Assembly: GCF_003952525.1 (NCBI RefSeq)
Contig: NZ_CP034451.1
Location: 3,162,001-3,226,000 of the forward strand
Reading direction: 5' to 3'
Source of the DNA: Mesorhizobium sp. M3A.F.Ca.ET.080.04.2.1
GTDB taxonomy: Bacteria; Pseudomonadota; Alphaproteobacteria; Rhizobiales; Rhizobiaceae
Length of the DNA: 64,000 bases
Position 1 is the first letter of the stretch; each line of letters opens with the position of its first letter. This document shows positions 1-64,000 of this stretch, one piece after another. The notes beneath the pieces are model-generated. The model made no database searches, was not told the DNA's origin, and saw only the letters and a list, made by a program, of their open reading frames with translations. The position numbers and the translations under genes are program-made.

Positions 1-449
1 CTGGCTAGCAAGGCAACCGCCTGCTCGAAATGCGCATCGTTCAGCGCACGCGAAATGTCGCTAAGCGAGGTGCTGGCGGCGGCGACGAAGCCGTCGAAGA
101 TCGCCCGGTGTCCGGCACCTTCCTCAGCCTTGGCGCGCAGTGCCGCAAGCCGCTCGTCATAAGAGGAATTGCGTTCACGCAAGCGCTCGCGAAACACAAG
201 CTGCAGGCTGGTGAAGCCATCGAAGCCAAGCTGCTGGGCGAAGCGGATCAGCGTCGAGGGCTGGACGCCGGCCGAAGCGGCGATGCTTGCCGCCGTCCCA
301 AAGGCGATGTCGTCGGGATTGTCGAGCGCATAGGCGGCGATCTGCGCGATGCGCTTCGGCAGGCTCGCACGCCGTTCCAGGATCGTCGTGCGCAGCGTTT
401 CGAAATCGCGAGGCACCCGTTCGTCCATCGTCGCTCCGCCCACGGCCAT
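1..449 (-). CDS. RpiR-family transcriptional regulator (3' part outside window)
   Basis: The first 149 codons of a MurR/RpiR-type regulator; the rest lies beyond the left edge. The visible part is the N-terminal helix-turn-helix domain, including AFGTAASIAASAGVQPSTLI, which is characteristic of the family. The C-terminal SIS sugar-phosphate-binding domain would follow outside the window. The ATG at 449 is preceded by GGAGAGG at good spacing; an in-frame ATG at 428 is the alternative. It is divergent from the Gfo/Idh gene at 583, with a perfect palindrome between them. RpiR-type regulators control inositol use in rhizobia (IolR), which fits the inositol-type genes further on. The ligand is unknown. 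Confidence 0.88.
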   Translation of the reverse strand, partial: MAVGGATMDERVPRDFETLRTTILERRASLPKRIAQIAAYALDNPDDIAFGTAASIAASAGVQPSTLIRFAQQLGFDGFTSLQLVFRERLRERNSSYDERLAALRAKAEEGAGHRAIFDGFVAAASTSLSDISRALNDAHFEQAVALLA

Positions 450-511
450 GCTGGTGTTCCTCTCCTGCCTCATCATAGCGGCTTCGCGCAAGAACACCAT
501 AAAAAATGATT

Positions 512-539
512 TGGACGTTCCATTTTCTACCAAAATGGA
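512..539. promoter_or_regulatory. Palindromic operator candidate between rpiR-type gene and Gfo/Idh gene
   Basis: A perfect inverted repeat TCCATTTT-N5-AAAATGGA lies at 519-539, overlapped on its left by TGGA-N3-TCCA at 512-522. It sits between the two divergent starts, 44 nt upstream of the Gfo/Idh ATG. The right half, CCAAAATGGA at 530-539, recurs exactly at 11084-11093 upstream of the ABC importer operon. Binding by the adjacent RpiR-type protein is inferred. Confidence 0.6.
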
Positions 540-582
540 TTAATTCATCCATGTCATCTACCCCTATCTCGGAGACATCGAC

Positions 583-1692
583 ATGGTCGGAGTGGGCCTC
601 ATCGGCACGGGCTTCATGGGCAAGTGCCACGCCATCGCATGGAACGCGGTCGGCACCGTCTTCCCTGATGTCGACAAGCCGAGGCTGGTGCATCTTGGCG
701 AGGTGACCGACGAGCTTGCCCGGCGCAAGGCCGGCGAGTTCGGCTTCGCCAAGGGATCCGGCGACTGGCGGGCCGTGGTCAACGATCCGGAAGTCGAGGT
801 CGTCTCGCTGACCACGCCCAACCAGTTCCATCCGGAAATGGCGATCGCCATCCTGGAAGCCGGCAAACATCTTTGGTGCGAGAAGCCGATGGCGCCGGGC
901 TTCGACGAGGCCGAGGCGATGGCGAAGGCGGCCAGGACATCCGGCAAGGTGGCCGCGCTCGGCTACAACTACATCCAGAACCCGGCGATCCGGCACATCG
1001 GCGCGCTGCTCGAGGAAAAGGTCATCGGCGAGGTCAATCTCGTGCGGATCGAGATGGACGAGGACTTCATGGCCGACCCCGACGCGCTGTTCTTCTGGAA
1101 GCATGAGGCCGCCTCCGGCTATGGCGCGCTCGACGATTTCGCCGTGCACCCGCTGTCGCTGATCAAGGTGCTGTTCGGCCGCGTCGCCCGCGTCATGTGC
1201 GACATGGTCAAACCCTATGCCGACCGGCAGGTCGCGTCCGGCGGGCGCCGCGCGGTCGAGACCTACGACATCGCCAGCGTGCTGATGCATCTGGAGAACG
1301 GCGTCGCCGGCACGCTGCTGGTCAACCGCTCGGCCTGGGGCCGCAAGGGCCGCATCGCCATCCAGATCTTCGGCTCGAAGGGCTCGATCCTCTACGACCA
1401 GGAGCGGATGAACGAGTTCCAGCTCTACCTCACCGCCGACCGGCCGACCGAACAGGGCTACCGCACCATCCTGGTGGCGCCGCACCACAAACCATACGGT
1501 GCCTTCGTGCCGGCGCCCGGCCACGGCCTCGGCTTCAACGACCTCAAGATGATCGAGTGCCGCGAGCTGTTGATGCGCATCGCCGGCAAGCCGGCGCGGA
1601 TCATCGACTTCGACGAGGGGCTGGAGATCGAGCGCACGGTGCATGCGATGGCGCGTTCGTTCCAGGAACAGCGTTGGATGGATGTAAGGTAA
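583..1692 (+). CDS. Gfo/Idh/MocA-family oxidoreductase
   Basis: A 369-residue NAD(P)-dependent sugar or polyol dehydrogenase. The N-terminal Rossmann fold starts with GLIGTGFMGK (about residues 5-14), and the catalytic EKP motif is at about 100-102, followed by the GFO_IDH_MocA C-terminal domain. Length is typical of the family's larger members. The ATG has a GGAGA ribosome site nearby. It stands alone on this strand, divergent from the RpiR regulator and probably controlled by it through the palindrome at 519-539. The substrate is not determined; the family covers inositols, glucose, galactose and rhizopine-related compounds, and an inositol-like ligand fits the neighbourhood. Confidence 0.9.
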   Translation: MVGVGLIGTGFMGKCHAIAWNAVGTVFPDVDKPRLVHLGEVTDELARRKAGEFGFAKGSGDWRAVVNDPEVEVVSLTTPNQFHPEMAIAILEAGKHLWCEKPMAPGFDEAEAMAKAARTSGKVAALGYNYIQNPAIRHIGALLEEKVIGEVNLVRIEMDEDFMADPDALFFWKHEAASGYGALDDFAVHPLSLIKVLFGRVARVMCDMVKPYADRQVASGGRRAVETYDIASVLMHLENGVAGTLLVNRSAWGRKGRIAIQIFGSKGSILYDQERMNEFQLYLTADRPTEQGYRTILVAPHHKPYGAFVPAPGHGLGFNDLKMIECRELLMRIAGKPARIIDFDEGLEIERTVHAMARSFQEQRWMDVR

Positions 1693-1704
1693 GCTAGCCC
1701 CTCG

Positions 1705-2406
1705 TCAGGTGGTGCTCGCCGAGGCATCGACCTCCCAGCCCTCCACCCAGGTCTGGCGCAGGCGGTCGCCTTCGCCCTTGAACCACAGGCCCGTCGTCCT
1801 GCAGTCCTCGATGCGGTCGCTGCGGAAGTTGCGGATGGCCTGGCGCAGTTCGCACCAGGCGACGATGTTGGCGGTCTCCGCGTAATAGATGAGCGCTACC
1901 GGACGGATGATGCGCTTTGTGTCCCGGCCCGCTTCGTCGCGATACGACAAATCCAGCTTCTCCTCGTCGCGAATTGCGCGGCGCACCAAGGCGAGATCGA
2001 TCGCGCCCGCCGACGGTGCCGCGAACCCCCAGGCATGCAAGGCATTGGCGTCGAGCGTCTGCCGCAAGGGCGGCGGCACGGCGCCAGCGATCTTGGCGCC
2101 GACGCGCTTGGCGGCCTGCTTGAGCTCCTCGTCACCGGTGCGTTCGAGCAGCGCCAGCGACAGCACGATCGCCTCCATCTCCTCGATCGAAAACATCAGC
2201 GGCGGCAGGTCGAAGCCGGGGCGCAGGATATAGCCAATGCCGCGCCCGCCCTCGATCGGCACGCGCATCGCCTGCAGCGCTGCGATGTCCCGGTAGACCG
2301 AGCGCACCGTCACCTCCAGCCGCTCGCCGATCATGGCCGCCGTCACTGGTTTCCGAGCCAAGCGCAGGATCTGGATGATCTCGAACAGACGCGACGCCTT
2401 GCGCAT
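1705..2406 (-). CDS. WYL-domain (YafY-type) transcriptional regulator
   Basis: A 233-residue DNA-binding protein with an N-terminal DeoR-like helix-turn-helix (RLFEIIQILRLARKPVTAAMI) and a C-terminal WYL domain (around YYAETANIVAWCELRQAIRNFRSDRI). The ATG at 2406 gives the usual family start, with GGTGGGA upstream; a GTG at 2436 in the same frame would add ten residues but lies inside the operator, so the shorter form is preferred. It is divergent from the LysE exporter, with the palindrome CAACTGAC-N8-GTCAGTTG between them, suggesting autoregulation and control of the exporter. The effector is unknown. Confidence 0.87.
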   Translation of the reverse strand: MRKASRLFEIIQILRLARKPVTAAMIGERLEVTVRSVYRDIAALQAMRVPIEGGRGIGYILRPGFDLPPLMFSIEEMEAIVLSLALLERTGDEELKQAAKRVGAKIAGAVPPPLRQTLDANALHAWGFAAPSAGAIDLALVRRAIRDEEKLDLSYRDEAGRDTKRIIRPVALIYYAETANIVAWCELRQAIRNFRSDRIEDCRTTGLWFKGEGDRLRQTWVEGWEVDASASTT

Positions 2407-2426
2407 TTTCCCACCGGCTTTCAACG

Positions 2427-2533
2427 CAACTGACACACCCTCGTCAGTTGGGGCGTTCTATAGGAGCGTGCATCGGCTTGAAAAGCAACGGATTGCTCGC
2501 TGGCTTGGCCGTATGGGAGTGCACGCAACTGAC
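2427..2533. promoter_or_regulatory. Operator repeats between WYL regulator and lysE-type gene
   Basis: A perfect inverted repeat, CAACTGAC (2427-2434) and GTCAGTTG (2443-2450), is followed by a third exact CAACTGAC (2526-2533) ending at the LysE-type start codon. Three exact 8-mers in about 107 nt between divergent regulator and target genes are a strong sign of an operator. Binding by the WYL protein is inferred. Confidence 0.65.
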
Positions 2534-3169
2534 ATGAGCTACACGGAAAATCTCTGGCTGTTCTTCGTCCTGCTGTTCGGCATCATCGTCGTGCCCGGCA
2601 TGGACATGCTGTTCGTGCTGGCCAATGCGCTGACCGGCGGGCGCGACCGAGGTCTGGCAGCGACCGGCGGCATCATGCTCGGCGGCGTCGCGCATACGCT
2701 GAACGGCGCGATCGGCGTCGGCCTGCTCATACATTTCGTGCCGATCCTGTTCACGCCGCTGCTGATCGCCGGCGCCGCCTACATGGCCTATATCGGGATC
2801 ACGCTGATGCGCAGCTCCATCACTGTCGACGACAATGGCCCACCGGGCAGCCGCACTGCGTGGAAGGCGTTTCGCCAGGGCTTGGTCACCTGCCTGATCA
2901 ACCCGAAGGCCTATCTGTTCGTGATTGCCGTCTATCCGCAATTCCTGAAGCCGGCTTACGGTCCGATCTGGATGCAGGCGACCGTGATGGGCCTGCTCAC
3001 AGTGGCCACGCAGGCGGCGATCTATGGCGGGCTCGCCATCACCGCCGGACGCAGCCGGAAACTGCTCGTCGACAATCCCCGGGCGACGATCATAGCCGGG
3101 CGCGCGGCGGGGCTGCTGCTGTTCGCGGTCTCGGTGTTCACCGCATGGGAGGGGCTGAGGGCGGCGTGA
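2534..3169 (+). CDS. LysE/RhtB-family exporter
   Basis: A 211-residue inner-membrane protein with about six hydrophobic segments and the LysE/RhtB signature: a VVPGMDMLFVLANALTGGR stretch near residue 20 and a conserved LVTCLINPKAYLF region in the second half. The family exports amino acids and related small metabolites. The start at 2534 gives the normal family N-terminus. Its stop is 27 nt from the end of the convergent aroG gene. Control by the divergent WYL regulator is likely from the shared operator repeats. The transported substrate cannot be told from the sequence. Confidence 0.88.
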   Translation: MSYTENLWLFFVLLFGIIVVPGMDMLFVLANALTGGRDRGLAATGGIMLGGVAHTLNGAIGVGLLIHFVPILFTPLLIAGAAYMAYIGITLMRSSITVDDNGPPGSRTAWKAFRQGLVTCLINPKAYLFVIAVYPQFLKPAYGPIWMQATVMGLLTVATQAAIYGGLAITAGRSRKLLVDNPRATIIAGRAAGLLLFAVSVFTAWEGLRAA

Positions 3170-3196
3170 AAAGAGGCCGCCGCCCTCGCGATCCGG

Positions 3197-4288
3197 TCAC
3201 GCAGCGCCCTGCCGGATGGCGAGCGCCTCGCGCTTCATCGAGCGGCGCCACTCGACGGCGCCGGCAAGCCCGTGCAACACCGTCTCGGTCGTCGCCCAGT
3301 CGATGCAGCCATCGGTGATGCTTTGGCCATAGACAAGCGGCTTACCGGGCACGACGTCCTGGCGGCCGGCGACGAGATTGCTTTCGATCATGAGGCCGAT
3401 GATGCGCTCGTCACCCGCGGCAACCTGCCCCGCCACGTCGGCGGCGACCTTCGGCTGGTTCTCCGGCTTCTTGGCGCTGTTGGCGTGGCTGACATCGATC
3501 ATCAGCCGCGGCGCGACGCCGATGCGGGCGAGCTCGGCCGCGGCGGCGTCAACGCTTGCCGCATCGAAATTGGGCACAACGCCGCCGCGCAGGATGACGT
3601 GGCAGTCCTCGTTGCCGGTGGTCGCCGCGATGGCGCTGCGGCCGCCCTTGGTCACCGCCATGAAGTGATGCGGTTGGGCGGCCGACTTCACTGCCTCGCC
3701 GGCGATCCTGAGATTGCCGTCGGTGCCGTTCTTGAACCCGACCGGGCAGGAGAGGCCGGAGGCGAGCTCGCGGTGGATCTGGCTCTCGGTCGTGCGTGCG
3801 CCGATCGCACCCCAGGCGACGAGGTCGGCAATGTATTGCGGCGTCGTCATGTCGAGGAACTCGGTCGCCGCCGGCAGACCGAGATTGTTGACGGCGGAGA
3901 GCACGTTGCGCGCCATCCTGAGCCCCTTGTCGATGTTGAAGCTGCCGTCGAGGTCGGGATCGTTGATCAGGCCCTTCCAGCCGACCGTGGTGCGCGGCTT
4001 CTCAAAATAGACGCGCATGACGATCTCGAGCCGGTCGGCCAAGGCCTCGCGCAGCGCCGCCAGACGGCTGGCGTAGTCCACGGCGGCAACCGGATCGTGG
4101 ATGGAGCAAGGGCCGACGATGACGACCAGTCGATCGTCGGCCCCGGTCAGGATGGAATGGATGGCGTTGCGCGAGGCGGCAACGGTGCGCGTCGCCGTGA
4201 GTGAGCGCGGTATCTCGCGCATCACGTCGTCCGGCGTGCTCAGGACTTTGAGTTCGGTGACCCGAAGGTCGTCTGTGGTGGTCAACAC
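3197..4288 (-). CDS. aroG: 3-deoxy-7-phosphoheptulonate (DAHP) synthase, class I
   Basis: The first enzyme of the shikimate pathway, condensing phosphoenolpyruvate with erythrose 4-phosphate. It is 363 residues long and of AroG/AroF/AroH type: VVIVGPCSIHDP, MRVYFEKPRTTVGWKG, GARTTESQ, GFKNGT and the late MIDVSHANSAK metal-site region are all present. The start is GTG at 4288, since AGGAG is centred about 12 nt upstream (4298-4302) and the only upstream in-frame start (TTG at 4330) lies inside the terminator hairpin. The gene sits behind an aromatic-codon leader peptide and attenuator (4329-4455), so expression is expected to rise when charged Phe, Trp or Tyr tRNA is scarce. The sequence alone does not show which aromatic end product feedback-inhibits the enzyme. 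Confidence 0.95.
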   Translation of the reverse strand: MLTTTDDLRVTELKVLSTPDDVMREIPRSLTATRTVAASRNAIHSILTGADDRLVVIVGPCSIHDPVAAVDYASRLAALREALADRLEIVMRVYFEKPRTTVGWKGLINDPDLDGSFNIDKGLRMARNVLSAVNNLGLPAATEFLDMTTPQYIADLVAWGAIGARTTESQIHRELASGLSCPVGFKNGTDGNLRIAGEAVKSAAQPHHFMAVTKGGRSAIAATTGNEDCHVILRGGVVPNFDAASVDAAAAELARIGVAPRLMIDVSHANSAKKPENQPKVAADVAGQVAAGDERIIGLMIESNLVAGRQDVVPGKPLVYGQSITDGCIDWATTETVLHGLAGAVEWRRSMKREALAIRQGAA

Positions 4289-4328
4289 GGCTTTCTGCTC
4301 CTGGTTTAGGAGACCTGCCGGCTGAAAC

Positions 4329-4354
4329 AAAAAAGCCGCCAGGTCTGGCGGCTT
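4329..4354 (-). terminator. Attenuator terminator hairpin before aroG
   Basis: Read on the minus strand, AAGCCGCCA-GACC-TGGCGGCTT is a perfect 9-bp stem with a 4-nt loop followed directly by a run of six T (4334-4329). It lies between the leader-peptide stop and the aroG ribosome site, so it would stop transcription before the structural gene. Confidence 0.85.
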
Positions 4355-4377
4355 GTCGGATTTTTATGCTGCAATCT

Positions 4378-4455
4378 TCAGATCGAGCGCAATCCTCCCG
4401 CCGCCAGCGAGCTACCGTAGCTAAAGTACCAAAACGAGGCGGTCAGGTGGATCAT
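4378..4455 (-). CDS. Aromatic-rich leader peptide of aroG
   Basis: A 25-codon reading frame from the ATG at 4455 to TGA at 4378-4380, containing the codons for Phe-Trp-Tyr-Phe-Ser-Tyr at 4417-4434. An in-frame ATG at 4464 would add three residues but overlaps the -10 box. There is no ribosome binding site; the ATG at 4455 falls six nt after the -10 hexamer, so the transcript is probably leaderless, as in the trp leader of Sinorhizobium meliloti. Five aromatic codons in six, directly upstream of a DAHP synthase, are not expected by chance. Confidence 0.82.
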   Translation of the reverse strand: MIHLTASFWYFSYGSSLAAGGLRSI

Positions 4456-4461
4456 GCGGCT

Positions 4462-4490
4462 CATATAGTCGAAGTCGAGGCGCTTGTCAC
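4462..4490 (-). promoter_or_regulatory. Sigma-70-type promoter of the aroG leader
   Basis: Minus-strand GTGACA (-35, 4485-4490) and TATATG (-10, 4462-4467) are separated by exactly 17 nt. The predicted start falls at the leader ATG (4455). The -35 box overlaps the stop codon of the upstream gene, which ends at 4487. Confidence 0.7.
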
Positions 4491-4774
4491 GTGTCGGTAG
4501 GGGCTCGACTTGAAGTTTGTCTCGCCTGAACGTGGTTCAACAGTGAGACGACATATCGTTCCATCTCAAGCCTGCGAGCGGTATTGAGAACGCTTGTCCA
4601 CGTATCCTGCGGATCAGCACCGCGGGCGATCATGGCCGGCGCGTTGTGAAATGAGTCTGCAAGCATACGTGCTGTACGTAGTTCATCGGTCGCGCGAATT
4701 TCGACGAGGACGATGCCGAGAATCCTCAGGATATTTTCGTTCGTGATGGGTTGAGGATCACTCAATTGAGACAC
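4487..4774 (-). CDS. Hypothetical protein
   Basis: A 95-residue soluble, helix-rich protein that I do not recognise. Its ATG lies inside the 3' end of the gene at 4762-5040 (13-nt overlap), so the two are probably co-transcribed and translationally coupled. Base composition is visibly less GC-rich than that of aroG or the his genes, and the gene stops on the aroG -35 box. Together with the neighbouring toxin-antitoxin pair this looks like a small acquired insert. No domain can be assigned. Confidence 0.55.
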   Translation of the reverse strand: MSQLSDPQPITNENILRILGIVLVEIRATDELRTARMLADSFHNAPAMIARGADPQDTWTSVLNTARRLEMERYVVSLLNHVQARQTSSRAPTDT

Positions 4775-5040
4775 CTTTCTTTCGGTGCGGGCCTCGTCTC
4801 AGCTTGAAATGTGCTCGTGGCCTTGGGGAAACCAGATGCCACGACGAAACCAGTTGCCCATCCCAAATTCGGTATGACGTGATTTTGATCGAGATCATCC
4901 ATGTTCTTGATCATCTCGATGCTGACGACCTTTTGCACGGATCCGAAGGCTAGCGAGAACAGTTGTAGAGCGTCGGCTTCCGACCGCGCGGTGACGCCAA
5001 CCCCAAGATGGCCGCTTACCGTGATCCAATATGGGTGCAT
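4762..5040 (-). CDS. Hypothetical protein
   Basis: A 92-residue protein starting MHPYWITVSGHLGVGVTARS; no signal peptide or membrane segment is evident. I do not recognise the family. The gene overlaps the next one by 13 nt and ends 57 nt after the start region of the PIN toxin gene on the same strand. Its N-terminus resembles that of small proteins with an alternating beta-strand pattern, but that is only a visual impression. Function unknown. Confidence 0.55.
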   Translation of the reverse strand: MHPYWITVSGHLGVGVTARSEADALQLFSLAFGSVQKVVSIEMIKNMDDLDQNHVIPNLGWATGFVVASGFPKATSTFQAETRPAPKERCLN

Positions 5041-5097
5041 CGAGACATTCTCTTGTGGCGAGGGAACATGGGCGCTCTCGAGCCCGACATGCCCTGT

Positions 5098-5520
5098 TCA
5101 TGCAGTCCAGGGATCGAAAATTTCGATTCCAAAGCCTTCGAAATCCTTTGTGTTGCGCGTTGCCAAGGTGAGCTGCTGCGCAATCGCGGTGGCCGCGATC
5201 AGGCCGTCCATCGACGACAGACCGCGACCGCGGCGCTTGGCAAGCCCCATTAGGTCGCCCCAGGCCAACGCAACCGCTTCATCCACCGGCAAAACCCTCT
5301 GCTCGAAGCGCTGCGGCAAGTCCCGAGCGAGCCATTCAGCCAGTGCCTCGCGTTTGCGGCCGTCATCCATGAGGGCAACGCCGCGCCGGATCTCGGCGAT
5401 CGACACAACGCTGATGAACGAGCGGTCCTCGTCAAGCTCGTCCAGCCAACCCAACACGCGTGTGTCTGGAGCCGGCCTCGTCACTTCGGACAGGACATTC
5501 GTATCAAGCAGTATCCTCAC
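5098..5520 (-). CDS. PIN-domain toxin (VapC/FitB type)
   Basis: A 140-residue type II toxin, predicted to be a Mg-dependent ribonuclease. The PIN acidic residues are present: LLDTNVLSE at the N-terminus (Asp6), SIAEIRRG (Glu near 44), SSMDGLIAATA (Asp near 104) and TRNTKDFEGFG at the end. The start ATG overlaps the antitoxin stop by four nt, the usual coupled arrangement. It is likely co-repressed with its antitoxin at the promoter upstream of 5783. Confidence 0.9.
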   Translation of the reverse strand: MRILLDTNVLSEVTRPAPDTRVLGWLDELDEDRSFISVVSIAEIRRGVALMDDGRKREALAEWLARDLPQRFEQRVLPVDEAVALAWGDLMGLAKRRGRGLSSMDGLIAATAIAQQLTLATRNTKDFEGFGIEIFDPWTA

Positions 5521-5783
5521 AGCGGCAGGTCACGCGGCTCGTCGCGTTGACGCTCAAGGTTCAAATCGGAGCCGCGCAACGGCGACTCCAGCAGGAACTC
5601 AGCGAGGGTGCCTTTCCGTGCGGTCTTGCGCCGCCATTCGTCTACCGACACGACGACGACGCTTGGTTTGCCGTTTCGGGTGATCGTCTGCGGCGACGAT
5701 TGTGCCCGATCTATAACCTCCGAGAGCCGGGCTTTTGCCCCAGCGACCGTCCAGCTCACATCTTCTTTGGGTCCAGGCAGCAT
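5517..5783 (-). CDS. Phd/YefM-type antitoxin
   Basis: An 88-residue antitoxin beginning MLPGPKEDVSWTVAGAKARL and containing the Phd/YefM N-terminal DNA-binding pattern (AKARLSEVIDRAQSSPQTITRNGKPSVVVVS, in two parts around residues 14-44). The variable C-terminal half should bind the toxin. A longer frame extends upstream to 5888, but 5783 gives the normal family N-terminus. It overlaps the toxin gene by four nt. As in the family, it probably represses its own operon. Confidence 0.85.
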   Translation of the reverse strand: MLPGPKEDVSWTVAGAKARLSEVIDRAQSSPQTITRNGKPSVVVVSVDEWRRKTARKGTLAEFLLESPLRGSDLNLERQRDEPRDLPL

Positions 5784-5943
5784 TTCAATCTCATGCCTAT
5801 TCTGACCATCCTGACTATATGGGAATAGCGATGTCGCGGCAACAGGGCTTACAGGGCCCAGGACGCCCTGGCAGGCGCGCGAGGCCAATCACTGCTGCAC
5901 GGACGGCCGAACTGCTTGTGGACGCGAGGTTACTCGGTTGCAC

Positions 5944-6738
5944 CTACTCGCCGATCACGCCGGCGATGTTCTGGTCGTAGTCGACCAGCGACCCCGTCAT
6001 GACGCCGGCCTGCGGGCTCAGCATATAGGTGATCAGCCGGGCAAGCTGCGCAGGCTTCACCAACTGGCCCATCGGCTGAGCGGCCTCGGCCTTCGCCAAC
6101 CAGTCGTCCGGCGCGTCATGCCACTTCTTCTGCACGATGTCCTCGCCTTCGGTGTCCATCCAGCCGGGCAGCACGGCGTTGCAGCGGATGCGGTTGCGCC
6201 GATGGGAACTCGCGACATTCTTGGTCAAGGTCATCAGCGCGCCCTTGCTGGTCGAATAGGCCGTCAGAAAGGACTGGCCGGCATGGGCAGACATCGACAG
6301 CACGTTGACGATCGAGCCCGGCGCCTTGCGCTCGAGAAGATGCGCGACCAGGCCCTGCATCAGGAAAAAGGGGCCGCGCACATTGGTGTCGAATATCTGG
6401 TCGAAAAGCTCCTCTGTGGTCTCGACCAGCGAGCCGCGCGCCGAGGTGGCGGCGGCGTTGACGAGCGCATTGACGGTGCCGAAATGCGCGAGCGCCATGG
6501 CGACGGCGCGCTTGCAGTTGGCGACCTTGGCGACGTCGGCGCTGATGAAGATGGCGTCGACGCCTTTCTTCTTCAGCGCGGCGACCGCCTTGTCGCCCTT
6601 TTCCTGCGAGCGGCCGACCAGCGCCAGTGCCCGGCAGCCCTCGTCGGCAAGCGCCTCGGCGACGGCGAAGCCGACGCCCTGCGCGCCGCCGGTGACGATG
6701 GCACGCGTTTCTGAATTGCGACCGGCCAAACCGCTCAT
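5944..6738 (-). CDS. Short-chain dehydrogenase/reductase (SDR)
   Basis: A 264-residue classical SDR: the cofactor motif TGGAQGVG is at residues 16-23, NAAA near 93-96, and the catalytic Tyr160 and Lys164 are in YSTSK, with serines at 147/149. NAD(H) use is probable from the family. It is the last gene of the operon starting at 10862 and follows the IolG-like dehydrogenase by 29 nt, so it probably oxidises or reduces a downstream product of the imported polyol. The exact substrate is unknown. Confidence 0.88.
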   Translation of the reverse strand: MSGLAGRNSETRAIVTGGAQGVGFAVAEALADEGCRALALVGRSQEKGDKAVAALKKKGVDAIFISADVAKVANCKRAVAMALAHFGTVNALVNAAATSARGSLVETTEELFDQIFDTNVRGPFFLMQGLVAHLLERKAPGSIVNVLSMSAHAGQSFLTAYSTSKGALMTLTKNVASSHRRNRIRCNAVLPGWMDTEGEDIVQKKWHDAPDDWLAKAEAAQPMGQLVKPAQLARLITYMLSPQAGVMTGSLVDYDQNIAGVIGE

Positions 6739-6767
6739 CGCTCTGCTCCTGTAATCAACTCAAAGGT

Positions 6768-7760
6768 TCAATCGACGCGGACGGTCTTGCCCGTCTTTGC
6801 CGACTGCAAGGCCGCGTCGGCCAGCTTCAGCGCGACCAGCCCGTCCCTGCCGCTCGGCGCCGCCTTCTTGCCGGCGCTGTTGGCGGCAATGAAGGACGCG
6901 ATCTCATTGGCATAAGCATCGATGTAGCGGGTCATGAAGAAGTCGTGCAGCGGCGGCCGGGTGTAGCCCTTGTCGTTGGCAAGCTCGATCGAGACCGGCC
7001 GCTGGTTTTCGGCGGCGACCATGCCCTTCGACCCATGCACCTCGATGCGCTGGTCGTAGCCATAGGTGGCGCGGCGCGAATTGGAGATGACGGCCTGCCT
7101 GCCGGATGCGGTTTCCAGGATGACGCTGACCGAGTCGAAATCGCCGGCTTCGCCGATCTTCTTGTCGACCAGCACCGAGGCGTGGGCGCTGACGGCAACC
7201 GGCTCCTCGCCGAGCAGGAAGCGCGCCATGTCGAAATCGTGGATGGTCATGTCGCGGAAAATGCCGCCGGAGCGGGCGATGTAGTCGAGCGGCGGCGGGC
7301 CCGGATCGCGCGACGTGATGGTGACCATCTCGACGTCACCGATGGCGCCGTCGTCGATCGCCTTGCGGACGGCGGCGAAATGCGGATCGAAGCGGCGGTT
7401 GAAGCCGACCATCAGCGTGGCGCCGGCCTTCTCGACCACTGTCAGGCACTGCTCGACCCGCTTGACGTCGAGGTCGATCGGCTTCTCGCAGAAGATCGCC
7501 TTGCCGGCCCTGGCGAAGCGTTCGATCAGGTCGGCATGGGTGTCGGTCGGCGTGCAGATGATGACGGCGTCGATGTCCTTGGCCTGCTCGATGACGTCGA
7601 TCGTGCGCACCTCGGCGCCATAGGCGCCGGCCAGCTCGGTTGCGGCTTTCTCGAAGGCATCGGCCACGGCCACCAGTCTGGCCTGCGGGTTGGAGGCAAC
7701 CGCGCGGGCATGCACCTTGCCGATGCGGCCGGCGCCGAGAAGAGCGAAGCGGAGAGTCAT
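6768..7760 (-). CDS. Inositol 2-dehydrogenase-like (IolG/IdhA-type) Gfo/Idh oxidoreductase
   Basis: A 330-residue NAD-dependent dehydrogenase close in layout to IolG: ALLGAGRIGKVHA at residues 6-18, FCEKPIDL with the catalytic Lys near 97, GFNRRFDPHF near 120, and the DMTIHDFDMARFLLGEEPVA stretch near 170 with the conserved Asp/His pair. IolG oxidises myo-inositol to scyllo-inosose. It lies between the importer ATPase and the SDR in one operon, which supports a role on the imported substrate. A related cyclitol, such as scyllo-inositol or an inosamine, remains possible. Confidence 0.86.
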   Translation of the reverse strand: MTLRFALLGAGRIGKVHARAVASNPQARLVAVADAFEKAATELAGAYGAEVRTIDVIEQAKDIDAVIICTPTDTHADLIERFARAGKAIFCEKPIDLDVKRVEQCLTVVEKAGATLMVGFNRRFDPHFAAVRKAIDDGAIGDVEMVTITSRDPGPPPLDYIARSGGIFRDMTIHDFDMARFLLGEEPVAVSAHASVLVDKKIGEAGDFDSVSVILETASGRQAVISNSRRATYGYDQRIEVHGSKGMVAAENQRPVSIELANDKGYTRPPLHDFFMTRYIDAYANEIASFIAANSAGKKAAPSGRDGLVALKLADAALQSAKTGKTVRVD

Positions 7761-7840
7761 GGAATGTCCTTTGAGGTGGTTCTAATGCGTGTCCGCGCCT
7801 GCCGGCGCGGACGATTTGGGTGATCTTGGCGTGGCGCCGG

Positions 7841-8611
7841 TCAGGCGGCCTGGAGTTCCGCCTGTCCGGTCTTGGCGCCGGTGATGTAGGCGACGATGTC
7901 GTTGCCGTCAGTGTCCTGCTTGCGCAGATTGGCGACGATGCGGCCGCGCCGGAAGACGACGATGCGGTCGACCAGGTCGAACACCTGGCGCATGTTGTGG
8001 CTGATCAGGATCAGCGGCTCGCCATTCTCCTTCAGCGTGCGGATGATGTTTTCGACCTGCGCCGTCTCCTGCACGCCGAGGGCCGCCGTCGGCTCGTCCA
8101 TGATGATCAGCTTCGAGGCAAAGGTCGCGGTGCGGGCGATCGCCACGCACTGGCGCTGACCGCCCGACATGTGACGGATGGTGCTGGAAAGGTTGGGAAT
8201 CTTCACCGCCGTGCGGATCAGTGCCGCCTCGGTCGCCTTGCGCATCGCCTTGCGGTCGAGGATCGAGAACGGCCCGAGGTTGAACAGCACCTTCTCGCGG
8301 CCGAGGAACAGGTTCGACGGCACGTCGAGGTCATCGGCCAGCGCGAGGTTCTGGAACACTGTCTCGATACCGGCCTCGCGCGCCTCGATCGGGCCGGCGA
8401 AATTCACTTCCTTGCCGTCGAACCAGATCTTGCCGTCGGTGCGCTGCTCGACGCCAGTGATCTGGCGCACGAAGGTTGACTTGCCGGCGCCGTTGTCGCC
8501 CATGATGGCGACATGCTCGCCCTTGCGCAGCTCGAAATTCGCTTCCTGCAGCGCATGCACGCCGCCATAGTGCTTGGTGAGGTTTTCGGTCTTCAGAACG
8601 ATGTCCGACAT
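7841..8611 (-). CDS. Sugar ABC transporter, ATP-binding protein
   Basis: A 256-residue single-domain ATPase of the carbohydrate (CUT2-like) group. Walker A is GDNGAGKST at residues 38-46, the signature MSGGQRQ is in the middle and Walker B is LIIMDEPTAAL. CUT2 importers often carry a double ATPase; this is the short single-domain kind found with FrcA-like systems. The ATG at 8611 has AGGAG upstream and lies two nt after the permease stop. It energises uptake with the permease at 8614 and the binding protein at 9921. Confidence 0.92.
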   Translation of the reverse strand: MSDIVLKTENLTKHYGGVHALQEANFELRKGEHVAIMGDNGAGKSTFVRQITGVEQRTDGKIWFDGKEVNFAGPIEAREAGIETVFQNLALADDLDVPSNLFLGREKVLFNLGPFSILDRKAMRKATEAALIRTAVKIPNLSSTIRHMSGGQRQCVAIARTATFASKLIIMDEPTAALGVQETAQVENIIRTLKENGEPLILISHNMRQVFDLVDRIVVFRRGRIVANLRKQDTDGNDIVAYITGAKTGQAELQAA

Positions 8612-8613
8612 GG

Positions 8614-9690
8614 TCAAGCTCCTATCGCCCGGCGGCGCTGGCGCCACTGATCGAGAACGACTGCGCCGACGATGATGACGCCCTTGACCATCTCCTGGTA
8701 GTAGGCGTCGAGGCGCAGGAAGGTGAAGCCGGAAATAATGACGCCGAAGATCAGCGCGCCGATCACCGTGCCGATGATCGAGCCGCGGCCGCCCGACAGC
8801 GAGACGCCGCCGATGACCGCCATGGCGATGGCGTCGAGTTCGTACATGACGCCCATGCCGGCCTGGGCGGTAAGGTTCTTGGAGCAGAGCACCACCGCGG
8901 CGAGCGACGCCAGGATGCTGGCGATGGCATAGACGAGCACCTTGTGGTTGGCGATCTTGATGCCGGACATGCGCGCGGCGTCCTCGTTGGAGCCGATGGC
9001 GTAGCAGTGCTTGCCGTATTTCGTGTAGCTCAGGATCAGCTGGAACAGGATCGCCAGCGAGATGAAGATGATGACCGGCATCAGCCCCTTGCCGATCGTG
9101 GCGAAGCTGTCGGTCGGGAACGAGATCGGCTGGCCCTTCGACCACCATTTGGCGATGCCGCGCGCGGTGACCATCATGCCGAGCGTGGCGATGAAGGGCG
9201 GGATGCGGGTGTAGGCGATGAGCAGGCCGTTGATCAGCCCGGCTATCAACCCGCAGCCGATGGCCACCAGCAGCGGCACGATGACCGGCAAGTCGGTCCA
9301 GCCATAGTCGATGAACATCGCCTTGGGATTTGGATTGCCGTTGACCGTCGCCACCTGGGCGAAGCTCATGGCGATCATGGCGGTGGCGCCGACGACCGAG
9401 CCCGAGGACAGGTCGATGCCGCCGCAGATGATGACCTGGGTGACGCCGATGGCGATGATGCCGACGATCGAGACCTGCAGGATGATGATCTGCAGGCGCT
9501 GCTCGTTGAAGATGGCGTCGACATTTTCACGGGTGTTGAAAAGGAAGCTGTCGCCGAGGAAGACGCGGCCGATCAGCTCGAAGGCGCCGACGAGAATGAC
9601 GAGCGCCAGGAGCACGTTGAACTCGGCAGGCCAGGGGCGCTTCTTGGCATCGTAGCTCAGCCCGCCAATGCCATGCGATGTCTGTGACAC
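8614..9690 (-). CDS. Sugar ABC transporter permease (RbsC/FrcC-like)
   Basis: A 358-residue inner-membrane protein with roughly nine to ten hydrophobic segments and the BPD_transp_2 features GGIDLSSGSVVG, NGLLIAYTRIPPFIATLGM (near mid-protein) and AIGSNEDAARMSGI. The start is GTG at 9690, preceded by GGAGGAAG; an upstream in-frame ATG at 9765 has no such site. It belongs to the importer operon between the binding-protein and ATPase genes. The family moves pentoses, fructose and inositol. Confidence 0.92.
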   Translation of the reverse strand: MSQTSHGIGGLSYDAKKRPWPAEFNVLLALVILVGAFELIGRVFLGDSFLFNTRENVDAIFNEQRLQIIILQVSIVGIIAIGVTQVIICGGIDLSSGSVVGATAMIAMSFAQVATVNGNPNPKAMFIDYGWTDLPVIVPLLVAIGCGLIAGLINGLLIAYTRIPPFIATLGMMVTARGIAKWWSKGQPISFPTDSFATIGKGLMPVIIFISLAILFQLILSYTKYGKHCYAIGSNEDAARMSGIKIANHKVLVYAIASILASLAAVVLCSKNLTAQAGMGVMYELDAIAMAVIGGVSLSGGRGSIIGTVIGALIFGVIISGFTFLRLDAYYQEMVKGVIIVGAVVLDQWRQRRRAIGA

Positions 9691-9863
9691 GTCTTCTTCC
9701 TCCGAATGGCCGCGCCCCGCTCTCCCGCGCTGTGGGCGGAGAAAGGAAGGGCGGCGGCGCTTCACCAGCAGCCGATGTCAGCCGGTCCGATGCCTTCCTG
9801 CGCCGCTCCTTGCAGGGCGGGTCAGCTTTCGATGGAAAGGTGACCCGCCGTGGAAGTTTCCTG

Positions 9864-9907
9864 GCAATTCCGTGCGGAAAACCGCTCAGCTCGTTTCCTG
9901 GAATTGC
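9864..9907. repeat. Palindromic intergenic repeat (AATTCC-type, copy 1)
   Basis: Lies between the binding-protein and permease genes. Arms GCAATTCC and the matching GGAATTGC flank a GGAAAACCGCT...TTTCC core. The same element recurs at 16992, 29708, 52727, 53821 and 62821. In this position it may act as an mRNA-stabilising hairpin between the abundant binding-protein message and the rest of the operon. Confidence 0.75.
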
Positions 9908-9920
9908 CTCTCGCGCAGCC

Positions 9921-10862
9921 TCAGTTCTTCTTCAGGAACTTGTCGATGTTGGCCGGCGTGACGAGCTGGAACGGAATATAGACCTTTTTTTCCACCTTCT
10001 CGCCCTTGGAGAGCTTCAACGCCGCATCGAGCGCACCGGCACCCTGGCCGGCAGCGTCCTGGAAGACCGTCACGTCGAGATCGCCCGCCTGCATCGCGGC
10101 CAGCGCGTCCTGGGTGGCGTCAACGCCGCCGACCACGACCGACTTCATGTCGATGTTGGCGGCCTTCATGGCCTGGATGGCTCCGATAGCGCTTTCGTCG
10201 TTGTTGGCGATGACGCCATCGAACGGCTTGCCGGACGACAGCCAGTTGGTCATCAGGTTCTGCGCCTGGTCGCGGTCCCAGTTCGAGGTCTGCTTGTCGA
10301 TGATCTTGATGAAGCTGCAGTCCGGCGTGGCGATCACTTCCTCGATGTCCTTGGTGCGCTGCACCGCGGCTTGGTTCGAAAGCTCGCCCATGATGACATA
10401 GACGTTGGCTTCCTTCTTGCCGGCTTCCTTGAACAGTCGGCAGGCTTCCTGGGTCTCGAGCGTGCCGGATTCAGCCTCGTTCGAAGCGACGAAGGCCTGG
10501 TTGTCCGGCAGCGAGTCGACATTGACCGGCTGGCGGTTGACGTAGACCAGCGGAATCTTGGCCGCGGCGGCCGCGTCCGACATCGCCTGCGTGGCCGAGG
10601 TGTCGACCGGGTTGACGATGATGGCGTCAACGCCCGAGGCGGCGAAGTTCTTGATCTGGTCGAGCTGCTTGGCGACATCGTTCTGCGCGTCCTCGACCTG
10701 CAGCTCGACGCCGTCCATGCCCTTGGCCTGGGCGATCATGCCGTTGCGCAGCACGGTCAGGAAGTTGTCGTCGAACTTGGCCATCGACACACCGACTTTG
10801 GCGGCAAAGGCCGACGAGCACATCAGCGCCGACAGCGCGAGGCCCAAAAGCAGTTTCTTCAT
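9921..10862 (-). CDS. Sugar/inositol-type periplasmic binding protein
   Basis: A 313-residue substrate-binding protein of the Peripla_BP_4 (ribose/inositol) fold. A signal peptide of about 20 residues ends AFA-AK. The mature part starts VGVSMAKFDDNFLTVLRNGM and contains the family motif GVDAIIVNPVDTSATQAMSD and a late GGVDATQDALAAMQ. The ATG at 10862 has GGAGGAGAG upstream, so it is the start. First gene of the operon running to 5944; expression probably responds to the RpiR and LacI regulators nearby. The closest family members bind myo-inositol (IbpA) or rhizopine (MocB); the ligand is not proven. Confidence 0.9.
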   Translation of the reverse strand: MKKLLLGLALSALMCSSAFAAKVGVSMAKFDDNFLTVLRNGMIAQAKGMDGVELQVEDAQNDVAKQLDQIKNFAASGVDAIIVNPVDTSATQAMSDAAAAAKIPLVYVNRQPVNVDSLPDNQAFVASNEAESGTLETQEACRLFKEAGKKEANVYVIMGELSNQAAVQRTKDIEEVIATPDCSFIKIIDKQTSNWDRDQAQNLMTNWLSSGKPFDGVIANNDESAIGAIQAMKAANIDMKSVVVGGVDATQDALAAMQAGDLDVTVFQDAAGQGAGALDAALKLSKGEKVEKKVYIPFQLVTPANIDKFLKKN

Positions 10863-11185
10863 TTTATCTCTCTCCTCCACTTGGTGTCCGGCTGCACCGA
10901 TTGAACCGGAATCCCCGATCCTGCGGGGAATCTCTCCCGACGATCATTTCGGCTCCGGCGACGTTTTCCGACGGCTGGAACGCCAGGCTCCCGCTTGAAA
11001 CAAATGTTCCCGGAACGAAAGGACCAAAATGCTCTGCTAGTGAAATATTTATTCCATTTCGTGGGACGGCGTCAAGGGCGATTCCAAAATGGAGCGCCGG
11101 ATTTTCGCAGGCGGACCCTGCAACATTCTATCAGGGTGATGGATCCCATCATCATTGACGGCCACCCTTGGCCGGTCGCTAATCC
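10863..11185. promoter_or_regulatory. Promoter region of the importer operon
   Basis: A 323-nt gap with no gene. It contains CCAAAATGGA (11084-11093), identical to the half of the palindrome at 519-539, TTCCATTT (11052-11059), CCAAAATG (11024-11031) and the short palindrome GTTCC-C-GGAAC (11006-11016). These suggest binding by the RpiR-type regulator at the left edge of the window. Confidence 0.5.
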
Positions 11186-12217
11186 CTAGATGTTTTCCGG
11201 CAGGTAGATGTCGAACGGCAGGAAGGTCTGACCCGGAGCATTCGCGGCTCCGGTTTCGATGGCGTGCGCCATCAATCCGACAAGCTCGCGGCAGAGCGCC
11301 GGCAGCGGCGTCGAGATGACCATGGTGAGGACGTTGTCCGCGAGCGCAGCCCGCGACTCGGCGTTGATCTCGTTGCAGATGACCACCGGCATATTCGCGG
11401 GCTTTGCGGCCCGCAGCGCCGAGACCGCGCCTTCCATGCCACCGCCGGCGACATAGCAGCCGGCAAGATCGGGATAGCGCGCCAGAAGATCGAGCATCGC
11501 ATCATGCGTCACCTGGTTGGCTTCAAGGTTGACCAGCGTCTCCAGCACCGTGAATTCCGGGGCATGCTCGCGGAAGAACGATCTGAAGCCGATCTCGCGC
11601 AGCTCATGGCCATGGAAGCGGTGGCTGCCGACGAACAGGGCAACCTTGCCGGGCTTGCGTGCCGCCTTGGCGATCATCCAGGCCGCACTGCGCCCGACCT
11701 TGCGGTTGTCCAGGCCGACATAGCCCTCGCGGATGCCGGCGGCGAAGTCGGAGAGCAGGGAGAAGACCGGCTGCCCTCTCGCCTTCAGCGTCTCCACGAC
11801 CGCCGTCAGCGTCGGATGATCCGGCCCGACAGCGGCGATCGCCCTGGATTTCGCCGCCAGCTTTCGCATCTGGGCGGCAATCTCGCTGGGCGCGAGGGAG
11901 GCAGCGAAATCGATAGTGGCGACGCCGCGGAATCGTTGCGATTGCGAGACCGCCAGTTCGAGCTCGCGTGCAAAATCGTTGTAAAAAATATCATTGCCCC
12001 TCAGGAGCAGGAAGCCCAGCCGGTATTCCGGCAATTCCTGGCGCATACGTTGCTTGATGAGCCCGGCCGCGTGATAGCCGATGTCGGTCGCGGCCTCGTA
12101 GACACGGCGCGCCGTCTCCTCCTTTACCGGCAGACGGTTGTTGAGCACCCGGTCAACGGTGGCGACGCTGACGCCGGAGACGCGAGCCAGATCGATGATG
12201 GTTGGCCGCTTTGCCAT
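11186..12217 (-). CDS. LacI-family transcriptional regulator
   Basis: A 343-residue repressor-type protein. The LacI helix-turn-helix is at residues 4-25 (TIIDLARVSGVSVATVDRVL), followed by a hinge and a periplasmic-binding-like effector domain with a DNRKVGRSAAWMIAKAAR segment. TVDRVLN in place of the common TVSRVLN is a variant seen in sugar-responsive members. It is divergent from mocD and lies upstream of the importer operon, so it may control both in response to the imported compound. The palindromes at 12249-12279 are candidate operators. Confidence 0.9.
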   Translation of the reverse strand: MAKRPTIIDLARVSGVSVATVDRVLNNRLPVKEETARRVYEAATDIGYHAAGLIKQRMRQELPEYRLGFLLLRGNDIFYNDFARELELAVSQSQRFRGVATIDFAASLAPSEIAAQMRKLAAKSRAIAAVGPDHPTLTAVVETLKARGQPVFSLLSDFAAGIREGYVGLDNRKVGRSAAWMIAKAARKPGKVALFVGSHRFHGHELREIGFRSFFREHAPEFTVLETLVNLEANQVTHDAMLDLLARYPDLAGCYVAGGGMEGAVSALRAAKPANMPVVICNEINAESRAALADNVLTMVISTPLPALCRELVGLMAHAIETGAANAPGQTFLPFDIYLPENI

Positions 12218-12248
12218 GAAACCTCCGTTTGCTGCCCATTCACGTTAC

Positions 12249-12279
12249 ATCATTCTGATGTGAAATGATAGAAACTATC
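12249..12279. promoter_or_regulatory. Operator candidates between lacI-type gene and mocD
   Basis: Two overlapping inverted repeats: ATCATT (12249-12254) with AATGAT (12264-12269), and GATAG-AAA-CTATC (12267-12279). Neither has the CG centre usual for LacI-family operators, so assignment to the adjacent LacI protein is tentative. Confidence 0.4.
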
Positions 12280-12387
12280 TTTGTGATATTGAGGCTATCA
12301 TCCATTAGCGCTATTTTGCGCCTCGACGCCCGCCATAGCGCCCGTTTTGCATGCGGGCGACTCGCCAGGCGCTGACGGAGGAACCTC

Positions 12388-13494
12388 ATGACGGCAACGA
12401 TGGACGCAGCACCGTCCCGCCGCGACTACAGCCTGGTCGGTCGTGATGCCAAGCTCGCGGTCGAGAACGGACTGGCATCGGCCGAGTGGTACCACACCGA
12501 GATCCCGCGCAAGCAGATGAAGGAACTGATGCAGCGCTCGGACCAGCCGGCGATCCGCGACACCATCATCTGGCTCGGCGCCCTGATCATCAGTGCCGCA
12601 GGCGGCGCCTGGTTCTGGGGCACCTGGTGGTGCGTGCCCTTCTTCTTCGTCTACGGGACGCTCTACGGTTCCTCGACCGATTCCCGCTGGCACGAATGCG
12701 GCCACGGCACGGCGTTCCGGACGCAGTGGATGAACGATGCCGTCTACCAGATCGCCTGCTTCATGATCATGCGCAATCCGGTGACCTGGCGATGGAGCCA
12801 CACGCGCCACCACACCGACACCATCATTGTCGGCCGCGATCCGGAAATCGCCGTGATGCGGCCGCCGGACCTGGTTCGCACCGTGCTGGCCTTCGTCGGC
12901 ATTCTCGACGCCTGGCACGCGATGAGCGACATGCTGCGCAACGCGGCCGGCAACATCAGCGCGGCGGAAAAGACCTTCATTCCCGAGCAGGAGCAGCCGA
13001 GGGCGATCCGCATCGCCCGGATCTGGACGGCGATCTATGCCGCCACGATCGCCCTGGCGCTCTATTTCGGATCGTTCCTGCCGCTGATGCTGGTCGGCCT
13101 GCCGCGGCTCTACGGCGCCTGGCACCACGTCATGACCGGCCTGCTGCAGCATGGCGGCCTCGCCGACAATGTCACCGACCACCGGCTCAACAGCCGCACC
13201 GTCTACATGAACCCGATCAGCCGCTTCATCTACTGGAACATGAACTACCATGTGGAGCACCACATGTTCCCGATGGTGCCCTACCACGCCTTGTCGAAGC
13301 TGCATGAGATGATCAAGCACGACCTGCCGGCGCCGACGCCGTCGATCCTGGCCGGTTACCGCGAGATGATCCCCGCCTTCCTGCGCCAGCTGCGCTACGA
13401 GGACTATTTCATCAAGCGCGAGCTGCCGCCGACGGCGCGGCCCTATCGGGAGGACCTGCACAGCGATGATCCCGCTGCGGCGGCGGCCGAGTGA
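12388..13494 (+). CDS. mocD: MocD-like diiron membrane oxygenase (fatty acid desaturase superfamily)
   Basis: A 368-residue membrane diiron oxygenase. Three histidine boxes are visible: HECGH at residue 102, HTRHH at 138 and HVEHH at 288, with hydrophobic segments between (around 60-90 and 210-235). The order mocD-mocE-mocF with a Rieske ferredoxin and its reductase matches the rhizopine catabolism genes known from Sinorhizobium meliloti. The trio would insert oxygen using electrons from NAD(P)H, plausibly removing a methyl group from a methoxylated inosamine. The ATG follows GGAGGAA. A hydrocarbon or fatty-acid substrate is the main alternative. Confidence 0.82.
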   Translation: MTATMDAAPSRRDYSLVGRDAKLAVENGLASAEWYHTEIPRKQMKELMQRSDQPAIRDTIIWLGALIISAAGGAWFWGTWWCVPFFFVYGTLYGSSTDSRWHECGHGTAFRTQWMNDAVYQIACFMIMRNPVTWRWSHTRHHTDTIIVGRDPEIAVMRPPDLVRTVLAFVGILDAWHAMSDMLRNAAGNISAAEKTFIPEQEQPRAIRIARIWTAIYAATIALALYFGSFLPLMLVGLPRLYGAWHHVMTGLLQHGGLADNVTDHRLNSRTVYMNPISRFIYWNMNYHVEHHMFPMVPYHALSKLHEMIKHDLPAPTPSILAGYREMIPAFLRQLRYEDYFIKRELPPTARPYREDLHSDDPAAAAAE

Positions 13495-13540
13495 CCGCCC
13501 GGCACGAATGCCGGGCAATTCAATTTCGCCGGAGGACAAA

Positions 13541-13855
13541 ATGAGCGACTGGGTCGAGGCCTGCACGGCCGGAGACATCGACGAAGAGGACGTGATGCGG
13601 TTCGACCACGGCGGCAGAACCTACGCGATCTATCGCAGCCCCGATGACGAATATTTCGCGACCGACGGGCTGTGCACGCATGAGAAGGTGCACCTGGCCG
13701 ACGGGCTGGTGATGGACGACATCATCGAATGCCCCAAGCACAATGGGCGCTTCAACTACAAGACCGGCGACGCCAGGGGCGCGCCGGTATGCGTCAATCT
13801 CAAGACCTATCCGGTCAAGGTCGACGCGGGCAAAGTCCTCATTCAGGTCGGGTGA
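13541..13855 (+). CDS. mocE: MocE-like Rieske ferredoxin
   Basis: A 104-residue [2Fe-2S] Rieske protein. The cluster ligands are in LCTHEKVHL (Cys-X-His) and ECPKHNGRF (Cys-X2-His), about 17 residues apart as expected. It would pass electrons from the MocF reductase to the MocD oxygenase. The ATG at 13541 is preceded by GGAGG, 46 nt after mocD, and the stop is four nt before mocF, so the genes form one operon. It is the size of soluble dioxygenase ferredoxins. Confidence 0.87.
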   Translation: MSDWVEACTAGDIDEEDVMRFDHGGRTYAIYRSPDDEYFATDGLCTHEKVHLADGLVMDDIIECPKHNGRFNYKTGDARGAPVCVNLKTYPVKVDAGKVLIQVG

Positions 13856-13859
13856 CGCG

Positions 13860-15089
13860 ATGGCGGGAGGAATGGTCGTCATCGGCGCCGGCGAATGCGG
13901 CGGGCGCGCAGCGCTCACCTTGCGCGATCTCGGTTGCGAAGGTCCGGTTACGCTGGTCGGCGACGAGCCGCACCTGCCCTATGAAAGGCCGCCGCTCTCG
14001 AAAGAGGCCATGACCGGTGAGGCGCCGGCCATCAAGGCGATCGCCAGCGACGAAATTCTTGCCGAGCGGTCGATCCGGCACCTCCATTCCGTGCGGGCCG
14101 TCGGCATCGACCGCGCCGCGCATCTCGTAACTCTCTCGGACGGCTCCTCACTCCCCTATGACAAGCTGCTGCTTGCAACCGGATCGGTGCCGCGCAGGCT
14201 GCCGATGCCGGGCCTGGGCGGACGCTGCGTCTATCTCAGGACATTCAACGACGCGCTCGCCATCCGCGCTCATCTTCGGGCGGGCAACCGCGTCGCCATC
14301 ATCGGCGGCGGCTTCATCGGTCTCGAGCTTGCCGCCTCCTCGCGCAAGCTTGGCGCCACGGTCTCCGTCATAGAGGCGCAGCCGCGAATCCTGATGCGCG
14401 GCGTGCCGGCCGACATCGCCGAAATCATCCATCAGGCGCATGAGGCCGAAGGCGTGAAAATCCTCACCGGCCAGGGCATCACGGCGATAGCCGATGACGG
14501 CACTCAGGTCCGCATCACGCTTGCCGACGGCCAGCAGATCGTTGCCGATCTAGCAGTGATTGGCATCGGCGCGGTGCCGGTGACGGCGCTCGCCGCCGAA
14601 GCGGGACTTGCCATCGACAACGGCATCGCCGTCGACCGGCAATTGCGTACCGCCGATCCGGATATTTTCGCAGCCGGCGACTGCTGCTCGTTTCCGCTCG
14701 CCATCTATGGCGGACGACGCGTGCGGCTGGAGGCCTGGCGCAATGCGCAGGAACAGGGCGCGCTCGCGGCCAGGAACATGCTGGGGGCAAACGAGGATCA
14801 TGCCGCCGTGCCGTGGTTCTGGTCGGATCAATATGGCCTGACGCTGCAGATCGCCGGACTTTCCGACGAAGGCCGCTCGATCGTGCGTCGCGACCTCGAC
14901 GACGATGCTTTCATCCTGTTCCACCTGGCTGAGGATGGGCGGCTGGTGGCGGCGAGCGGCATCGGCCCGGGCAATGCGGTGGCGCGCGACATCCGCCTGG
15001 GCGAGATGCTGATTGCCAAGCGGGCAAAGCCGGCGCCGGAGGCGCTGGGGTCGCAGACGGTCAAGCTGAAATCACTGCTGGCGGCGTAA
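13860..15089 (+). CDS. mocF: MocF-like ferredoxin reductase (FAD-dependent)
   Basis: A 409-residue Pyr_redox_2 flavoprotein. The FAD-binding motif VIGAGECGGRAA is near residues 6-17, LPYERPPLSK is the usual second signature near 38-47, the NAD(P)H-binding motif is IIGGGFIGLELAAS in the middle, and the FAD-closing ADPDIFAAGDCC is present. It should reduce the MocE ferredoxin. It starts four nt after mocE stops. Confidence 0.9.
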   Translation: MAGGMVVIGAGECGGRAALTLRDLGCEGPVTLVGDEPHLPYERPPLSKEAMTGEAPAIKAIASDEILAERSIRHLHSVRAVGIDRAAHLVTLSDGSSLPYDKLLLATGSVPRRLPMPGLGGRCVYLRTFNDALAIRAHLRAGNRVAIIGGGFIGLELAASSRKLGATVSVIEAQPRILMRGVPADIAEIIHQAHEAEGVKILTGQGITAIADDGTQVRITLADGQQIVADLAVIGIGAVPVTALAAEAGLAIDNGIAVDRQLRTADPDIFAAGDCCSFPLAIYGGRRVRLEAWRNAQEQGALAARNMLGANEDHAAVPWFWSDQYGLTLQIAGLSDEGRSIVRRDLDDDAFILFHLAEDGRLVAASGIGPGNAVARDIRLGEMLIAKRAKPAPEALGSQTVKLKSLLAA

Positions 15090-15123
15090 GCGGCCACATC
15101 AACAGACACATCGAGGGGTGGAA

Positions 15124-15930
15124 ATGGCACGCAGCAGACCGACCGTCGCCGATTTGCAGTCGCTGAAGGGCAAGCGCCAGCTTTCCAAGCTGCGCGTCTT
15201 CTCGCTGGAGGAGGCCGAGGCCGCCGAGCGCGCCGGCATCGACCTCATCTCGGTACCTTATGATTTGATGTTCGATCCGCGATTCCGCGACGCCGCGCCA
15301 ACCTGCTTTGCCATTCCCGGCGACGAACGCGTGAAGCTCGGCGCGACCACCGACGAGATCCTGCGCATGGCGGTGAAGCTGCGCGCGGCCAGTGCCGACG
15401 CCATGTATTGTTCGGCCAGCCTGCAGACCATTCGCCGGCTGCGCGACGAGCACATTCCGGTCTGTGGCCATGTCGGCCTGATTCCGGCGCATGCGACCTG
15501 GACGGGCGGCTTCAAGGCGGTGGGCAAGACGGCCGAGAGCGCGACGTTCGTCTGGAAGCAGGTCAAGGACCTCGAAGCAGCCGGCGCTTTCGCCGCGGAG
15601 ATCGAGGTGGTGCCGGCTGGTGTCTCCAGCGCGATCTCGCGGCGCACGTCGCTGATCATGATCTCGATGGGGGCCGGTGCCGGCTGCGACGCGCAATACC
15701 TGTTCTCGGAAGACGTGCTCGGCAGCAATCGCGGCCATTATCCGCGCCATGCCAAGCGCTATCGCGACTTCGCGGCGGAATTCGACCGTCTTCAGAACGA
15801 GCGCATCGCCGCCTTCCGCGAATATGCCGCAGATATCCAGTCCGGCGCCTATCCGGCGCCACGGCACATCGTCGAGGCGGATGCGGAGGAACTGCGCAAA
15901 TTCGAAGCTTTCCTGGCGTCCGAAGGCTGA
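15124..15930 (+). CDS. PanB-like ketopantoate hydroxymethyltransferase paralogue
   Basis: A 268-residue protein with the PanB fold: PVCGHVGLIPAH near residue 115, an AAGAFAAEIEVVP stretch (general-base Glu retained) and a C-terminal RDFAAEFDRLQNERIAAFREYA region followed by SGAYPAPRH. The metal and substrate residues of PanB are not conserved: the GDSL site reads VPYDL, the LLLADLPF site reads FAIPGDER and KIEGG reads YCSAS. PanB moves a hydroxymethyl group from methylene-tetrahydrofolate. Last gene of the moc operon, 34 nt after mocF. It may handle a one-carbon unit or a keto acid from the pathway; that is inference. ATG 15124 follows GAGGGG. Confidence 0.7.
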   Translation: MARSRPTVADLQSLKGKRQLSKLRVFSLEEAEAAERAGIDLISVPYDLMFDPRFRDAAPTCFAIPGDERVKLGATTDEILRMAVKLRAASADAMYCSASLQTIRRLRDEHIPVCGHVGLIPAHATWTGGFKAVGKTAESATFVWKQVKDLEAAGAFAAEIEVVPAGVSSAISRRTSLIMISMGAGAGCDAQYLFSEDVLGSNRGHYPRHAKRYRDFAAEFDRLQNERIAAFREYAADIQSGAYPAPRHIVEADAEELRKFEAFLASEG

Positions 15931-15963
15931 TCCGCCAAGCCGGGCCAGATCGGCATCCGCCGG

Positions 15964-16923
15964 TCAGAAAAGCGCCTTCAACTCGTTCAGCTTGTCGTTG
16001 ACCAGCCAGCCGTAATAATTTTCCTCGGGCAGCTTTTCCGGCTCGCCGGCGGCGCGGCGCTTCTCGTTCTCCTCCTTCAGCGCATAGGCGCGCTGCTCGG
16101 GATTGCCGACATTGTAAAGCGTGGCGGTCAGGCCGGGATTGTCGGAGATGTCGAAGCCGGCGATGCTCTTGTAGGCATCGATCGACTTCCTGATCGTGGC
16201 GGCGACGTAAGGCAATGTCAGGTCCGGGTCCATGATGGTCTTGTAGACCGCGTTCGGATCCTCGACGTCGAGCTTCGGCAACCCCGAGACTTCGTGCACG
16301 AGGTCGCTCATCTGCAATGCCGTCAGCGGGTTGAGCTGGCCGAGGCCGAAGGTCTGGCCGGCATAGTAGGGCTGAAAGAAGGTGGCGCCGAAACGGTCGT
16401 TGGGGAAGCTTGTCCCGCCGACGCTCCTGCCGCGGAAGGCGTGGTTCCAGACCTGTTCGCGGCACTCCCAGAGGTCATAGCTACCGCTCACGCCGGCGCA
16501 TTTCTTGAACTCGGGCCGCTGCACGAAATCGCTGACGTCCTCGCCCTCGTAGGCGAAGGTCAGCTTGCTCGACAGATACGACATCGTCTTGACGTAGTAG
16601 GTCTGCAGCCGGTCGTAGGCGTCGACATTGTAGGTATGCTCGCCGACGATGGCGCCAACGATGTGCATCGGATCGATGCCATAGGCCGCGGCCGCCTTCC
16701 TGATCTTGGCGCGAAGCTCGGCGTCGTTCTGCAACAGCGCGTAGACCTTGCGGTATTTGGCCTGGAAGGTGGTGTTGGTGGCCTGGGTGCGGCGGCTGGA
16801 AGCGCCGGGAATGTCGGGCTGCACCGCGTTGCGGTTGCCGGGCGGCACCATGGTAGCCGCATCGGCCGTTGCCACTAGAGCAGCCAATGCCAGGCCGATA
16901 AAGAGGACCACTTTTTTCTTCAT
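15964..16923 (-). CDS. DUF1402-family secreted protein
   Basis: A 319-residue protein with an N-terminal signal peptide (MKKKVVLFIGLALAALVATADA). The mature part has AYGIDPMHIVGAIVGEHTYN followed by a YYVKTMSYLSSKLTF segment and a FGLGQLNPLTALQMSD motif, a layout resembling lytic transglycosylases, where GEH would be the catalytic Glu region and GLGQ the active-site loop. I recognise it as a DUF1402-type rhizobial protein. Peptidoglycan action is inference. It faces the panB-like gene convergently. Confidence 0.75.
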   Translation of the reverse strand: MKKKVVLFIGLALAALVATADAATMVPPGNRNAVQPDIPGASSRRTQATNTTFQAKYRKVYALLQNDAELRAKIRKAAAAYGIDPMHIVGAIVGEHTYNVDAYDRLQTYYVKTMSYLSSKLTFAYEGEDVSDFVQRPEFKKCAGVSGSYDLWECREQVWNHAFRGRSVGGTSFPNDRFGATFFQPYYAGQTFGLGQLNPLTALQMSDLVHEVSGLPKLDVEDPNAVYKTIMDPDLTLPYVAATIRKSIDAYKSIAGFDISDNPGLTATLYNVGNPEQRAYALKEENEKRRAAGEPEKLPEENYYGWLVNDKLNELKALF

Positions 16924-16991
16924 GCGCCGCCGCCACTTTGGAACGGACCAGCCATCAACGGGTCGCCGACCTGTTCCAACCACTCATTTTT

Positions 16992-17031
16992 GCGCAATTT
17001 CGGACGGAAAACGCACTTTTCCTGAAATTGC
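16992..17031. repeat. Palindromic intergenic repeat (AATTCC-type, copy 2)
   Basis: GCAATTTC...GAAATTGC arms flank GGACGGAAAACGCACTTTTCC, a slightly shortened core. It lies upstream of the DUF1402 gene, whose start is at 16923, in the gap before hslU. Arms are changed in both halves to keep pairing (AATTTC with GAAATT). Confidence 0.7.
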
Positions 17032-17179
17032 CTCCGGAATCGGGCGGCAAACTAGGTAAAGCGCGCGGGAGAGTCGAGAGAAGGCCATCGCCCGCCACCA
17101 AGAATGGCGGCGGGATGCTTCCATTTGGCCACACCTTGCGCATCAGGCCGGCAGTTGCGCCGGCCTGAAACGGTGCTTG

Positions 17180-18490
17180 TCAGAGGATGAAGCGCGACAG
17201 GTCGGTGTTGCGCGACAGGTCGCCGACATGCTTCTGCACATAGGCGGCATCTATGGTGACCGCGGTGCCGTTCCGGTCCGGCGCGTCAAAGGAGATCTCG
17301 TCCAGGACGCGCTCCATCACCGTCTGCAGCCGCCGGGCACCGATATTCTCGACGCTGGCGTTGAGATCGACGGCAATGCCGGCGAGCGAATCGATGGCAT
17401 CGTCGGTGAAGCTGAGATCGACGCCCTCCGTCTTCATCAGCGCAATGTACTGCTTGATCAGGCTTGCTTCCGTCTCGGTGAGGATGCGGACGAAATCCTG
17501 CTTTTCCAGCGCGCGCAGCTCGACGCGGATGGGCAACCGGCCCTGCAGCTCCGGCAGCAGGTCCGACGGCTTCGACACGTGGAAGGCGCCGGAGGCGATG
17601 AACAGGATGTGGTCGGTCTTCACCGGCCCATATTTGGTCGCAACGGTGGTGCCTTCGACCAGCGGCAGCAGGTCGCGCTGCACGCCTTCGCGCGACGGTC
17701 CGCCTGAAATGTCGCTTCTGGCGGCGATCTTGTCGATCTCGTCGAGGAAAACGATGCCGTCGTTTTCCGTGGCATCGAGCGCGCGGCGCACCACTTCGTC
17801 CTGGTCGAGCAGCTTGTCGGACTCGTCGCTGATCAGAAGCTCGTAGGATTCCTTGACCGTCGTCTTGCGGGTCTTGGTCCTGCGGCCGCCCATGGCCTTC
17901 GACAGCATGTCGTTGATGTTGAGCACGCCGATGTTGCCGCCGGGCATGCCCGGAATCTCGAAGCCCGGCATACCGCCGGTGCCCGTATCGGCGACCTCGA
18001 CCTCGATTTCCTTGTCGTCGAGCTCGCCGTCGCGCAGCTTCTTGCGGAACGAGTCGCGCGTGGCCGGGCTCGCCGTCTTGCCGACCAGCGCCTCGAGCAC
18101 GCGCTCCTCGGCGTTGATGTGGGCGCGGGCCTTGACGTCCTCGCGCATCTTCTCGCGCACAAGGCCGATGGCGACCTCGACGAGATCGCGCACGATCTGC
18201 TCGACATCGCGGCCGACATAGCCGACCTCGGTGAACTTGGTCGCCTCGACCTTGACGAAAGGAGCCCCGGCAAGCCGCGCCAGGCGGCGCGAGATTTCGG
18301 TCTTGCCGACGCCGGTCGGGCCGATCATCAGGATGTTCTTGGGCATCACCTCTTCGCGCATCTGGCCGTCCAGTTGCTGGCGGCGCCAGCGGTTGCGCAG
18401 GGCGATGGCGACGGCGCGCTTGGCGTCCTTCTGACCGATGATGAAGCGGTCGAGTTCCGAAACGATTTCGCGGGGAGAGAAGGTGCTCAT
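17180..18490 (-). CDS. hslU: ATP-dependent protease ATPase subunit HslU
   Basis: A 436-residue AAA+ unfoldase that feeds substrates to HslV. Walker A is GPTGVGKTE at residues 57-65, Walker B is IVFLDEIDK near 250, the GYVGRD pore loop is present near 90, and the C-terminus ends [10 protein letters not shown] as in HslU. The start ATG at 18490 matches the family; the open frame further upstream has no homology. It is downstream of hslV, separated by a GNAT and a DUF2585 gene, all on one strand. Likely heat-shock induced, though no site was identified. Confidence 0.97.
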
Positions 18491-18495
18491 ATCAG

Positions 18496-19095
18496 TCAAA
18501 TTCCACTTTGCCACTGCCTGATGGACTCGAACGGATGCAGCAGCATGATCACGTTGAGCGTCAGATTGTCCCGGATGATGTAGCCCGTGCCGAACTCGAA
18601 GATGAGCGCCAGGGCAACGACCACCCATATAGGAAGCTTTCGCGCCATCACAAATCCGAGCACCATGAACAGCGTGTCGGACACGGAGTTGATGACACTG
18701 TCGCCGTAGTAGTTGAGCGAGATGGTGCCGGCGCGGTAGCGCTCGATGATAAACGGGCTGTTCTCCAGAAGTTCCCAGCCGCCTTCGATGAGGACGGCGA
18801 AGGCCAGCCGCAGCCCCACCGGCGAGCGCGGGAACAGGAAGGTGCCGAGCGCGTAGAACAGGAAGCCATGGATGATGTGCGAGAAAGTGTACCAGTCGGA
18901 AATGTGCTGGGAGTTCTCCGAGCTGTTCACCACGCCGTGCCAGAGCTTGACATAGCCGCAGGTGCAGATCGGCGGATGACCCATGCCATAGAGAACGCCG
19001 GCCTGGAAGACGACGAGAGCCAGCACCAGCAGCAGCCCCATGCGCCAGCTGTCCTCATAGGCGGAAAGTGTCTTGTCTTCCTCGGATGCGGTCAT
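18496..19095 (-). CDS. DUF2585-family (UPF0314) membrane protein
   Basis: A 199-residue membrane protein with about five hydrophobic segments ([50 protein letters not shown], a [11 protein letters not shown] segment and a final [16 protein letters not shown]). The [21 protein letters not shown] and [13 protein letters not shown] stretches are typical of the UPF0314 family. It lies between the GNAT gene and hslU. Its start at 19095 follows GAGGGGG. Function unknown. Confidence 0.82.
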
Positions 19096-19099
19096 CTGG

Positions 19100-19627
19100 T
19101 CATTCCCCCTCTTCCAAATCGGCCTCGTCCGCATCGACGGCCATCAACACGACGTCGCCATATTCCGACTGCCTGCGGCCTATCGGCCTGAAGCCGGCCT
19201 TCTCATAGGCGCGGATGGCGCGGCCGTTATCGGGATGCGGATCGATGATGACGCGCGGCGCGCCTTCCTCGAACAGCGCCTCTACGAACTGGCGGACAAT
19301 GGCCGAGCCGTGACCGATGCCGACCAGCTCCGGCGGACCGATCGACAGATCGATGCCCAGCGTGCCGAACGGCTGGTCGGCATAGGGGTGGTCGTCCTCC
19401 AGATGCGGATCGTAGCTCTGCAGATACGCGATCGGCCTGCCGTCGAGCTCGACGATCAGGGGCTCGACCGAAACCGACGAGATGTGCTCGCGGATCTCGG
19501 CGATTTCCTTGTCCGGATCGCCCCACCATTCAGCCAAATGCGGTTCTGCCAACCAGCCGGCGATCATCGGCAGGTCTTTTTCAGTGACCGGCCGAAAATC
19601 GTAGACATGGGCTTGATTGGGCATCAT
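19100..19627 (-). CDS. GNAT-family acetyltransferase
   Basis: A 175-residue acetyltransferase related to the AAC(6')-type group: the N-terminus [20 protein letters not shown], a YLQSYDP strand, [20 protein letters not shown] as the acetyl-CoA loop and a late [18 protein letters not shown]. The substrate is unknown; aminoglycosides are only one possibility. It is the gene after hslV and may share its transcript. Confidence 0.85.
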
Positions 19628-19639
19628 GCCGACGCCGGC

Positions 19640-20191
19640 TCAGGCGGCATCGAGCGTTTCGACGACGAAGTTGCTGTTGGTGTAGACGCAGATGTCGGCG
19701 GCGATCTGCATGGCCTTGCGGGCGATTTCCTCGGCATCCTTTTCGGTATCGATCAGCGCGCGGGCCGCGGCCAGCGCATAGTTGCCGCCGGAGCCGATGG
19801 CCATGACGCCGTGCTCGGGTTCGAGCACGTCCCCGGTACCGGTCAACGCCAGCGAAACCGACCTGTCGACAACCAGCATCATTGCTTCCAGGCGGCGCAG
19901 ATAGCGGTCGGTTCGCCAGTCCTTGGCGAGCTCGACGCAGGCGCGCGTCAGCTGATCCGGATATTGCTCCAGCTTGGCTTCGAGCCGCTCGAGCAGGGTA
20001 AAGGCGTCGGCGGTGGCGCCGGCAAAGCCGGCGATGACGCTGCCGTCCTTGCCGATGCGGCGCACTTTCCTGGCGTTGCCCTTCATGATGGTCTGGCCAA
20101 GGCTGACCTGGCCGTCGCCGGCAATCACGACCTTGTTGCCTTTGCGCACGGTGACGATGGTCGTGGCGTGCATGGTCAGTTCATTCGACAT
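19640..20191 (-). CDS. hslV: ATP-dependent protease proteolytic subunit HslV
   Basis: A 183-residue threonine protease of the proteasome beta-subunit fold. The catalytic Thr10 is at the start of TTIVTVRKG after a nine-residue propeptide, with the ligand residues in AGDGQVSLG and [11 protein letters not shown]. It assembles with HslU (17180). The ATG at 20191 follows GGAGC. It is divergent from hisB, with about 215 nt between. Confidence 0.97.
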
Positions 20192-20406
20192 TTCCAGCTC
20201 CGATTCGCGCTATCCCTTTGAAAGGCGATTGGCGCGGTACGAGTGAGTTTGATCGGCCATATGTATGCATGCGGCGGGTGATTGCAAACCGCTCTCCGGC
20301 AACGCCGATACCGTCTGGAATGGCAACTGGCAATCGCCGGATCATGCTGATAGAAGGCTTTCGTTTTCAAGCCCGAGCCCCCGGGCAGGACAGTCAGGAC
20401 AGAGTT

Positions 20407-21006
20407 ATGCCGCCCCGTTCCGCCGAAGTCAGCCGCAAGACCAAGGAAACCGAGATTTCGGTCTCGGTCCATGTCGACGGCAAGGGCAAGGCCGAGATTT
20501 CGACGGGCGTCGGTTTCTTCGATCACATGCTCGACCAGCTGTCGCGCCATTCGCTGATCGACATGACCATCAACGCCAAGGGCGACCTGCATATCGACGA
20601 CCACCACACGGTCGAGGATACCGGCATCGCGATCGGCCAGGCGCTGAGCCAGGCGCTGGGCGACCGGCGCGGCATCATGCGCTATGCCTCGCTCGACCTG
20701 GCCATGGACGAGACGCTGACCAGGGCGGCGATCGACGTTTCAGGGCGGCCGTTCCTGGTCTGGAACGTCGCTTTCTCGTCACCGAAGATCGGCACGTTCG
20801 ACACCGAGCTGGTGCGCGAGTTCTTCCAGGCGCTGGCGCAGAATGCCGGCATCACGCTGCATGTCACCAACCACTACGGCGCCAACAACCACCATATTGC
20901 CGAGACCTGCTTCAAGGCGGTCGCGCGGGTGTTGCGCGCAGCGCTGGAACGCGATCCGCGCCAGCCCGAGGCAGTGCCTTCCACCAAGGGTTCGCTGAAA
21001 GGTTAG
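20407..21006 (+). CDS. hisB: Imidazoleglycerol-phosphate dehydratase
   Basis: A 199-residue enzyme of the histidine pathway, dehydrating imidazole glycerol phosphate to imidazole acetol phosphate. The two metal-binding regions are [13 protein letters not shown] and [17 protein letters not shown]. It is monofunctional, without the phosphatase domain of enteric HisB. The start at 20407 gives the family's normal N-terminus; an open frame runs further upstream to 20218 without homology. First gene of the his operon that runs to hisE. Confidence 0.96.
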
Positions 21007-21009
21007 GCG

Positions 21010-21486
21010 ATGGCGATCTATGTCGTGATGGACCCGCCGGCGGGCGCCAGCAGAGGCGACGCCACGCGCTTCGTGCGCGACGGCTTCACCTGGCTGGGCT
21101 TCCTGTTTTCGCCGCTGTGGCTCGCCTGGCACCGGCTCTGGATCGAAGCGGCCCTCACCTTCGCGGTGATGGCCGTGCTGCCTCTGCTGGCCGAGAAACT
21201 CGGGCTTGAGTGGGCCGGCTCAGCGCTGTCGCTGCTGGTGTCGCTCTATGTCGGTTTGGAAGGGCAGGCCCTGCGTATCGCGGCGCTCCGCCGCCGTGGC
21301 TGGCGCGAATGGGGCGTGGTCGAGGCCGGCTGGCTCGCAGACGCCGAGATCCGTCACGCGCTCGAAGCCGAAGCGGGGGCCGAGGAACAGGCGCCTTTGC
21401 CGCGCATCGTTCCGGACACGCAGCTGGCGCGACCGGCCCAGACGGGCTTGGCGCTGGGACTGACCCACACGCCGGGACGGCCCTGA
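21010..21486 (+). CDS. DUF2628-domain membrane protein
   Basis: A 158-residue protein with two to three hydrophobic segments ([50 protein letters not shown]) and a charged, proline-rich C-terminus. It matches the DUF2628 layout found between hisB and hisH in rhizobia. Three nt from hisB and one nt from hisH, so it is in the operon. Function unknown. Confidence 0.78.
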
Positions 21487-21487
21487 C

Positions 21488-22138
21488 ATGCGGGTTGCGA
21501 TCATCGATTACGGCTCGGGCAATCTGCGCTCGGCAACAAAAGCCTTCGAGCGGGCCGCGCATGAGGGCGGCATTGCCGCAACCATAGAGCTGACCGCCGA
21601 TGCCGAGCGGGTGGGCACCGCCGACCGCATCGTGCTGCCGGGCGTCGGCGCCTATGCCGACTGCGCCGCCGGCCTGCATGCCGTGGCCGGCATGTGGGAA
21701 GCGGTGGAAGAGGTGGCTCTTCGCAAAGCACGGCCGTTTCTCGGCATCTGCGTCGGCATGCAGCTGATGTCGGAACGCGGTCTTGAGAAGACGATCACCA
21801 AGGGGTTCGGCTGGATTGCCGGCGACGTCGAGGAGATCGCGCCGGCCGATCCGGCGCTGAAGATCCCGCAGATCGGCTGGAACACGATCGAGCTTGCCCG
21901 TCCGCACCCCTTGTTCTCAGGCATCGAGACCGGTCCGAAAGGGCTGCACGCCTATTTCGTGCATTCCTATCATCTTCAAGCCACGAAGCCAGACCAGGTG
22001 CTGGCGACGGCCGACTATGGCGGCCCCGTAACGGCCGCGGTTGCACGCGACAACCTCGTCGGCACCCAATTCCATCCCGAGAAGAGCCAGGCGCTCGGTC
22101 TGGCGCTGATCGCCAATTTCCTCAGATGGAGGCCCTAG
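21488..22138 (+). CDS. hisH: Imidazole glycerol phosphate synthase, glutaminase subunit
   Basis: A 216-residue class I glutamine amidotransferase. Cys88 is in GICVGMQ, and the His-Glu pair is in [10 protein letters not shown] near the C-terminus. It supplies ammonia to HisF (24016) for the cyclisation step. It follows the DUF2628 gene by one nt. Confidence 0.96.
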
Positions 22139-22140
22139 GC

Positions 22141-22431
22141 ATGAGCAAGAAGGGTTATTGGATCGCCCTGATCGACGTCCGCGATCCCGACGTCTACCAG
22201 AAATATATCGAGGCCAACGCGAAGGCCTTCGCCAAATATGGCGCGACGTTTCCAGTGCGGGCGGGCCGCTATTCGAATCCGGAAGGGCCGACCGGCAATC
22301 GTCACGTGGTGGTGGAATTCCCGTCCTACGAGACAGCGCTCGCCTGTTATGACTCGCCCGAATACCAGGAAGCCTCCAAATTCCGGCTAGCTGCGTCGAC
22401 CGGCCATTTCGTCATCGTCGAGGGTGCCTGA
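22141..22431 (+). CDS. DUF1330-family protein
   Basis: A 96-residue protein with the DUF1330 pattern: [20 protein letters not shown] and the late [24 protein letters not shown]. This ferredoxin-like fold is common in alphaproteobacterial his operons, where its role is not known. The ATG at 22141 lies two nt after the hisH stop. Confidence 0.85.
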
Positions 22432-22433
22432 CC

Positions 22434-23180
22434 GTGATCCTGTTTCCCGCGATCGACCTCAAGGACGGCAAATGCGTGCGCCTGAAGCATGGCGACATGG
22501 CGACCGCCACCATCTACAACGATGATCCGGCGGCCCAGGCGAAAGCCTTCGAGGAGCAGGGCTTCGAATGGCTGCATGTCGTCGACCTCAACGGCGCCTT
22601 CAAGGGCCAGAGCGTCAATTCCGCCGCGGTCGGCGCCATCCTGAAAGCGACGAAGAACCCGGTGCAACTCGGCGGCGGCATCCGCACGCTACCGCAGATC
22701 GAAGACTGGCTGGACCGCGGGCTGGCGCGCGTCATCCTGGGCACCATCGCAGTGCGCGAGCCGGAGCTGGTGAAGCAAGCCTGCAAGGCCTTTCCCGGCA
22801 GGATCGCCGTGGGCATCGACGCCAAGGGCGGCAAGGTCGCCGTCGAAGGCTGGGCGGAAGCCTCGGAACTCGGCGTCATCGAGTTGGCGCAAAAATTCGA
22901 AGGCGCGGGCGTCGCCGCCATCATCTACACCGACATCGACCGCGACGGGGTGCTGACCGGCATCAACTGGGATTCGACCATCAGCCTCGCCGAGGCCGTA
23001 TCGATCCCGGTGATCGCTTCCGGCGGGCTCGCCTCGATCGCCGACATCGTGCGCATGACCATGCCCGACGCGACCAAGCTGGAAGGCGCAATCTCCGGCC
23101 GGGCGCTTTATGACGGGCGCATCGATCCGGCCGAGGCGCTGGCGATCCTGCGCGGCGAGAGCCTGGAGGCCAGGCCGTGA
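22434..23180 (+). CDS. hisA: ProFAR isomerase
   Basis: A 248-residue (beta/alpha)8-barrel isomerase. The catalytic Asp8 is in [10 protein letters not shown] and Asp129 in GIDAKGG, with [10 protein letters not shown] and [10 protein letters not shown] phosphate-binding segments. The start codon is GTG, two nt after the DUF1330 stop. It converts ProFAR to PRFAR, the substrate of HisF/HisH. Confidence 0.96.
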
Positions 23181-24016
23181 AGGTTTCGATCATCCTGGCG
23201 TCCTATGACAGCGGCCACTATCACGGCGGCTGGGGCCAGGGTCCCGACGCGCTGATCTCCGGCGGATTGGCCGACGCCCTGAGGCTGGCCGGCCACGAGG
23301 TCGACGTGCACGACATCGGCAAGGTCGTCGAGGACGAACAGGAGCGCGAGATCGGCACCGGATTTGCCGTCTGCAATGCCGTCTCGGGCGAGGTTCGCAT
23401 CGCGCTGGACAACGGGCGATTTCCCATCGTTCTGGCCGGAAACTGCCTGACCAGCGCGGGTGCCGTGGCCGGCGAGGGCGCAGACGCCATCATCTGGGCC
23501 GACCAGCATGGCGACCTCAACACGCCCGACACCTCCACCTCCGGCCTTCTCGACGGCATGGCGCTGGCGACCGTGCTTGGCCTCTGCTGGCGGCGGCTGG
23601 CGATGCAGATTCCGGGGTTCAAGCCGATCGATCCGGCTCGTTGCGTGCTGGTCGATGCGCGCGACCTCGACCCCGCGGAAAAAGAGCTGCTGGATAGGCA
23701 GCCGATTCTTCGCACCGAATGTCCAGGCTGGGCGGGGGTGGCCGAGACGCTGAACGCAGCCGGCGCCGAGCGGGTCCATATGCATCTCGATCTCGATGTG
23801 CATGACCCTGAGGAGTTGCAGGCCAATCACTACAGCACGCCCGGTGGTCCGGCGCCGGAACAGGTGCGTTCGGCCATTTGCGGCCTTGCAGGGCGGCTGA
23901 GCATCGCCGGCCTCACCATCTCCGCCTATGACCCGGCTTTCGACGCCAAGGGCGAGGTGCCGCCGCTGGTGGGCGGATTGCTTGTCGACCTGCTCGCGAC
24001 GCTGGAGAAACGCTGA
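23177..24016 (+). CDS. Arginase/agmatinase-superfamily protein in the his operon
   Basis: A 279-residue ureohydrolase-fold protein. Five of the six usual metal ligands are seen: WADQHGDLN (Asp-X-His-X-Asp) and HLDLDVHDP. The first site, normally GGDHS, reads [10 protein letters not shown], so the first His ligand is missing. The GTG start overlaps the hisA stop by four nt and its stop overlaps hisF, so it is fully embedded in the operon. The substrate is unknown; a formiminoglutamase-like or regulatory role are both possible. Confidence 0.8.
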
Positions 24017-24807
24017 TGCTGAAGGCCCGCGTCATCCCTTGCCTCGACGTCAAGAACGGCCGCGTCGTCAAGGGCGTCAACTTCGTCGACCTCATCGATG
24101 CGGGCGATCCGGTCGAGGCCGCCAAGGCCTATGACGCGGCTGGCGCCGACGAGCTTTGCTTCCTCGACATCACCGCTTCGTCGGACAATCGCGAGACGAT
24201 CTTCGACGTCGTCGCCCGCACGGCGGAACAGTGCTTCATGCCGCTCACCGTCGGGGGCGGCGTGCGCCAGGTGGCCGACATCCGCAAGCTGTTGCTGGCC
24301 GGCGCCGACAAGGTGTCGATCAACACGGCCGCGGTGAAGACCCCCGATTTCGTCGCGGAAGCCGCCGACAAGTTCGGCAACCAGTGCATTGTCGTCGCCA
24401 TCGACGCCAAGAAGGTGTCGGCGGCCGGCGAGGCCGACCGCTGGGAGATCTTCACCCATGGCGGCCGCGAGAAGACCGGCATCGATGCGGTGGAATTCGC
24501 GACGCGGATGGTGGAGCGCGGCGCCGGCGAGATCCTTTTGACCTCGATGGACCGCGACGGCACCAAGGCCGGCTACGACATCGCGCTGACGCGCGCCATC
24601 GCCGATGCGGTGCGAGCGCCGGTCATCGCTTCGGGCGGCGTCGGCACGCTCGATCACATGGTGGAAGGCATCCGCGACGGCCATGCCGGCGCGGTGCTGG
24701 CCGCCTCGATATTCCATTTCGGCACCTACACCATCGCCGAAGCCAAGGCGCATATGGCAAAGGCCGGCCTGCCGATGCGGCTGGACTCGGCCGCCCATCG
24801 GACTTAA
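24016..24807 (+). CDS. hisF: Imidazole glycerol phosphate synthase, cyclase subunit
   Basis: A 263-residue barrel. The catalytic residues are Asp11 (IPCLDVKNG) and Asp130 (VVAIDAKK), with phosphate-binding VGGGV and [10 protein letters not shown]. Together with HisH it forms imidazole glycerol phosphate and AICAR. Its ATG overlaps the previous stop by one nt. Confidence 0.97.
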
Positions 24808-24816
24808 ACCGCTGCT

Positions 24817-25140
24817 ATGGCTCAATTTTCGCTCGCCGAGCTGGAAACGATCATCCATCAGCGCGCCCATTCGGGCGACCCGGAATCATGGACGGCGAAG
24901 CTGTTCGCCAAGGGCATGGACAAGGCGGCGCAGAAGCTCGGCGAGGAAGCGGTCGAGGCCGTTATCGCCGCCATCCGCGGCGACCGCGCCGCCCTCGTTT
25001 CGGAAAGTGCGGATCTTCTATATCATTGGCTGGTCGTCCTTGGCATTGCGGGCGTTCCGCTGGACGACGTGATGAAGGAGCTCGAGGGACGCACCGGTCG
25101 CTCGGGCCTCGCCGAAAAGGCGTCGCGGCCCAAGGGCTGA
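24817..25140 (+). CDS. hisE: Phosphoribosyl-ATP pyrophosphatase
   Basis: A 107-residue stand-alone PRA-PH domain (not fused to HisI). The MazG-like acidic residues are in [11 protein letters not shown] and [10 protein letters not shown]. It removes pyrophosphate from PR-ATP in the second step of the pathway. Nine nt after hisF; last his gene before two palindromic repeats and coaA. Confidence 0.95.
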
Positions 25141-25156
25141 CCGAAAGAGACGGATA

Positions 25157-25267
25157 GAGCATGACGTTGCCCGAAAACCGCTTCTCACTTTTCGGCATCA
25201 TGCTCAAAGGGACGGATAGAGCATGATGTCGCCCGAAAACCGCTTCTCACTTTTCGGCATCATGCTC
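25157..25267. repeat. Two tandem palindromic repeats (GAGCATGA-type)
   Basis: Two copies, 25157-25205 and 25219-25267, each with GAGCATGA...TCATGCTC arms around CCGAAAACCGCTTCTCAC with a TTTTCGG return. The loops are identical and the arms differ by a few bases. They fill the gap between hisE and coaA. Confidence 0.85.
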
Positions 25268-25285
25268 TAGGAGGGCAGGAACTCG

Positions 25286-26245
25286 ATGGACCAGCTTGCT
25301 CCTACCGAGAAATATTCCCCCTACCGATTTTTTTCCGCCGAGCAATGGTCACAATTCCGCGCCGATACGCCGCTGACACTGACCGAGGACGAGATCCACC
25401 GGCTGCGTTCGCTCAACGATCCGGTCGACCTCGAAGAGGTCAAACGCATCTATCTGTCGCTGTCGCGCCTGCTCTCGGCGCATGTCGAGGCAAGCCAGCT
25501 CCTGTTTCGCCAGCGCCAGGCCTTCTTCAACGCCGAGGATGCGACCAAGACGCCCTTCATCATCGGCATCGCCGGCTCGGTCGCCGTCGGCAAGTCGACC
25601 ACGGCACGCGTGCTGAAGGAACTTCTGGCGCGCTGGCCCTCGAGCCCCAAGGTCGATCTCATCACCACCGACGGTTTCCTTTTGCCGAACGAGATCCTGC
25701 GCCGCGACAATCTGATGGAGCGCAAGGGCTTTCCTGAAAGCTACGATGTCGGCGCGCTGCTGCGCTTCCTGTCGGGCATCAAATCGGCGCAACGCAATGT
25801 GCGGGCGCCGGTCTACTCGCACCTCACCTATGACGTCATCCCCGGCGAATTCGTCACCATCGACCGGCCGGACATATTGATCTTCGAGGGCATCAACGTG
25901 CTGCAGCCGGGCAAGCTGCCGAAGGACGGCAAGATCGTGCCGTTCCTGTCCGATTTCTTCGACTTCGCGATCTATATCGATGCCGACGAGACGCTGATCC
26001 ACCAGTGGTACATCCAGCGCTTCATGCGGCTGCGCGAGACGGCCTTCCGCAATCCGGAATCCTTCTTCCACCGCTATTCGCAACTGTCGCAGGACGCCGC
26101 GCGCGCCATCGCCGAAGGTCTGTGGGCCAATATCAACCTGAAGAACCTGCGCGAGAACATCCTGCCGACACGGGCGCGGGCCGACCTTATCCTGCGCAAG
26201 GGCGCCAACCACCTTGTCGAGGAAGTGGCGCTGCGGAAATTGTGA
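25286..26245 (+). CDS. coaA: Pantothenate kinase, type I
   Basis: A 319-residue kinase making 4'-phosphopantothenate, the first committed step of coenzyme A synthesis. Walker A is GSVAVGKST at residues 97-105, and TTDGFL plus [10 protein letters not shown] are family motifs. The start ATG at 25286 gives [16 protein letters not shown]. Downstream of hisE as in other Rhizobiales; the repeats between them may separate the transcripts. Confidence 0.96.
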
Positions 26246-26323
26246 CGACTGGGTTAACGGGGCTTTAGGCAATCCGGGCTTAGCTTCCGGCCGGCAACTT
26301 TAGCGGGTGTCGGGAGCAACCTG

Positions 26324-27361
26324 GTGAACAAGGTGAGCAATGCCGCGGGCCGCAGGACCCCGGCCTATTCCCTGGTTATTCCTATCTTCAATGAAGAAGC
26401 GGTGCTGCCGCTGCTGGTGCGCCGGATCACGGCTTTGCTCGACAGGCTGGACGCAAGCGGCGAAGCCATCTTCGTCGACGATGGCAGCCGTGACACCAGC
26501 GCCATTTTCCTGCGCGGGATGGTCGTCGAGGAGCCGCGCTTCCGTCTTATCGAGCTGTCTCGCAACTTCGGCCATCAGATCGCGATCACGGCTGGCATGG
26601 ACGCCGCCGCTGGCGACGCCGTGATCGTCCTGGATGGCGACCTTCAAGATCCGCCAGAAGTGGTGCTCGATCTCATTGCCAAGTGGAAGGAAGGCTACGA
26701 GATCGTCTACGCCCGACGCGTCAAGCGCGAAGGCGAGTCCCTGTTCAAGCGAATGACCGCCAAGCTGTTCTACCGCGTGCTGGAACACATGACCTCGGTC
26801 ACCATCCCGCGCGATGTAGGCGATTTCCGACTTGTCGGGCGCAAGGCGCTGGAGACCTTCAAGAGCATGCCCGAGCGCGATCGCTTCGTGCGCGGCATGT
26901 TCGGCTGGATGGGCTTCAGGCAGACCGCGGTGCCGTTCGAGCGGCCGATGCGAGCGGCCGGGGAAACCAAATATCCGTTCTGGAAAATGACGCGGCTGGC
27001 GGTGCACGGCATCATGAGCTTTTCAGACAAACCGCTGCGCCTTTCGCTGTGGGTAGGCCTCGCCATTGCCGGCGTCGCTGCCCTGCTCGGCCTCTATGCC
27101 CTGTTTTCGTGGCTTTTCGTCAGCGGTGTCGTCCATGGCTGGACGTCGACAGTGGTGATCATCTCCTTCCTGTCAGGCATCAACCTCTTCATGACCGGCA
27201 TCATCGGCCTTTATGTCGGGGGCATCCACGCCGAGGTGAAGCGCAGGCCCCTCTATGTGATCGATCGCCTGAACGGCTTCGAGGAAGCGATCTCCGCGAT
27301 GACCAATGCCGAAGCCTCGAAGGATCGGCCGACGGCGACGCGCGAGCAGCGCTTCGGCTGA
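26324..27361 (+). CDS. Family 2 glycosyltransferase (DPM1/GtrB-like)
   Basis: A 345-residue enzyme with an N-terminal GT2 domain (SLVIPIFNEEAVLPLLV, FVDDGSRDTS, DGDLQDPPEVV, REGESLFKRM) and two hydrophobic segments near residues 240-265 and 275-305, the layout of polyprenyl-phosphate glycosyltransferases. Start is GTG with GGGAG upstream. It probably loads a sugar on undecaprenyl phosphate for the membrane protein encoded next (27376). The sugar is unknown. Confidence 0.88.
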   Translation: MNKVSNAAGRRTPAYSLVIPIFNEEAVLPLLVRRITALLDRLDASGEAIFVDDGSRDTSAIFLRGMVVEEPRFRLIELSRNFGHQIAITAGMDAAAGDAVIVLDGDLQDPPEVVLDLIAKWKEGYEIVYARRVKREGESLFKRMTAKLFYRVLEHMTSVTIPRDVGDFRLVGRKALETFKSMPERDRFVRGMFGWMGFRQTAVPFERPMRAAGETKYPFWKMTRLAVHGIMSFSDKPLRLSLWVGLAIAGVAALLGLYALFSWLFVSGVVHGWTSTVVIISFLSGINLFMTGIIGLYVGGIHAEVKRRPLYVIDRLNGFEEAISAMTNAEASKDRPTATREQRFG

Positions 27362-27375
27362 CGTTGGGACAGGCT

Positions 27376-28971
27376 ATGGAATCCCAAAGAACGTATGCTG
27401 CGGCCGAGGCACTTGCGGAGCAGCGCGCGATGTCCGCAGTCCAGGATCGCACGGTGGCGAGTCTTTCGAACGTCACCGGCCGGGTGCGCCATTTATGGGT
27501 CATGGTTTCCTGCCTATTGGTTCTGGCGATTGCTGTGCCATGGCAAACGCGGTGGGGTACGATACCCGACACAAGCTGGATCATCACCATGTGCGAGCGC
27601 GTGCTGGCTGGGGATCGCTTGTACGTCGACCTCATAGAGACCAATCCGCCCTTTACCATATGGCTGTACCTGCCGGCGGTTTATCTCGCCAACATCCTTG
27701 GCGTGGCTCCCGAATATGTGGTCCATGGCTACTCTTACGCCATCTGCATTTTCGGCTTGGGCTTTGCCGGCTTTGTAGCCCATCGCGCCCAGTTTCCCGG
27801 GAATTCCGAACTCTCCGCCTTTCTCCCGATGTTCCTGGCCCTGCTTGTGGTGTTTCCCGGCAATAGTTTCAGCGAGCGCGAGAATTTGGGAATAGCCATG
27901 TTCTTGCCGCTGCTGGTCCTTGATGCATGGCGCGCATCGGAGGACCGGAGGTCGGAGCCCGATTGGTGGTTGGCGGCGGCGGCCGGCCTCTCCGGCAGCA
28001 TCATGGTTCTGGTGAAACCTTACTACGCGCTCATGGTCGTGGCGCCGGCGCTCTACGTCGCCTGGCGCCGGGGCAGCATCAGACACTTGTTCGCCATCGA
28101 ATATTGGGTCGCTGGCATTGCCTGTCTGACTTACCTGACGGCGGTATTTTGCCTTTACCCAGAATTCATCCGCGACCTCTATCCGAAGCTCGCCGACACA
28201 TATTTGCGCTACAAGTGGTACGTGCCGACAATCCTTACCTATGGCGGCGCATACCTGGTCTCCCTCTGCTTTCTCATGCGCTTGCAAACCGGCCGGGCGC
28301 TGCCGCCTCTGGTGATGGTGCCGGCGGTCGCATCCGCTGCCGCCTTGGTGCCCCTGATCTACCAAGGAAAAGGCTGGCCCTATCATGCCTATCCGGCCGT
28401 CGTCCTGCTCCTGGGCTCGATCCTATGCAGCGTCGCCACACGGCCACCCGGCATGACGCGCATGTCCCTTGCGCAGAAAATCCTCTTGGGGGCTGTGATT
28501 GCATCAAATTGGCTGCCCTTCGCGACGACCCAGAAGCCTGGATCGGATTTCGTTGCGACCATACGTGCCGCCGTCGATCATCCCACGGTCGGCCTAATCG
28601 GCTCCGGCGTTCAAATCGGCCACCCGCTCACCCGAATGCTCGACGGACGATGGATATCGGCCTATTGCAGTGATTGGTTTGGCAGCTTCGCCAGCGCATT
28701 CGCGCAATCGGAACGCGCCCGGGGAGACGCAGTCGACGCAGCTCGGCATGAGGCGCTCGAACGCAGTTATCTCAATGCCAAGATCAAGAATTTCGAGACA
28801 AAGAAACCTGATCTGATCCTTATCCAGAAGGCGGACACCTTCTGGATCGCGCAAGTGATGAAGCGTGGCGATTTCGCCAACTTCATGAAGGACTATCAAT
28901 TGCTTACCGAGGATCAAAGCGTAGGTGTCTATATTCGCAGCGGTTCGCGAAAACTGGGCGCGAGTGGGTGA
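27376..28971 (+). CDS. Multi-spanning membrane protein, probable lipid-linked glycosyltransferase
   Basis: A 531-residue protein with about ten hydrophobic segments and the N-terminal sequence DTSWIITMCERVLAGDRLY with LIETNPPFTIWLYLPAV, the pattern of GT-C type (GT39/GT83-like) transferases that use polyprenyl-phosphate sugars. It follows the GT2 gene by 14 nt and is thus its likely partner in modifying a surface polysaccharide or lipid A. Codon use is richer in A and T than in the neighbours, a hint of acquisition. Confidence 0.7.
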   Translation: MESQRTYAAAEALAEQRAMSAVQDRTVASLSNVTGRVRHLWVMVSCLLVLAIAVPWQTRWGTIPDTSWIITMCERVLAGDRLYVDLIETNPPFTIWLYLPAVYLANILGVAPEYVVHGYSYAICIFGLGFAGFVAHRAQFPGNSELSAFLPMFLALLVVFPGNSFSERENLGIAMFLPLLVLDAWRASEDRRSEPDWWLAAAAGLSGSIMVLVKPYYALMVVAPALYVAWRRGSIRHLFAIEYWVAGIACLTYLTAVFCLYPEFIRDLYPKLADTYLRYKWYVPTILTYGGAYLVSLCFLMRLQTGRALPPLVMVPAVASAAALVPLIYQGKGWPYHAYPAVVLLLGSILCSVATRPPGMTRMSLAQKILLGAVIASNWLPFATTQKPGSDFVATIRAAVDHPTVGLIGSGVQIGHPLTRMLDGRWISAYCSDWFGSFASAFAQSERARGDAVDAARHEALERSYLNAKIKNFETKKPDLILIQKADTFWIAQVMKRGDFANFMKDYQLLTEDQSVGVYIRSGSRKLGASG

Positions 28972-28974
28972 CAC

Positions 28975-29586
28975 TCAGCGGCAGACCCGCCGCAGCGTCA
29001 GGTTGATGCGGCCGCCGTTCTTCAATAGAGCCGAGGTCGCCGGATAGATGCGGTCGACGCCGTGGAAGGCGAGGCGCCCCTCGCCGCCGAGCACGACGAC
29101 ATCGCCGCTTTTGAGCCTGAACGACTTCGTCGCACCGTCGCGCGTGGTCTGACCGACGCGGAAAAGGCAGTCGTCTCCCAGGGACACGGAGACCACGGGT
29201 GCGGCGAAATCCTGCTCGTCGCGGTCCTGGTGCAGGCCCATTTTGGCGTCGCTCGAATAGAAATTGACGAGGCAGGCTTCCGGCGGGTGCGGATAGGCCG
29301 ACACCTCGCGCCAAAGCTGCATCAAGGCCTCGGGGATCGGTGGCCAGGGCTGGCCGGTGACCGGATGCGTCGGCTGGTAGCGATAGCCGCGCTCCTTGTC
29401 GGTCACCCAGCCCAACGCGCCGCAATTGGTCATGCGCACGCTCATTTCCTTGCCCGTGCGCGGCATGGCCGGCACGTAAAGGGGTGCAGCCTGCACCACG
29501 CGCCTGATTTCTTCGACCAGAGCTTCCTGGGCCGGGCGGGAAAGATAAGCCGGCATATGGCGAACGCCCTTGGGCAGAACGAGCAT
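28975..29586 (-). CDS. alkB: AlkB-type DNA/RNA demethylase
   Basis: A 203-residue 2-oxoglutarate/Fe(II) dioxygenase. Fe ligands are in MGLHQDRDE (His-X-Asp) and AFHGVDR, and the 2-oxoglutarate Arg is in INLTLRR. The N-terminal CGALGWVTD and RYQP strands match AlkB. It reverses alkylation damage. Start ATG 29586; a GTG at 29637 would add 17 residues. It is convergent with the membrane protein, three nt apart. Confidence 0.9.
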   Translation of the reverse strand: MLVLPKGVRHMPAYLSRPAQEALVEEIRRVVQAAPLYVPAMPRTGKEMSVRMTNCGALGWVTDKERGYRYQPTHPVTGQPWPPIPEALMQLWREVSAYPHPPEACLVNFYSSDAKMGLHQDRDEQDFAAPVVSVSLGDDCLFRVGQTTRDGATKSFRLKSGDVVVLGGEGRLAFHGVDRIYPATSALLKNGGRINLTLRRVCR

Positions 29587-29707
29587 GCGAGTTGATCCGA
29601 TGAATTTTGCCGGATCATGCCACCCGGCGAGAGGCACCGCGACCCGAAAGAGCTTGCCCTTCGAGGATCGAGCGGTTCAGCTGTTCACCGCTCCAGGTTT
29701 TGTTTTA

Positions 29708-29752
29708 CGCCATTCCGGTGGGAAAACCGCTACGCACTTTTCCTGGAATGGC
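29708..29752. repeat. Palindromic intergenic repeat (CCATTCC-type, copy 3)
   Basis: GCCATTCC...GGAATGGC arms around GTGGGAAAACCGCTACGCAC and TTTTCC. It ends one nt before the arfB stop codon, so it can serve as the 3' hairpin of that message. Confidence 0.75.
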
Positions 29753-30202
29753 CTAGTCGCTGTCGACCCGGCCGCGCAGCTTCTTGACCGTCGAGCGACC
29801 GGCCTTGGTCTTGAGGCGGCGTTCGACGGCGCCTTTCGAAGGTTTGGTCTTCTTGCGCGGCGGCGGTGGCGGCTCAGCCGCTTTCATGACCAGCGCGGTC
29901 AGCCGGGCCCTGGCGTCAGCGCGGTTCTGCTCCTGGGTGCGGAAGCGGCCGGCCTCGATGACGACGACGCCGTCCTTGGTGGCGCGCTGGCCGGCGAACT
30001 TGATCGTTCGCTGCCGCACGCGCTCGGAAAGGCCCGGCGCGTTCGCCGCGTCGAAGCGCAGTTGCACCGCGGTCGCCACCTTGTTGACATTCTGGCCGCC
30101 CGGGCCGGAGGACCGGATGAAATCCTCGCGCAGATCACCGGGGCTGATGACAGCCTCGTCGGCGATGATGATCTTGTCGTCGGCGTTCATGCGCGCAGTC
30201 AT
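29753..30202 (-). CDS. arfB: Alternative ribosome-rescue hydrolase ArfB
   Basis: A 149-residue stop-codon-independent peptidyl-tRNA hydrolase. GGQ is at residues 35-37 in SSGPGGQNVNK, and the basic C-terminal tail (PRKKTKPSKGAVERRLKTKA) fits the mRNA channel of stalled ribosomes. It is the usual length for ArfB (YaeJ), much shorter than RF1/RF2. It lies between alkB and pckA. Confidence 0.93.
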   Translation of the reverse strand: MTARMNADDKIIIADEAVISPGDLREDFIRSSGPGGQNVNKVATAVQLRFDAANAPGLSERVRQRTIKFAGQRATKDGVVVIEAGRFRTQEQNRADARARLTALVMKAAEPPPPPRKKTKPSKGAVERRLKTKAGRSTVKKLRGRVDSD

Positions 30203-30216
30203 GACGCGGCGGCGAG

Positions 30217-30246
30217 AAAAAGAAAAGGCCCGGCCGGAGCCGGGCC
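30217..30246 (-). terminator. Rho-independent terminator of pckA
   Basis: On the minus strand, GGCCCGGC-TCCG-GCCGGGCC is an 8-bp GC stem followed by TTTTCTTTTTC (30226-30217). It begins 25 nt after the pckA stop. Confidence 0.85.
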
Positions 30247-30271
30247 CGAATCGGCAACAATGCGACGGCCG

Positions 30272-31882
<1,611 letters not shown>

Positions 31883-31971
31883 CAACTGTTCCTCTCTGGA
31901 TTGGCCGCGCCAGCTTGGCGAATGTCTCAAGGCCGGCCAGGGTGCCTAGATGGTGAGAACCAGAAAAGCCG

Positions 31972-32029
31972 AATGATATCAAATCATTAATCGATTTAAA
32001 AAATTTGAAAGTTGTTTAAATCGTTTAAA
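31972..32029. promoter_or_regulatory. Operator candidates at the pckA-chvI intergenic region
   Basis: The 342-nt gap between pckA and chvI is AT-rich here. It has AATGAT-N5-ATCATT (31972-31988) and two CG-centred near-palindromes, TTAATCGATTTAA (31987-31999) and TTTAAATCGTTTAAA (32015-32029). CG-centred sites suit a LacI-family regulator such as PckR, which controls pckA in Sinorhizobium; that match is from memory. Nothing else was recognised in the gap. Confidence 0.5.
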
Positions 32030-32224
32030 TGTGCAAAAAGTCACAGAGGTTGCCCAAAGGATTGGCAGGCTTCGATCGTCCAATCCCGAGTCGGGTGCGA
32101 TCGTGTGTAGCGGCAGGCTGTCCGTGACTTCGGACGGCGCCTATGCCACATTTTGTACCCAATTTGTCCTGCAAAAGCCCCTTCTCGACGACAGAAGGGA
32201 CAGCCCATGAGGGAGCCGCTTGAA

Positions 32225-32926
32225 ATGGCAACAATCGCGCTTGTCGATGACGACCGCAACATTCTGACTTCGGTGTCGATCGCGCTCGAGTCCGAGGGCT
32301 ATCGGGTCGAGACCTACACGGATGGTGCGTCGGCACTGGAAGGCCTGGCGGCGCGTCCGCCGAACCTTGCCATCCTCGACATCAAGATGCCGCGCATGGA
32401 CGGCATGGAACTGCTGCGGCGCATGCGGCAGAAATCCGACCTGCCGGTGATCTTCCTGACCTCGAAGGACGATGAGATCGACGAGCTGTTCGGCCTCAAG
32501 ATGGGCGCCGACGATTTCATCCGCAAACCCTTCTCGCAGCGCCTGCTGGTCGAGCGGGTGCGCGCGGTGCTGCGCCGCACCAGCGCCCGCGAGGCGGCGG
32601 CCAAGGCGCCAAGCCAGCAGGCGCGCTCGCTCGAGCGCGGCCAACTCGTGATGGACCAAGAGCGGCACACCTGCACCTGGAAGGGCGAGCCGGTGACGCT
32701 GACGGTGACCGAGTTCCTGATCCTGCATTCGCTGGCGCAACGGCCAGGTGTGGTAAAAAGCCGTGATGCGCTGATGGACTCAGCCTATGATGAGCAGGTG
32801 TATGTCGATGATCGCACCATCGACAGCCACATCAAGCGGCTGCGCAAGAAGTTCAAGGCGGTCGATGACGACTTCGAGATGATCGAAACCCTTTACGGAG
32901 TGGGATACCGGTTCCGCGAAGCTTGA
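32225..32926 (+). CDS. chvI: Response regulator ChvI
   Basis: A 233-residue OmpR-type regulator. The phosphoacceptor Asp52 is in [12 protein letters not shown], Lys near 102 in FIRKPFS, and the C-terminal winged helix ends [12 protein letters not shown]. The start at 32225 matches the known ChvI N-terminus ([13 protein letters not shown]); an ATG at 32207 is the alternative. With ChvG it controls exopolysaccharide, envelope and acid-response genes in rhizobia. Its stop codon lies inside a heptamer repeat that can form a hairpin before chvG. Confidence 0.95.
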
Positions 32927-33016
32927 ATGGTGAATGGTGAATGGTGAATGGTGCGAGCGGCACCTATGATCCGGCTCTCTTGAGCGCCCATTGTTCCATT
33001 CACCATTCACCATTCA
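32924..33016. repeat. Inverted heptamer arrays between chvI and chvG
   Basis: Four tandem TGAATGG units (32924-32951) face three tandem CCATTCA units (32996-33016) across 44 nt. The first unit contains the chvI TGA stop. The 21-bp stem would be a strong hairpin between the two coding regions and could lower readthrough or stabilise the upstream message. Copy number may vary between strains. Confidence 0.85.
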
Positions 33017-33045
33017 CCCTTAACCAGGACAGGGACTGCTATTCG

Positions 33046-34830
33046 ATGGCAGTGGAGACAGAGCGAGTCAGGCGGATGGGCGCGGGGAAGCGCCCATCGC
33101 GGATTCTGCCCGCCTTCGTGTCGAAGGTCACGGTGCCGATGCGCCGCTTCCTCGGCCACCACATCTTCTCCAGCCTGACGCGGCGCATTCTGTTCCTCAA
33201 CCTGGCCGGCCTCGCCGTGCTGGTGACGGGCATCCTCTATCTCAACACCTTTCGAGACGGGCTGATCGACGCGCGGGTGGAAAGCCTGATGACGCAAGGC
33301 GAGATCATCGCCGGCGCCATCGCCGCCTCGGCGACGGTCGAGACGGATTCGATCAGCATCGATCCGGAAAAGCTGCTCGAGCTGCAGGCCGGCGAAAGCC
33401 TGGGGCCCGGCTCCGACCAGCTCGACAATCTCGATTTCCCGATCAATCCGGAGCGCGTCGCCCCGGTGCTGCGGCGACTGATCTCGCCGACCCGGACGCG
33501 CGCCCGCATCTATGACCGGGACGCCAACCTTCTGCTCGATTCGCGCCACCTCTATTCGCGCGGCCAGATCCTGCGCTACGACCTGCCGCCCGTCGACGAC
33601 GAGGAACCGGGGGTTTTGGAACGTGTCGAAAAATTCGTGTTCGACTTCTTCCGCAACAAGGATCTGCCGATCTATCACGAGCAACCCGGCGGCAACGGCG
33701 CGGCGTTCCCGGAAGTGGTCAAGGCGCTGACCGGCAGCCCTTCCACCATCGTGCGGGTGAGCGAGCAGGGCGAGCAGATCGTCTCGGTCGCGGTGCCGAT
33801 CCAGCGCTTCCGCGCCGTGCTCGGCGTGCTGATGCTGTCGACCGAAGGCGGCGACATCGACAAGATCGTCGCTGCGGAGCGCAAGGCGATCCTGCGCGTC
33901 TTCGGCGTCGCCGCCCTGGTCACCGCGATCCTGTCGATGCTGCTCGCCTCGACCATCGCCAACCCTCTGCGGCGGCTGTCCGCCGCTGCGGTGCGCGTGC
34001 GGCGCGGCATCAAGAGCCGCGAGGAGATACCCGACTTTTCCGACCGGCAGGACGAGATCGGCAATCTGTCGATCGCGGTGCGCGACATGACCAACGCGCT
34101 CTATGCCCGCATCGAGGCGATCGAGAGCTTCGCCGCCGATGTGTCGCACGAACTGAAGAACCCGCTGACGTCGCTGCGCAGCGCTGTGGAAACGCTGCCT
34201 TTGGCGAAGAACGAAAATTCGCGCGGGCGGCTGATGGAGATCATCCAGCACGACGTGAAGCGGCTCGACCGGCTGATCACCGACATTTCCGACGCTTCGC
34301 GTCTCGACGCCGAGCTGGCGCGCGAAGATGCCGGCACGGTCGACCTGAAGAAGTTCGTCACCGATCTGATCGCCGTCTCGCGCGAGACGACCCGCCACAA
34401 GAAGGCGGTCGAGATCGAGCTCAAGATCGGCAAGCTGCCGCAAGGGGTCAAGGGCTATTTCGTGGTCGGCCACGACCTCAGGATCGGCCAGGTCATCACC
34501 AACCTGATCGAAAACGCGCGTTCCTTCGTGCCCGAAGAGCATGGCCACATCACGGTGTCGCTGGCGCGCGCCGGCAAGTTCAACATCATCACCGTCGACG
34601 ACAACGGTCCTGGCATCCGGGCCGAGAACATCGACCGCATCTTCGAGCGCTTCTATACCGACCGGCCGGCCGGCGAGGCGTTCGGGCAGAATTCCGGCCT
34701 CGGCCTGTCGATCAGCCGCCAGATCGTCGAGGCGCATGGCGGCACGCTGACAGCCGAGAACATCCCAGGCACCAAGCCCGGCGAGATCAAGGGCGCGCGC
34801 TTCGTCGTGACAATGCCCGCCGAAGGCTGA
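33046..34830 (+). CDS. chvG: Sensor histidine kinase ChvG (ExoS)
   Basis: A 594-residue membrane kinase. A first membrane segment (ILFLNLAGLAVLVTGILYL) is near residue 50, followed by a long periplasmic domain, a second membrane segment (FGVAALVTAILSMLLAST) and HAMP. His368 is in DVSHELKNPLTSLR, and N, G1 and G2 boxes follow (NLIENA, DDNGPGI, GLGLSIS). It phosphorylates ChvI; in rhizobia its periplasmic inhibitor is ExoR. Start at 33046 excludes the repeat-derived codons upstream. Confidence 0.94.
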   Translation: MAVETERVRRMGAGKRPSRILPAFVSKVTVPMRRFLGHHIFSSLTRRILFLNLAGLAVLVTGILYLNTFRDGLIDARVESLMTQGEIIAGAIAASATVETDSISIDPEKLLELQAGESLGPGSDQLDNLDFPINPERVAPVLRRLISPTRTRARIYDRDANLLLDSRHLYSRGQILRYDLPPVDDEEPGVLERVEKFVFDFFRNKDLPIYHEQPGGNGAAFPEVVKALTGSPSTIVRVSEQGEQIVSVAVPIQRFRAVLGVLMLSTEGGDIDKIVAAERKAILRVFGVAALVTAILSMLLASTIANPLRRLSAAAVRVRRGIKSREEIPDFSDRQDEIGNLSIAVRDMTNALYARIEAIESFAADVSHELKNPLTSLRSAVETLPLAKNENSRGRLMEIIQHDVKRLDRLITDISDASRLDAELAREDAGTVDLKKFVTDLIAVSRETTRHKKAVEIELKIGKLPQGVKGYFVVGHDLRIGQVITNLIENARSFVPEEHGHITVSLARAGKFNIITVDDNGPGIRAENIDRIFERFYTDRPAGEAFGQNSGLGLSISRQIVEAHGGTLTAENIPGTKPGEIKGARFVVTMPAEG

Positions 34831-34843
34831 CCTCGGGCGAGCT

Positions 34844-35305
34844 ATGGCAGATCCAGCCGCGAAGCCACTCAACATCCATGGGACGGCGATCCTGATCGGC
34901 GAGCGCGGCGTGCTGATCGTCGGGCCGTCCGGCTCGGGCAAGACGACATTGGCCCTGGCGCTGATCGACCATTGCCGCGCGCGAGCGCAGTTCGCCCGGC
35001 TGGTCGGCGACGACCAGTTGTTTGCAAGCTGTCACGGCGGCCGGCTAGTCTGCCGTACCCCCGCCACCATCGCCGGCCTGGTCGAGGTGCCCGGCATCGG
35101 ACCGCAGCCAGTGCCCTTCGAGCCGGCCGCTGTAATCGACCTCGCCGTGCGCTTGGTGGAACGGAGCGAGACGGCGCGTCTGCAGGACGAAGCGACCGAG
35201 GAGTTCGCCGGTTGTGCGGTTCCGATTGTCGATGTTGTCCGACAAAACGCCACATCCGCGCTGCCGGTTGTGATGGCGCGGCTCTCGGCCCGGCTTTTTT
35301 CATGA
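34844..35305 (+). CDS. hprK: HPr kinase/phosphorylase, short alphaproteobacterial form
   Basis: A 153-residue HprK-type kinase. The P-loop GPSGSGKTT is at residues 27-35, and the catalytic acidic VGDDQLF and VEVPGIG segments follow. The N-terminal domain of Gram-positive HprK is absent, which is normal in this class. It phosphorylates a serine in HPr (Ser55 here). It lies between chvG and the EIIA/HPr genes, linking the PTS to the ChvG/ChvI system. Confidence 0.93.
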   Translation: MADPAAKPLNIHGTAILIGERGVLIVGPSGSGKTTLALALIDHCRARAQFARLVGDDQLFASCHGGRLVCRTPATIAGLVEVPGIGPQPVPFEPAAVIDLAVRLVERSETARLQDEATEEFAGCAVPIVDVVRQNATSALPVVMARLSARLFS

Positions 35306-35471
35306 CCCGGCGCGGATTTTTTTGTTGCAATGCGTCAAAATGGCTCGGGCCGGCGCAATTTTGGGCTTGTCAACCGGCCGCGCGTCGACAAGATAGCGCT
35401 CCCGCCGCCTGGAATGGCCGGCGAACATAAGATACGCCTGTGAAAACGGCGATGACGGGAGCCTTCAACGA

Positions 35472-35873
35472 ATGATCGGACTCGTGCTCGTGACGCACGG
35501 TCAACTCGCCAACGAGTTCCGGCATGCCGTAGAACATGTGGTGGGACCACAGGACAATTTCGAAACCGTTGCGATCGGCGCCGACGACGACATGGAGAAG
35601 CGCCGCGCTGACATCGTCGACGCAGTCGCGCGCGTCGATACCGGAGCCGGCGTCATCGTGCTCACCGACATGTTCGGCGGCACGCCCTCCAACCTCGCCA
35701 TCTCCGTGATGGAATCCGGCCGCACCGAGGTGATCGCCGGCATGAACCTGCCGATGCTGATCAAGCTGTCGTCGGTTCGCAAGGGCGACAACATGGCCGC
35801 CGCGCTCGACGAGGCGCAGGCAGCGGGCCGCAAATACATCAACGTCGCCAGCCAGCTTCTGAGCAGCAAATGA
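35472..35873 (+). CDS. PTS EIIA of the mannose/fructose family
   Basis: A 133-residue soluble EIIA. The phosphorylated His9 is in LVLVTHGQL, and TDMFGGTPSNLA is the family's active-site loop. No EIIB or EIIC gene is near, so it is part of a regulatory rather than a transport PTS, as in other Rhizobiales. Its stop overlaps the HPr ATG by four nt. Confidence 0.92.
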   Translation: MIGLVLVTHGQLANEFRHAVEHVVGPQDNFETVAIGADDDMEKRRADIVDAVARVDTGAGVIVLTDMFGGTPSNLAISVMESGRTEVIAGMNLPMLIKLSSVRKGDNMAAALDEAQAAGRKYINVASQLLSSK

Positions 35874-36166
35874 ACACCCAGGCGCCGGAGAAGGACGAGG
35901 TGGTGCGGGAGTTTCCGATCGTCAACCAGCGCGGCCTGCATGCCCGCGCCTCGGCCAAGTTCGTCCAGGTCGCAAGCGGCTTCGATGCCACCATCCATGT
36001 CGAAAAGGATGGCGTGAAGGTGGGCGGGACCTCGATCATGGGCCTGATGATGCTGGCGGCAAGCCCCGGCTATTCGATCCGTGTCACCGCCACCGGACGG
36101 GAAGCCGGACCTGCCATGGACGCGCTGGAACAGCTGGTCGCTTCGCGCTTCGGCGAGGAAATCTGA
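35870..36166 (+). CDS. PTS phosphocarrier HPr
   Basis: A 98-residue HPr with the phosphoacceptor His24 in NQRGLHARAS and the regulatory Ser55 in GGTSIMGLMML, the target of HprK. An N-terminal extension of about ten residues precedes the usual start. It is coupled to the EIIA gene and followed by a large array of palindromic repeats. Confidence 0.94.
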   Translation: MNTQAPEKDEVVREFPIVNQRGLHARASAKFVQVASGFDATIHVEKDGVKVGGTSIMGLMMLAASPGYSIRVTATGREAGPAMDALEQLVASRFGEEI

Positions 36167-36185
36167 CGGCAGTCTTTGGTTCGAC

Positions 36186-36457
36186 GCATGTAGTGACCCC
36201 AAAACCGCTGAACACTTTTGGGCGACATGCTTTTTGGTTCGACGCATGTCGTGACCCCAAAACCGCTGAACACTTTTGGGCGACATGCTTTTTGATTTGA
36301 TGCATGTCGTTGTCCCAAAACCGCTGCGCAGTTTTGGGCGACTGCTTTTTGGTTGATGCATGTCGTTGTCCCAAAACCGCTGCGCAATTTTGGGCGACAT
36401 GCTTTTTGGTTGATGCATGTCGTTGTCCCAAAACCTGCGCAGTTTTGGGCGACATGC
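36186..36457. repeat. Five-copy tandem palindrome array (GCATGTCG-type)
   Basis: Five copies at 36186-36230, 36244-36288, 36302-36345, 36358-36402 and 36415-36457. Each has GCATGTCG...CGACATGC arms around CCCAAAACCGCT-N5-6 and a TTTTGGG return. Period is 56 to 58 nt. Copy 3 has lost one arm base and copy 5 two core bases. The spacers (TTTTTGGTTGAT) are repeated too, so the array grew by duplication. It fills most of the HPr-ahcY gap. Confidence 0.9.
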
Positions 36458-36479
36458 ATTGCCTGAAAGACATGCACGA

Positions 36480-36495
36480 ATAAAGATTTCTTTAT
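36480..36495. promoter_or_regulatory. SahR-type operator candidate upstream of ahcY
   Basis: ATAAAGA-TT-TCTTTAT, a perfect 7-bp inverted repeat 109 nt upstream of ahcY. It resembles the AAAGATATCTTT-like sites of the ArsR-family regulator SahR reported at methionine-cycle genes in alphaproteobacteria (recalled, not searched). The rest of the gap between 36496 and 36604 shows no further element. Confidence 0.6.
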
Positions 36496-36604
36496 ATCCC
36501 ATTGTCGTTTGACGCCCGATCTGCTAGTCAGACCGGCATTTCGCGCCCCTCCATGCGCCTCCCGGCGCCGGCGCGCTCGAGACAAATCACACCGGAGTAC
36601 TGCC

Positions 36605-38005
36605 ATGACGGGTAGCAAGGACTATGTGGTCGCCGACATCTCGCTTGCCGGCTGGGGCCGCAAGGAGATCGAGATCGCCGAAACCGAAATGCCGGGCCTG
36701 ATGGCCTGCCGCGAGGAATTCGGCGACAAGAAGCCGCTCAAGGGTGCGCGCATCACCGGTTCGCTGCACATGACGATCCAGACGGCGGTGCTGATCGAGA
36801 CGCTGAAGGCGCTGGGCGCCGATATCCGCTGGGCCTCCTGCAACATCTTCTCCACCCAGGACCATGCCGCGGCGGCGATCGCCGAAGCCGGCATTCCGGT
36901 GTTCGCGATCAAGGGCGAGACGCTCGAGGATTACTGGGACTACACCGACAGGATCTTCCAGTGGGCCGATGGCGGCACCTCCAACATGATCCTCGACGAT
37001 GGCGGCGACGCCACCATGTACATTCTGCTCGGCGCCCGCGCGGAGGCCGGCGAGGACGTGCTGTCCAATCCCGGCAGCGAAGAGGAAGAGATCCTGTTCG
37101 CGCAGATCAAGAAGCGCATGAAGGCTTCACCGGGCTTCTTCACCAAGCAGAGGGATGCGATCCGCGGCGTCACCGAGGAGACGACCACCGGCGTCAATCG
37201 CCTCTACCAGCTGCAGAAGAAGGGCCTGCTGCCCTTCCCGGCGATCAACGTCAACGACTCCGTCACCAAGTCGAAGTTCGACAACAAATACGGCTGCAAG
37301 GAATCGCTGGTCGACGGCATTCGCCGCGGCACCGACACGATGATGGCCGGCAAGGTCGCGGTCGTCTGCGGCTATGGCGACGTCGGCAAGGGCTCGTCCG
37401 CCTCGCTGCGCGGCGCCGGCGCCCGCGTCAAGGTGACCGAAGTCGACCCGATCTGCGCGCTGCAGGCGGCGATGGACGGTTTCGAAGTTGTCACGCTGGA
37501 AGACGCCGCGCCCACCGCCGACATCGTCATCACCACCACCGGCAACAAGGACGTCGTGACGCTCGACCACATGCGGGCGATGAAGGACATGGTGATCGTC
37601 GGCAACATCGGCCACTTCGACAACGAAATCCAGGTGGCGTCGCTGCGCAACCTGAAGTGGACCAACGTCAAGCCGCAGGTGGACATGATCACCTTCCCGG
37701 ACGGCAAGCGGATGATCCTGCTGTCGGAGGGCCGCCTGCTCAACCTCGGCAACGCCACGGGGCATCCGAGCTTCGTGATGTCGGCCTCGTTCACGAACCA
37801 GGTGCTGGCGCAGATCGAGCTGTTCAGCAAGCACGGCCAGTATCAGAACCAGGTCTATGTCCTGCCCAAGCATCTCGATGAGAAGGTCGCGCGGCTGCAT
37901 CTCGGCAAGCTGGGCGCCAGGCTGACGGAGCTGTCTTCCGAGCAGGCCGCCTATATCGGCGTGACGCCCCAAGGACCGTTCAAGCCGGAACACTACCGCT
38001 ATTAA
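36605..38005 (+). CDS. ahcY: Adenosylhomocysteinase (SAH hydrolase)
   Basis: A 466-residue NAD-dependent enzyme splitting S-adenosylhomocysteine into adenosine and homocysteine, relieving product inhibition of methyltransferases. [20 protein letters not shown] is the NAD motif, [15 protein letters not shown] and [13 protein letters not shown] contain substrate residues, and the C-terminus KPEHYRY is intact. The start at 36605 follows CGGAG. An ahcY position next to the PTS and chvGI genes is usual in rhizobia. Confidence 0.97.
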
Positions 38006-38033
38006 CCAAGACGCAATAATCTACCATATATTG

Positions 38034-38070
38034 AAGCCGGGTGGTTGACTTTCCGCCCGGCTTTATTTTT
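38034..38070 (+). terminator. Terminator of ahcY
   Basis: AAGCCGGG (38034-38041) pairs with CCCGGCTT (38056-38063), followed by a T-rich stretch ATTTTT. It lies 29 nt after the ahcY stop. Confidence 0.8.
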
Positions 38071-38192
38071 GCGTCAATGATTCTTCACGCCGATTCCGGC
38101 AGGGTTTATTGTTGTGATTCGCGGTCCGGGGACAGATGGGCCGGGGACGCATCAGGGCGGTCTTGCATTCAAGCGGCGAAGAGGACCAAGAC

Positions 38193-40754
38193 ATGCCGGG
38201 GGAATACCCGCCAAGCGCGGGAGAGGCCGTTTCCGGCGGCCACGAGGATTCGAGGATGAGCGGCTCCGCCGCCGGTGGCGGGTTTCCGCGGCGCGCCGCG
38301 CGGATCGGCGCGTTTGTCGCGACCTTCGTGCTTGCCGGCCCGCTGCTCTGCGCGGCGGCGCAGGCGCAAACCGGCTTCGCGCAGGCGGCGAAGCTGTCGG
38401 TCAGCACCGTCGAGGTGATGCAGCTCGCCATGTTTGCCGGCGTCATGGGCGCGGCGCTGCTGTCGGCCATATTCCTGATCCGCGAGCGGGCGCGCACGGC
38501 GGCGCAGAACGCCGAGCTCAGGGCGCGTATCGCCGACGTCAACGCGGCGCTGCAGCGTTCCGAGGCGCTGCTCAACCTGCGCGACCAGCGCGTGGTCGTC
38601 TGGACCTCGGACAACAAGAAACCGGAACTCATCGGCAGTCTGCCGCTCGAAAGCGGCGCGCCCGATGACCGTGCCGCCTTCCTGGCCTTCGGCCGCTGGC
38701 TGATGCCGCGCTCGGCAGCCGCGTTGGAACACGCGGTCGCCGCCTTGCGCGAAAAGGCCAAGACCTTCGATCTCGTCATCGAAACGCAGGCCGGCATGCC
38801 GCTCGAAGTGCATGGCCGCAAGAGCGCCGCGCATGTGCTGGTGCGCTTCATCTCGCTGTCCGAGACGCTGCGCAGCCAGGCCAGGTTGAAGATCGAGAAC
38901 CAGCGGCTCAACGCCGACTACGACATCATTTTCGGCCTCCTCGACGCGTTGAAGATGCCGGCATGGCTACGCGCGGCCGACGGGCGGCTGAAATGGGTCA
39001 ACCGCGCCTATGCCGAGGCTGTAGAGGCGCAAAGCGCCGAAGCGGCCGTGCGCGAGGCGAAGGAGTTCCTCGGCGGCCAGGCGCGCGAGCAGATCGTCGA
39101 GCAGCACAAGTCGCGCGCGGTCTTCGAGCAGACGCTGTCGACGGTGATCGAGGGCGACCGCCGGATGTTTTCGGTGACCGACTTCGCGAGCGCCGAGGGC
39201 GCGGCCGGGCTCGCCTGCGACACCAGCGCCATGGAGACGATCCGCGCCGAATATGAGCGCACGGTGCGCAGCCACGCCGACACGCTCGATCAACTCAACA
39301 CGGCGGTGGCGATCTTCGACACCGACGAGAAGCTGCGCTTCTTCAACCAGGCGTTCCAGAAGCTTTGGAGCCTGGACAGCGGCTTCCTGCACAGCGCCCC
39401 TTCCAATGCGATGCTGCTCGACCGGCTACGCAGCGAGGGCAAGATCGCCGAACAGCCGGAGTGGCGCCGCTGGAAGGAGAACCTGCTTGGCGCCTACCGG
39501 GCGGTCGAATCGCAGGAGCACTGGTGGCACCTGCCGGACGGCAAGACGATCCGCGTGGTCGCCAACCCGCAGCCGAAGGGCGGCGTCACCTGGGTGTTCG
39601 AGAACCTGACCGAGAAGATCGATCTCGAAAGCCGCTACCAGACCGCGGTGCGCGTGCAGGGCGAGACGCTGGACAACCTCGCAGAGGGTGTCGCCGTGTT
39701 CGGGCCTGACGGGAGGCTCCGGCTGTCCAACCCCGCCTTCGTCGCGCTGTGGGGGCTGGAGCCTGATGCGATCAAGCCCAACGTGCATGTCTCGGCGATC
39801 CGCGACCTTTGCGATCGGCGCGCGGCCGACAGTCCGTGGGGAGGCTTCGTCGCCGCCATCACCGGCTTCGACGACGAGCGGCGCGATCGTCACGGCCAGG
39901 CCGAACTCGTCGACGGCACGGTGCTGAGCTATGCGGTGATCCATTTGCCGAACGGGCAGGTGATGATGACCTTCGTCGACGTCACCGACACCGTCAATGT
40001 CGAACGGGCGCTGAAGGACAGGAACGAGGCGCTGGAGAAGTCGGACCAGTTGAAGAACGAGTTCGTGCAGCATGTTTCCTACGAGCTGCGCTCGCCTTTG
40101 ACCAACATTATCGGCTTCACCGAGCTGTTGTCGCTGCCCGCGACCGGGCCGCTGACGCCGAAGCAGCGCGAATATGTCGAGCATGTCGGCTCGTCGTCCT
40201 CGGTGCTGCTCACCATCGTCAACGACATACTGGACCTGGCGACGGTCGATGCCGGCATCATGCAGCTCGACATTTCGGAGATGAGCATCGAGAGGACGAT
40301 CACGGCGGCGGCCGAGCTGGTTGCCGATCGGCTGGAAGAGCATTCGATCAAGCTCAAGGTCGATGCGGCGGCGGCCCCCAAGAGTTTCCATGGCGACGAG
40401 ATCCGCATCCGGCAGATCCTCTACAACCTGTTGAGCAATGCCGCGAATTACGCGCCGGAGGCGAGCACGATCATCCTGTCTTGCCGCCAACTGGCCGAAG
40501 GCGTCGAGTTCTCCGTCCATGACGACGGACCCGGCATGCCGCCGGATGTTCTGGAATCGGTGTTCCGCCGCTTCGAGCCGCGCGCCAATGGCGGGCGGCG
40601 GCGCGGCGCCGGGCTGGGGCTCTCGATCGTCAAGAGCTTCGTCGAACTGCATGGCGGCAGCGTGCGCATCGAGACCGGCAGGGACCAGGGCACCACCGTC
40701 GTGTGCACCTTCCCCGACACGCCTTCCGGTGGTATCCGCGAAGCGGCCGAGTAA
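38193..40754 (+). CDS. divL: Tyrosine pseudo-histidine kinase DivL
   Basis: About 853 residues with a membrane anchor at the N-terminus, several PAS-like repeats and a HisKA/HATPase core (ILYNLLSNAANYAPEAST; FSVHDDGPGMPPDV; GAGLGLSIVKSFVELHGG). At the phosphoacceptor site the motif reads HVSYELRSPLT, with Tyr (codon at 40080) in place of His, the hallmark of DivL. DivL controls the CckA-CtrA cell-cycle pathway. An ATG at 38136 or 38256 is also possible; 38193 has GAGGA upstream. Confidence 0.92.
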   Translation: MPGEYPPSAGEAVSGGHEDSRMSGSAAGGGFPRRAARIGAFVATFVLAGPLLCAAAQAQTGFAQAAKLSVSTVEVMQLAMFAGVMGAALLSAIFLIRERARTAAQNAELRARIADVNAALQRSEALLNLRDQRVVVWTSDNKKPELIGSLPLESGAPDDRAAFLAFGRWLMPRSAAALEHAVAALREKAKTFDLVIETQAGMPLEVHGRKSAAHVLVRFISLSETLRSQARLKIENQRLNADYDIIFGLLDALKMPAWLRAADGRLKWVNRAYAEAVEAQSAEAAVREAKEFLGGQAREQIVEQHKSRAVFEQTLSTVIEGDRRMFSVTDFASAEGAAGLACDTSAMETIRAEYERTVRSHADTLDQLNTAVAIFDTDEKLRFFNQAFQKLWSLDSGFLHSAPSNAMLLDRLRSEGKIAEQPEWRRWKENLLGAYRAVESQEHWWHLPDGKTIRVVANPQPKGGVTWVFENLTEKIDLESRYQTAVRVQGETLDNLAEGVAVFGPDGRLRLSNPAFVALWGLEPDAIKPNVHVSAIRDLCDRRAADSPWGGFVAAITGFDDERRDRHGQAELVDGTVLSYAVIHLPNGQVMMTFVDVTDTVNVERALKDRNEALEKSDQLKNEFVQHVSYELRSPLTNIIGFTELLSLPATGPLTPKQREYVEHVGSSSSVLLTIVNDILDLATVDAGIMQLDISEMSIERTITAAAELVADRLEEHSIKLKVDAAAAPKSFHGDEIRIRQILYNLLSNAANYAPEASTIILSCRQLAEGVEFSVHDDGPGMPPDVLESVFRRFEPRANGGRRRGAGLGLSIVKSFVELHGGSVRIETGRDQGTTVVCTFPDTPSGGIREAAE

Positions 40755-40767
40755 CAGTTTGGCAGGG

Positions 40768-42270
40768 ATGGTGGTGGAGCGTTTTCTCGCCGACGAGGCG
40801 GCGACGGCACGGCTTGGCGAGGACCTCGCCATGGCGGTGCGCGCCGGCGATGTGATCGCGCTGAAGGGCGACCTCGGCGCCGGCAAGTCGACGCTGGCCC
40901 GTGCCCTGATCCGGGCGCTTGCCGATGATGCCAGCCTCGAAGTGCCGAGCCCTACCTTCACGCTGCTGCAGAGCTACGACACGCGCATACCGGTCCATCA
41001 TTTCGACCTCTACCGCCTTGCCTCCCCGGACGAACTCGATGAGCTTGGGCTCGACGATGCGCTGGAGCAAGGCGCGGCACTGATCGAATGGCCGGAACGG
41101 GCCGGAGACCGTTTGCCGGCGGGCGCGCTCCAGGTGGAGCTTGCAGAGCACGGCGAGGGGCGGCTTGCGACAATCGCCGGACAAGATGCCGTATTCGAAC
41201 GCGCCGCACGGTCGTTGGCGATGCGCGATTTTCTCGCCACGGCCGGATGGGGCGAAGCCAGCCGCCGCCATTTCGTCGGCGATGCGTCCGCCCGCTCCTA
41301 CGAGATCGTCTCGCTTTCCGGGCATGCGCGGCGCGTGCTGATGAACTCGCCGCGCCTCGTGCTCGGCCCGCCGGTGCGCGACGGCAAGCCATATGCGGTG
41401 ATCGCCCATACGGCGCAGTCGGTGACCGCCTTCGTCGCCATCGACCGGGCGCTGCTTGCGGCCGGTGTCAGCGTGCCGGTGATCCATGCTCAGGACCTCG
41501 ACCAGGGTTTTCTTCTGCTCCAGCATCTCGGCTCGGAAGCTTTTTTGGGAACCGACGGCCAGCCAATCGCCGAGCGCTACGAGGCAGCCGCGGAACTGCT
41601 GGCCGCGATGCATGGCAAGGCTTGGCCGGAGCGCATGGAGGCCGCGCCCGGCGTGTTCCATGAGGTGCCGCCATTCGATCGCGACGCCATGCTGATAGAG
41701 GCCGACCTTCTGGTCGACTGGTATGTGCCGATGGCGACCGGCAAGCCGGCAAGCGATGCCTTGCGGGCCGGCTACTACAAGGAATGGAATGCGGTGCTCG
41801 ATCGGCTCGCTGGAAGCGAAAATTCGCTGATGCTGCGCGACTTCCATTCCCCCAACATCATCTGGCGCGGCGAGCGCTCCGGCCTCGACAGGCTCGGCAT
41901 CGTCGACGTGCAGGACGCGCTGATCGGCCCGGCCGCCTATGACGTCGCCTCGCTTGCCATGGATGCACGCGTCACCGTCTCGCCCGAGATCGAGCAGCGG
42001 ACGGTCGCGGCCTATGTCGCGGCGCGGTATGCTGCGGGCGCCTTCGACGAGGCCGGTTTCGCCGAGGCCTATGCGATTATGGCGGCGCAGCGCAATTCGA
42101 AGATCCTCGGCATTTTCGTGCGACTCGAAAAGCGCGACGGCAAGCCTTACTATCTGAAACATCTGCCGCGCATCCGCGACTATCTGAGGCGGGCCCTGGC
42201 GCATCCGGCGCTCACCGGCCTGAGGGATTTCTACATGGCTCACGGCCTGCTGGAGGAACGCTCGCCATGA
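40768..42270 (+). CDS. TsaE-AmgK fusion: tRNA t6A ATPase plus N-acetylmuramate/GlcNAc anomeric kinase
   Basis: A 500-residue two-domain protein. Residues 1-150 are TsaE (P-loop GDLGAGKST at 34-42; SPTFTLLQSYDT), required for t6A tRNA modification. From about 155 on it is an aminoglycoside-phosphotransferase-like kinase (RDFHSPNIIW, IVDVQDALIGPAAYDVASL) of the AmgK type, which phosphorylates MurNAc at C1. The exact start is uncertain: GGCAGGG is almost touching ATG 40768, and GTG 40774 is an alternative. It overlaps murU by four nt. Confidence 0.85.
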   Translation: MVVERFLADEAATARLGEDLAMAVRAGDVIALKGDLGAGKSTLARALIRALADDASLEVPSPTFTLLQSYDTRIPVHHFDLYRLASPDELDELGLDDALEQGAALIEWPERAGDRLPAGALQVELAEHGEGRLATIAGQDAVFERAARSLAMRDFLATAGWGEASRRHFVGDASARSYEIVSLSGHARRVLMNSPRLVLGPPVRDGKPYAVIAHTAQSVTAFVAIDRALLAAGVSVPVIHAQDLDQGFLLLQHLGSEAFLGTDGQPIAERYEAAAELLAAMHGKAWPERMEAAPGVFHEVPPFDRDAMLIEADLLVDWYVPMATGKPASDALRAGYYKEWNAVLDRLAGSENSLMLRDFHSPNIIWRGERSGLDRLGIVDVQDALIGPAAYDVASLAMDARVTVSPEIEQRTVAAYVAARYAAGAFDEAGFAEAYAIMAAQRNSKILGIFVRLEKRDGKPYYLKHLPRIRDYLRRALAHPALTGLRDFYMAHGLLEERSP

Positions 42271-43028
42271 GGCCGACGACCGCGATGGTGCTGGCCGCGG
42301 GGCTGGGGAAGCGCATGCGGCCGCTCACCGACACGATGCCGAAGCCGCTGGTGAAGATCGCAGGCAAGGCCCTGCTCGACTGGGGGCTGGACAGCCTGGA
42401 AGCTGCCGGGATCAGCAAGGCGATCGTCAACGTGCACTATCTGCCGGAGCAGATCATCGCCCATGTCGCCGGGCGCCGGGAACCGGAGATCGTCATTTCC
42501 GACGAGCGCGAGGCCTTGCTGGAATCGGCGGGCGGCATCGTCAAGGCGCTGCCGCTCTTGGGCAGCGAGCCCTTCTATGTCATTAACGCCGACACGTTCT
42601 GGATCGACAGCGGTGAGCCCAGCCTGGAGCGCCTTGCCCTTGCATGGAACGCCGCCAGAATGGATATTCTGCTGATGCTCACCGATCTCGACTCAGCGAC
42701 CGGACACGGCGTCGGCACTGATTTCATGGTCGCGCCGGATGGCGCCTTGCGCCGCTCGAAGGGCGATTCGGCCGGCCTGATCTATGCCGGCGCCGCGATC
42801 ATCCATCCCCGCATCTTCAAGGACGCCCCGACGGGCTCACATTCTCTCAATGTCTATTTCGACAAGGCGATCGCCGCCGGCCGGCTGTTCGGGATGGCGA
42901 TGAGCGGCCGTTGGATCACGGTCGGCACCCCCGACGCCATTCCGGCCGCCGAGGCGGCGGTCGCCGGCGCTCTAGCGACCGCATCGGCCCAAAAATCGGC
43001 TCCGATTTTTGGAAGGCACGATGCGTAG
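42267..43028 (+). CDS. murU: MurNAc-1-phosphate uridylyltransferase
   Basis: A 253-residue nucleotidyltransferase. LAAGLGKRMRPLTDTMPKPLVKIAGKALLDW is split here into the nucleotide-binding signature (start) and KPL (metal/substrate); INADTFW follows. It makes UDP-MurNAc from MurNAc-1-phosphate, bypassing de novo MurA/MurB and the antibiotic fosfomycin. The gene follows the AmgK fusion with a four-nt overlap, so the two steps are coupled. Confidence 0.9.
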   Translation: MRPTTAMVLAAGLGKRMRPLTDTMPKPLVKIAGKALLDWGLDSLEAAGISKAIVNVHYLPEQIIAHVAGRREPEIVISDEREALLESAGGIVKALPLLGSEPFYVINADTFWIDSGEPSLERLALAWNAARMDILLMLTDLDSATGHGVGTDFMVAPDGALRRSKGDSAGLIYAGAAIIHPRIFKDAPTGSHSLNVYFDKAIAAGRLFGMAMSGRWITVGTPDAIPAAEAAVAGALATASAQKSAPIFGRHDA

Positions 43029-43088
43029 ATTCAAAAAGTTAGATCGTCCTTTGTGCGCCCCAACGGGCACACGGCGATCCCATGCGGT

Positions 43089-46000
43089 ATGAGCGGCTCG
43101 CGCCGCGTCTTCTCCATCCCGCCCGGAGCGCCGTTCTTGCCGACGCTGGCGGAGGCGTTGCTCGACGGCAGCCTCATTCCCGGCTTCCGCTTCGACGGCG
43201 ACCCATTGGCATTGGCCGACGCCACCATCTATGTGCCGACGCGTCGCGCTGCGCGGGCGCTGCGCGGCGTCTTCGTCGATGTGCTCGGGCGCCGGTCGGC
43301 CATCCTGCCGACCGTGCGGCCGCTCGGCGAGTTCGATGAGGACGAGGCGGCCTTTGACGCCGAGGCCGCACCGGCAATCGAACTTGCACCGCCGATCGCC
43401 GCGCAGGAGCGGCTCCTGTTGCTGGCGCCGCTGGTGCGCGCCTGGAAGGAGAGCCTGCCGGCGCATGTCGCGGCTCGGTTCAACGAAGAGTTCGTCGTGC
43501 CGACCTCGGCCGCCGACGCCATCTGGCTGGCGCGCGACCTTGCGCGGCTGATGGACGAGATCGAGACCGAGGGCACGGATTGGGGCAAGCTCGCGACGCT
43601 GGTTAGCGGCAACCTCGCAGGCTGGTGGCAGGTGACCCTCGATTTCCTCGGCATCGTCACCGACAACTGGCCGAAGCTGCTTGCCGAGCGCAACCGCTCC
43701 AATCCGGCGGCCCATCGCAGCGCGCTGATCCGGCTGGAGGCGGCGCGGCTGCGGCGCAATCTGCCGGCCGGACCGGTGATTGCCGCCGGATCGACCGGCT
43801 CGATTCCCGCGACGGCGGAGCTGCTTGCCGTGATCGCCAGTCTGCCCAGCGGCGCCGTCGTGCTGCCCGGTCTCGACCGCGAGCTGGACGATGCGTCTTT
43901 TGCGGCGATTTCGGCACTGGGCGCGCGACCGGCGACGCTCGGCCATCCGCAATACGGCCTGGCGAAGCTGATCGGCGGCATCGGCATCGCACGGCGCGAT
44001 GTCGAGCCGATCGGCGCAGCGGCGACGCCGCTGGCATTGCGTGCGGCTCTGGTCGGCGAGGCGCTGCGGCCGGCCGAAACCACCGAGCGCTGGACGGAAA
44101 CGAGGCCGCGCTTCACGGCAACAGACCTCGAGCAGGCGCTGGCCGGCGTGACGTTGGTGGAGGCGGCCAACGAGCGGGACGAGGCCGCGGCGATCGCGAT
44201 CGCGCTGAAGCGCGCCGTGGAAATGCCAGGCAAGCGCGCGGCGCTCGTCACAGGCGACCGCGCGCTGGCGCGGCGGGTCTCGACCGAGCTTCTGCGCTTC
44301 GGCGTCGTAGCCGACGACTCAGGCGGCACGCCGCTCGTCAACACGCCGGCGGCCAGTCTCTTGAGGCTCGCATTGCAGGCAGCGTTCCGGCCCGGCGACC
44401 CGGTGGGCCTGCTGTCGCTGCTCAAGCATCCGCTGCTTGGGCTCGGCCTCGAACGCCACGCCCTGCGCAAGACGGCCGAACTGATCGAGCTGGTGGCGTT
44501 GCGCGGCGGCACCGGCCGGCCGGACATTGCCTCGCTCAGTGCGCTCTTCGAGGCGCGGCTCGCCGGCCTCGGCGACGACAGCCGTCCGCCCTTCTGGTTC
44601 CCACGCCTGACCGTCAACGGCATCGAGCAAGCGCAAGATGTGCTTGGCCGCCTTGCCGAAGCGCTCGCCCCTCTCACGGCGATGCGCGGCGACAAAGACG
44701 CCGACATCGCGACGCTGACGCGTGCAAGCGTCGAAACGCTGGAAAGCCTTGGCCGCGCGCCCGACGGCAGCCTCGCCGGGCTCTATGGCGGCGACGCCGG
44801 CGAAAAGCTGGCGGACCTTTTGCGCTGGTTGATTGCCGCGGCCTCTCCCTTCATCTTTGCGGCCGGCGAATGGCCGGACGTCTTGGAAGCGCTGATCGCG
44901 CCGGAAACGGTCAAGCCGGCGCATGGCACCGACCGCAACATCGCCATCTGGGGTGCGCTGGAAGCCCGCCTGCAGAGCGTCGACACGCTCGTCGTCGGCG
45001 GCCTCAATGAAGGTGTCTGGCCCCGGAAGCCTGAGAGCGACCGCTTCATGTCGCGGCTGATGAAGACCGGCATCGACCTCGAGCCGCCGGAGCGGCGCAT
45101 CGGTCTTGCCGCGCATGATTTCCAGATGGCGATGGGCAGCAAGGAAGTCGTGCTGACGCGCTCGGCGCGATCCGGCGACGCGCCGGCTGTTCCGTCGCGC
45201 TGGCTGCAGCGCATCCTTACCTTCATCGGCAAGGATCCCGCGATGGGGCTTCGCCAGCGCGGCGATGCGCTGCTTGTCTGGGCGCGCGCGCTGGATGCCG
45301 GCGAAAGACAAGAGTTCGCAACCCGCCCGCAGCCGAAGCCGCCGCTCAGCCTCAGGCCGCAGCATTTCTCGGTCACCGAGATCGAGACGCTGCGCCGCGA
45401 CCCGTATGCGATCTATGCCAGGCGGGTTCTCAGCCTAATGCCGCTCGACCCGCTCATCCGCGATCCCGGCGCCGCCGAACGCGGCACCCTGTTCCACGAA
45501 ATCCTGCATCTCTTTTCCCGACGGGTTGAGGATCCGCGGGAGCCTGGCGCGCTGGCAGCTCTCATCGAGGCCGGGCGCCTTTGCTTTGCCGACGCAGCAC
45601 TGCCGCCAGACATCGAGGCGGTGTGGTGGCCGCGTTTCGAAAAGCTTGCCGCCAACATCATCGAATGGGAGCATGGCCGCGCCGAAGCGGTGGCCAGGCG
45701 CTTTGCCGAGGAGCGCGCGGAGAAGACGATTGTCGGTCGCACCGGCGTCACGCTCTCCGGCTATGCCGACCGGGTCGACCTGCTTGCCGGCGGCATGGCC
45801 GATATCCTCGACTACAAGACCGGCTCATCGCCCTCGAAGGCACAGGCGCACACGCTGCTGTCGCCGCAGCTGGCGCTCGAAGGCGCGCTTCTCAGACGCG
45901 GCGCGTTCAAGGAGCTGGGTATCTGCGAGCCCTCGCAGCTTGCCTTCGTGCGGCTGAAGCCCAACGGCGAGGTGTTCGAGGAATCGATCCTCGAATACAA

Positions 46001-46208
46001 CCGCAAGCCAAGGACCGCCAACGACCTGTCCGAGGAAGCCTGGGCGCGGCTGGAGCGGCTGCTCTTCCACTATGCCGATCCGAACACCGGCTATCTTTCA
46101 CGCGCGCTGCCCTTCCGCGAGGGCGAGGCCGATGGAGACTACGATCATCTGGCGCGCGTGCTCGAATGGTCGGCCGGCGGCGCAAGCGAAGACGAGGCGG
46201 AAGGATGA
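43089..46208 (+). CDS. addB: Double-strand break repair protein AddB
   Basis: A 1039-residue alphaproteobacterial AddB. The N-terminus MSGSRRVFSIPPGAPFLPT is typical. The C-terminal nuclease region contains YADRVDLLAGGMADILDYKTG (Asp and DYK of the RecB-like fold). It pairs with AddA to resect breaks for recombination. Its stop overlaps the AddA start (GGATGA). The start at 43089 is chosen over a GTG at 43053 for family length. Confidence 0.92.
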   Translation: MSGSRRVFSIPPGAPFLPTLAEALLDGSLIPGFRFDGDPLALADATIYVPTRRAARALRGVFVDVLGRRSAILPTVRPLGEFDEDEAAFDAEAAPAIELAPPIAAQERLLLLAPLVRAWKESLPAHVAARFNEEFVVPTSAADAIWLARDLARLMDEIETEGTDWGKLATLVSGNLAGWWQVTLDFLGIVTDNWPKLLAERNRSNPAAHRSALIRLEAARLRRNLPAGPVIAAGSTGSIPATAELLAVIASLPSGAVVLPGLDRELDDASFAAISALGARPATLGHPQYGLAKLIGGIGIARRDVEPIGAAATPLALRAALVGEALRPAETTERWTETRPRFTATDLEQALAGVTLVEAANERDEAAAIAIALKRAVEMPGKRAALVTGDRALARRVSTELLRFGVVADDSGGTPLVNTPAASLLRLALQAAFRPGDPVGLLSLLKHPLLGLGLERHALRKTAELIELVALRGGTGRPDIASLSALFEARLAGLGDDSRPPFWFPRLTVNGIEQAQDVLGRLAEALAPLTAMRGDKDADIATLTRASVETLESLGRAPDGSLAGLYGGDAGEKLADLLRWLIAAASPFIFAAGEWPDVLEALIAPETVKPAHGTDRNIAIWGALEARLQSVDTLVVGGLNEGVWPRKPESDRFMSRLMKTGIDLEPPERRIGLAAHDFQMAMGSKEVVLTRSARSGDAPAVPSRWLQRILTFIGKDPAMGLRQRGDALLVWARALDAGERQEFATRPQPKPPLSLRPQHFSVTEIETLRRDPYAIYARRVLSLMPLDPLIRDPGAAERGTLFHEILHLFSRRVEDPREPGALAALIEAGRLCFADAALPPDIEAVWWPRFEKLAANIIEWEHGRAEAVARRFAEERAEKTIVGRTGVTLSGYADRVDLLAGGMADILDYKTGSSPSKAQAHTLLSPQLALEGALLRRGAFKELGICEPSQLAFVRLKPNGEVFEESILEYNRKPRTANDLSEEAWARLERLLFHYADPNTGYLSRALPFREGEADGDYDHLARVLEWSAGGASEDEAEG

Positions 46209-49200
46209 AATATCCGATCCCCTCCGATACCGCCGCCAGCCAGGCGTGCGCCTCCGATCCCGGCAATTCCGCCTGGGTGTCGGCCAATGCCGGATCGGGC
46301 AAGACGCATGTGCTGGCGCAGCGCGTCATCCGGCTTCTGCTCAACGGCACCGATCCCTCGAAGATCCTGTGCCTCACCTATACGCGCGCCGCCGCCGCCA
46401 ACATGTCGAACCGCGTGTTCTCGACCCTGTCGGAGTGGACAGCACTTGCCGATGCTGAGCTTGCGGCGAGGATCGCGGCGCTGGACGGCCGCGGCGCCGA
46501 CCGCGATACCCTGCGCCGCGCGCGCCGGCTGTTCGCCGAGGCACTGGAGACGCCGGGCGGCCTGAAGATCCAGACCATTCACGCCTTTTGCGAATCGGTG
46601 CTGCACCAGTTTCCGCTCGAGGCCAACATCCCCGCGCATTTCGAGATGCTCGATCCGCAGATGGAGGCCTCGCTGTTCGCGGATGCCCGTCGCGACATGA
46701 TCTCGGGCGCGAGCGCCGGCGTCGAAGGCCTGGCGGAAGCCTTCGCCATGGTGCTGGAGCGCGGCGGCGAGTCCGGGCTGGACGCGCTGCTTTCGGAAAT
46801 CGTCGGCAAGCGCGACGAATTGCGTGCCTTCATCGAAAAGCTCGGCAAGGGCCGGGACTTCCGGCCGCTTTTCGCCGAGTTCGGCTTCCGGCTCGGACAG
46901 ACTGCCGATGACATCGCCGCGTCGGTCTGGCCGCTGACGGGCTTTGCGCCAAGCCAATTCGCCGAATTCGCGCGTGCTGCCGAAGCAGCCGACGCGCGCC
47001 AGGTGCTGAACAACGTCCTGCCTTACGCAGAGAGCGCCTTTGCCGAAGCCGATCCGATCCGGCGGCTGCGGCTGCTCGGCAAGGCCTTCCTGCGCTCCGA
47101 CGGCGATCCTTACGACCCGCCGAAAGTGTTCAAGAAGGCATTGGTCGATCGGCTGCCCGACCTTTCGGAGCGCTACCTCCAAGCGGCCAAGGCGATCCTG
47201 GAGGTGTCGGATCGGCTGGCGCTGTTCCGCATGCTCGAAGGCACGGCGGCCGCGCTGACCGTCGGCGGCTGGCTGATCGCCCGCTATGAGCAGCTGAAGC
47301 GAAGCCGCGGCTTCCTCGACTTCAACGACCTGATCACCCGTATCGTCAGCCTGCTGTCGCGGCCCGATGCCGGGCCATGGGTGCAGTTCAAGCTCGACCA
47401 GGGCATCGACCACATACTGCTCGACGAAGCGCAGGACACCAGCCCCGACCAGTGGGAAGTGGTGAAGAAGCTGACCGAAGAATTCTTCGCCGGGCTCGGC
47501 CAGCGCGAGGCGGTGCGGCGTACCGTTTTTGCCGTCGGCGACGAGAAGCAGTCGATCTATTCATTCCAGGGGGCGGCCCCAGATTCCTTTGCCGAAAGCC
47601 GGCTATTGTTTGCCGGGCGCGTGCGCGACGCGGAGGCCTCCTTCGCCAACCTAAAACTCACCTGGTCATTTCGCTCCAGCGACGACGTGCTGGCGGCAGT
47701 CGACCGGGTCTTTGCCGAACCGGGCGTGCGGCGCGGCATCAGCCATGATCCCGATCCGCTGAGCCACAAGGCGATCCGCACCGACGCGCCGGGCTATGTC
47801 GAGGTGTGGCCCTCGATCGGCGCCGAAATGGTCGAGGAGCCAGACGACTGGACCCTCCCGGTCAACCACGCCAGCGCACCCGCCGTGCGCGTCGCCGAGC
47901 ATGTTGCCGCGACCATCCAGCACTGGCTGAGGAACGGCGAGGTCATCGAGGGCAAGGGCCGCAAGCTGACTGCCGGCGACATCCTTGTGCTGGTGCGCAA
48001 GCGCGACCGCTTCGTGCATGCGCTGTCGCGCAGCCTCAAGAACCGGCAGATCCCGGTCGCCGGTGCGGATCGTCTGAGCCTGCCCGGCCATATCGCCGTG
48101 CAGGACCTGATCGCGCTCGGCCATTTCCTGATCCAGCCCGAGGACGACCTGTCCTTGGCCGCGGTGCTGCGCAGCCCGATCTTCGACGTCTCGGAGGAAA
48201 CCTTGCTGGCGCTCGCCGGCAAGAGGCCCAGGAGCCAGTCGTTGATCGGCTCGCTCCGCCAGCACGCTGCTGCAGATGAGGCGCTGGCCGCTATCGTAGG
48301 CCGGCTCGATGGCTGGGCGAACGAGGCCGCTTTCAAGCCCGTGTTCGAATTCTATGCCGCAGCGCTGGCGCGCGACGGGCTGCGCCGCAAGATGACGGCG
48401 CGGCTCGGGCCGGAAGCCGGCGACATCCTCGACGAATTCCTGAGTTTTTGCCTGGCCGAGGAGCGCACCGGCCTGCCTGGGCTGGAATCCTTCCTGTCGA
48501 CGCTGGAAAACAGCGGCCCCGAGATCAAGCGCGAGATGGACCAGACCCGCGACGAGGTGCGCGTCATGACCGTGCATGCCGCTAAGGGTCTTGAAGCGCC
48601 GGTCGTCTTCCTGGTCGACGGCGGCTCGGCACCTTTCAGCGACCAGCATCTGCCGCGGCTGATGGCGTTCGAAGGCTCGGGTGCGCAATGGAAAGGCAAG
48701 GGCTATCTGTGGCGCTCGGCCGGCGACGTCGCCAATGGCGTTTCGCGGGCGGCCTCGGCGCGGGCGCGCGAACTGGCGGACGACGAGTACCGCCGGCTGC
48801 TCTATGTCGGCATGACCCGCGCCGAGGACCGGCTGATCGTCTGCGGCTATCACGGCAAGCGCCAGCCCAGCACCGGCACCTGGCATTCGGTCGTCAGCCG
48901 CGCGCTGACCGGCGCGCCGGAAAGCACGGAGCGGCGGCACCCCGCGACGGCCGATGTGGCGGTGCATCGCTTCCATATGACGAAGCTGCCGCCGGTGGCG
49001 TACACCGGGACCGACGAGACGGCGACGTTCGAACATGCCGCACCGCTGCCGGACGGCTTGTTCCGACCGCTGCCGCCTTACGAGGACCTGCCGCGACCGT
49101 TGTCGCCCTCCGGTGCGTCGGCGCTGATCGACGAAACGACCGAAGCACTGCCCGACACGCGCTCGCCGGTGCTGGACGCCGAGGCCGAGCCCGGCTTCGC

Positions 49201-49717
49201 GGTGATGCGCGGGCTGGCACTGCACAAGCTGCTGCAGATGCTGCCCGGGATCGCCGAGGGCGAAAGGCAGGATGCAGCGGAACGCTATCTGGCACGTGCC
49301 GGTGCTGCTTGGCCGAACGGTGAGCGCGAAAAGGCGCTGGAAGCAGTGCTGTCGATCCTTTCCGACGGCCGGTTCGATGTGCTGTTCTCGCCATCGTCGC
49401 GGGCCGAAGTCGCGGTCATGGGCAGCCTGGAGGTCAAGGGCAAGCTGCGCTCCATTTCCGGCAAGATCGACCGGCTGGCGGTCACGCCGGAAAAGCTGGC
49501 GATCGTCGACTACAAGACCAACCGGCCGGCGCCGACGAGCCTGGCGGAAGTGCCGCCGGCCTATGTGCTGCAGCTGGCGCTCTACCGCGCGCTGCTCCAA
49601 CCGCTCTATCCGGGCCGCGACGTGTCGGCGGCGCTGCTGTTCACCGAGGCGCCCAGGCTGATCGAGCTGCCGGCCGCGGCCATGGACGACGCCCTTGCTC
49701 GACTCACGGCAGCGTGA
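46205..49717 (+). CDS. addA: Double-strand break repair helicase AddA
   Basis: A 1170-residue UvrD-type helicase-nuclease. Walker A is [14 protein letters not shown] near residue 30; [25 protein letters not shown] and [17 protein letters not shown] are helicase motifs. The C-terminal nuclease has [11 protein letters not shown]. It translates with AddB. The upstream frame beyond 46205 is not homologous. Confidence 0.95.
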
Positions 49718-49791
49718 CACAAGAACTGCTTGAAGATCGCCACCACAACCACCACATTTGGTGCAACCCGAGTTTTCGAAAGGATTTCAGC

Positions 49792-50115
49792 ATGGCCACC
49801 GTCAAGGTCGACAAGGGCAATTTCCAGGCCGATGTGCTCAACGCCAAGGAGCCGGTCGTGGTGGATTTCTGGGCCGAGTGGTGCGGTCCCTGCAAGATGA
49901 TCGCCCCGGCGCTGGAAGACATCGCCAAGGAGCTCGGTTCGAAAGTGAAGGTTGCCAAGCTCAATATCGACGAGAATCCCGAGCTTGCCGCGCAGTACGG
50001 CGTGCGCTCGATCCCGACGCTGATGATCTTCAAGGGCGGCGAAGTCGCCGATATGAAGGTCGGCGCGGCGCCGAAGACCGCGCTCTCGCACTGGATCAAC
50101 GGCAGCCTCGCCTGA
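49792..50115 (+). CDS. trxA: Thioredoxin
   Basis: A 107-residue thioredoxin with the active site WCGPCK at residues 30-35 and the cis-Pro SIPT near 74. The ATG at 49792 gives the normal TrxA length; the gene lies 74 nt after addA and ends before a strong terminator. Confidence 0.95.
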
Positions 50116-50140
50116 GCCAATCCAAACATTCGAACGAACG

Positions 50141-50169
50141 AGCCCGGCCATCGCGCCGGGCTTTTCTTT
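50141..50169 (+). terminator. Terminator of trxA
   Basis: AGCCCGGC-CATCGC-GCCGGGCT is an 8-bp stem (50141-50162) followed by TTTCTTT. It starts 26 nt after the trxA stop. Confidence 0.85.
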
Positions 50170-50245
50170 GGCGCCATCGCTGACGGCGCTCTGGCACTGC
50201 CGACGCGGCCATCCACCTCCTCTTCTACGCGAAAAGGAGAACCCC

Positions 50246-50527
50246 ATGACCGGAACAGCCAAGGCCACCGTCTTCATCGACAATGAGCGGGTCATCGTCA
50301 CCGAATACCGTTTCCAACCGGGTGACAACACCGGCTGGCACCGCCACGGCCACGACTATGTCATAGTGCCGCTGATGGATGGCAAGGTGAAGCTTCTGAC
50401 CAAGGAGGGTGAGTCCTTCGCCGAGATGAAGAAGGGTGCCCCCTATTTCCGCAAGGAAGGGGTCGAGCACGACGTCATCAGTGCCAATGACGGGGAATTT
50501 GCCTTCATCGAAATCGAGCTGAGGTGA
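50246..50527 (+). CDS. Small cupin-domain protein
   Basis: A 93-residue single cupin with HRHGHDYVIVPLMDG (metal His pair plus) and VEHDVISANDGEFAFIE. The ATG follows AAAAGGAG. No partner gene is close, so the ligand or reaction is unknown. Confidence 0.82.
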   Translation: MTGTAKATVFIDNERVIVTEYRFQPGDNTGWHRHGHDYVIVPLMDGKVKLLTKEGESFAEMKKGAPYFRKEGVEHDVISANDGEFAFIEIELR

Positions 50528-50586
50528 GATGGCGAGCCATCAACTGCCATCTTGATGGCAATTGCTGATCGACCTATATATTCTCC

Positions 50587-50628
50587 TAAAGCGCGTCGCG
50601 CTGAAACGTATCCGGGCGACGCGCTTTA
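50587..50628. repeat. Palindromic repeat (TAAAGCGCGTCG-type)
   Basis: TAAAGCGCGTCG (50587-50598) and CGACGCGCTTTA (50617-50628) form a perfect 12-bp inverted repeat with an 18-nt loop. It is different in sequence from the AAAACCGCT superfamily. Confidence 0.75.
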
Positions 50629-50641
50629 AGTCTTTGATTTG

Positions 50642-50689
50642 ATGCATGTCGTTGCCCAGAACCGCTACACACTTCTGGGCGACATGCAT
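50642..50689. repeat. Palindromic repeat (GCATGTCG-type, single copy)
   Basis: ATGCATGTCG...CGACATGCAT arms around GCCCAGAACCGCTACACAC and TTCTGGGC, the same family as the array at 36186 but with a compensated A-to-G change (CAGAA with TTCTG). It lies just before the VapB-type gene. Confidence 0.85.
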
Positions 50690-50706
50690 TAATAACGGAG
50701 GTCTGT

Positions 50707-50955
50707 ATGGCCGAACCACAGCTCTCAGTCCGTAGCGCAAAAGCACGGGATCTCGCACATCGACTTGCTCGTCGCGAAAATCGGTCCATAGCCGATGTCG
50801 TCGAACGCGCGCTTGAATCCTACGAAATTCGTGAGGCAGGGCGCGAACCCGCATCCACCTTCTATGCTCGCCTGGCAGCGAGCTGTGGCACCGACATTGA
50901 TCTGGAGAAAATTATCCGCGAAGGCCGTCAGGTTCATACGGGACCTGATCTTTGA
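50707..50955 (+). CDS. VapB-type antitoxin
   Basis: An 82-residue antitoxin beginning MAEPQLSVRSAKARDLAHRL, a ribbon-helix-helix-like N-terminus (Rv0623/PSK group), with a C-terminal toxin-binding tail. It overlaps the toxin TTG start by four nt. Confidence 0.82.
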   Translation: MAEPQLSVRSAKARDLAHRLARRENRSIADVVERALESYEIREAGREPASTFYARLAASCGTDIDLEKIIREGRQVHTGPDL

Positions 50956-51365
50956 TTTTCGTCGACACCAACGTGATTTCTGAGACGCTCAAGAAGGTAC
51001 CGGACCCAGCCGTTCTGGCTTGGCTTGTCCGCAACGATGCCGAATTGGCCCTTCCTACCGTGGCCATTGCTGAAATCGCCTTCGGCATCCAAAAGATACG
51101 ACCCGATGAGCGTGCCGTTCGCCTGGAGCAAGGGCTTTCTCAGTGGCGCCACCGCTTTGCCGACCGCATTTTTGGACTGACGGAAGAGGCTGCCCTGGCT
51201 TATGGCGAGATCATGGGGACCGCCTTGCGCCAAGGCCGTGGCATGTCGGCTCCCGATGGCATGATTGCGGCGATCGCACGCGTCAACGGTGGTCGACTGG
51301 CAACACGCAATCTGCCCGATTTTGGCTCCGCCAACCTTGACCTGATCTCACCGTGGGATTTCTGA
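50952..51365 (+). CDS. PIN-domain toxin (VapC type)
   Basis: A 137-residue PIN-domain ribonuclease with FVDTNVISE, AIAEIAFG and SAPDGMIAAIA carrying the acidic residues and TRNLPDFGS near the end. The start is TTG at 50952, overlapping the antitoxin stop. It is the second PIN pair in the window but is not a recent copy of the first. Confidence 0.88.
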   Translation: MIFVDTNVISETLKKVPDPAVLAWLVRNDAELALPTVAIAEIAFGIQKIRPDERAVRLEQGLSQWRHRFADRIFGLTEEAALAYGEIMGTALRQGRGMSAPDGMIAAIARVNGGRLATRNLPDFGSANLDLISPWDF

Positions 51366-51387
51366 GCCGCCTCTTGGACCGATTGCG

Positions 51388-52713
51388 TCAGGTCGGCGGC
51401 GTGCCGTTCTCCTCCAATACTGCGCCGGCGAAATAGAGCGAGCCGCCGATGAGGATGCGCGGCGCCGGACCGTCCCATGTGTCGCGCAGGAGCATCAGCG
51501 CGTTGGCGACGGAGCTGACCGGCTCGGCCGACAGGCCAGCCTCGGTGGCGCGCAAGGCCAATTCGTCATTCGGCACGCCGGCATCGCTGTTGCTCACCGG
51601 CACCGTGTAGACATGCCGCGCAAGGCCCTTGAAAGCGCTGAAATAGCCGGTCTGGTCCTTGGTGTTGATCATGCCGGAGATCAGGAACAGCGGACGCGGG
51701 TTCTTCTCCTCCTGCTCGGCCAGCGCCTCGGCGATGACGACGCCGGCGCCCGGATTGTGGCCGCCGTCCAGCCAGATGTCGGCGCCCTTCGGCGCCAGCT
51801 CCACCAGTCTGCCCTGCGACAGCTTCTGCATGCGGGCAGGCCAGGCGGCTTGCGTCATCGCCCGCTCGGCGGCACGGTGGCCGATCTCGAATCCCGCGGC
51901 CTTGATCGCGGCGATCGCCGCCGCGGCGTTGGCGAACTGATGCCGGCCGGGCAGTCGCGGCGGCGGCAGGTCCATCAGGCCTTGCTCATCCTGATAGACC
52001 ATGCGGCCGTTCTCCTCGAAGGCGAGGAAATCCTGGCCGTAGACGACGGTCGGGCAATCGAGCCGCTCGGCCGTATCGATCAGCACCTCGAGCGCCGTGC
52101 CGCTTTCCTGCGCGCCGATGACCACCGGGCAGCCGCGCTTCATGATGCCGGCCTTTTCGGCGGCGATCAGCTCGACCCGGTCGCCGAGATAGGCCTCGTG
52201 GTCCATCGACACCGGCATGATCACCGAGACAGCCGGCCGGGCAATGACGTTGGTGGCGTCGTAGCGGCCACCGAGGCCGACCTCGATGATGGCGGCTTCG
52301 GCCGGATGTTCGGAAAACAATATGAAGGTGACGGCGGTGAGGATCTCGAAGACGGTGATCTTCTGGCCCGCATTGGCCTCGGCGACGCGCGCGATCGCCT
52401 CGGCGAAGACCTGGTCATCGACCAGCTTTCCGCCGCCTTCGGCCGCCAGCCGGTAGCGCTCATGCCAGTTCACCAGATGCGGCGAGGTGTGGACATGGAC
52501 GAGATGGCCTGCCGCTTCCAGGAGCGCGCGCGAAAAGGCGGCACAGGAACCCTTGCCGTTGGTGCCGGCGATGTGGATCACGGGCGGCAGCCGGTCCTGC
52601 GGATTGCCGAGACGCTCCAGCAGGCGGGTAATGCGATCCAGCGAAAGGTCGAAGCCTTTCGGATGGAGCGCCATCAGTTGTTCGATTTCACGGTCGGCGG
52701 CGAGCGTTGTCAT
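51388..52713 (-). CDS. folC: Folylpolyglutamate synthase/dihydrofolate synthase
   Basis: A 441-residue Mur-ligase-type enzyme adding glutamate to folates. The P-loop is IAGTNGKGSCAAF, GLGGRYDATNV and DGGHNPGAG are family motifs. It is the last gene of the trpF-trpB-trpA-accD-folC series, on one strand, separated from accD by a palindromic repeat. Confidence 0.95.
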   Translation of the reverse strand: MTTLAADREIEQLMALHPKGFDLSLDRITRLLERLGNPQDRLPPVIHIAGTNGKGSCAAFSRALLEAAGHLVHVHTSPHLVNWHERYRLAAEGGGKLVDDQVFAEAIARVAEANAGQKITVFEILTAVTFILFSEHPAEAAIIEVGLGGRYDATNVIARPAVSVIMPVSMDHEAYLGDRVELIAAEKAGIMKRGCPVVIGAQESGTALEVLIDTAERLDCPTVVYGQDFLAFEENGRMVYQDEQGLMDLPPPRLPGRHQFANAAAAIAAIKAAGFEIGHRAAERAMTQAAWPARMQKLSQGRLVELAPKGADIWLDGGHNPGAGVVIAEALAEQEEKNPRPLFLISGMINTKDQTGYFSAFKGLARHVYTVPVSNSDAGVPNDELALRATEAGLSAEPVSSVANALMLLRDTWDGPAPRILIGGSLYFAGAVLEENGTPPT

Positions 52714-52726
52714 GGGCCGAATCCTA

Positions 52727-52761
52727 GAGCAATTCCAGGAAAAGTGCCTCCGGAATTGCGT
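52727..52761. repeat. Palindromic intergenic repeat (AATTCC-type, copy 4, short)
   Basis: AGCAATTCCAGGAAAAGTGC and GGAATTGCG; the AAAACCGC half of the core is missing, so this is a shortened copy. Between accD and folC. Confidence 0.65.
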
Positions 52762-52862
52762 AAAACGAGAAAATCAGAGCGGGTCGCTACTCTACCAAGC
52801 TGTAGCGCTCCAGGCATATGAGGGCCGCCCGCGCAAAGCGGGGCTCGGCGAACGATGTCGTT

Positions 52863-53789
52863 TCAGGCCTGCGGCCGCGCCTCGGCGCCGACCAGCGTCG
52901 GCGGCAGGATTTCCGGTTCGAGCGGCTTCTGCGCTTCCGGCACCTTGAGCAGCATCTTCACCAGCCGCGCGATGGTCTGGCGCATCTCCAGGCGCGAGAC
53001 GACCATGTCGACCATGCCGTGCTCCATCAGATATTCGGAACGCTGGAAGCCGTCCGGCAGCTTCTCGCGGATGGTCTGCTCAATGACGCGCGGTCCGGCA
53101 AAGCCGATCAGCGCGCCGGGCTCGGCGATATGGACGTCGCCCAGCATGGCATAGGAAGCGGTGACGCCGCCGGTGGTCGGGTTGGTCAGCACGACGATGT
53201 AGGGCAGACCGGCTTCCTTCAACCGGTCGACGCCGACCGTAGTGCGCGGCAACTGCATCAGCGACAGAATACCCTCCTGCATGCGGGCGCCGCCCGAGGC
53301 CGCGAACAGGATCAGCGGCCGCCTGCGCTGCAGCGCCACCTCGAAGGCGTGGACGATGGCATCACCCGCAGCCATGCCGAGCGAGCCGCCCATGAAGGCG
53401 AAGTCCTGCACCGTCACCACCACCGGCAGGCCTTCGATGGTGCCGGTCGCATTGAGGATGGCATCATCCAGCCCGGTCTTGGCCTTGGCCTCCTTCAGGC
53501 GGTCCGTGTAGCGCTTCTCGTCGCGGAACTTCAGCGGATCCAGGACGACCTTGGGGTTTTCCAGAGTCTCGTATTTGCCGTCGTCGAAGAAGTATTTCAG
53601 CCGTTCCCTGGCCGAAATCTTCATGTGATGGCCGGATGACGGGATGACGAACTGGTTCGATTCGAGATCCTTGTGGAAGATCATCTCCCCGGTCTCGGGA
53701 TCCTTGATCCACAGGTTCTCCGGCATGTCGGTGCGCCGGCCGAGCATCGAGTTGATCTTCGGGCGAACGTAGTTGGTGATCCAGTTCAT
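52863..53789 (-). CDS. accD: Acetyl-CoA carboxylase carboxyltransferase subunit beta
   Basis: A 308-residue crotonase-fold subunit transferring carboxyl from biotin to acetyl-Co[13 protein letters not shown] and [17 protein letters not shown] are the oxyanion-hole region. The zinc-ribbon of Escherichia coli AccD is degenerate: the four Cys positions carry Asp30, Thr33, Ile49 and Ser52. The rest of the protein is normal, so it should still function without zinc. It lies between trpA and folC. Confidence 0.95.
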
Positions 53790-53820
53790 GGCTTCGGCTC
53801 CCGTCCTAGAAGAAACCTAG

Positions 53821-53867
53821 AGCAATTCCAGGAAAAGTGTGTGGCGGTTTTCCGTCCGGAATTGCGT
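53821..53867. repeat. Palindromic intergenic repeat (AATTCC-type, copy 5)
   Basis: AGCAATTCCAGGAAAAGTG and CGGTTTTCCGTCCGGAATTGCGT; the core is in the opposite orientation to copy 1. Between trpA and accD. Confidence 0.75.
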
Positions 53868-53885
53868 AACGACAAATAGGCAGAC

Positions 53886-54725
53886 TTATTCGGCGGCAGC
53901 AAGGCGGGCCGAGCGGACGCCCTGGGCGAGGCCGCTGACCAAAGTGGCGACGGCCTCGGCCGGATCGGCGGTCTTCTCACCCTTCGGCCCCAGCACGTTG
54001 GCGACAGCGTTGACGATCGCCGTGCCCACGACGACGCCGTCGGCCGAAGCGCCGATGGTGCGCGCCTGCTCGGCGGTCTTGACGCCGAAGCCGACGCAGA
54101 CCGGCAGCGCGGTATGCCCCTTGATGCGCTTGACCGCCGCAGCGACCTTGGCGGTGTCGGCGAGCGCGGAACCAGTGATGCCGGTCATCGATACGTAGTA
54201 GACGAAGCCGGAGGTATTCTCCAAGACCTTGGGCAGGCGCTTGTCATCGGTGGTCGGCGTCGCCAGCCGAATGAAGTTGATGCCGGCCTTGAGCGCCGGG
54301 ATGCAGAGCTCCTCGTCCATTTCCGGCGGCAGGTCGACGACGATGAGGCCGTCGATGCCGCTGGCCTTGGCGTCGGCGAGGAACCGGTCGACGCCATAGA
54401 TGTAGATCGGGTTGTAGTAACCCATCAGCACGATCGGCGTCTCGTCGTCGCCGGCGCGGAATTCGGACGCCATCTTCAGCGTCTTGACCAACGTCTGACC
54501 GCCCTTCAGCGCCCGCAGGCCAGCCGCCTGAATCGCCGGACCATCGGCCATCGGATCGGAGAACGGCATGCCGAGCTCGATGATGTCGCTGCCGGCCCCC
54601 GGCAGCGCCTTCATGATGGCCAACGAGGTCTCGTAGTCCGGATCGCCGCCCATGAAATAGGTGACCAAAGCCGGACGGCCCTCGGATTTGAGCTTCGCCA
54701 TGCGGCGGTCGATGCGGGTGGTCAT
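53886..54725 (-). CDS. trpA: Tryptophan synthase alpha chain
   Basis: A 279-residue barrel releasing indole from indole-3-glycerol phosphate. Glu50 ([11 protein letters not shown]) and Asp61 (ADGPAIQ) are the catalytic residues. It follows trpB by two nt, passing indole directly to it. Confidence 0.97.
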
Positions 54726-54727
54726 TG

Positions 54728-55978
54728 TCAGATCTCCATGCCCAGCATCTTGGCCACCGTATGCACGTCCTTGTCGCCGCGGCCGGACAGGTTGACGATG
54801 ACGATCTGGTCCTTGTGCATTGCCGGCACGATCTTCATCGCATGCGCGATGGCATGCGCGGATTCCAGCGCCGGAATGATGCCTTCGACGCGCGTCGTCA
54901 GTTGGAAGGCCTCCAGTGCCTCGTCGTCGAGGATCGGCTCATATTGGACGCGGCCGCTGTCGCGCAGCCAGGAATGTTCGGGTCCGACGCCCGGATAGTC
55001 GAGACCGGCCGAGATCGAATGGCCGTCGAGGATCTGGCCGTCGGAATTCTGCAACAGATAGGTGCGGTTGCCATGCAGCACGCCGGGCGCACCGGCATTC
55101 ATCGAGGCGCAATGCTCGACGCCGTCGAGGCCGCGTCCGCCGGCTTCGATGCCGATGATGCGCACATCCTTGTCGTCGAGGAAGGGATGGAAGAGGCCAA
55201 TGGCGTTGGAGCCGCCGCCGACGGCGGCGATGATGACATCGGGCAGCCGGCCTTCCTGCTCCAGCACCTGGGCGCGGGCTTCCCAACCGATCACCGATTG
55301 GAAATCGCGCACCAGCTCCGGATAGGGATGCGGGCCGGCGGCGGTGCCGATCAGATAATAGGTGTCCTCGACATTGGTCACCCAGTCGCGCAGGGCCTCG
55401 TTCATGGCATCCTTCAGCGTGCCGTGGCCGGCGGTGACCGGCCGCACCTCGGCGCCGAGCAGCTTCATGCGGAAGACGTTGGGGCTCTGGCGGGCGACGT
55501 CGGTGGCGCCCATGTAGACGACGCAAGGATAGCCGAAGCGCGCCGCAACGGTTGCCGCAGCGACACCGTGCTGGCCGGCACCGGTCTCGGCGATGATGCG
55601 CTTCTTGCCCATGCGCTTGGCGAGCAGGATCTGGCCAAGGCAGTTGTTGATCTTGTGCGAACCGGTGTGGTTCAGGTCCTCGCGCTTGAAATAGACCTTG
55701 GCGCCGCCGCCGAGGCCCTTCGCCGAGGAAACCTCGCGAAGATGCTTCGTCAGCCCCTCGGCGAAATAGAGCTTCGAGGGCCGCCCGGCATAGTGGGTCG
55801 ACAGGTTCTGCAGCTCGGCCTTGAATTCCGGATCGGTCTTGGCCTTGTTCCACTGCTCTTCGAGATCGAGGATCAGCGGCATCAGCGTCTCGGCTACGAA
55901 ACGGCCGCCGAAAATGCCGAACATGCCCTGCTCGTCGGGTCCGGTGCGGAAGGAATTGGGCGTGGCCGGCCTGTTCAT
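54728..55978 (-). CDS. trpB: Tryptophan synthase beta chain
   Basis: A 416-residue PLP enzyme. The PLP Lys109 is in [11 protein letters not shown], and [11 protein letters not shown] and VGGGSNAIG are conserved. Start ATG 55978 follows AGGAG; the frame beyond includes a palindrome and is not homologous. Confidence 0.97.
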
Positions 55979-56005
55979 CGCCGATCTCCTAAATTCTTGA
56001 CTTGC

Positions 56006-56048
56006 GAGCATGTCCATACCGGGGATTCCACTTTTCCGGGACATGCTC
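56006..56048. repeat. Palindromic repeat between trpF and trpB
   Basis: GAGCATGTCC (56006-56015) and GGACATGCTC (56039-56048) form a perfect 10-bp inverted repeat with a degraded core ending CACTTTTCCG. It belongs to the same superfamily as the 25157 and 36186 elements. Confidence 0.8.
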
Positions 56049-56064
56049 GGTTTGAAAAGGCCGC

Positions 56065-56724
56065 TCAGGCGGCGCGGTCGTCGCGCGCGGCCCTGACGGC
56101 CCGGAAAAACTGCTCGATCAGCGCCGGATCCTTGACGCCCGGAGCACTCTCCACACCCGACGAAACGTCTATTCCGGGCGGATTGGCCAGTCTCAGGGCA
56201 TCGCCGATATTGGCCGCGTTGAGCCCTCCGGAAAGCATGTAATCGACGCCGGCGTCAAGGCCGGCAAGGATGCGCCAGTCGAAGGCAATCCCGTTGCCGC
56301 CGGGCAATTGCGATCCCCTCGGCGGCTTGGCGTCGAAGAGGAAGCGATCGGCGACGCCGATGTACGGCTTTGTCCGTTCGATATCCGCAGCCTCGCCGAC
56401 CGACAGCGCCTTCATGACCGGCAAGCCATAACGGGCCTTGATCTCCGCCACCCGTTCCGGCGTTTCGGCGCCGTGGAGCTGCAGCATGTCGGGCCGCACC
56501 TGGGCGACTATCTCATCCAGGAAGCCATCATCGGCATCGACGATGACGGCGACGGCCATGGCCTTGCCGATTGCCGCCTGGCGCAGGCGGCCGGCCTCGG
56601 CCGGGTCGACATAGCGCGGGCTCTTGGCAAAGAAGATGAAGCCGACATGGCTGGCGCCGCCGGCAAGGGCAGCGGCCATCGCGGCGTCGGTCTTCAGTCC
56701 GCAGATCTTGATGTCGAGCGTCAT
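56065..56724 (-). CDS. trpF: Phosphoribosylanthranilate isomerase
   Basis: A 219-residue barrel. The catalytic Cys8 is in DIKICGLKT and the Asp in [20 protein letters not shown] is conserved. It is the first gene of the trpF-trpB-trpA-accD-folC order. The start ATG 56724 gives the normal length. Confidence 0.96.
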
Positions 56725-56834
56725 GGCGCGGGATTGGCACGAAAAGCCGCAAGAGTCGAGAAAAAGCATGCTGTTGCCGGGCGAGCGCAATGCGCTAACT
56801 TTGAAATAAACCATGCAGGCGGGAGCAGACGACC

Positions 56835-57053
56835 ATGGCCGACCAGACCGTCGCCGAACTCAGACAGAAGATCGCGCAGGCGCGCGAGGTGATCGCGCTT
56901 CTAATGGACAAAGCCGCCTTCAACGGCGCCGAGGCGCACCGGGCGCTCGACTATTTCGGCAGCGATGCCTTCGACCGGAATTTCCTGCCGTGGCCGCATT
57001 CAGGCGAAGAGGGGCTCAGGCCGGAGGAATTGAACGCGGCGAATGACGATTGA
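56835..57053 (+). CDS. Hypothetical protein
   Basis: A 72-residue acidic, helical protein starting MADQTVAELRQKIAQAREVI. A coiled-coil-like first half is followed by a WPHSGEEG segment. I do not recognise the family. The ATG at 56835 is preceded by GGAGCAG (spacing about nine); it is divergent from trpF. Confidence 0.55.
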   Translation: MADQTVAELRQKIAQAREVIALLMDKAAFNGAEAHRALDYFGSDAFDRNFLPWPHSGEEGLRPEELNAANDD

Positions 57054-57083
57054 TGGTTCTCGGGGCTCGGCAACAGTGCCTTC

Positions 57084-57238
57084 GTCATTCTAGGGCGGAG
57101 CAAGGAGCGCAGCGACGCGCGCAGACCCTAGAATCCATTCCGTTACGCTAAGGCGTTGCCACGGTTGCAGAATTCTGCGCCGTCGCGTTCTGCGCGGAGG
57201 CCACGGAATGGATCCTCGGGTCAAGCCCGAGTATGACG
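57084..57238. repeat. Composite palindromic element, about 155 bp (MITE-like)
   Basis: Ends CGTCAT (57084-57089) and ATGACG (57233-57238) are inverted copies. Inside are ATTCTAGGG/CCCTAGAAT (57087-57095, 57126-57134), ATCCATTCCGT/ACGGAATGGAT (57133-57143, 57203-57213), GCAGAATTCTGC (57167-57178) and CTCGGG/CCCGAG (57215-57220, 57226-57231). It lies in the 255-nt gap between the small gene and the YgjP gene, where no other feature was seen. Confidence 0.75.
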
Positions 57239-57308
57239 ACGTCACGGGGATAGGCCAATCTTCGACGTTCCCGCTATGGCAAATAGCTTGGGCCACCGCC
57301 TACCGACC

Positions 57309-58061
57309 CTATTCAAATACAATCGCCTGCAACGCCCCGCCGTTGCGCTTCAGCCAGTCCTTGCAGCGGTCGGTCTCCGGGCAGAGCTTCTCGCACAGCT
57401 TCCAGAATTTCGGGCCGTGGTTCATCTCTTTCAGATGCGCCACCTCATGCGCCACCAGGTAGTTGATCACCGGCGGCGGGGCCATCATGATGCGCCAGGA
57501 GAAGGAGAGATTGCCCTCCGAGGTGCATGACCCCCAGCGGCTGGACGTGTCCTTGTAGCGGATCGCCTTGGCGCGCTTGCCGATCGCCTCGGTGTGCTTG
57601 ACCACCAGCTTCTCGATCTCGCGCTTGGCCTCGCGCTTGAGATAATCGGCGATGCGGCGCGGCAGGTGCACGCGCTCGCCATGGACGACCAGCAGCGGGC
57701 CGCGCTCGTCGCGCACAATGGTGACGGTGCCGCGCTTTGCCGGCTCATGGACGATGCGGTGCGGCACGCCGCGGATCGGGATCTTGATGCCTGGCCGCAC
57801 CTGCGGGCGCGTCGGCACCTTGGCCAGGCGCTGCTCCAGCCAGTCCTGATGACGGTCGAGGAACTTTTCCACCTCGCCGCGCCGCAGGCCCGGCGGCACC
57901 GTGATGCGCAGGCCCTGGCCGCCGGAATCGATGCGCAGCGTGAGCCGCCGGGCCCGCGCGCTCTCGACGATCTTGAGCGGCAGCGTGCGGCCGGCGACGC
58001 AATGCTCGCGCTCGACGACAGGCTTGGGCTTGGTCAGGTTGCGAAAGAAGCCGAGGGTCAT
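57309..58061 (-). CDS. YgjP/DUF45-type zinc metallopeptidase
   Basis: A 250-residue protein. The zinc motif is HEVAHLKEMNHGPKFW near the C-terminus, with the SSRWGSCTSEGNLSFSWRI motif before it, both typical of the YgjP/SprT-like group. The function is a predicted metal-dependent hydrolase. The start at 58061 was chosen for the family N-terminus; an upstream frame is longer. Confidence 0.88.
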   Translation of the reverse strand: MTLGFFRNLTKPKPVVEREHCVAGRTLPLKIVESARARRLTLRIDSGGQGLRITVPPGLRRGEVEKFLDRHQDWLEQRLAKVPTRPQVRPGIKIPIRGVPHRIVHEPAKRGTVTIVRDERGPLLVVHGERVHLPRRIADYLKREAKREIEKLVVKHTEAIGKRAKAIRYKDTSSRWGSCTSEGNLSFSWRIMMAPPPVINYLVAHEVAHLKEMNHGPKFWKLCEKLCPETDRCKDWLKRNGGALQAIVFE

Positions 58062-58180
58062 GGCTGGACGATACGCGATTCGAGGAAAACGGCCAGAGCA
58101 GGGAAGCGACATGGAGAACAAAAAAGAAACGGCGCCGCTGGCGCGACGCCGCATTTCATAACGCTAGGTAGACACGGGCC

Positions 58181-58663
58181 TCAGTCGTCAAGCAGGTTTT
58201 CGCCCTTGCCGCGCTTCGGTCCTGTCGCTCCGGTCGGGCCGGTCGTAGTGGTCGGCGCGGTCGACTTGTTGCGATTGGCCATGAAGCGGTCGAACTCTTC
58301 CTGGTCCTTGGCGCGGCGCAGTTCGCGGGCATATTCGTCGAACTCGCTCAGCATGTCGTCGAGCTTGCGGCGCTCCTCGGCGAGGCGCTCGAGTTCCTTC
58401 TCGCGCCACTCGTCGAAAGCGACGTTGCCGGTGCGGGACGAGCCATGGCCCCAGCGGGCGGCCCTGTCGGAACCGCGGCGGCAGCCGGCGAAGATGCCGT
58501 CGGTCGCGCGGTTGACGTCGCGCTTGAAGCCGTCGAGCCGGTCGCCCCAGATGATGTAGGCGAGCATGGCGAGGCCGAGCGGCCAGAACACCATGAAGCC
58601 GATCACCATCAGTGCGATGGTCGCCGGCGTCCAGGCCGGACGGATCAATGCAGATGTGTTCAT
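58181..58663 (-). CDS. DUF2852-family membrane protein
   Basis: A 160-residue protein with one to two hydrophobic segments (TIALMVIGFMVFWPLGLAMLAYIIWGDRL) and an acidic, helical region (FDEWREKELERLAEERRKLDDM). It matches DUF2852. GGAAGG precedes the ATG at 58663. Function unknown. Confidence 0.85.
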   Translation of the reverse strand: MNTSALIRPAWTPATIALMVIGFMVFWPLGLAMLAYIIWGDRLDGFKRDVNRATDGIFAGCRRGSDRAARWGHGSSRTGNVAFDEWREKELERLAEERRKLDDMLSEFDEYARELRRAKDQEEFDRFMANRNKSTAPTTTTGPTGATGPKRGKGENLLDD

Positions 58664-58779
58664 TTCCTTCCAATCCTTCCGTTGGAGACAGCCAAACCGG
58701 CTGCGTGGAATCGAAATGGGAAGGCGAAATCGGCGATTCAAGACAAGTCCGGCCAAAACCGGCGAAGAGCCTGAAAGGA

Positions 58780-59922
58780 TTATCGCTTTTTGAGCTTTTC
58801 GAGGAAAAGCACCGCCATGCCGGTAACCAGGCCCCAGAACGCCGCACCGACACCGAACAGTGTGAGGCCGGAGACGGTGACGGCGAAGGTGACGGTCGCC
58901 GGCATGCGCTCGGCCTCGTCCTTCAGCGCGATCGAGAGCGCATTGGCCAGCGGCGCCAGCAAGGCCAGGCCGGCGACCAGAACGATGAGGCCGTGCGGCA
59001 GGACGGCGAAGACCGCCACCAGCGAAGCGCCGAAGACGGCGAAGATCAGGTAGGCCAACGAATAGAACGGACCGGTCTTCCAGCGTTCCCCCGGATCGGG
59101 ATGGACGTCCGGCCCGGTGCAGAGCGCCGCCGAGATCGCCGCTAGATTGGTGGTGCCGGCGCCAAAGGGCGCCGACAGCAGCGAGAACAGGCCGGTGACG
59201 CCGATCAGCAGGCGCGAATCGGGGTGGTAGCCGGCCGCCCGCAGCACGGCGAGGCCGGACAGGTTCTGCGAGGCCATGGTGACGAGATAGAGCGGCAGGC
59301 CCAGGCCGATGACGGCGCCGGTGCTGAAATCAGGCATGATCCAGGTCAGCGTCGACAGTTCGGGCGCCGGCAAGCCGCCGACGCGGCCGGTGAGGAAGGC
59401 GGCAAGGCCGCCGCCGACCAGCACCACGAGCACCGACAGAGCCGGATTGAACAGCCGGATCACAAAGAAGGCGGCGATCAGCGGCAGGATCAGCCACGGA
59501 TCGGCCGGAACCGCCTTGATCGCGTTGACGGCGAAACTGACCAGGATGCCGGCCAACATTCCCGAGGCAACCGAGGCCGGGATGCTGGCGATCAGCCGGG
59601 CCAGCGGCTTCAACAGGGCGGTGGCGACCAGCAGAATGCCGGTGATGACGAAAGCGCCGACGGCCTCAGCCATGGAGAAGCCGCTGGAGGCGGCGACGAG
59701 CGCCAGGCCCGGCGTCGACCAGGCGGAAATGACCGGCATTCTGGTGCGCCAGGACAGCCACAGGCATTCGAACGCCATCGCCAGGCAGAGCGCCGTCACT
59801 CCGCTTGCCGTCTCGATTTGCGTCGCGCCCACCGCCTTGGCGGCGGCGATGACGACGGCCAGCGTGCCGCCAAAGCCGACGATCGCCGCAACGAAGGCGG
59901 ATATGGGAATGGAAATGCGCAT
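58780..59922 (-). CDS. benE: BenE-family benzoate/proton transporter
   Basis: A 380-residue membrane protein with about twelve hydrophobic segments and BenE signatures (ISAWSTPGLAL, a CLWLSWRTRMP loop, SAPFGAGTTNLAAISAALCTG). The family is thought to import aromatic acids. No benzoate genes lie near, so the substrate is uncertain. Four-nt gap to the hydrolase gene upstream, so they share a transcript. Confidence 0.9.
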   Translation of the reverse strand: MRISIPISAFVAAIVGFGGTLAVVIAAAKAVGATQIETASGVTALCLAMAFECLWLSWRTRMPVISAWSTPGLALVAASSGFSMAEAVGAFVITGILLVATALLKPLARLIASIPASVASGMLAGILVSFAVNAIKAVPADPWLILPLIAAFFVIRLFNPALSVLVVLVGGGLAAFLTGRVGGLPAPELSTLTWIMPDFSTGAVIGLGLPLYLVTMASQNLSGLAVLRAAGYHPDSRLLIGVTGLFSLLSAPFGAGTTNLAAISAALCTGPDVHPDPGERWKTGPFYSLAYLIFAVFGASLVAVFAVLPHGLIVLVAGLALLAPLANALSIALKDEAERMPATVTFAVTVSGLTLFGVGAAFWGLVTGMAVLFLEKLKKR

Positions 59923-59925
59923 CGG

Positions 59926-60696
59926 TCAGGCGGTCCGTCGCGCCATGTCGCCCACCGCCCGCAACAGCATCCGGATATCCTCGGGGCGGGACAGGCGATG
60001 ATCGCCATCGGGGATCAGCGACAGCGTGACGTCGTCGGCCGGGAGCAAGGCCGCCAGCTTCAGCGCATGGCCCGACGGCACATCCGGATCGGCCAGGCCT
60101 TGCAGGATATGCACCGGGCAGTGGGTGTCGATCGGCCCGGCCATCACCCGGTTCGCACGGCCGTCCTCTATCAGCGCGCGCGTGTAGATATAGGGCTCGT
60201 CCGAATAGTCGGACGGCTCGGCGAAGAACCCTTTTTCCTCGAGATCCTGCCGCTGCGCGTCTGTCAGCACAGGTTCGATCAGTTCGAGTGTGAAATCCGG
60301 CGCGGGGGCGAGCAGCACCAGGCCGACGACGCGGCTGTCACCCGCCTTGCGCAGTTCCTGCACCATGCGCAGCGCAATCCATGCGCCCATCGAGGAGCCG
60401 ACGAGAATCTGGTTGCCTTGGCTGAACCGTCGGAAGACGGCAAGGCTCTCGGCCAGCCATTTCGAGATCGTGCCGTCGGCGAAAGCACCACCCGATTCCC
60501 CGTGGCCGGAATAGTCATGGCGGAGATAGGCGCGCCCTTCGCGGCTCGTCCAGTCCGACAGGGCTTGCGCTTTCGTGCCCAGCATGTCGGACTTGTAGCC
60601 GCCGAGCCAGACTACGCCCGGCGCGGCACCCGGCATCTGCCTGACGGCGATACTTGACCCGTCCACGTCGATGAAAACTGGCGCGCTGGCGTTCAT
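59926..60696 (-). CDS. Alpha/beta hydrolase
   Basis: A 256-residue hydrolase. The nucleophile Ser is in VGSSMGAW, the acid in LADPDVPSG and the His in GDHRLSR. The N-terminal GGYKSDMLGTKA and RHDYSGHGES are like ABHD10-type thioesterases. Co-transcribed with benE; substrate unknown. Confidence 0.87.
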   Translation of the reverse strand: MNASAPVFIDVDGSSIAVRQMPGAAPGVVWLGGYKSDMLGTKAQALSDWTSREGRAYLRHDYSGHGESGGAFADGTISKWLAESLAVFRRFSQGNQILVGSSMGAWIALRMVQELRKAGDSRVVGLVLLAPAPDFTLELIEPVLTDAQRQDLEEKGFFAEPSDYSDEPYIYTRALIEDGRANRVMAGPIDTHCPVHILQGLADPDVPSGHALKLAALLPADDVTLSLIPDGDHRLSRPEDIRMLLRAVGDMARRTA

Positions 60697-60780
60697 GACT
60701 CTATCCTTCCTGGCCGGTCTTTTGACACAACCGACGGTTCAACGAAAAGTGCTCGCGTGTTTTCTTGCTGGTGCAGAGGA

Positions 60781-60818
60781 TGCAAGCTTCTGGGGCAAGC
60801 CTCTGGGGCAAGCTTGCA
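60781..60818. promoter_or_regulatory. Hairpin in the infC upstream region
   Basis: TGCAAGCTT (60781-60789) and AAGCTTGCA (60810-60818) form a perfect 9-bp inverted repeat. The loop carries a direct repeat of CTGGGGCAAGC. It is 116 nt before the infC AUU start and could be part of its leader or the end of the hydrolase message. The rest of the gap, 60697-60933, has nothing else recognised. Confidence 0.55.
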
Positions 60819-60933
60819 GGTGATTTTCCGATAAGCCTGTGCTATTGACTCCGCCCGCGCGCTCACCACATTGGCGCGTCCACCTGTTTGAATCTAGACA
60901 ACCCAGAACGAAACGGCCGAGGAGACCACGACC

Positions 60934-61470
60934 ATTCGCAGACCTTTCAAAGCAGCGGCGCCCACCAAGGACGGCCCGCGCTCCAACCGAGACATCCGGG
61001 TGCCCCGGGTCCAGCTCATCGACGCAGAAGGCCACAACCGTGGCGAAGTTTCCATCAACGACGCATTGCTGCTGGCCGAGGAGGCCGGGCTCGATCTGGT
61101 CGAGATTTCTCCCAACGCGCAGCCGCCAGTCGCCAAGATCCTCGATCTCGGCAAGCTGAAATACGCCAACCAGAAGAAGGCGGCCGAGGCGCGCAAGAAC
61201 CAGAAGGTCATCGAGATCAAGGAGATCAAGATGCGCCCGAACATCGACAGCCATGACTACGAGACCAAGATGAAGGCCGTGCGGCGCTTCTTCGAGGACG
61301 GCGACAAGGTCAAGCTGACGCTGCGTTTCCGCGGCCGCGAGATGGCGCATATGGAGCTGGGCATGCAGCTTCTGAACAAGGTCCGCGAGGAAGTGGCGCA
61401 GATCGCCAAGGTCGAAGCCGAGCCCAAGCTCGAAGGCCGGCAGATGATGATGGTGCTGGCGCCGCGCTGA
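60934..61470 (+). CDS. infC: Translation initiation factor IF-3 (AUU start)
   Basis: A 178-residue IF-3. The start codon is ATT at 60934, with AGGAG about nine nt upstream and the family N-terminus [21 protein letters not shown] in two parts behind it. AUU starts in infC let IF-3 repress its own translation. The next ATG-type start would lose the N-terminal domain. Conserved [16 protein letters not shown] and [14 protein letters not shown] follow. It heads the infC-rpmI-rplT region. Confidence 0.95.
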
Positions 61471-61679
61471 CCGCGCCGCGCCTGCGCCTGCGGCAGGAGT
61501 CGTGCCGGCGTGACCGTCACAATCCTTGCGCCGATCACGGCTTCGGGAACAGAATTGACCGTAACCGCCGCGCTTGCGCTCTAATATCCGCCCGAATCGC
61601 CGGGCACGGCGTCCCGACGATCGGCGGGGCGCCTGTTTTCAATCCGATCGCCGGCAATCTGGACGATCGGAATTGGATC

Positions 61680-62327
61680 ATGGTCGATGAGGTGAAGGTC
61701 TCCGCCGCCAGCCAGGTGGATGGGTTGGGCGGCTACCAGCAGATGCGCAGGCTGGTGCTGGCGGTGCTGGTCGCGGTGCTGTTCGCCGCGCTGCTGTTCG
61801 GCCAGTCGACCTTCCCGCCCGATACATGGGTGCATGAGTCGATCGAGATGTTCGGCGTGCTGCTGATCTTCCTCGGCGTCGTCGGACGCCTGTGGGCGAC
61901 GCTCTATATCGGCGGACGCAAATCCTCCGAAGTGGTCACCGGCGGGCCCTACTCCGTTACCCGCAACCCGCTCTATGTCTTTTCGACCGTCGCCGCCGCC
62001 GGCGTCGGCGCGCAGATCGGCTCGTTCACCGGGATCATCCTGTTCGCGCTGCTGTGCGCAGGCGCCTTCCACATCGTCATCCTGCGCGAGGAGAAATTTC
62101 TCAAGCAGGTGCTCGGCGCCCCTTACGAGGCCTATCTGGCGCGCGTGCCGCGCTTTTTTCCGAACCTCTCGCTCTACGACGAGGGCGACACCGGCAGCTT
62201 CAAGCCGCGCCTGCTTCTGAACACGCTGCTCGACGGGCTGGTGTTCCTGGTGGCGCTGCCGGCCTTCGAGCTGATCGACGGCATGCAGCAGTCGGGGATG
62301 CTGCCGGTGTGGTTCACGCTGCCTTAG
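61680..62327 (+). CDS. Isoprenylcysteine carboxyl methyltransferase-like membrane protein
   Basis: A 215-residue membrane protein with four to five hydrophobic segments and the C-terminal signature GPYSVTRNPLYVFSTVA and LREEKFLKQVLGAPYEAYLARVPRF, as in the ICMT/PEMT group. The family methylates lipids or small compounds with SAM. It stands between infC and rpmI, not part of the usual order. The substrate is unknown. The 209 nt before it have no other gene. Confidence 0.83.
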   Translation: MVDEVKVSAASQVDGLGGYQQMRRLVLAVLVAVLFAALLFGQSTFPPDTWVHESIEMFGVLLIFLGVVGRLWATLYIGGRKSSEVVTGGPYSVTRNPLYVFSTVAAAGVGAQIGSFTGIILFALLCAGAFHIVILREEKFLKQVLGAPYEAYLARVPRFFPNLSLYDEGDTGSFKPRLLLNTLLDGLVFLVALPAFELIDGMQQSGMLPVWFTLP

Positions 62328-62479
62328 GAACGGATGATCTTCAGGTGGCGTCGGCCTGCAAATGGCGGCCTCACCTGAATCCCAAACGATCCTGTCGGTG
62401 CATCGCGAGGACACCGCGTCGCATGGCTTGAGGTGTTGCGCAGCGGCCCTGTTTGATCTATAGGACCGCCGTTCCAAGA

Positions 62480-62520
62480 AAACCGCCCGGCAGGGCATGC
62501 CGTGGCGGTTTCATTTGCTT
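62480..62520 (+). promoter_or_regulatory. Hairpin in the rpmI upstream region
   Basis: AAACCGCC (62480-62487) pairs with GGCGGTTT (62504-62511), then CATTTGCTTTT follows. It is about 75 nt upstream of rpmI and could be a terminator of the preceding gene or a leader structure for ribosomal-protein control. Evidence is pairing only. Confidence 0.5.
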
Positions 62521-62586
62521 TTCGGGCTTTGGTCGGCCCGAAGCGAGAAAGAAGCGCGATGGTGCGCCACATTACGGAGTAGCAAA

Positions 62587-62790
62587 ATGCCCAAGATGAA
62601 GACCAAATCGGCCGCCAAGAAGCGGTTCAAGATTACTGCCACCGGCAAGGTGCTGTCGGCCGCCGCCGGCAAGCGCCATGGCATGATCAAGCGTTCCAAC
62701 AAGTTCATTCGCGATGCCCGCGGCACGATGGTTCTGGCTGAACCGGACGGCAAGAAGGTCATCAAGAATTTTCTGCCGAACGGCCTCTAA
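62587..62790 (+). CDS. rpmI: Ribosomal protein bL35
   Basis: A 67-residue basic protein starting [15 protein letters not shown] and containing [18 protein letters not shown], typical of bL35. ATG 62587 follows GGAG. Followed by rplT after a palindromic repeat. Confidence 0.96.
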
Positions 62791-62820
62791 ACCCTCGGCC
62801 TGGACAGCTTTTTGTTTTTA

Positions 62821-62866
62821 CGCAATTCCGAACGGAAAACCGCTAAGCACTTTTCCTGGAATTGCT
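62821..62866. repeat. Palindromic intergenic repeat (AATTCC-type, copy 6)
   Basis: GCAATTCC (from 62822) and GGAATTGC arms around GAACGGAAAACCGCTAAGCAC and TTTTCC, the best preserved copy of this family in the window. It lies between rpmI and rplT and would be part of their shared message. Confidence 0.8.
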
Positions 62867-62883
62867 TTTAAGGAGATCATGAC

Positions 62884-63285
62884 ATGGCACGCGTAAAGAG
62901 AGGCGTTACCGCCCACGCCAAGCACAAGAAGGTCCTGAAAGCCGCCAAGGGTTTCTACGGCCGCCGCAAGAACACCATCCGCATCGCCAAGCAGGCGGTG
63001 GAGAAGTCGCTGCAGTACGCCTACCGCGACCGCAAGAACCGCAAGCGCTCGTTCCGCGCGCTGTGGATCCAGCGCATCAATGCGGCGGTGCATGAGCACG
63101 GCCTGACCTATGGCCGCTTCATCGACGGCCTCAACAAGGCCGGCATCGAGATCGACCGCAAAATCCTTTCCGACATGGCCATCCACGAGCCGCAGGCTTT
63201 CGCCGCGCTTGTGGCCAAGGCCAAGGTCGCGCTCGAATATCTGAAGAACTCCACGCCGAATGCCTTTGAGAGCGCTGTCGCCTAA
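62884..63285 (+). CDS. rplT: Ribosomal protein bL20
   Basis: A 133-residue protein starting [20 protein letters not shown], with [20 protein letters not shown] and [19 protein letters not shown], as in bL20. AAGGAG precedes the ATG. In other bacteria it represses this operon; no such site was identified here. Confidence 0.97.
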
Positions 63286-63324
63286 GCCAGCGCTTCCCAA
63301 GCATTCGCAATTCTGACTTTGGGG

Positions 63325-63357
63325 AACCCGCGCTGGCACGGCTGGCGCGGGTTTTTC
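63325..63357 (+). terminator. Terminator after rplT
   Basis: ACCCGCGC (63326-63333) pairs with GCGCGGGT (63345-63352), followed by TTTTTC. It lies 40 nt after rplT and 70 nt before pheS; it may end the ribosomal operon or act as an attenuator for pheS. Confidence 0.75.
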
Positions 63358-63427
63358 TTATGCCCGATGTAACCAAAATGGCGACGCACCGGCTCCTGGT
63401 GGTTGCCCGACCGAAGAGAGTTTCGCC

Positions 63428-64000
63428 GTGAACGCCACCGCTGGAAATCTTGAAACCCTTGAAGCCTCCCTGCTTGCCGAGATCGCGGCGGCGGCCGACG
63501 AGCCGGCGATCGAGGCGGTGCGGGTCTCGGCACTGGGCAAGAAGGGATCGGTCTCCGAGATGCTGAAGACGCTCGGCGCGATGAGCGCAGAGGAACGGCA
63601 AGTGAAGGGCCCTGCCATCAACGGCCTGAAGAACCGCGTCAGCGATGCGCTGGCGGCGCGCAAGGCGGAGTTGAGGGACGTGGCGATCACGGCCCGGCTC
63701 GCGGCCGAGAGGGTCGACGTGACGCTGCCGGTGCGCCAATCGCCGGCCGAGCGCGGCCGCATCCATCCGATCAGCCAGGTGATCGACGAGATCGCCGCGA
63801 TCTTCGGCGATCTCGGCTTCGCCATCGCCGAAGGTCCGGACATCGAGACCGACTATTACAATTTCACCGCGCTGAACTTCCCGGAAGGACATCCGGCGCG
63901 CGAGATGCACGACACCTTCTTCTTCCAGCCGGACGAGAAGGGCGAGCGCAAGCTGTTGCGCACGCACACCTCGCCGGTGCAGATCCGCACCATGGAGCGG
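63428..64000 (+). CDS. pheS: Phenylalanyl-tRNA synthetase alpha subunit (5' part)
   Basis: The first 191 codons of PheS; the 3' part is outside the window. The GTG start gives the coiled N-terminus; [37 protein letters not shown] (in three parts) and [15 protein letters not shown] are class II synthetase motif 1 and 2 regions. It follows rplT as usual in Rhizobiales. Confidence 0.94.

Follow-up and report, generated by a model that had tools for sequence, protein, structure and literature searches.

Attenuation in front of a DAHP synthase gene is known from the aroR-aroF leader of Corynebacterium glutamicum, for which Neshat et al. 2014 is reportedly the source study. In this system, a leader peptide with the residues Phe-Tyr-Phe lies before the DAHP synthase gene and starvation is reported to relieve attenuation (PMC11802643); the same leader appears as a prediction in PMC4046766. 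In rhizobia, the trpL-trpE(G) region of Sinorhizobium meliloti is described as a leaderless attenuator whose RNA begins at the leader ATG, with mutually exclusive terminator and antiterminator structures; the terminated RNA is a small leaderless mRNA, and rnTrpL and peTrpL are reported to act in trans (PMC10117765, PMC7298713). Leaderless starts are described as common in Bradyrhizobium, with 192 start sites located exactly on a start codon (PMC4842269). A prediction study in Shewanella lists aroF with an "attenuator sensing tyr-tRNA", and also aroH, citing E. coli work (PMC2659441), so that attenuation of a DAHP synthase gene has, on this entry, already been suggested in a gammaproteobacterium. 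The accessible part of PMC5343134 deals with trp and pheA attenuation, TrpR and TyrR only.

We analyzed a window of 64 kb (the whole stretch of DNA under study) from Mesorhizobium sp. M3A.F.Ca.ET.080.04.2.1, in which an element at positions 4329-4490 of the minus strand presents, from 5' to 3', a putative promoter, a leader frame, a segment able to pair in two ways (segment 2), a terminator and aroG. The leader frame (4378-4455), conserved in relatives, comprises 25 codons and a TGA, MIHLTASFWYFSYGSSLAAGGLRSI, with its ATG at 4455-4453 and its stop at 4380-4378. Segment 1 (4438-4453; GAUCC, CCUG and CCGCC) is, according to folds and group statistics, the 5' strand of a predicted protector helix. 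The putative regulatory codons TTT TGG TAC TTT AGC TAC (F-W-Y-F-S-Y; 4417-4434), five of the six aromatic, are followed by segment 2 (CTGGCGGC; 4400-4407), which begins 12 nt past the start of the last aromatic codon and is predicted to pair either with segment 3, as an antiterminator, or with segment 1, as the protector. A second switch arm, GGAUU (4391-4395), finds its partner in AAUCC (4362-4358) in the predicted antiterminator or in GAUCC (4453-4449) in the predicted protector. Segment 3 (GCCGCCAG; 4345-4352) is the left arm of the terminator and the 3' arm of the predicted antiterminator. The intrinsic terminator (4329-4354) reads AAGCCGCCA-GACC-TGGCGGCTT, with a 9-pair stem at 4354-4333, a second copy of CTGGCGGC at 4342-4335 and a T run at 4334-4329 (six T's at the 3' end); a mechanical scan called a terminator-like site of 9 pairs at 4354-4333. 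Downstream, AGGAG (4298-4302) is the likely ribosome-binding site of aroG (3197-4288, minus strand; inferred GTG start at 4288-4286), the product of which is a class I DAHP synthase (PF00793, E 4.4e-91; TIGR00034, 516.8 bits for a cut-off of 173.2). The aromatic frame of 25 codons, the pairing segment, the T-run terminator and the GTG-start aroG listed in an earlier note on this DNA were thus all recovered in place.

The same note had proposed a promoter with 17-nt spacing whose start falls on the leader ATG. The two boxes are GTGACA (4485-4490, minus strand) and, 17 nt after it and 6 nt before the ATG, TATATG (4462-4467, minus strand). Counted from the leader ATG, GTGACA occupies precisely -35 to -30 in 30 of 33 Mesorhizobium loci, and TATATG occupies precisely -12 to -7 in as many (30 of 33); upstream of -36 the sequence is barely conserved and varies freely even within Mesorhizobium. 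A strict sigma-70 scan of the locus called no promoter, because its rule requires a final T in the second hexamer and TATATG ends in G. The proposed promoter thus holds as a conserved pair of boxes in Mesorhizobium, while the strict scan does not call it, and its assignment rests on conservation rather than on that scan. Similar boxes at similar distances were present, with exceptions, in most of the printed loci from Bradyrhizobium and other alphaproteobacteria; in Xanthomonadaceae, a TATCA-like box ends 8-9 nt upstream of the ATG, and Burkholderia-type loci have a TATAAA-like box farther upstream. The promoter geometry in the window is compatible with an RNA that begins at the leader ATG, as we predict, at or within a base or two of its A; such a start would imply translation without a ribosome-binding site.

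Several observations concern the surroundings of the element. In several Mesorhizobium loci (L007-L010), the -35 box is immediately preceded by the end of a frame whose final part reads DYDQNIAGVIGE or almost so. The window has a like frame, recognized by eye, that ends at 5944, and the approximately 1.4 kb that separate it from the promoter (4491-5943) carry a Phd/YefM antitoxin gene and a PIN-domain toxin gene, as if inserted beside the promoter. Four loci of the same genus (L011, L019, L023 and L030) have an extra 50-60 nt or so between the terminator and the aroG ribosome-binding site. The aroG match contains one internal stop in genomes G212, G187, G291, G323, G313 and others, which may simply reflect a match that extends beyond the normal stop codon of the gene.

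This element is, with high probability, a ribosome-mediated transcription attenuator controlling a second, class I DAHP synthase. The reading draws on sequence and folds, that is, on the anatomy described above, conservation, the link to aroG in an order-wide sample, the codon-to-segment distance, complementarity and rare-codon bias. Its rarity was assessed with a filter for an ATG frame having at least 5 aromatic codons in 7, followed by a perfect GC-rich terminator no more than about 110 nt past the stop. Exactly one match was found in the 64-kb window, the element itself, and none in 40 first-order random windows, which rules out a chance origin. In the whole genome (6.17 Mb, one contig), a covariance model of the element, R1, scored it at 111.5 bits, and the next best match reached 23.9 bits, on the terminator part only. 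A second genomic copy was rejected, since one of the four weaker matches comes from the reverse orientation of the window's terminator, and the remaining three resemble bare terminators or chance. The aroG protein also has a single match in this genome at E up to 0.001.

We then looked at relatives in a set of 110 loci, 30 from the same genus (the window's own included) and the best 80 of at least 589 relatives. In this set, an aromatic leader and a terminator passing the filter were found upstream of aroG at 87 loci. Represented among these 87 are Mesorhizobium, Bradyrhizobium, Devosia, Methylosinus, Phenylobacterium, Oxalobacteraceae, Bordetella, Burkholderia and its relatives, Cupriavidus, Dyella, Rhodanobacter, Xanthomonas and Stenotrophomonas. 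Enterovibrio, Photobacterium, Methylotenera and Nitrosomonas are among the 23 loci that failed the filter; at least one of the 23 has almost no upstream sequence (L064), and a few carry part of the element, such as L062, with a leader whose distance from stop to terminator lies outside that required, or L060 and L074, with a terminator and no leader passing the filter. Forty of the 87 elements, chosen by eye for diversity, were aligned (A1) and served to build R1, which contains no aroG sequence. All 44 loci returned automatically by R1 searches precede a class I aroG, at least one of them (the window's own) being also a training row. Another 40 matches, mostly weaker and chosen by hand, divide into 25 before aroG and 15 elsewhere. 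Altogether, at least 151 elements selected with the filter precede aroG in alpha-, beta- and gammaproteobacteria, at least 137 of them distinct although not independent, many coming from close relatives, including 33 from Mesorhizobium. Five further aroG loci (L160, L167, L168, L188 and L190) carry a leader and fail the terminator part of the filter. The attenuator proposed in the earlier note is therefore largely supported by relatives, and it extends beyond the Rhizobiales.

The association with aroG was also evaluated in two genome samples. In a sample of the order (297 genomes), class I aroG is present in 39 genomes and a full-length R1 match of at least 46 bits in the same 39; adjacency to aroG was checked on the loci for 38 and through coordinates for the 39th (G041). 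In a sample of the phylum (398 genomes), aroG was found in 225 genomes and a verified element in 49 of these: all 23 alphaproteobacterial genomes with aroG, and 26 of the 202 others, leaving 176 of the 202 with none verified. By family, elements were found in 6 of 6 (f89), 11 of 11 (f86), 6 of 10 (f109) and 2 of 3 (f114) aroG genomes. Weak elements may be missed in these large samples because Infernal's stricter filters were used there. The 46-bit threshold is not fully clean outside the order, since a match of 47.4 bits (G674) precedes a pheA-like gene. Overall, aromatic codons, switch segment and terminator are all conserved in three proteobacterial classes and accompany aroG in 39 of 39 genomes of the order sample, in agreement with the conservation expected in the earlier note.

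Two other groups of leaders emerged from these searches. The next full-length matches in the order sample, at 38-42 bits (G150, G303 and G269, family f41), lie before a tyrosyl-tRNA synthetase gene (PF00579 plus S4) and consist of a leader, M.K..A.FVYFYYVT.IPAA*, and a terminator (L157 1232-1350, L158 1209-1326 and L159 1226-1344). These leaders are possibly a Tyr-sensing tyrS attenuator in the same order, and no account of a tyrS leader of that kind was found in the open-access literature. Separately, Phe-rich leaders lie before two genes (L166 1367-3367, plus strand; L172 59-2008, minus strand) that encode proteins with chorismate mutase, prephenate dehydratase and DAHP synthetase I domains in one chain, as judged by Pfam.

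With segment 2 taken as the best complement that a search downstream of the codons could find, its distance from the codons is nearly fixed. Segment 2 begins 10-14 nt after the first base of the last aromatic codon in 117 of 137 elements, with a mode of 12 (85 of 104 without Mesorhizobium). In the 33 Mesorhizobium elements this distance is 12 nt in 28, 13 nt in four and 9 nt in one (L005), and it is kept whether the leader is long (FWYFSYGSSL) or short (YWYFSSSL) and whether the last aromatic codon is Tyr or Phe. A distance of this order matches the stretch of mRNA that a ribosome occupies 3' of its A site, so that stalling on the last aromatic codon would leave segment 2 just free.

With respect to the amino acids sensed, Phe, Trp and Tyr codons occur together in 117 of the 137 leaders, and the remaining 20 have Phe and Tyr only. 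With 386 of 836 aromatic codons, Phe is the commonest class, and it is written mainly with the codon that aroG avoids: TTT accounts for 311 of 386 leader Phe codons and for 78 of 810 Phe codons in the aroG genes of the same loci. This composition bears on the strongest alternative, which we regard as doubtful but with a real chance of being right: an attenuator as proposed whose effective signal would be a single amino acid, most likely Phe, with little contribution from its Tyr and Trp codons. Besides the abundance and codon bias of Phe and the 20 leaders without Trp, a precedent speaks for it, since only Phe limitation, and not Tyr, is reported to act on the Phe-Tyr-Phe leader AroR of C. glutamicum (PMC11802643). 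However, Tyr and Trp stand beside Phe in the other 117 leaders, in the window it is a Tyr codon (Y13) that lies 12 nt from segment 2, and in Mesorhizobium the distance of 12-13 nt (L005 excepted) goes with either Tyr or Phe in last place. The best reading of these sequences remains a classical attenuator, predicted to be leaderless in alphaproteobacteria, that would sense any of the three aromatic tRNAs.

At fixed positions, the run carries F, Y or W, and more rarely S or N, depending on the species, which fits codon sensing rather than a fixed arrest peptide. Arrest by the nascent peptide, for which TnaC is a precedent, would mean that the leader peptide itself stalls the ribosome, with a free aromatic amino acid or another ligand as its signal. 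The peptide tail (LAAGGLRSI, LAEEGLRSP or PLADREG) is strongly conserved within lineages, which speaks for this mechanism, but tails differ between lineages. In Mesorhizobium, moreover, the tail overlaps the switch segments and its third positions are nearly fixed among the few distinct frames available (7 and 14), as expected for a constraint at the RNA level. Given this overlap and the exchanges within the run, we consider peptide arrest very unlikely.

Codon-sensing attenuation also makes predictions for RNA folding. Without a ribosome, the whole RNA folds at -49 kcal/mol (z -3.1) into a predicted 14-pair protector, a small hairpin and the terminator; in the protector, segment 1 pairs with segment 2, the GGG next to it and GGAUU. 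From segment 2 to segment 3 alone, a long antiterminator is predicted (-30.4 kcal/mol, z -4.2 in the window), with CTGGCGGC and GCCGCCAG as outer arm, GGAUU and AAUCC as inner arm, and the leader stop in the apical loop. The window terminator folds at -15.4 kcal/mol (z -4.9). Pairing of the segment with the left arm of the terminator, as proposed in the earlier note, is predicted in relatives as well: when the right terminator arm is left out of minimum-energy folding, a complete outer helix results for 135 of 137 elements. The antiterminator surpasses the terminator in predicted stability in 131 of 137 (medians -24.9 and -15.3 kcal/mol), and the complementarity of segment 2, the best complement found by the search, exceeds 95% of shuffles in 64 of 81 elements. 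For the inner helix, the advantage over shuffled middles is slight (median z -1.2, with a positive z in 16 of 137). At full length, equilibrium folds favour the terminator in 53 of 81 elements and the antiterminator in 28, and the window gives -32.1 kcal/mol with the terminator against -30.4 for the antiterminator alone. With the terminator favoured at equilibrium, antitermination would have to be kinetic, set by the order of synthesis, as in other attenuators.

A long foldable RNA of this stability (-49 kcal/mol, z -3.1) could also be taken for an aptamer, or for the target of an RNA-binding protein, that senses the amino acids with the frame left untranslated. This is extremely unlikely in our view, as the start, the frame, the stop and the aromatic content are kept while nucleotides drift between lineages. 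Furthermore, Rfam (release 15) gave no match over the whole window at the gathering threshold, and among 8 representative loci searched at E up to 1, its four matches do not fall on an element. As for a hairpin that merely terminates the upstream gene beside a coincidental aromatic frame, it is hardly credible, even though intergenic terminators are common and an upstream frame ends right before the -35 box in L007-L010, since it is already contradicted by the conservation, with 0 matches in 40 random windows, an association with aroG in all 39 genomes of the order sample that have the gene, variable sequence beyond -36 and near-fixed codon-to-segment spacing.

Returning to the attenuator, we examined whether its helices co-vary. 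In the terminator, one column pair changes between G-C and A-U in 18 of 40 sequences. In the helix of segments 2 and 3, one pair changes between C-G and U-A in 7 of 40, a count reached by 55 of 500 shuffles, and the covariation score of this helix is reached by 107 of 500. Covariation is modest because the arms hardly vary. In group-wise consensus folds, two-sided pair changes are rare (2 pairs over 8 groups), and strong covariation is consequently not claimed. A suggestive case is provided by L050 and L053, which differ from L048 in segments 2, 3 and 4 together.

The alternative pairing of segment 2 with ACCGCC, before the codons, is more restricted. Median z values of the protector against shuffles are -1.9 in Mesorhizobium, -2.2 in Bradyrhizobium and -2.8 in Xanthomonadaceae, compared with -0.7 in Burkholderiaceae and the rest (hardly above shuffles) and 0.0 in Oxalobacteraceae (not above). 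In the window's own 56-nt 5' part, the protector is no stronger than shuffles (z 0.4). By a crude measure, segment 1 pairs with segment 2 better than shuffles (at most 10 of 200) in 19 of 81 elements; a fold-based measure gives 111 of 137 for 75.3 expected, with 8 individually convincing, and a wider measure shows a gain in some lineages only. The ACCGCC pairing of the earlier note is therefore distinct in three groups, Mesorhizobium, Bradyrhizobium and Xanthomonadaceae; in other lineages it is weak or does not exceed shuffles.

We infer the following course of events, from the start site through stalling and antitermination to a response to Phe, Tyr and Trp individually. With Phe-, Tyr- and Trp-tRNA all charged, the ribosome would reach the UGA and sit on the tip of the would-be antiterminator. 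Segment 2 would then be limited to refolding on segment 1, segment 3 would pair with segment 4, and RNA polymerase would stop in the T run. Speaking against this step, the window has 19 nt between the end of segment 2 and the stop codon, so that a ribosome at the stop would lie over the central part of the antiterminator and not over segment 2. If any one aromatic tRNA ran short, the ribosome would stall in the F-W-Y-F-S-Y run, covering segment 1 and leaving segment 2, 12 nt onward, free. Free segment 2 would pair with segment 3 during synthesis, the terminator would be blocked and aroG would be transcribed.

A class II DAHP synthase is present in 289 of the 297 genomes of the order sample, including all 39 with aroG; none of the 39 is among the 8 genomes without it. 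Because every aroG genome also carries the class II enzyme, aroG looks like a spare isozyme, induced by shortage, beside a nearly universal enzyme. In physiological terms, class I aroG would be an extra in 39 of 297 genomes, each with its switch. If the reading is true, it provides a regulator for the entry step of the aromatic pathway in many rhizobia, Burkholderiales and Xanthomonadaceae, and the swapping of F, Y and W at a near-fixed distance from the switch offers a natural test set for multi-codon attenuation. A more ambitious proposal, speculative and rather unlikely as a whole, is that of one leader family across alpha-, beta- and gammaproteobacteria, tied to class I aroG, that would act as an OR gate reading three charged tRNAs and switch on a spare DAHP synthase in cells that also have class II, and whose terminated leaderless RNA of about 127 nt, or its peptide, might also act in trans, similar to rnTrpL and peTrpL.

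In the open-access literature, we found no description of an aroG leader of this type in proteobacteria, and the main text of Naville and Gautheret 2010 (PMC2965389) contains no aroG, aroF, aroH, DAHP or "aromatic". The suggestion that an aroG leader had not been described holds to that extent for proteobacteria, but C. glutamicum has a known leader before a DAHP synthase gene. The Shewanella aroF entry, in the accessible part of its source, gives no leader resembling the Mesorhizobium element (PMC2659441).

Among known systems, C. glutamicum aroR-aroF is the nearest published case, likened here on the basis of its description: it likewise joins an aromatic-codon leader to a DAHP synthase gene, and it differs in belonging to an actinobacterium, in the three aromatic residues named, without Trp, and in a reported response to Phe but not Tyr. 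S. meliloti trpL shares with the aroG leader a rhizobial host, a leaderless RNA and exclusive pairings, the last two predicted here, whereas it is described with Trp codons only, before trpE(G), and with a peptide not conserved between genera apart from Trp. Phe-rich leaders before pheA and pheS, which in E. coli are presumably pheL and pheM, also combine an aromatic-rich leader with a GC-rich terminator and score about 36-47 bits with R1; they differ in controlling prephenate dehydratase or Phe-tRNA synthetase. The aroG elements of alphaproteobacteria, Burkholderiaceae and Xanthomonadaceae mostly lie at 65-113 bits, far above the pheA/pheS type, and the weaker f86 aroG elements fall within its range. 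In enterobacteria, multivalent leaders of the ilv and thr type sense several amino acids with one leader, and belong to another pathway with other sequences. Taken together, the kind of mechanism proposed is well known, and what appears to be new is this proteobacterial aroG family, its unusually tight conservation and its probable link to a spare isozyme.
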